A stretch of 15,326 nucleotides of DNA from Oscillospiraceae bacterium (lineage in GTDB: Bacteria; Bacillota_A; Clostridia; Oscillospirales; Ruminococcaceae), in contig CAAFWX010000320.1 in NCBI GenBank assembly GCA_900766795.1, positions 1 through 15,326 on the forward strand, written 5' to 3'. The position numbers and the translations under genes were made by a program. Positions 1 to 15,326 of this stretch are shown here, piece after piece. Every line of letters begins with the position of its first letter. Position 1 is the stretch's first letter. The notes beneath the pieces were generated by a model that was not told the origin of the DNA, searched no databases, and saw nothing but the letters and a program-made list of their open reading frames with translations.

Positions 1-21
1 AGACGTGTTCTCTTCCGATCT
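1..21 (+). other. Illumina TruSeq adapter remnant at contig end
   Basis: Bases 1-21 match the 3' end of the TruSeq read-2 adapter (ending CTCTTCCGATCT) with one mismatch at base 9 (T for G). It is followed by GCGCGG and a run of 12 T (30-41), which could be the 3' arm and U-tract of a terminator cut by the contig edge. The adapter bases should not be read as genomic sequence. Confidence 0.93.
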
Positions 22-214
22 AAGCGCGGTTTTTTTTTTTTCTTGAATTTTACCGTTCCAAATGGGGTGGCGTTTTTTTTGCACCGCCCTCAAACCTCCT
101 CAGATGGAGCCGATTGCGCTTTACAAAAAACACATGCGCCATGCAACGCGCGTAAGATGTCGGCGAAGCTGTACGCAACCGCTCAGCGCGGAGGGTGCTC
201 CGCTCCCCTTTCAT
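22..214. other. Gene-free stretch at the contig edge
   Basis: No supported gene. It holds T-runs at 30-41 and about 73-80 and no open frame with a ribosome binding site. The two short plus-strand frames here resemble no protein I know and lack an SD. Confidence 0.5.
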
Positions 215-250
215 ACAAAAAAACCGCAGACTAAGCGCCTGCGGTTTTCA
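215..250 (-). terminator. Intrinsic terminator of the DUF4870-type gene
   Basis: Inverted repeat AAAACCGCAG / CTGCGGTTTT with a 9-base loop (arms about 220-229 and 239-248). On the minus strand it is followed by further T residues. It lies about 20 bases past the stop codon at 268. Confidence 0.85.
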
Positions 251-267
251 TGATTATTGCGGAAAAA

Positions 268-558
268 TTACTTGATGATCTTGATTTTGCCGAGCAGGGG
301 AACTTCCTTCTCCTCGCCGTTGATTGCGCCGATAAGACCGATAATCCAACAAACGAAAACGAAGATTCCGCCAACACCGCCGACAATCCAACCGATGAAG
401 GGAATTGCAGTAACAATGCCGATAACAACGTTTGCGAGAACGAGAACCAGCGACTGGTTGATGTGGAACTTTGCGCCCTCCTTGTCGCCTGCGAGGAATG
501 CAATCAGAAGACCAATCCATGTAAGATAGGCAACGATACCTGTTGTTTTAGTATCCAT
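268..558 (-). CDS. Small DUF4870-type integral membrane protein
   Basis: A 96-residue protein with three hydrophobic stretches: residues about 7-21, 34-50 and 54-79. It starts MDTKTTGIVAYLTWIG and has the charged AGDKEGAKFHINQ segment followed by a long apolar region. This pattern (a K/H/N-containing patch, usually ending in NQS, then two helices) is typical of the DUF4870/Tic20-like family, whose function is unknown. The ATG at 556-558 has GGAGG seven bases upstream; a longer frame begins at 597 but has no ribosome binding site and would leave the promoter-to-start leader too short. Single-gene unit with its own promoter (612-640) and terminator (215-250). Membrane location is clear; the role is not. 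Confidence 0.8.
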   Translation of the reverse strand: MDTKTTGIVAYLTWIGLLIAFLAGDKEGAKFHINQSLVLVLANVVIGIVTAIPFIGWIVGGVGGIFVFVCWIIGLIGAINGEEKEVPLLGKIKIIK

Positions 559-611
559 ATAATACCTCCAAAAATATGTATAAGCAGTTAGCCACAATCT
601 GCTTAATATTA

Positions 612-640
612 ATGATATACCAAAACACTTGGTTTGTCAA
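612..640 (-). promoter_or_regulatory. Sigma-A promoter of the DUF4870-type gene
   Basis: On the minus strand, -35 TTGACA (640-635), a 17-base spacer and -10 TATCAT (617-612). About 50 bases lie between the -10 and the start codon. They contain a weak hairpin (AGCAG...CTGCT, about 582-604). Confidence 0.75.
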
Positions 641-771
641 CACTTTTAGCCACATTTAACATTCTTTCTGCTATTTTTATACAAATAAATCAAAATCTTT
701 CGTTCTTTTATTCACAATCTCGTCATTTTTGTCAACGCCATTTCCACCCGCAATAAAACCGCCGCTCGGGC

Positions 772-800
772 TTGACAACATTTTGATACTGTGATATAAT
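772..800 (+). promoter_or_regulatory. Consensus sigma-A promoter of thrH
   Basis: Perfect -35 TTGACA (772-777), 17-base spacer and perfect -10 TATAAT (795-800). A TGA just before the -10 gives an extended -10 (TGN). The transcript should start near 807. Confidence 0.88.
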
Positions 801-808
801 AAATTAAA

Positions 809-857
809 GCGTTTATCGAAACGCCTTGCACTCGGTTCGCAGCAGCGAGCGGAGTGC
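809..857 (+). promoter_or_regulatory. Two-hairpin 5' leader of thrH
   Basis: The predicted transcript starts with GCGTTT-ATCG-AAACGC (809-824). A second hairpin follows: GCACTC, a G-G mismatch, GTTCGC, loop AGCA, GCGAGC, then GAGTGC (828-857). Neither is followed by a U-run, so they are not terminators. I do not recognise a known riboswitch. The leader is about 120 bases long, more than simple initiation needs. Confidence 0.45.
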
Positions 858-928
858 TTATCGGCAAATTATCTCCACATTTGGAATGATTTTGACGTAT
901 ATGAACAAAAAAACGGAGGACAATTATT

Positions 929-1531
929 ATGTACATCACCTGTCTTGACCTTGAGGGCGTTCTTGTTCCCGAAATCTGGATTGCTTTCGCAGAAGCAAGC
1001 GGCATTCCCGAGCTGAAGAAAACCACCCGCGACGAGCCGGACTACAACAAGCTCATGAACTGGCGTCTTGGCATTCTCAAGGAGCACGGTCTGGGTCTTA
1101 AGGAGATTCAGGAAACCATCGCCAAAATCGACCCCATGCCCGGCGCAAAGGAGTTCCTCGACGAGCTTCGCTCCATCTGCCAGGTCATCATCATCAGCGA
1201 CACCTTCGCGCAGTTTGCTACTCCCCTTATGAAGAAGCTGGGCTGGCCTACCATCTTCTGCAACAGCCTTGAGGTTGCTGACAGCGGCGAAATCACGGGC
1301 TTCAAAATGCGCTGCGAGCAGAGCAAGCTCACTACCGTAAAGGCGCTTCAGTCCATCGGCTACGAAACCATCGCAAGCGGCGACAGCTACAACGACCTTG
1401 GCATGATTAAGGCAAGCAAGGCAGGCTTCCTTTTCAAGTCCACCGACAAGATTAAGGCAGACAACCCCGAGCTTCCCGCTTTTGAAACCTACGACGAACT
1501 GCTTGCTGCCATCAAGAATGCAATGAACTGA
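929..1531 (+). CDS. thrH: ThrH: phosphoserine phosphatase / homoserine phosphotransferase
   Basis: A 200-residue cytoplasmic HAD-superfamily enzyme. It begins CLDLEGVLVPEIWIAFAE, which matches characterised ThrH almost word for word. In this family the nucleophile Asp is followed by Glu (D-L-E-G), where most HAD phosphatases have a second Asp. Motif II is IIISDT (about residues 88-93), a conserved Lys lies in the TTVKAL segment, and motif IV is SGDSYNDLGM (about 150-159). Known ThrH removes phosphate from phosphoserine and can pass it to homoserine, which links serine and threonine synthesis. The start has GGAGG nine bases upstream. It is a single-gene unit between its own promoter and a terminator. 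Length agrees with the family (about 200-205 residues). Confidence 0.93.
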   Translation: MYITCLDLEGVLVPEIWIAFAEASGIPELKKTTRDEPDYNKLMNWRLGILKEHGLGLKEIQETIAKIDPMPGAKEFLDELRSICQVIIISDTFAQFATPLMKKLGWPTIFCNSLEVADSGEITGFKMRCEQSKLTTVKALQSIGYETIASGDSYNDLGMIKASKAGFLFKSTDKIKADNPELPAFETYDELLAAIKNAMN

Positions 1532-1538
1532 TTCTTAC

Positions 1539-1570
1539 ATCCCCGCGATTCCCGCGGGGATTTTGTTTTC
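1539..1570 (+). terminator. Intrinsic terminator of thrH
   Basis: Nine-pair stem ATCCCCGCG / CGCGGGGAT with a five-base loop (1539-1561), followed by TTTTGTTTT. It begins eight bases after the thrH stop. Confidence 0.93.
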
Positions 1571-1690
1571 AAAAAACAGAAATTACGGGCGAACCAAAGG
1601 GCGGGGCGAATAAAGAAGTTATGAAAGCATATATGTCTAATCATCAATAGTAATTTGCAAAACTGATTTCCGATTTTTTTCAGAAAGGTA

Positions 1691-1719
1691 TTGACAATTC
1701 ACCATGAAATGATTATAAT
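1691..1719 (+). promoter_or_regulatory. Consensus sigma-A promoter of the riboswitch/MATE operon
   Basis: -35 TTGACA (1691-1696), 17-base spacer, -10 TATAAT (1714-1719). The predicted start, near 1726, coincides with a perfect five-pair hairpin GTCCG-ATTT-CGGAC (1726-1739). This would place a stable stem at the very 5' end of the RNA. Confidence 0.88.
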
Positions 1720-1754
1720 AATACTGTCCGATTTCGGACGGCGAAAAAATTAAA

Positions 1755-1845
1755 GTCATCGGAGGACAAGCCATCGCAATGGCTGCGTCGAACAGAAGAT
1801 GTCGGGTGCGCCCGGTTATTGTAAAAGATAACCGGGCGCTTTTTT
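1755..1845 (+). promoter_or_regulatory. Candidate guanidine-IV (mepA) riboswitch with terminator
   Basis: Seen: after GGAGGAC lies hairpin AGCCAT-CGCA-ATGGCT (1769-1784). A second hairpin, CGGG-TGCG-CCCG (1803-1814), has a loop that is the exact complement of the first loop (CGCA with TGCG), so the two can kiss. The second hairpin shares bases with the 5' arm of a perfect 12-pair terminator (1808-1819 with 1828-1839, then six T), so the kissing form and the terminator exclude each other. CATC (1757-1760) and GATG (1798-1801) can close the domain. Known: guanidine-IV RNAs sit before mepA-type MATE transporters in Clostridia and use loop-loop pairing to prevent termination. A MATE body lies downstream here. 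Inference: transcription ON switch for guanidinium. I cannot run a covariance search, so the class is not certain. Confidence 0.62.
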
Positions 1846-1849
1846 GTTT
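1808..1849 (+). terminator. Terminator arm of the leader RNA
   Basis: Perfect 12-pair stem GCGCCCGGTTAT / ATAACCGGGCGC with an eight-base loop, then TTTTTTGTTTT. It lies before the first start codon of the operon, so it must be conditional for the downstream genes to be read. Confidence 0.9.
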
Positions 1850-1868
1850 TCAGAAAGGAAGAAGTATT

Positions 1869-2144
1869 ATGAAAATTATCACAATCAGCCGTGAATTCGG
1901 CAGCGGAGGACGGGAGCTTGGAAAGCGCCTTGCGGACGCACTCGGAGTTCCCTGCTATGACCACGAAATCATTGATATGGTAGCTGAAAAGTGCGGCTTG
2001 GACAAAAACTATGTCGCTCACGTTTCGGAAAAGGATATCCGTACATTCTACCCCTCAACTATCGGGCATAGGTTTCTTGTTTCGTTTCCTGCCGCAGAGT
2101 TTTCGTGGGCAACGGCGCAGGAAGTCAGGCGCTGGGCGCGGTAA
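1869..2144 (+). pseudogene. Truncated cytidylate-kinase-like gene fused to MATE DNA
   Basis: The frame begins MKIITISREFGSGGRELGKR, the hallmark N-terminus of the clostridial cytidylate-kinase-like family: a short strand and the P-loop-like GSGGRELGK, which would bind nucleotide. GVPCYDHEIIDMVAEKCGL and IRTFYPSTIGHRF also fit, up to about residue 69 (near 2075). Complete members are about 200 residues, but here the homology stops. The last 20 or so residues (from about FPAAEF) are the out-of-frame reading of MATE transporter DNA, ending at TAA 2142-2144. AAGGAAG lies about 10 bases before the ATG. The catalytic C-terminal part is missing, so the product should be inactive. Either a deletion joined two operon genes or the assembly is chimeric here. 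Confidence 0.78.
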
Positions 2145-3319
2145 ATATCGCCCTGCCCTTTGTACTGCTTGCGCAGGCGCTCAACGCTATGGCGATCATA
2201 GGCGGCGTTACGATTACTGCAATACGCTTCGGGCGCGGCGACAAGGAGGGCGCGCAGAACGCATTTATGCACTCGTTCACGCTTAATCTCATTGTGGGCA
2301 TTCTGATAACCCTGTCAGGTTCTGTGTTTACGGGAGCGGTGTGCGGGCTGCTGGGTGCTTCGGAAAGCTACTATTCGCTGGTTACGGAATATGTGTTCTG
2401 GTACGCGCTTTTTGCGATTCCGAACGCGCTTTCGCTAAATCTCCAGTCCTTCTGCCGCAACGACAATTCCCCCGGACTTGTCGCTGTAACCAACGTTGTC
2501 AGCACGGCGATAAACATATTCCTCGACTGGCTGTTTGTATTCCCGTTACAGATGGGCGTTATGGGCGCGGCAGTTGCAACAGGCATTTCGCAGACAGTGG
2601 GCTTGCTTGTGGTGCTTACACACTACATCTTCAAGAAAGGCAATCTTCGTATCAGCAGATTTAAGCCGCAGATGAAGCTGTTCGGCAAGATACTTTTCAG
2701 AGGACTTCCCGAAGCAATCGCGCAGTTTTCGACCCCTGTCACCACGCTATGTATGAACTATACCCTTATGGACGCCTACGGCGATATCGGTATCAACTCC
2801 TTTGCGATAATCTCGTACCTGTCCTCGTTTACAATGGCGGTGTTCTTTGGTGCGTCCGAGGGTATGCAGCCGCTGTTCGGGCAGGCTTACGGCGCAAAGG
2901 AGGACGACGACCTGAAACATTATCACCGCGCAGGACAGCTTATCAGCATTATAGGCAGTGCGCTCTGCGTGGCGGTTTATGTGATATTCCCGCACGCGCT
3001 TTGCCAACTGTTCGGTGCGGACGGCGAAACCGTTGATTTTACGGCAATACATATGTGGGAATACTGCTGGGGCTTTATCGTGGGCAGCATAAACACAATG
3101 ATGTCCGCGTATTTCTACTCAACAAAGCGCTCCGCTCAGGCAATAGTGCTGAATGCTGTGCGCAGTCTTGTTATGAACTCGCTGATAATCACATTTCTGC
3201 CGAAGATATTCGGCGGGGCAATCGTATGGCACACCTTTGGAATTTATGAGGTCATTGTGCTGATAATTGCAATCGTTCTGAAAAAAGTTTCCGAGAGAAA
3301 AGGAGTAGTGTATAAATGA
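2105..3319 (+). CDS. MATE family efflux transporter, 5'-truncated (MepA-like)
   Basis: 404 residues from the GTG at 2105. The frame is open only back to the TAG at 2069-2071. The protein begins in the middle of family homology, in VGNGAGSQALGAVNIALPF, which normally follows the first membrane helix. Roughly 40-50 N-terminal residues are therefore missing. The rest carries about eleven hydrophobic helices and the typical half-repeat landmark FFGASEGMQPLFGQAYGAK. MATE proteins export cations or drugs in exchange for Na+ or H+ across the inner membrane. No good ribosome binding site precedes the GTG. The stop overlaps the next start (ATGA, 3316-3319). The transporter is probably non-functional as assembled; if the junction is an artefact, the genomic gene may be intact. 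Confidence 0.82.
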   Translation: MGNGAGSQALGAVNIALPFVLLAQALNAMAIIGGVTITAIRFGRGDKEGAQNAFMHSFTLNLIVGILITLSGSVFTGAVCGLLGASESYYSLVTEYVFWYALFAIPNALSLNLQSFCRNDNSPGLVAVTNVVSTAINIFLDWLFVFPLQMGVMGAAVATGISQTVGLLVVLTHYIFKKGNLRISRFKPQMKLFGKILFRGLPEAIAQFSTPVTTLCMNYTLMDAYGDIGINSFAIISYLSSFTMAVFFGASEGMQPLFGQAYGAKEDDDLKHYHRAGQLISIIGSALCVAVYVIFPHALCQLFGADGETVDFTAIHMWEYCWGFIVGSINTMMSAYFYSTKRSAQAIVLNAVRSLVMNSLIITFLPKIFGGAIVWHTFGIYEVIVLIIAIVLKKVSERKGVVYK

Positions 3320-4671
3320 AACAGCAGACGAGCTTTACCGAGGGACGCATTTTTTCGCCGCTGATACGGTTTGCGCTGCCTGTGCTTTTTGCGCTGTTTT
3401 TGCAGACAATGTACGGCGCGGTTGACCTGCTTATTGTGGGGCAGTTTGGCGGCGAGCTTTCCGATGTTTATGTTTCGGCGGTGTCCATGGGAAGTCAGGT
3501 TATGCAGGCGATAACCGTTGTCATCACGGGGCTTGCTATGGGACTTACCGTTTTTGTAGGCAGGGAAATCGGCGCAGGTCAGCGCGAAAAAGCGGGAAAG
3601 ATAATCGGAAGCGGTATTTTCCTGTTCGCGCTAATCGCCGTGGGAGTTGCGGTGATAATGGTATGCACCTCCTCGTTTCTTGCAAGAATAATGCAGGCGC
3701 CGGAGGAGGCATTTGACGCAACCGTAACCTATATCGTGATATGCTCCGCAGGCGCGGTATTTATCGTTGCATATAATCTTGTCGGCAGCATTTTCAGAGG
3801 TATCGGCGACTCAAAAATGCCGCTTATTACCGTGGCAATCGCCTGTGTGCTGAACATCGGCGGCGACCTCTTAACGGTTGCGGTGTTCCACATGGGCGCG
3901 GCGGGAGCGGCGATTGCAACGGTGTTCGCGCAGGCGGTAAGCGTTGTTATCTCGCTGCTTATTATCCGCAAGCGCAGCCTGCCCTTTGTCCTCTCGTTTA
4001 AGGATATAAAGCCAAACGGCGCTTTCATAAAGGAAATGCTGAAGCTTGGTATTCCGATTGCGCTGCAAGACCTGTTGGTGAACATCTCATTCCTTGTAAT
4101 TATTGCGATTGTGAACTCCCTCGGGCTTACCGCCTCCGCGGGAATAGGCGTAGCGGAGAAGCTGTGCGGCTTTCTCATGCTTGTTCCGTCTGCATTTATG
4201 CAATCAATGTCCGCGTTTGTCGCGCAAAATATCGGCGCGAAAAAGCCGGAGCGCGCCAGAAAAGCGCTGCTCTGCGGAATTGCTTCTTCGCTTGTGGTGA
4301 GCGTTGTTATGGCGTATTTCACCTTTTTCCACGGCGAGCTGCTTGCGGGAATTTTCGCAAAGGACGGCGAGGTAATTCTGGCAGCAGCGGACTACCTGAA
4401 AGCGTATGCGCTGGACTGCCTGCTGACCTCGTTCCTGTTCTGCTTTATCGGGTATTTCAACGGCTGCGGCTGCACAAAGTTTGTTATGGTGCAGGGAATA
4501 ATAGGCGCATTCGGAGTAAGACTTCCCGTGTCGTGGCTGATGAGCAGGCAGGCGGAGGCTTCGCTGTTCCATATAGGGCTTGCCACTCCCGCTTCTTCCC
4601 TTGTGCAGATAATCCTGTGCGGTGTGTTCTTCTTTGTACTGCTGCAAAAACAGAAAAAAGCTGCGTGTTAA
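3316..4671 (+). CDS. MATE family efflux transporter (complete)
   Basis: 451 residues, normal for the family, with twelve predicted helices in two six-helix halves. The N-terminal half holds FALPVLFALFLQTMYGAVDLLIVGQFGG (written here as family landmark FALPVLF...VDLLIVGQFGG) and GSIFRGIGDSKMPL, and the C-terminal half holds the equivalent QSMSAFVAQNIGAKKPERA and FIGYFNGCGCTKFVM. Likely role: H+- or Na+-coupled export of organic cations or drugs; the substrate cannot be read from sequence. AGGAG lies ten bases before the ATG, and the start overlaps the upstream stop, so translation of the two MATE genes is probably coupled. It is not a recent copy of the first MATE gene: the two share the fold but differ throughout. 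Confidence 0.92.
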   Translation: MKQQTSFTEGRIFSPLIRFALPVLFALFLQTMYGAVDLLIVGQFGGELSDVYVSAVSMGSQVMQAITVVITGLAMGLTVFVGREIGAGQREKAGKIIGSGIFLFALIAVGVAVIMVCTSSFLARIMQAPEEAFDATVTYIVICSAGAVFIVAYNLVGSIFRGIGDSKMPLITVAIACVLNIGGDLLTVAVFHMGAAGAAIATVFAQAVSVVISLLIIRKRSLPFVLSFKDIKPNGAFIKEMLKLGIPIALQDLLVNISFLVIIAIVNSLGLTASAGIGVAEKLCGFLMLVPSAFMQSMSAFVAQNIGAKKPERARKALLCGIASSLVVSVVMAYFTFFHGELLAGIFAKDGEVILAAADYLKAYALDCLLTSFLFCFIGYFNGCGCTKFVMVQGIIGAFGVRLPVSWLMSRQAEASLFHIGLATPASSLVQIILCGVFFFVLLQKQKKAAC

Positions 4672-4690
4672 ATCGCAGCTTTCAGTCTGT
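4657..4690. terminator. Hairpin over the end of the second MATE gene
   Basis: Nine-pair stem AAAGCTGCG / CGCAGCTTT (4657-4665 and 4674-4682), with the MATE stop codon in the loop. On the plus strand the T-run is short. On the minus strand the hairpin is followed by six T and then more T, so it looks better for stopping transcription that arrives from the esterase side. Confidence 0.7.
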
Positions 4691-4936
4691 CGAAAAAGTC
4701 TGAAGACTTTTCCGACAGAGTACTATCCGCGAATGTGGACTTCGTCCAAATCCTCACATTTTCTGCGAAAATGTGCCCTGCGCGCACGGTTTGGCGGCTA
4801 TGCCGCCAAACAAAGAATAAGGCGTAGCCGTTTCTGGCACACTTGTGCGGATAGAAGAGTTTTTTGCCCCGGGAGACCCGTGTCAAAAAATGGATTTAAA
4901 ATGCCCGCTTCACGGGTAAACTAAAGTTTTTCGACA
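4686..4936. repeat. Nested inverted-repeat block, possible MITE-like element
   Basis: About 250 gene-free bases made almost entirely of stems. The ends match as TGTCGAAAAA (4688-4697) and TTTTTCGACA (4927-4936). Inside are a 15-pair stem with one mismatch (4686-4700/4705-4719), CTATCCGC/GCGGATAG (4723-4730/4847-4854), GGAC-TTC-GTCC (4737-4747), CACATTTTC-TGC-GAAAATGTG (4755-4775), TTTGGCGGC-TAT-GCCGCCAAA (4790-4810) and ACCCGTG/CACGGGT (4876-4882/4911-4917). No frame looks coding. It could be a non-autonomous mobile repeat or a structured RNA. Confidence 0.6.
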
Positions 4937-4941
4937 AGCTG

Positions 4942-4973
4942 AAACCACGCGTTTCACGCGTGGTTTTGATTTC
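4942..4973. terminator. Hairpin between convergent MATE and esterase genes
   Basis: Ten-pair stem AAACCACGCG / CGCGTGGTTT (4942-4951, 4957-4966). On the plus strand it runs into TTTTGATTTC. It lies 36 bases past the esterase stop, so it may serve both directions. Confidence 0.72.
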
Positions 4974-5002
4974 TTTGATTATTCAGGTGCGCAGATGAGC
5001 GC

Positions 5003-6208
5003 TCAGATTCCGAGTACGCGCCTGATTTCTGCGGCGATTTCCTCCGCAGCTCTGTCATGTGTGGCAGAGGTGGGGTGCCAGTCCGCCGCAAAGCCGGTCG
5101 AGCCGTCCTGCGGGGTGAGGCGGAAAGCCGACACCTTTGTATCGCCTGTTTCCTCGGTGTAGGCGGCAACGGCGTTCTCGACAGCGCCATAAAGCGTGTC
5201 GCCCATAACGCCCAGCGTGCAGATTATGTAGGCTTCAGGGTTGTTCTCGCGAACAGTTTTGAGGAACTTCACATACTCATCGGAATACTCCTGCTGAAGC
5301 GCGCTGTCAGAGCCTGTGTAGGACGCGTCGTTCGTGCCGAGGTTAATCACAACCGCATTCGGCACGAATCTGTCAAACTCCCACGAGGAGGAGCTTACGC
5401 AATAGCCGTTGTAGCTGCCGTAGCTTCTCGCAAACTGGGTGTACATCTTCGGTACCTGCTGTGCGGCAACCTTTTTGCCCTGCGTGGTGTAGCCCGAAAC
5501 GATTCCGTGCCCCGAATAGGACACGAGGGAATAGTCCGCGTCAAGAAGCTGAGCCGCCTTGTAGGCATACGCCTTTGTCGCGTCCTCGGTGTGGGTGGAG
5601 AAGTGATGGTCCCTGTCCTCGTCGTCAACGCCGTAGCCGCAGGTAATGCTGTCGCCGATGAACTCTATCTTAAGCTCTTTTTCGGCTGTGGGAGCAATGT
5701 CCCCCGCGCAGGTCACGTTGATGGACTTAATTCCGCAGGTGGACTCTGCCGCCTCGGAAAGCTTCACAATGCTTACGGTGTGCTCTGCCTGAATGTCAGA
5801 AGCGAAAATGTCGATAACGGTTTCCTCCTGCTCAAGACACAAGTCCACAACGCGCTCGCCGTCAACGTAGGCGGCAATGCGGGGCTGCTTGTCCGTATTG
5901 GTATAGTTGTTGTCGGCAACGACGGTGAAAGAAGCCGCAGTGCCGTCCATGGTGAACTCAACACCGCTCGCGGAAAGCGCAAGCCACAGAATCCCCTCCT
6001 CGTTGTGTGTGCGCCCGAGCATTTTTACATACTGCTCCTCGGCAGCGAATGTCTTCTGGGAAAGTGCCATTGATGTGTCCTCCGTGATTTGTGATGTTGT
6101 GTCGCTTCCCTGTGAAGCGCCGCTGTCAGACGGCTTCGTCGTGCAGCCTGTCAGCATGAGCGAAAGCGCTCCGAGAATGCTTAGTGCCTTTTGTGCTATT
6201 GTGTGCAT
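5003..6208 (-). CDS. CE2-like SGNH/GDSL esterase lipoprotein
   Basis: 401 residues. The N-terminus has a lipoprotein signal with lipobox LTGC (Cys22), then a Ser/Thr/Asp-rich linker (about 24-48). A beta-rich domain (about 50-170) resembles the jelly-roll domain of carbohydrate esterase family 2. The SGNH hydrolase domain follows: block I FIGDSITCGYG (nucleophile Ser187), block II YSGHG (Gly233), block III NLGTND (Asn293), and DWHPT near the end (Asp376, His378), giving a complete catalytic set. CE2 enzymes remove acetyl groups from xylan or other plant polysaccharides; the exact substrate is inferred. The protein would be anchored on the outer face of the membrane. GGAGG sits before the ATG at 6208. 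It follows the Lgt homologue by 32 bases, in one transcript. Confidence 0.88.
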   Translation of the reverse strand: MHTIAQKALSILGALSLMLTGCTTKPSDSGASQGSDTTSQITEDTSMALSQKTFAAEEQYVKMLGRTHNEEGILWLALSASGVEFTMDGTAASFTVVADNNYTNTDKQPRIAAYVDGERVVDLCLEQEETVIDIFASDIQAEHTVSIVKLSEAAESTCGIKSINVTCAGDIAPTAEKELKIEFIGDSITCGYGVDDEDRDHHFSTHTEDATKAYAYKAAQLLDADYSLVSYSGHGIVSGYTTQGKKVAAQQVPKMYTQFARSYGSYNGYCVSSSSWEFDRFVPNAVVINLGTNDASYTGSDSALQQEYSDEYVKFLKTVRENNPEAYIICTLGVMGDTLYGAVENAVAAYTEETGDTKVSAFRLTPQDGSTGFAADWHPTSATHDRAAEEIAAEIRRVLGI

Positions 6209-6240
6209 TTTTTTCCTCCGATGTATGTTGTTTTCCGAAG

Positions 6241-7038
6241 CTAAGGCAGATTATCCTGTGCGCTTTTCTCTGCCGCTTTCGGCGCAAAAATGAAATGCAG
6301 CGCCGCTGCCGCAAAGACGAATATGCTGATAAACTGCGAGGTGGAAAGCCCGAGGATAAACCCGCGGTACTCGTCGCCGCGCCAATATTCCAGAATAAAC
6401 CGCCCAAAGGAATAAACGAGCAGATAAAGCGTCAGCAGCTTACCCCGACATACCCCCTTTGCCAAAAGCAGGGAGAGCGCGAGGAATACCGCAAGCTCAA
6501 ACGCCGCTTCGTAAAGCTGCACAGGCACGCGCGGCACCCCGTTTGCCGACTCGACAAGAGAATCGGTGAACACAATCCCGTGCTCGCTTTCCACGCCGTA
6601 GCAGCAGCCTCCCAAAAAGCAGCCCACCCTCCCAAACGCATGAAACAGCGCAATCGAGGGCGCAAGACAGTCGCAGGCAAGCCCAGCGGGAAGCTTCATC
6701 ACCTTTAGGGCAATCCCCCCCGAGGCAATTCCTCCGAAAAGTCCGCCGTAAAACACCCCGCCGCCGAAAACTGCGGCAAAGCGCCTTAGAAAATCGCGAA
6801 AACCCTTAGCGCGGGTAAGAATATCCCAGTGGCTGATGTTGGTAAGCCCGAAAAGCAGATGCATTCCTAAAAACGCGCCAATCGCCGCAAAAACCAGCGT
6901 CAGCATAAGCAGCGACCCGTCGCCGCCGCGCTTGCTAAACCTGCGCACCGCCATCGGGAAAGCCGCGAATATTCCTGCAAGTATGCAAAGCGAATAGCTG
7001 CTAATCAGATGCCCAAAAACCGTAAATCCAGCAAACAT
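6241..7038 (-). CDS. Divergent prolipoprotein diacylglyceryl transferase (Lgt) homologue
   Basis: 265 residues from the ATG at 7038, which has GGAGG about five bases upstream; a longer frame to 7080 lacks a better site. About seven hydrophobic helices. Lgt-like blocks in order: GGGVFYGGLFGG (about 92-103), HAFGRVGCFLGGCCYG (133-148), VPVQLYE (171-177) and FGRFILEYWRGDE (211-223). Canonical Lgt moves diacylglycerol from phosphatidylglycerol onto the lipobox Cys of prelipoproteins. Odd: by my alignment with E. coli Lgt, the essential His103 is Tyr97 and Asn146 is Cys140, and the NGE segment is replaced by a Cys pair. Such Cys-rich members are common in anaerobes and usually carry the Lgt label. 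Directly upstream of a lipoprotein gene. Activity uncertain, so no gene symbol is given. Confidence 0.82.
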   Translation of the reverse strand: MFAGFTVFGHLISSYSLCILAGIFAAFPMAVRRFSKRGGDGSLLMLTLVFAAIGAFLGMHLLFGLTNISHWDILTRAKGFRDFLRRFAAVFGGGVFYGGLFGGIASGGIALKVMKLPAGLACDCLAPSIALFHAFGRVGCFLGGCCYGVESEHGIVFTDSLVESANGVPRVPVQLYEAAFELAVFLALSLLLAKGVCRGKLLTLYLLVYSFGRFILEYWRGDEYRGFILGLSTSQFISIFVFAAAALHFIFAPKAAEKSAQDNLP

Positions 7039-7085
7039 GGCACCCTCCCGCAGACAAAATTCCACCCGATTAATCAACAAAGAAA

Positions 7086-7114
7086 ATTATACCACATTAT
7101 CGTTCCGTTGTCAA
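7086..7114 (-). promoter_or_regulatory. Consensus promoter of the lgt-like/esterase operon
   Basis: On the minus strand, TTGACA (7114-7109), 17-base spacer and TATAAT (7091-7086), with TGG before the -10 (extended -10). It lies in the short gap after the tcdA stop at 7120. I see no terminator between, so read-through from the upstream operon is possible. Confidence 0.87.
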
Positions 7115-7119
7115 CCAAT

Positions 7120-7839
7120 TCAGGTTATTCCAACAATATCCTTTACAACCTCGCCCGCGATGATAAGCCCCGCAACGGACGGCGTGAAAGCATTGCTGCA
7201 AGGCACGCTTCTGCGCGAGCCTTCCGCTTCAAGCTGCTCGGAATCGGGCGCGGCGGGTCTTGGCGGCTCGGTGGAATAAAGCACCTTAAGCCGCTTTACC
7301 CCGCGCTTGCGAAGCTCCGTGCGCATAACCCGCGCGAGCGGACAAACCGAGGTGCTGTAAATATCCGCAATGCGAAACTGCGTGGGGTCAAGCTTGTTTC
7401 CCGCGCCCATGCAGCTTATTATCGGCGTGCCTGCCGCCTGCGCCTGCAAGACAAGCTGCACTTTTGCGGTCACGGTGTCCACCGCGTCTATGATGTAGTC
7501 GTACTGCGTGAAATCAAAGCGCTCCGCTGTTTCGGGAAGAAAGAGCAGGTTGTGCTTTGTCAGACGAAGCGCGGGGTTGATGTCCATGAAACGCTTCTCC
7601 GCAGCGTCAACCTTTGGCATTCCCACCGTGCTGTGAAGCGCAACCGCCTGCCTGTTGATGTTGGAGAGCGCAACCTCGTCGCCGTCTATGATGTCAAGCG
7701 CGCCGATTCCGCTGCGCACCAGCGCTTCCGCCGCATGACCGCCCACGCCGCCTATTCCGAAAACCGCAACCCGCGCCGCAGCAAGCCGCTCCATGCCGCT
7801 GCGCCCGAACATTGCCTGTGTTCTGACAAATTCTTCCAT
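7120..7839 (-). CDS. tcdA: tRNA threonylcarbamoyladenosine dehydratase (TcdA/CsdL)
   Basis: 239 residues, an E1-like (ThiF/MoeB fold) enzyme. Nucleotide-binding loop VFGIGGVGGHAAEALVRSG (about 25-43), then DGDEVALSNINRQ with the Asp and Asn-Arg-Gln that contact ATP, then DAVDTVTAK, and the family-specific CPLARVMRTELRKRGV (about 162-177). Known members use ATP to close the t6A37 base of ANN-decoding tRNAs into cyclic ct6A. The ATG at 7839 has GGAGAGGAT upstream; a TTG ten codons earlier (7869) is the alternative and less likely. Last gene of the folA-led operon, 66 bases after the HAD gene. The length is slightly under the usual 250 or so. Confidence 0.9.
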   Translation of the reverse strand: MEEFVRTQAMFGRSGMERLAAARVAVFGIGGVGGHAAEALVRSGIGALDIIDGDEVALSNINRQAVALHSTVGMPKVDAAEKRFMDINPALRLTKHNLLFLPETAERFDFTQYDYIIDAVDTVTAKVQLVLQAQAAGTPIISCMGAGNKLDPTQFRIADIYSTSVCPLARVMRTELRKRGVKRLKVLYSTEPPRPAAPDSEQLEAEGSRRSVPCSNAFTPSVAGLIIAGEVVKDIVGIT

Positions 7840-7905
7840 CTTTATCCTCTCCCCCGAAACGGCAATCAACCGCTCGGATTATCCCTTTTACTACGCGCGC
7901 TCTCC

Positions 7906-8553
7906 TCAAAGCACCTCTTTGAGAACCATCTCCGCCGCTTCGTCAATGTCGGCGGCAACGGGCACTCCCGCTGCTGCAAGCACCTCTTTGCACTGATGTC
8001 CGTTTGCCACAAGAATGCACCTCGCGCCGAGGGCGGCGGCAACGTCCGCGTCATGCTCCGTGTCGCCGATAAGCACAGAGCTTTCGGCAGATATCCCGCG
8101 CCGCTCGAAATACTCCCGTGCAATGCTCAGCTTTCCTGCCGCAAGGCGGTTGTCAATTCCGAGGATATCGCGGAAATATCCCGCGACTCCAAAGGGCTGA
8201 ATCTGCGCTTTAAGCGCGTTGACCTCGGACGCGGACAGCACTATCTGCTCCAGCCCCGCGCGGGCAAACTTCCCCAGCACCTTTGCGGCATGACGGACAA
8301 GCACCGCGCCGCTTTGCTTTTTGTCGTATTTCTCGATGAACTCCAGCCCCGTTTTCTCAAAGGGCACTTTCTCGAAATCAAAGCCCAGCTTCGCGTAGTA
8401 TTCCCGAACGGGGAAGCAGAATACCCGCTTGTAGTACTCCGTTTCTATCGCCGCAAGCCCGTATTCCGAAAGCAGCTCGTTCATGCACTCAACGCACACC
8501 GCCACATCGTCAAGCAGCGTGCCGTTCCAGTCCCAGATGATTCTGTCAATCAC
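7906..8553 (-). CDS. HAD family hydrolase with D-x-N motif I
   Basis: 215 residues from a GTG start at 8553 with GGAGG eight to ten bases upstream. The ATG-like extension to 8625 lies wholly inside the preceding gene. Motif I is IIWDWNGTLLDD (about residues 5-16), where the usual second Asp of DxD is Asn. Motif II is VLSASE (about 107-112), the Lys motif is AGKLSIA, and motif IV is VLIGDTEHDADVA (about 163-175). An alpha-helical C1 cap lies between motifs I and II, like phosphoglycolate phosphatase relatives. Substrate unknown. The start overlaps the DUF2461 stop by eight bases, so translation is probably coupled. The D-to-N change recurs in this clostridial and Bacteroidetes subgroup, as far as I know, and may weaken acid-base catalysis. 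Confidence 0.85.
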   Translation of the reverse strand: MIDRIIWDWNGTLLDDVAVCVECMNELLSEYGLAAIETEYYKRVFCFPVREYYAKLGFDFEKVPFEKTGLEFIEKYDKKQSGAVLVRHAAKVLGKFARAGLEQIVLSASEVNALKAQIQPFGVAGYFRDILGIDNRLAAGKLSIAREYFERRGISAESSVLIGDTEHDADVAAALGARCILVANGHQCKEVLAAAGVPVAADIDEAAEMVLKEVL

Positions 8554-9241
8554 TGCCGATTCCCTCCTGCTCTTTCTCAAAGGCAAGCTGCTCCGCCCTG
8601 AGGAAGAAGCCGTACAGCGGGGCAATCGTCAGAAAATCGCGCGCAACGCGGCGGGCAAGCCCCTCGCTGAACATCGTCCGCGGGGAATTGCTCCGGAACA
8701 TCACCCCGTAATCCTTTCGGTTGAGCCAGTCGCACTTCTCGGGCGGCTGGTCGGGAAAGCGGTTTTTCTTGTACAGCCCGCCGTACTGCGTAAAAACTTT
8801 CTGCCCCGAAACCGCCGCAAATGCCGCAGTGAATGCGGGGTCGTCGCTTATTATCATTGAGCGGATTGCTTCCTTTATGCGTCCGTCCGCGCAGTAGTAG
8901 CCGCAGCCGAAGCTTATCCCGCCCGGAGAAATCGCAAACCAGAAGCCCGGGTGTCCGTCATAGGCGTTCTCGCGCGCCCGCGCAAAGGTGTACCACACCT
9001 CGTCACGGAAAACAGACTCCTTGGCATACCGCGCGTCGCAGTAGATTCGCGAAAGCTTCTTGGGGTCGGTGATGATGAGCGGGTCTATTTTCGCCATGGT
9101 GGGCGCGAGAGCGTTCACAAACTCAATGAACGGCTGTTTAACAAAGCGCTCATAGTCCTGCTTGTGCTCGAGAAACCACGGCTTGCTGTCGTGGAGTCGG
9201 TTCTCGAAAAGAAAATCTATCGTTTGCTGTGTAAATGGCAT
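8546..9241 (-). CDS. DUF2461 family protein
   Basis: 231 residues, the usual size for DUF2461 (TIGR02453). Recognisable stretches: FLFENRLHDSKPWFLEHKQ near the N-terminus (about 10-28), RIYCDARYAKESVFRDEVW (about 68-86), GFWFAISPGGISFGCGYY (about 102-119), and FRSNSPRTMFSEGLARR near the end. Soluble, no signal peptide or helices for the membrane. The biochemical function of the family is not known. The ATG at 9241 is chosen because MPFTQQTIDFLFEN matches family starts and AGGAGAGGA precedes it; the frame open to 9514 is the antisense-like extension over yjbR. It lies 23 bases after the YjbR-like gene and overlaps the HAD gene. Confidence 0.88.
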   Translation of the reverse strand: MPFTQQTIDFLFENRLHDSKPWFLEHKQDYERFVKQPFIEFVNALAPTMAKIDPLIITDPKKLSRIYCDARYAKESVFRDEVWYTFARARENAYDGHPGFWFAISPGGISFGCGYYCADGRIKEAIRSMIISDDPAFTAAFAAVSGQKVFTQYGGLYKKNRFPDQPPEKCDWLNRKDYGVMFRSNSPRTMFSEGLARRVARDFLTIAPLYGFFLRAEQLAFEKEQEGIGSD

Positions 9242-9264
9242 TTTTCCTCTCCTGTAATCGTGGG

Positions 9265-9630
9265 TTACTCGTCCTTCGGGCGCTTTCTTGCGCGAAGCTT
9301 TTTCGCGGTGAGCGCAAAGCTGTTTTGGGTCATGCGCAAAAGCTCCTCGTCGGGAACGTCCGAGCGGAAATATACGCTGTTCCAGCAGCGCTTGTTCATG
9401 TGGTAGGCGGGCTGAACTCCCTCGTAAAGCTTGCGCAGAAGCTCCGCTTCCATAGGGTCGCATTTCAGGTTCACGAGCCACCTCCCGCCATGGAACATGA
9501 TTATCCCGAACCACTTTCCCGTGTTCTCATGGCGCAGCACCCATGTGTCAAAATCCTCGCTGAAAGGCTGGTCGGCGAGCGCTCCTCCCATCTCGCGGCA
9601 GTAAGCGAGGTAGTCGTCCTTTGTCATCAT
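9265..9630 (-). CDS. MmcQ/YjbR family protein
   Basis: 121 residues, the usual length for MmcQ/YjbR. The family features are all here: a WVLRHENTGKWFGIIM strand pair (about 30-45), LVNLKCDPMEAELLR (about 51-65), PAYHMNKRCWNSVYF (about 73-87), and a basic C-terminal tail (KKLRARKRPKDE). The fold resembles CyaY and DNA-binding proteins; the true role is unknown, although it is sometimes called a DNA-binding protein. The start ATG at 9630 lies one base after the folA stop, with only a weak purine stretch upstream, so translation probably depends on coupling to folA. A second ATG follows immediately (9627). Confidence 0.9.
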   Translation of the reverse strand: MMTKDDYLAYCREMGGALADQPFSEDFDTWVLRHENTGKWFGIIMFHGGRWLVNLKCDPMEAELLRKLYEGVQPAYHMNKRCWNSVYFRSDVPDEELLRMTQNSFALTAKKLRARKRPKDE

Positions 9631-9631
9631 G

Positions 9632-10120
9632 TCAAATCTTCACTCTCTCATACCGCATAAAGCGTATCCTGTGGCAGCCCGTTTCGAGAACGCTGCTAGC
9701 CTCGATAAGCTGCCAATCGGGGTGAGCGTCAAGGTCTGTCGTGAACGTGTCGCCGCCGAAGCACTCGTACACCCTTGTGACAAGCGCTTCCTGACAATAC
9801 GGCAGAAAAGCCGCATAAATCTCGCCGCCGCCAATGACGTAAACATCGTCCTTGATTGTATCGGCATATTGCAGGAAATCCACAATGCTTTTGAAAACCT
9901 TTGCGCCACAAAGCTCGGTCACTGTGCGGGAAATCACGCAATTCTCCCTGTCGGGAAGCGGACGCTTCGGAAAGCTTTCATAGGTCTTTCTGCCCATGAC
10001 GACGGTGTGACCCGTGGTGGTTTCCTTAAAGAATTTCATATCCTCGGGCAGCCGCGCGAGAAGCCCTCCGTCACGGCCTATTGCCCAATCGTTGTCCGCA
10101 GCAAGTATCATTTTAAGCAT
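9632..10120 (-). CDS. folA: Dihydrofolate reductase
   Basis: 162 residues, the standard bacterial length. MILAADNDWAIGRDGGLLARLPEDMKFF (landmarks: NDWAIG and LPEDMKFF) carries the Asp of the active site, equivalent to Asp27 in E. coli. VVMGRKTYESFP (about 40-51) and VYVIGGGEIYAAFLP (about 93-107) bind NADPH. It reduces dihydrofolate to tetrahydrofolate, needed for thymidylate and purine synthesis; this is the trimethoprim target. The Trp next to the active site in E. coli (W22) is not conserved here (LLARLP), as in many clostridial enzymes. AGGAGA lies eight bases before the ATG. First gene of the operon folA-yjbR-DUF2461-HAD-tcdA. No thyA is seen nearby. Confidence 0.95.
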   Translation of the reverse strand: MLKMILAADNDWAIGRDGGLLARLPEDMKFFKETTTGHTVVMGRKTYESFPKRPLPDRENCVISRTVTELCGAKVFKSIVDFLQYADTIKDDVYVIGGGEIYAAFLPYCQEALVTRVYECFGGDTFTTDLDAHPDWQLIEASSVLETGCHRIRFMRYERVKI

Positions 10121-10158
10121 AATAATTTCTCCTTTTGGTATTCAATCGTTATTACCCT

Positions 10159-10197
10159 ATTATACAACAAAACGGGAGCGATTTCAACACCGCTCCC
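10159..10197 (-). promoter_or_regulatory. folA promoter with -35 inside a palindrome
   Basis: On the minus strand, -35 TTGAAA (10187-10182), 17-base spacer and -10 TATAAT (10164-10159). The -35 lies in the ten-base gap of the inverted repeat GGGAGCG / CGCTCCC (10174-10180, 10191-10197). T-rich runs on both outer sides make the repeat also look like a bidirectional terminator. It could be an operator or a terminator placed over the promoter. Confidence 0.7.
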
Positions 10198-10259
10198 ACA
10201 ATTTTTTCTTACCCCCCGCCCGCGCTCGGAACATTCCCCCGAAATCGCGGCGGTCACCT

Positions 10260-10328
10260 GCGCAGACGCTTTCGGATAATCTCCGTAACGTTGTCATACG
10301 CGGGACAGCGTCCCGCAAACGTCTGCGC
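10260..10328. repeat. Compound hairpin in the folA-tRNA gap
   Basis: Outer nine-pair stem GCGCAGACG / CGTCTGCGC (10260-10268, 10320-10328) encloses a seven-pair stem GCGGGAC-AGC-GTCCCGC (10300-10316) and a weak CGGA/TCCG pair. No T-run follows. Around it, 10200-10533 holds no supported gene. Confidence 0.5.
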
Positions 10329-10533
10329 GGTCAATTCACCGTGTGACTTCCCCCATTATAAGAAAGCCGCCGAAACAGCCCCTAGTCGCGGACGTTTCAA
10401 AGATTATATCGGACGGAAAATCGGAATCTTTAGCAGCCCCCAAAAAATTCTCTGCGGAAACCATAATAATCACGCTGTTTGCGGGTAAAATAATCTTGCC
10501 GAAGAAAAAATTGTGTTTTTTTTAAAAAAGGTA

Positions 10534-10562
10534 TTGACAAAACGTTTTTTGTGTGGTATAAT
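10534..10562 (+). promoter_or_regulatory. Consensus promoter of the tRNA-Gln gene
   Basis: TTGACA (10534-10539), 17-base spacer, TATAAT (10557-10562), with TGG before the -10. It lies 17 bases before the tRNA, as expected for a stable RNA promoter. Confidence 0.9.
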
Positions 10563-10579
10563 CTTATACGTTAAGTCAT

Positions 10580-10655
10580 TGGGGCGTCGCCAAGTGGTAA
10601 GGCAGTGGACTCTGACTCCATTATTTCGAGGGTTCAAATCCTTCCGCCCCAACCA
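10580..10655 (+). tRNA. tRNA-Gln (anticodon CTG)
   Basis: A complete 76-base cloverleaf with encoded CCA. Acceptor stem TGGGGCG / CGCCCCA, D arm GCC...GGC with AAGTGGTAA, anticodon stem GTGGA / TCCAT, loop CTCTGAC with anticodon CTG, T arm GAGGG-TTCAAAT-CCTTC, discriminator A, then CCA (10653-10655). It reads the glutamine codon CAG. It stands alone rather than in a tRNA cluster. A consensus promoter precedes it and two hairpins follow. The wobble G-T pairs in the anticodon and T stems are normal for tRNA-Gln. Confidence 0.96.
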
Positions 10656-10658
10656 ACG

Positions 10659-10716
10659 TTTTCCGCAACATTCGTTGCGGAAAATATCCGAATTTTTCTT
10701 CGCCGACGTTTGTCGG
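10659..10716 (+). terminator. Two tandem hairpins after tRNA-Gln
   Basis: First, an 11-pair stem TTTTCCGCAAC-ATTC-GTTGCGGAAAA (10659-10684) without a good T-run. Second, TCGCCGAC-GTTT-GTCGGCGA (10690-10709) followed by TTTTTG, the likely true terminator. The first may protect or guide 3' processing of the tRNA precursor. Confidence 0.85.
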
Positions 10717-10915
10717 CGATTTTTGCTTATGTTGAGAAAGTTTGAGGGATATCTTTAGATTTACCGCAAAAACCGAAAAATTCTCGGGTTGCTGCGTTTG
10801 GCTCGCGCTGCTCTTTTTCGTAAGCTGCCTGTTGAGGGCGGCTTTTGTTTTTAAGGATTCAAAGCGAGCCGCTCACTGTAAATCTTCCCCGCACGCCGCG
10901 CTATTTCTGGAAATA

Positions 10916-10975
10916 ATTACAGAATGATTACAATTCTTTCAATTGGATTACAGTTCAATTACAGTTTTGTTACTA
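10916..10975 (+). promoter_or_regulatory. Phased ATTACA repeats, candidate response-regulator site
   Basis: ATTACA occurs at 10916, 10927, 10947 and 10958, with a related GTTACT at 10969. The spacings (11, 20, 11, 11) put the motifs near one helical face, and the last lies next to a -35 at 10979. Tandem 11-base repeats of TTACA type are known for PhoP/PhoB-family regulators. Which regulator binds here is an inference. Confidence 0.5.
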
Positions 10976-10978
10976 TCA

Positions 10979-11007
10979 TTGACTTTCCTTTTCGCATGTG
11001 GTATTAT
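10979..11007 (+). promoter_or_regulatory. Promoter of the orphan transcript
   Basis: TTGACT (10979-10984), 17-base spacer, TATTAT (11002-11007). The weaker -10 fits a promoter that needs an activator at the repeats just upstream. No plus-strand gene follows for the rest of the window; only the convergent flagellar operon does. Confidence 0.65.
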
Positions 11008-11013
11008 TAATTC

Positions 11014-11251
11014 AGCGGGGGAACAAAAAATCCAAACAACTCTCCAAACCTCTTAATAATCATTTCTCTCACTCCCCCGCTTCCCGTTGCATACGCGTGT
11101 GATAACATATAAATCCTCTTATGCATTGTTTCGTCGGGGGCGCGGCTCCCGACGAAACGAAAAGTAATCCTTATTCTTACTTAAAAATCCTCCAAGTTTC
11201 ATTTCCTTTTTGCCACGAAAAAGACCGCAGCACACACACTGCGGTCTTTTT
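11014..11251 (+). ncRNA. Candidate orphan RNA without an evident ORF
   Basis: From the predicted start the RNA begins AGCGGGGGA (11014-11022), which pairs perfectly with TCCCCCGCT (11073-11081). The 50-base loop between them has no G. Next is an 11-pair stem GTTTCGTCGGG / CCCGACGAAAC (11128-11138, 11148-11158), and then the bidirectional terminator at 11218-11251. No plus-strand frame with a ribosome binding site is seen. I recognise no known RNA family: no SRP, 6S, tmRNA or RNase P motifs. The C/U-rich loop (CTCC, CCTCT) could pair with Shine-Dalgarno sequences. Confidence 0.38.
11218..11251. terminator. Bidirectional terminator between cheD and the orphan RNA
   Basis: Thirteen-pair stem AAAAAGACCGCAG / CTGCGGTCTTTTT around the loop CACACACA. 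A and T runs on the two sides let it work in both directions. It lies 16 bases past the cheD stop. Confidence 0.9.
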
Positions 11252-11266
11252 CATTATCAGAAATAA

Positions 11267-11746
11267 TTAAAGCTGCTTTACGCCTTTTGCCGCAGCCTTT
11301 ACCTCCATAACCCCCGTTTCGGGATAGAAGAATACCGTCCTGCCGTAGTTTAGCCCCGTGTCCTCCGCAACAATCGGAATGCCCTCCTTGCGAAGCGCCT
11401 CCTTGACTGCTTTCACATTGCGCTCGCCGATGTTGAACTTGTCGTTGGTTGTAGCGAACATAACCGCGCCGCCCGCAATCTTCGCCTTAAGCAGAGCGCG
11501 GTTTGCGCCGAGCGCCGTCACCTGCTTCACAAGCATGGGAATCGCTGTGTCCGCGAAGCGCATGGGCGTTGCCGCGCCTCCTGCGGCTGCCGTGCTGTCA
11601 GGGAGCATGATGTGCGACAGCCCGCCGATTCCCGTTGAGTTGTCAACAAGGCAGATTCCGACGCAGGAACCCAAAGCATATGTCACCAGAACATCAGGCT
11701 TCTTACATGCCTTTAAATCAGAAATCCCAATCGTCAAATTCGCCAT
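11267..11746 (-). CDS. cheD: Chemoreceptor glutamine deamidase CheD
   Basis: 159 residues, normal for CheD. Catalytic residues are present: Cys28 in YALGSCVGICL, His45 in GLSHIMLPDS and Thr22. The core IAGGAVMF and the IGERNV segment (GxRN) match the family. CheD deamidates glutamines of methyl-accepting receptors, and in B. subtilis it also binds CheC and raises its activity. The ATG at 11746 shares its A with the cheC TGA (TGATG), so coupling to cheC is likely; a GTG one codon earlier is the alternative. No strong ribosome binding site is seen. Last gene of the flagellar operon, before a bidirectional terminator. Confidence 0.94.
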   Translation of the reverse strand: MANLTIGISDLKACKKPDVLVTYALGSCVGICLVDNSTGIGGLSHIMLPDSTAAAGGAATPMRFADTAIPMLVKQVTALGANRALLKAKIAGGAVMFATTNDKFNIGERNVKAVKEALRKEGIPIVAEDTGLNYGRTVFFYPETGVMEVKAAAKGVKQL

Positions 11747-12363
11747 CACATTACACCAAGTTTCTTCATCAGCGTTTCCAAAGACGACATCTCCGGAATA
11801 AGGATAATGCTGGAATTGATTGTGTTGCCCTCGATGACAAAACCTACATCAATAAACAGCACCTTGTCCGCAACCTCGGAAAACTCCGTCATAGGAACGT
11901 TCATGATTGCGCCCAGCATATCCACGGTCATGGAGGGAGGCTCCATGTCAATCGTGAGGTCTGTAAGCTGCCCCAGCGCCTGCAAATAAGAGCCTGCCAT
12001 GATGTTTCCCATCTCCTGAAGCGCGCTAAGCTCCATCTCGTTCATGCTTACAAGCTCCACGCCGTCCTTGCAGAGAAACGTGTTAAGCACGATATCCGCG
12101 AAGCTTTGCTCCAGAAGAAACATAATCATGCCCTTGACATCGCCGATAAGGCGAATGAGTATGCCGGTGATGACATTCTCCGGTCCGCCCATGACGTCAA
12201 TCGCCTGCTCGTATTCCAAAACATGAACCTTAGGCACACGAATGTCCACGCCCCTGCCCAGCATATCCGACAATGCCGCAGCGGCGCTTCCCGAGCCGAT
12301 GTTTCCTATTTCCTTAAGACAGTCCAGAGCTATCGGCGACAGCTCGCTGTAATTGTGTATCAT
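11746..12363 (-). CDS. cheC: Chemotaxis protein CheC (CheY-P phosphatase)
   Basis: 205 residues from the ATG at 12363 (MIHNYSELSPIALDCLKEIG), which matches known CheC starts and has GGGAG upstream; a frame to 12396 lies inside the preceding gene. Both phosphatase centres are complete. The first is Asp14, Glu18, Asn21 and Pro44, and the second, in SALQEMGNIMAG, has the same D/S-x3-E-x2-N-x22-P spacing. CheC removes phosphate from CheY-P and pairs with CheD for adaptation. Thirteen bases after the FlgG-family gene and one-base overlap with cheD. Soluble, cytoplasmic. Confidence 0.94.
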   Translation of the reverse strand: MIHNYSELSPIALDCLKEIGNIGSGSAAAALSDMLGRGVDIRVPKVHVLEYEQAIDVMGGPENVITGILIRLIGDVKGMIMFLLEQSFADIVLNTFLCKDGVELVSMNEMELSALQEMGNIMAGSYLQALGQLTDLTIDMEPPSMTVDMLGAIMNVPMTEFSEVADKVLFIDVGFVIEGNTINSSIILIPEMSSLETLMKKLGVM

Positions 12364-12376
12364 ATCCTGACTCCCG

Positions 12377-13102
12377 TTATCTGAGGTTGTTTGCAATTCT
12401 GGTGAACTCGTCCGAGGTAGTAACCACGCGCGAGCTTATCTGATATGCGCGCTGGGTTTCGATAAGCTTCACCATCTGGGTAGCAAGGTCAACATTCGAC
12501 ACGATAAGTACGCCCTGAAGCTTCTCCATGTCCCTGTTGGGATTAGCCGCGCCGCTTCTGTCGGTGGCGGTGTAGCGGTTGGTGCCGAGCGCTTCAATGC
12601 CGTAGGGGTTCTCGAACTCAAAAACGCCCACCATCTTCGCAAGCTCGTCATAGTCGGCGACAGTTCCCTCCTCGTTAAAGGGAACTACAATCCTGTTGAG
12701 GTCATAGTCAAGGACATACTCGCCGCTGCCGCTGACGAGATACCACTCGCCCGTTTCAGCCTGCGTCATGCGAAACGCGCCGTCGCGGGTGTAGTTCACC
12801 TCGCCGTATCTGTCCTGCACGGCGAAAAAGCCCTTTCCCGCAATCGCAAAATCGGTCTGCATATCAGAGTAGTAGAAATGCGACTCGTCAAACATGAGGT
12901 CGGTCTTTTGCACATACGCGCCGTGACCCGTCTGCCACTCCGGCTCAGTCAGGCGCTCAACGGAATAGAGCGTGTCCGCGAAGGAGGGGCGCTGGGTCTG
13001 GTAGCCGTAGGTGTTGATGTTCGCAATGTTGTTGCCATAAACGTTCAGAGCCTGCGCCTGAGCAATCATGGCTGTTTTACCGGTATGGAATGCTATATTC
13101 AT
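12377..13102 (-). CDS. Flagellar hook-basal body rod protein (FlgG family, FlhP-like)
   Basis: 241 residues. The N-terminus has the flagellar rod signature ALNVYGNNIANINTYGYQ (about 18-35). The middle holds DMQTDFAIAGKGFFAV and FTRDGAF-type (here YTRDGAFRM) motifs of FlgF/FlgG proteins. The C-terminus ends with SNVDLATQMVKLIETQRAYQ (about 201-220) and TTSDEFTRIANNLR, which form the coiled core. Such proteins are exported by the flagellar system and build the rod. Which of FlgF, FlgG, FlhO or FlhP it is cannot be settled here; the paired arrangement resembles flhO-flhP of Bacillus. GGAGG lies nine bases before the ATG. Fifteen bases follow the previous gene. Confidence 0.9.
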   Translation of the reverse strand: MNIAFHTGKTAMIAQAQALNVYGNNIANINTYGYQTQRPSFADTLYSVERLTEPEWQTGHGAYVQKTDLMFDESHFYYSDMQTDFAIAGKGFFAVQDRYGEVNYTRDGAFRMTQAETGEWYLVSGSGEYVLDYDLNRIVVPFNEEGTVADYDELAKMVGVFEFENPYGIEALGTNRYTATDRSGAANPNRDMEKLQGVLIVSNVDLATQMVKLIETQRAYQISSRVVTTSDEFTRIANNLR

Positions 13103-13117
13103 GCGTTAATCCTCCTG

Positions 13118-13858
13118 TCAGCCGCCCAGCTTGCACAGCGTTGCGGTTTTCTGATTCATGCCGTCGCAGAGCTTCAGAATGGCGCTGCTTGCCTCATAGA
13201 GCCTGTTTGCGTTCATCATCATGGTCATTTCATAGTTGAGGTCGATGTTGGAGCGCTCGTATGCGCCCTGAATGATGTCGAACTTAACGTCCGCGGGAAC
13301 CTCCCCCGCTTCAACGGAGGTGAACATATTCGCGCCGAATTTGTCAACGTCACCCTCGGGGTTTATGTAGGACAGGCGCAGGCGGTCAACGTACTCGCCG
13401 TTCTGATAAATCCGCCCGTCAACGTCAATCACGAAATCGTCGTTGCCGAGGTAAATCTCGCCGTTTTCGCCGAGAATCCTGCCCGAAGCAGACAGGCAGA
13501 GATAGCCCTGACCGTCAAGCTCCCACTGACCGTTTCTCGTCAGCATTGTTTCCCCGTTGTAGCCCGCAATGTTGAAATAAACATCGCCGTGAATAGCCAC
13601 ATCAAACGGGCTTTCGGTGTACTCGAGAGAGCCTTGCTCAAGGTCGGTGTAGGATTGGTCAACATAGGCGTGGGAAAACGTTCCCGACAGCTCCTGACGG
13701 TGCTTCACGAGAATCATCTGCTCGTCAAAGCTGCCCATCAGAATGGTGTCGCGCTTATATCCCGCCGTGGACATGTTCGCGAGATTGTTACCGATGCAAT
13801 CCAGCTTGTGCTGATTCATTATCATGCCGTTGCAGGCGTAGTAATAACCTCTGTTCAT
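13118..13858 (-). CDS. Flagellar basal body rod protein (FlgF/FlgG family, FlhO-like)
   Basis: 246 residues. N-terminal motif KLDCIGNNLANMSTAGYKRD (about 18-37), mid-domain SPFDVAIHGDVYFNI and LTRNGQWELDGQGYLCLSASG, and C-terminal QGAYERSNIDLNYEMTMMMN followed by the usual closing helix. Same family as its downstream neighbour but clearly different, so these are two distinct rod subunits. Exported by the flagellar type III system. The start at 13858 overlaps the sigD stop (ATGA), with AGGAG upstream, so coupling is likely. The closing tail (KTATLCKLGG) is not the standard FlgG ending. Confidence 0.88.
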   Translation of the reverse strand: MNRGYYYACNGMIMNQHKLDCIGNNLANMSTAGYKRDTILMGSFDEQMILVKHRQELSGTFSHAYVDQSYTDLEQGSLEYTESPFDVAIHGDVYFNIAGYNGETMLTRNGQWELDGQGYLCLSASGRILGENGEIYLGNDDFVIDVDGRIYQNGEYVDRLRLSYINPEGDVDKFGANMFTSVEAGEVPADVKFDIIQGAYERSNIDLNYEMTMMMNANRLYEASSAILKLCDGMNQKTATLCKLGG

Positions 13859-14601
13859 TTGGCTTCTCCTTTCATATAAGGCTCTAGCTTGGCTTTAAGC
13901 GCAAGCACCGCCTTTGCGTTAATCTGACACACTCGCCCCTCGGTTATCCCGAGAGCTTTTGCGATGTCGGCGTATTTCATGTTCTTGTAGTAGTAAAGCG
14001 TAATGACCTGCCGCTCCTTCTCCTTTAGCGAGGAAATCGCCTCTGCGAGAATCTGCGTCATTTCATCTTTCAGCAGCCGCGAATCCGTTGGAGCGATTGT
14101 GCTCGGCTCGTCGAAGTTGTCCTCGTAAAGCAGCTCCTCAAACGAAAGCGTGACGGTGCAGGAAGCGTCCGCCATGTTTTTCAGCAGCTTGTCCTCGGGA
14201 ATCTCCATATACTCCGCAAGCTCTGCGTTTGTAGGCGCTCTCCCATATAAATTATACAACGCGCTGTTGGCTTTGTCAAGGTCGCGCGCAAACTTTCTGA
14301 CGTGGCGCGGAATCCAGTCCTGCTTTCGTATGAAGTCGATAATAGCCCCGCGTATTCTGAGCGACGCGTAGCTTTCAAACTTCGCGCCCTTGTCGGGGTC
14401 GAAGTTCTCGATTGCGTCCATCAGCGCCAGCACGCCCTCGTTTATTACGTCGTCAACGTCCCCGAATTTGGCGTACATGTTCCTCAGAGAGAGCGCTACC
14501 GTGCGGACAAGCCCCATGCTTTTCAGCACGATTTCATTGCGCAGGCGGATATCCCTGCTCTGCTGATACTGCTCAACCATTGAAGCAATTGAGTTATCCA
14601 A
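13855..14601 (-). CDS. sigD: RNA polymerase sigma factor for motility (SigD/FliA, sigma-28)
   Basis: 248 residues, typical for the family. Region 2 is DVDDVINEGVLALMDAIENF with FDPDKGAKFESYASLRIRG (about 48-85), then RKQDWIPRHVRKFARDL, which contacts the -10. Region 3 is GRAPTNAELAEYM. Region 4 is SLKEKERQVITLYYYKNMKY and then the helix-turn-helix ADIAKALGITEGRVCQI (about 211-227). It directs polymerase to late flagellar and chemotaxis promoters and is normally held by FlgM, which is not in this window. The start is TTG at 14601, with GGGGGAG about six bases upstream; an ATG seven codons later has no ribosome binding site. 33 bases after flhA, ATGA overlap with the next gene. Confidence 0.95.
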   Translation of the reverse strand: MDNSIASMVEQYQQSRDIRLRNEIVLKSMGLVRTVALSLRNMYAKFGDVDDVINEGVLALMDAIENFDPDKGAKFESYASLRIRGAIIDFIRKQDWIPRHVRKFARDLDKANSALYNLYGRAPTNAELAEYMEIPEDKLLKNMADASCTVTLSFEELLYEDNFDEPSTIAPTDSRLLKDEMTQILAEAISSLKEKERQVITLYYYKNMKYADIAKALGITEGRVCQINAKAVLALKAKLEPYMKGEAK

Positions 14602-14634
14602 ACCGCTCTCCCCCTTTCCACCGGTATTATTTCT

Positions 14635-15326
14635 TTATATTGCCGACATTGATTTAGAGTTAAAGGAGATGTTTCCGATTGCCTGAATTTGTGCGGAGGC
14701 GTCAATTTCGCTGTAAGAAAGCACCGTGATGTTCGGAATGAACTGGTCTGTCAGCTTCTTGAAGTAAATTCGCACAACAGGCGAGGTCAGAATGATGACC
14801 GTCGGGATGACATCCTTTATCTTGTCTATCTCGGCGTTGGTGATGTTTACGATATGCTGGATAACGTCGGGCGCCATCGCAAGGTAGCTGCCCTGGTCGT
14901 TCTTTTTCACCGCGGACACTATCATGTCCTCAATCTGTGTGTCAAGGGTGATAACTCTGAGGGAGTTAGCCTCGGCGAAGCGGTGAGTGATGGTGCGCTT
15001 GAGCGACTGGCGGACATACTCTGTGACAATGTCCACGTCCTTAAGCACGTTGGTGTGGTCGCCAAGCGTTTCCAGAATGGTTTCGAGGTCGCGTATCGGG
15101 ATTCCCTCTTTCAGCAGGTTTGCGAGCACCTTTTGCAGATAGCCCACGGAAATGACCTTCGGAATGAGGTCGTCCACGATGATGGGGTTGGTTTTCTTGA
15201 CATTCTCCACCATGGTGTTGACGTCCTGCCGTGAAAGAAGCTCATGCGCGTAGCGCTTCATTATCTCCGACCAGTGGGTTATCATGACGGAAACGGGGTC
15301 GATGAGTGTGTAGCCCGCAACGTCCG
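14635..15326 (-). CDS. flhA: Flagellar export gate protein FlhA, C-terminal part (cut by window edge)
   Basis: The frame enters from the right edge and ends at TAA 14635-14637. About 230 residues are seen. They begin DVAGYTLIDPVSV and continue MITHWSEIMKRYAHELLSRQDV (the IDP...THxSE...HELLxRQxV segment is the FlhA cytoplasmic-domain signature). KVISVGYLQKVLANLLKEG and PIRDLETILETLGDH follow, and then VRIYFKKLTDQFIPNITVLSYSEI near the end. FlhA forms the cytoplasmic ring of the flagellar type III export gate and receives chaperone-substrate complexes. The N-terminal membrane domain lies beyond the window. First visible gene of the operon; its promoter is not seen. Confidence 0.95.
   Translation of the reverse strand, partial: DVAGYTLIDPVSVMITHWSEIMKRYAHELLSRQDVNTMVENVKKTNPIIVDDLIPKVISVGYLQKVLANLLKEGIPIRDLETILETLGDHTNVLKDVDIVTEYVRQSLKRTITHRFAEANSLRVITLDTQIEDMIVSAVKKNDQGSYLAMAPDVIQHIVNITNAEIDKIKDVIPTVIILTSPVVRIYFKKLTDQFIPNITVLSYSEIDASAQIQAIGNISFNSKSMSAI

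Follow-up and report, generated by a model that had tools for sequence, protein, structure and literature searches.

In published descriptions of guanidine-IV riboswitches (mepA, or GGAM-1), kissing loops, a terminator and associated MATE and GNAT genes are reported, and sugE is given as the most common associated gene (accessible text of PMC7736828, PMC11611296, PMC12186494 and PMC9788692). The second conserved loop of these RNAs sits in the terminator hairpin, and nucleotides G62, G66, U67 and G72 are conserved (accessible text of PMC7736828). Gd4v, a guanidine-IV variant with an unknown ligand, precedes a PRK07324 transaminase gene in more than half of the cases and has a pseudoknot that joins two hairpins (accessible text of PMC9788692). 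The yjdF (azaaromatic) riboswitch is reported to be an RNA that binds a broad range of compounds.

Here we analyzed a leader located within a 15,326-nucleotide stretch of DNA from an Oscillospiraceae bacterium, the whole of which is referred to below as the window. A preliminary description, made from the sequence alone, had proposed that this leader is a guanidine-IV riboswitch. Our comparisons suggest, with a probability of roughly 70%, that it belongs to an RNA family absent from Rfam 15 and that its most likely role is that of a transcriptional ON riboswitch in front of detoxification genes; as judged from sequence, it probably controls transcription of drug-pump genes in gut bacteria. The family looks separate from guanidine-IV and, by description, looks set apart from Gd4v. 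It also differs from the yjdF riboswitch, which is associated with a different gene, and none of 4227 Rfam models matches the family at a credible score.

The leader and its operon

The RNA motif begins 35 nt after the end of a promoter match (Table 1), and from the position of that promoter the RNA start is expected near 1726. The fold of the region 1736-1850 is more stable than those of all 200 of 200 dinucleotide shuffles (z = −3.95). The core of the window scored 52.7 bits (E = 9.5e-11) with covariance model R1, which was built without the window, and 78.0 bits with model R3, the training set of which includes the window. The GGAGG strand, together with positions 1790-1797, could possibly form a ligand pocket. 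The two loops that the preliminary description had singled out, CGCA and TGCG, are indeed exact reverse complements at the positions shown in Table 1. A 4-nt complement is expected by chance in about 1 of 256 cases (simple arithmetic) and is weak if taken alone; it rises above chance because it is conserved in relatives.

Table 1 Features of the leader and of the genes that follow it (positions in the window)
Feature	Position	Strand	Description
Sigma-70 promoter match	1691..1719	+	TTGACA-17-TATAAT, 12/12 positions match
Conserved RNA core (P1, P2, P3, P5)	1755..1819	+	models R1 and R3
P1, 5' strand CAUC	1757..1760	+	partner GAUG 1798-1801; 100% of cells paired (20 members)
GGAGG joining P1 to P2	1761..1765	+	conservation; G1765 opens P2
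P2, 5' strand GAC	1765..1767	+	partner GUC 1787-1789; 100% of cells paired, 2/3 pairs with two-sided changes
P3 hairpin AGCCAU-CGCA-AUGGCU	1769..1784	+	kissing loop 1775-1778; 98.0% of cells paired
P5 antiterminator hairpin CGGG-UGCG-CCCG	1803..1814	+	kissing loop 1807-1810; 100% of cells paired, 2/4 pairs with two-sided changes
Intrinsic terminator	1808..1845	+	stem 1808-1820/1827-1839, 13 perfect bp; loop 1821-1826; U-run 1840-1845
Cytidylate kinase-like gene	1869..2084	+	first ~71 of ~204 codons only; aligns with two intact homologues no further than residues 69 and 71
MATE transporter 1	2105..3319	+	PF01554; ~36-45 N-terminal residues missing; two references match only from residue 37 or 46 onward
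MATE transporter 2	3316..4671	+	PF01554; belongs to a type that directly follows the RNA in other genomes (e.g. L087, L114, L141, 68-69% identity)

The gene directly after the leader is, as had been stated, a truncated cytidylate kinase (PF13189, E = 4.6e-18), which covers positions 1-57 of the 176-position profile. At the other two kinase loci (L085 and L092), the kinase is intact, with ~204 residues, and a MATE gene comes directly after it; judging by gene order, leader, kinase and MATE gene form an operon in all three kinase cases. Between positions 2070 and 2110 of the window, the reading frame changes where the kinase meets the MATE gene, and each of the two lacks part of its sequence. 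This junction reads as either a deletion or an assembly join; provided that the intact order was like that of the other two loci, it would account for about 500 bases. The broken state of the kinase is thus explained by the operon order in L085 and L092 taken together with this junction. Of the claim that a MepA-like MATE gene lies downstream, the MATE part holds, with two such genes, whereas the likeness to MepA is only generic (59.0 and 74.5 bits with the NCBIfam MepA model, against a cut-off of 850).

Members of the family and covariation of their stems

In a related genome (G180, with a MATE protein 61% identical), GAAGATGTCGGGTGAGCCCGGTTAT lies directly before an intact MATE gene. A pattern search of 293 relatives yielded 9 genomes with the motif, and the reversed-pattern control gave 0 among the matches listed. 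Model R1, built from eight of the pattern-search sequences with the window left out, had matches in 18 of 391 genomes of the class, and model R3, built from nine sequences including the window, in 41 of 335 genomes of the order and, at E ≤ 0.01, in 8 of 338 genomes of the phylum, three of which appear chance-like by eye; the pattern, class, order and phylum samples overlap, and these counts are not additive. The genomes were sampled around that of L031, an Oscillospiraceae MAG, and because sampling was centred there, a host range of Clostridia is something that we infer. The set analyzed below, window included, consists of 71 matches (70 of them distinct) at 69 loci; L105, L106 and L107 (E = 0.006-0.01 with R3) were judged by eye to be chance matches and are excluded from the 69 loci, and among the members retained, L149 and a few other weak ones may also be chance matches.

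BLAST of plasmid records added a member from Subdoligranulum variabile (75.7 bits with R3), a second, weaker match in the same species (19.8 bits) and a member on plasmid pSRC2 of Selenomonas ruminantium (42.9 bits). By eye, the S. ruminantium copy is followed by what seems to be the start of a MATE gene, reduced to a short remnant (L155, 2100-2430). A weak candidate precedes a MATE gene on plasmid pTS2 of Treponema saccharophilum (L157; BLAST E = 0.06, plus inspection by eye) and was missed by R3 at E ≤ 1. Plasmid BLAST with either L070 or the window as the query gave no match, nor did a phage collection compared with positions 1500-3400 of the window. A short exact pattern occurred in 51 stretches of genome contigs, and the two that were inspected (L031 and L040) lie, by eye, inside genes and were rejected. 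The five matches from a first pattern scan of IMG/VR were all rejected as lacking the upstream core by eye, and further scans of IMG/VR gave 0, 1 and 0 matches, the single one being coding by eye.

Searched against Rfam 15 at gathering thresholds, the window contains nothing but a tRNA; at E ≤ 10 around the leader there were low-scoring matches only, and at E ≤ 2 the nine relatives gave two low-scoring matches, in both cases far below the gathering scores. The covariance check of the preliminary proposal thus returned no Rfam 15 match for the leader, yet a guanidine-IV-like sugE leader (L158) was equally without a riboswitch match. By eye, that sugE leader has two hairpins, the second of which is the terminator, and loops able to kiss (two other sugE leaders are guanidine-I). 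Because it was missed too, the silence of Rfam 15 is no test of guanidine-IV, a class that the library may lack. Within the text of the open literature searched (including passages of PMC8632094, PMC12335538, PMC11109978 and PMC6429828), no description of the leader motif was found.

To assess the stems, we counted paired cells in two alignments. In a MAFFT alignment of nine sequences, from which L091, L092 and L093 had been dropped as misaligned, 144 of 144 cells were paired. When 20 members were aligned to R3, 97.3% of 400 cells were paired, 12 of the 20 pairs were changed on both sides, and covariation was 0.530 compared to 0.221 in shuffled alignments. For four of five covariation measures, not one of 500 shuffles attained the observed value; the remaining measure, further pair types, was not elevated (23 vs. 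24.0 shuffled, with 426 of 500 shuffles as high). Sliding of the stem partners lowered pairing to 26-36%. The 20-member alignment consists of members without P4, with P4 members, weaker second-platform members, L110, L111 and L114 left out; since these members were hand-chosen and the alignment was fitted to R3, the counts lean toward the R3 structure. Among individual stems, all five modelled pairs of P3 show two-sided changes in the 20 members, and P1 occurs in relatives as CACC:GGUG and CGUC:GACG. The comparisons support P1, P2, P3 and P5 each as stems, and a structured RNA family without a match in Rfam 15 is well supported.

The GGAGG strand resembles a Shine-Dalgarno site, and in the window the ATG at 1779 opens a frame that runs into the kinase, as would be expected if a leader peptide starting after GGAGG sensed ribosome stalling. 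However, a start codon follows GGAGG at a distance of 4-14 nt in 31 of 70 members, and an ATG in 9 of 70; the encoded peptides differ, and P1-P3 covary as RNA stems. We rejected this reading, the least probable of those considered, because the start codons are inconsistent among the 70 members.

Terminators and kissing loops

A terminator of at least 9 pairs with a 5' arm starting inside the motif was found in 63 of 70 members, compared to a mean of 11.4 when the letters of the motif were shuffled. In the window, the 13-bp stem takes the 3' half of the TGCG hairpin, in line with the earlier claim that the second hairpin competes with a perfect terminator, so that the terminator and the TGCG hairpin are mutually exclusive. 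In the main platform, to which the window belongs, the terminator draws on the 3' half of P5 with the sequence GCYCGGUUAU or a close form; GCYCGG is present at this place in 50 of 70 members. In a second platform (L087, L112, L114, L121, L132, L141, L145, L148 and others), the terminator pairs the core strand GCCGGAUAAG with CUUAUCCGGC, and P5 lies inside the terminator hairpin. An automatic split assigned 48 members to one platform and 18 to the other (4 to neither), and misplaces a few (L064, L081, L124 and L127, by eye). In both platforms, the folded core and the terminator are mutually exclusive, and since folding of the core excludes termination, a transcriptional ON switch is the natural reading. 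For the window, the two folds differ by 21 kcal/mol in favour of the terminated one (−40.8 vs. −19.6 kcal/mol); switching would thus have to be kinetic, decided during transcription.

The kissing helix was paired in 88.8% of cells in the 20-member alignment. Of the 70 members, 53 could be parsed into two 4-nt loops (17 could not), and the following counts refer to the former. CGCA occurs with UGCG in 21 members and CGUA with UGAG, a combination with one G.A mismatch, in 24; CGUA is found with UGCG in three and CGGA with UGCG in one, and in three there is no fit. A full compensatory change, CCCA with UGGG, was observed once, in L090. When loop partners were shuffled 20,000 times, the observed value was reached by 447 shuffles for standard pairs, by 58 for Watson-Crick pairs and by 4089 for fully paired loops. 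The preliminary description would have counted loops that do not covary against its proposal; such a failure is not clearly seen, given the compensation in L090, although the mismatched combination is frequent. On the strength of these comparisons, the P3-P5 kiss is likely, but it is the weakest part of the model, less firmly supported than the stems. The CGUA/UGAG combination (L060, L064, L078 and 21 others) alternates with CGCA/UGCG, the two middle positions shifting jointly without Watson-Crick pairs.

The leader shares with guanidine-IV a terminator-type ON logic, a loop-loop contact and MATE and GNAT targets, and these features of the preliminary description, namely a riboswitch-like leader with kissing loops, a terminator-competing hairpin and a MATE operon, are borne out. 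The loop of the window terminator, GUAAAAG (1821-1827), even fits the spacing of G66, U67 and G72, by chance. However, G62 is unmatched in the window, this loop is not kept in relatives, the terminator loops of which vary, and G...GU....G was found in 5 of 70 members when the 3' region was scanned. The most conserved nucleotides of the family lie outside the terminator loop, and the loop able to kiss that of P3 belongs to P5, a separate antiterminator (or apical) hairpin, whereas in guanidine-IV the second loop is in the terminator. The published text descriptions of guanidine-IV, so far as accessible, contain no counterpart to the core UCAUCGGAGG...GGAUAAGAUGUCG; conversely, the L158 sugE leader has no part of the core by eye and no match to R3 at E ≤ 10. 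Also unlike guanidine-IV, where sugE is the main gene, none of the 71 downstream stretches (up to 1300 bases) matched three SugE proteins at E ≤ 1e-3, a search for SugE/SMR in which the positive control matched. Loop position, conserved residues and sugE association all being at variance with that class, the identification of the leader as guanidine-IV is unsupported and very improbable.

Target genes and a possible mechanism

One conserved RNA in front of several unrelated gene families is the usual signature of a riboswitch. The present family combines a covarying conserved structure upstream of several unrelated gene families with an expression platform that is mutually exclusive with the folded core. 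Among the 71 match rows, the downstream gene belongs to the MATE class in 31, GNAT in 20, ABC in 8, MFS in 2 and nitroreductase in 1; a cytidylate kinase followed by a MATE gene accounts for 3 rows, and 6 are unclassified, of which, by eye, L088 resembles a MATE remnant and L143 a GNAT start. Classes were assigned by match to 12 reference proteins, with the Pfam class checked; all 12 derive from members, so that their own rows are self-matches. In five ABC rows the match begins more than 240 bases from the motif, and another first gene is therefore possible there.

Two copies of the motif precede ABC transporter genes in L111 (1501-1563 and 1676-1761) and in L110 (1501-1564 and 1031-1113, minus strand), each a possible tandem switch. 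In L071, L110 and L111, WGRSPP appears by eye in short frames between the motif and the ABC gene or second copy, possibly a leader peptide; a scan limited to frames of fewer than 90 residues recovered L111 alone of the three, plus two unrelated matches, and no paper linking GRSPP with a leader peptide was found in the literature searched.

The target genes also bear on Gd4v, with which the family shares gut enrichment, MATE and GNAT targets and, in the second platform, a P5 hairpin inside the terminator hairpin. The leader might accordingly represent Gd4v as published, or a branch of Gd4v that has not been listed, and sense the ligand of Gd4v. Gd4v, however, has a transaminase as its main gene, whereas 65 of 71 rows match non-transaminase classes, and for 60 of the 71 the matched gene starts no more than 240 bases after the motif (the reference set contains no transaminase, and single cases are possible among the other 11). 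In addition, the Gd4v pseudoknot links two hairpins, whereas in the present family the conserved CAUC precedes the first hairpin. Gd4v remains the most serious relative, compared by description rather than by sequence, and we regard identity with it as unlikely.

Instead of a small molecule, a trans-acting RNA-binding protein might bind the leader and prevent termination. One leader type at scattered targets also fits a regulon, and such an antiterminator protein would yield much the same pattern as that observed; however, conserved unpaired joining strands in combination with a loop-loop contact are a feature seen more typically in aptamers, and we consider a protein quite unlikely.

For the riboswitch reading, sequence comparison provides the P1-P2-P3 core, the conserved joining strands GGAGG and GGA.AA, the antiterminator hairpin P5, P3 and P5 loops that are able to kiss, and a terminator 5' arm that is part of the folded motif. 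We propose that a small, probably toxic compound would bind at the joining strands, at the kissing junction or at both, and so stabilise P1, the P3-P5 contact and P5. P5 would then hold the 5' arm of the terminator paired, and the polymerase would read into the operon; without the ligand, the 13-bp terminator would form and transcription would stop near 1840-1845. In the second platform, where the terminator would form on the core strand GCCGGAUAAG with CUUAUCCGGC, the folded core would exclude termination directly. In its broadest form, the proposal is that Clostridia of the gut and rumen, joined by a Negativicutes and perhaps a spirochaete member, have a new riboswitch class that senses a toxic compound and turns on several independent detoxification routes (MATE, ABC and MFS export, N-acetylation and nitroreduction) through two terminator arrangements on one aptamer; we consider the case for this evenly balanced.

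If the leader is a riboswitch, it would report directly on a compound handled as toxic by gut bacteria, with a possible link to the open question of the Gd4v ligand. It would also place a cytidylate kinase-like protein under the same signal as a GNAT family and several MATE types. With an RNA of roughly 100 nt, the ligand would be within reach of a small transcription-termination screen.

Elsewhere in the window, the contig start (positions 1-21) reads agacgtgttctcttccgatct, one base off what we take to be an Illumina adapter end; being near-identical to it, the contig start is probably adapter sequence. Upstream of the leader, positions 929-1531 encode a ThrH-type phosphoserine phosphatase/homoserine phosphotransferase (NCBIfam, E = 5.3e-92). 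A site resembling a terminator lies next to it, at 1539-1561. A block of motility genes occupies 11267-14601 on the minus strand, with a CheC-like gene by NCBIfam (below its cut-off) and, by eye from the list of open reading frames, CheD, two FlgF/FlgG-like genes and a sigma factor; the host is thus probably motile.
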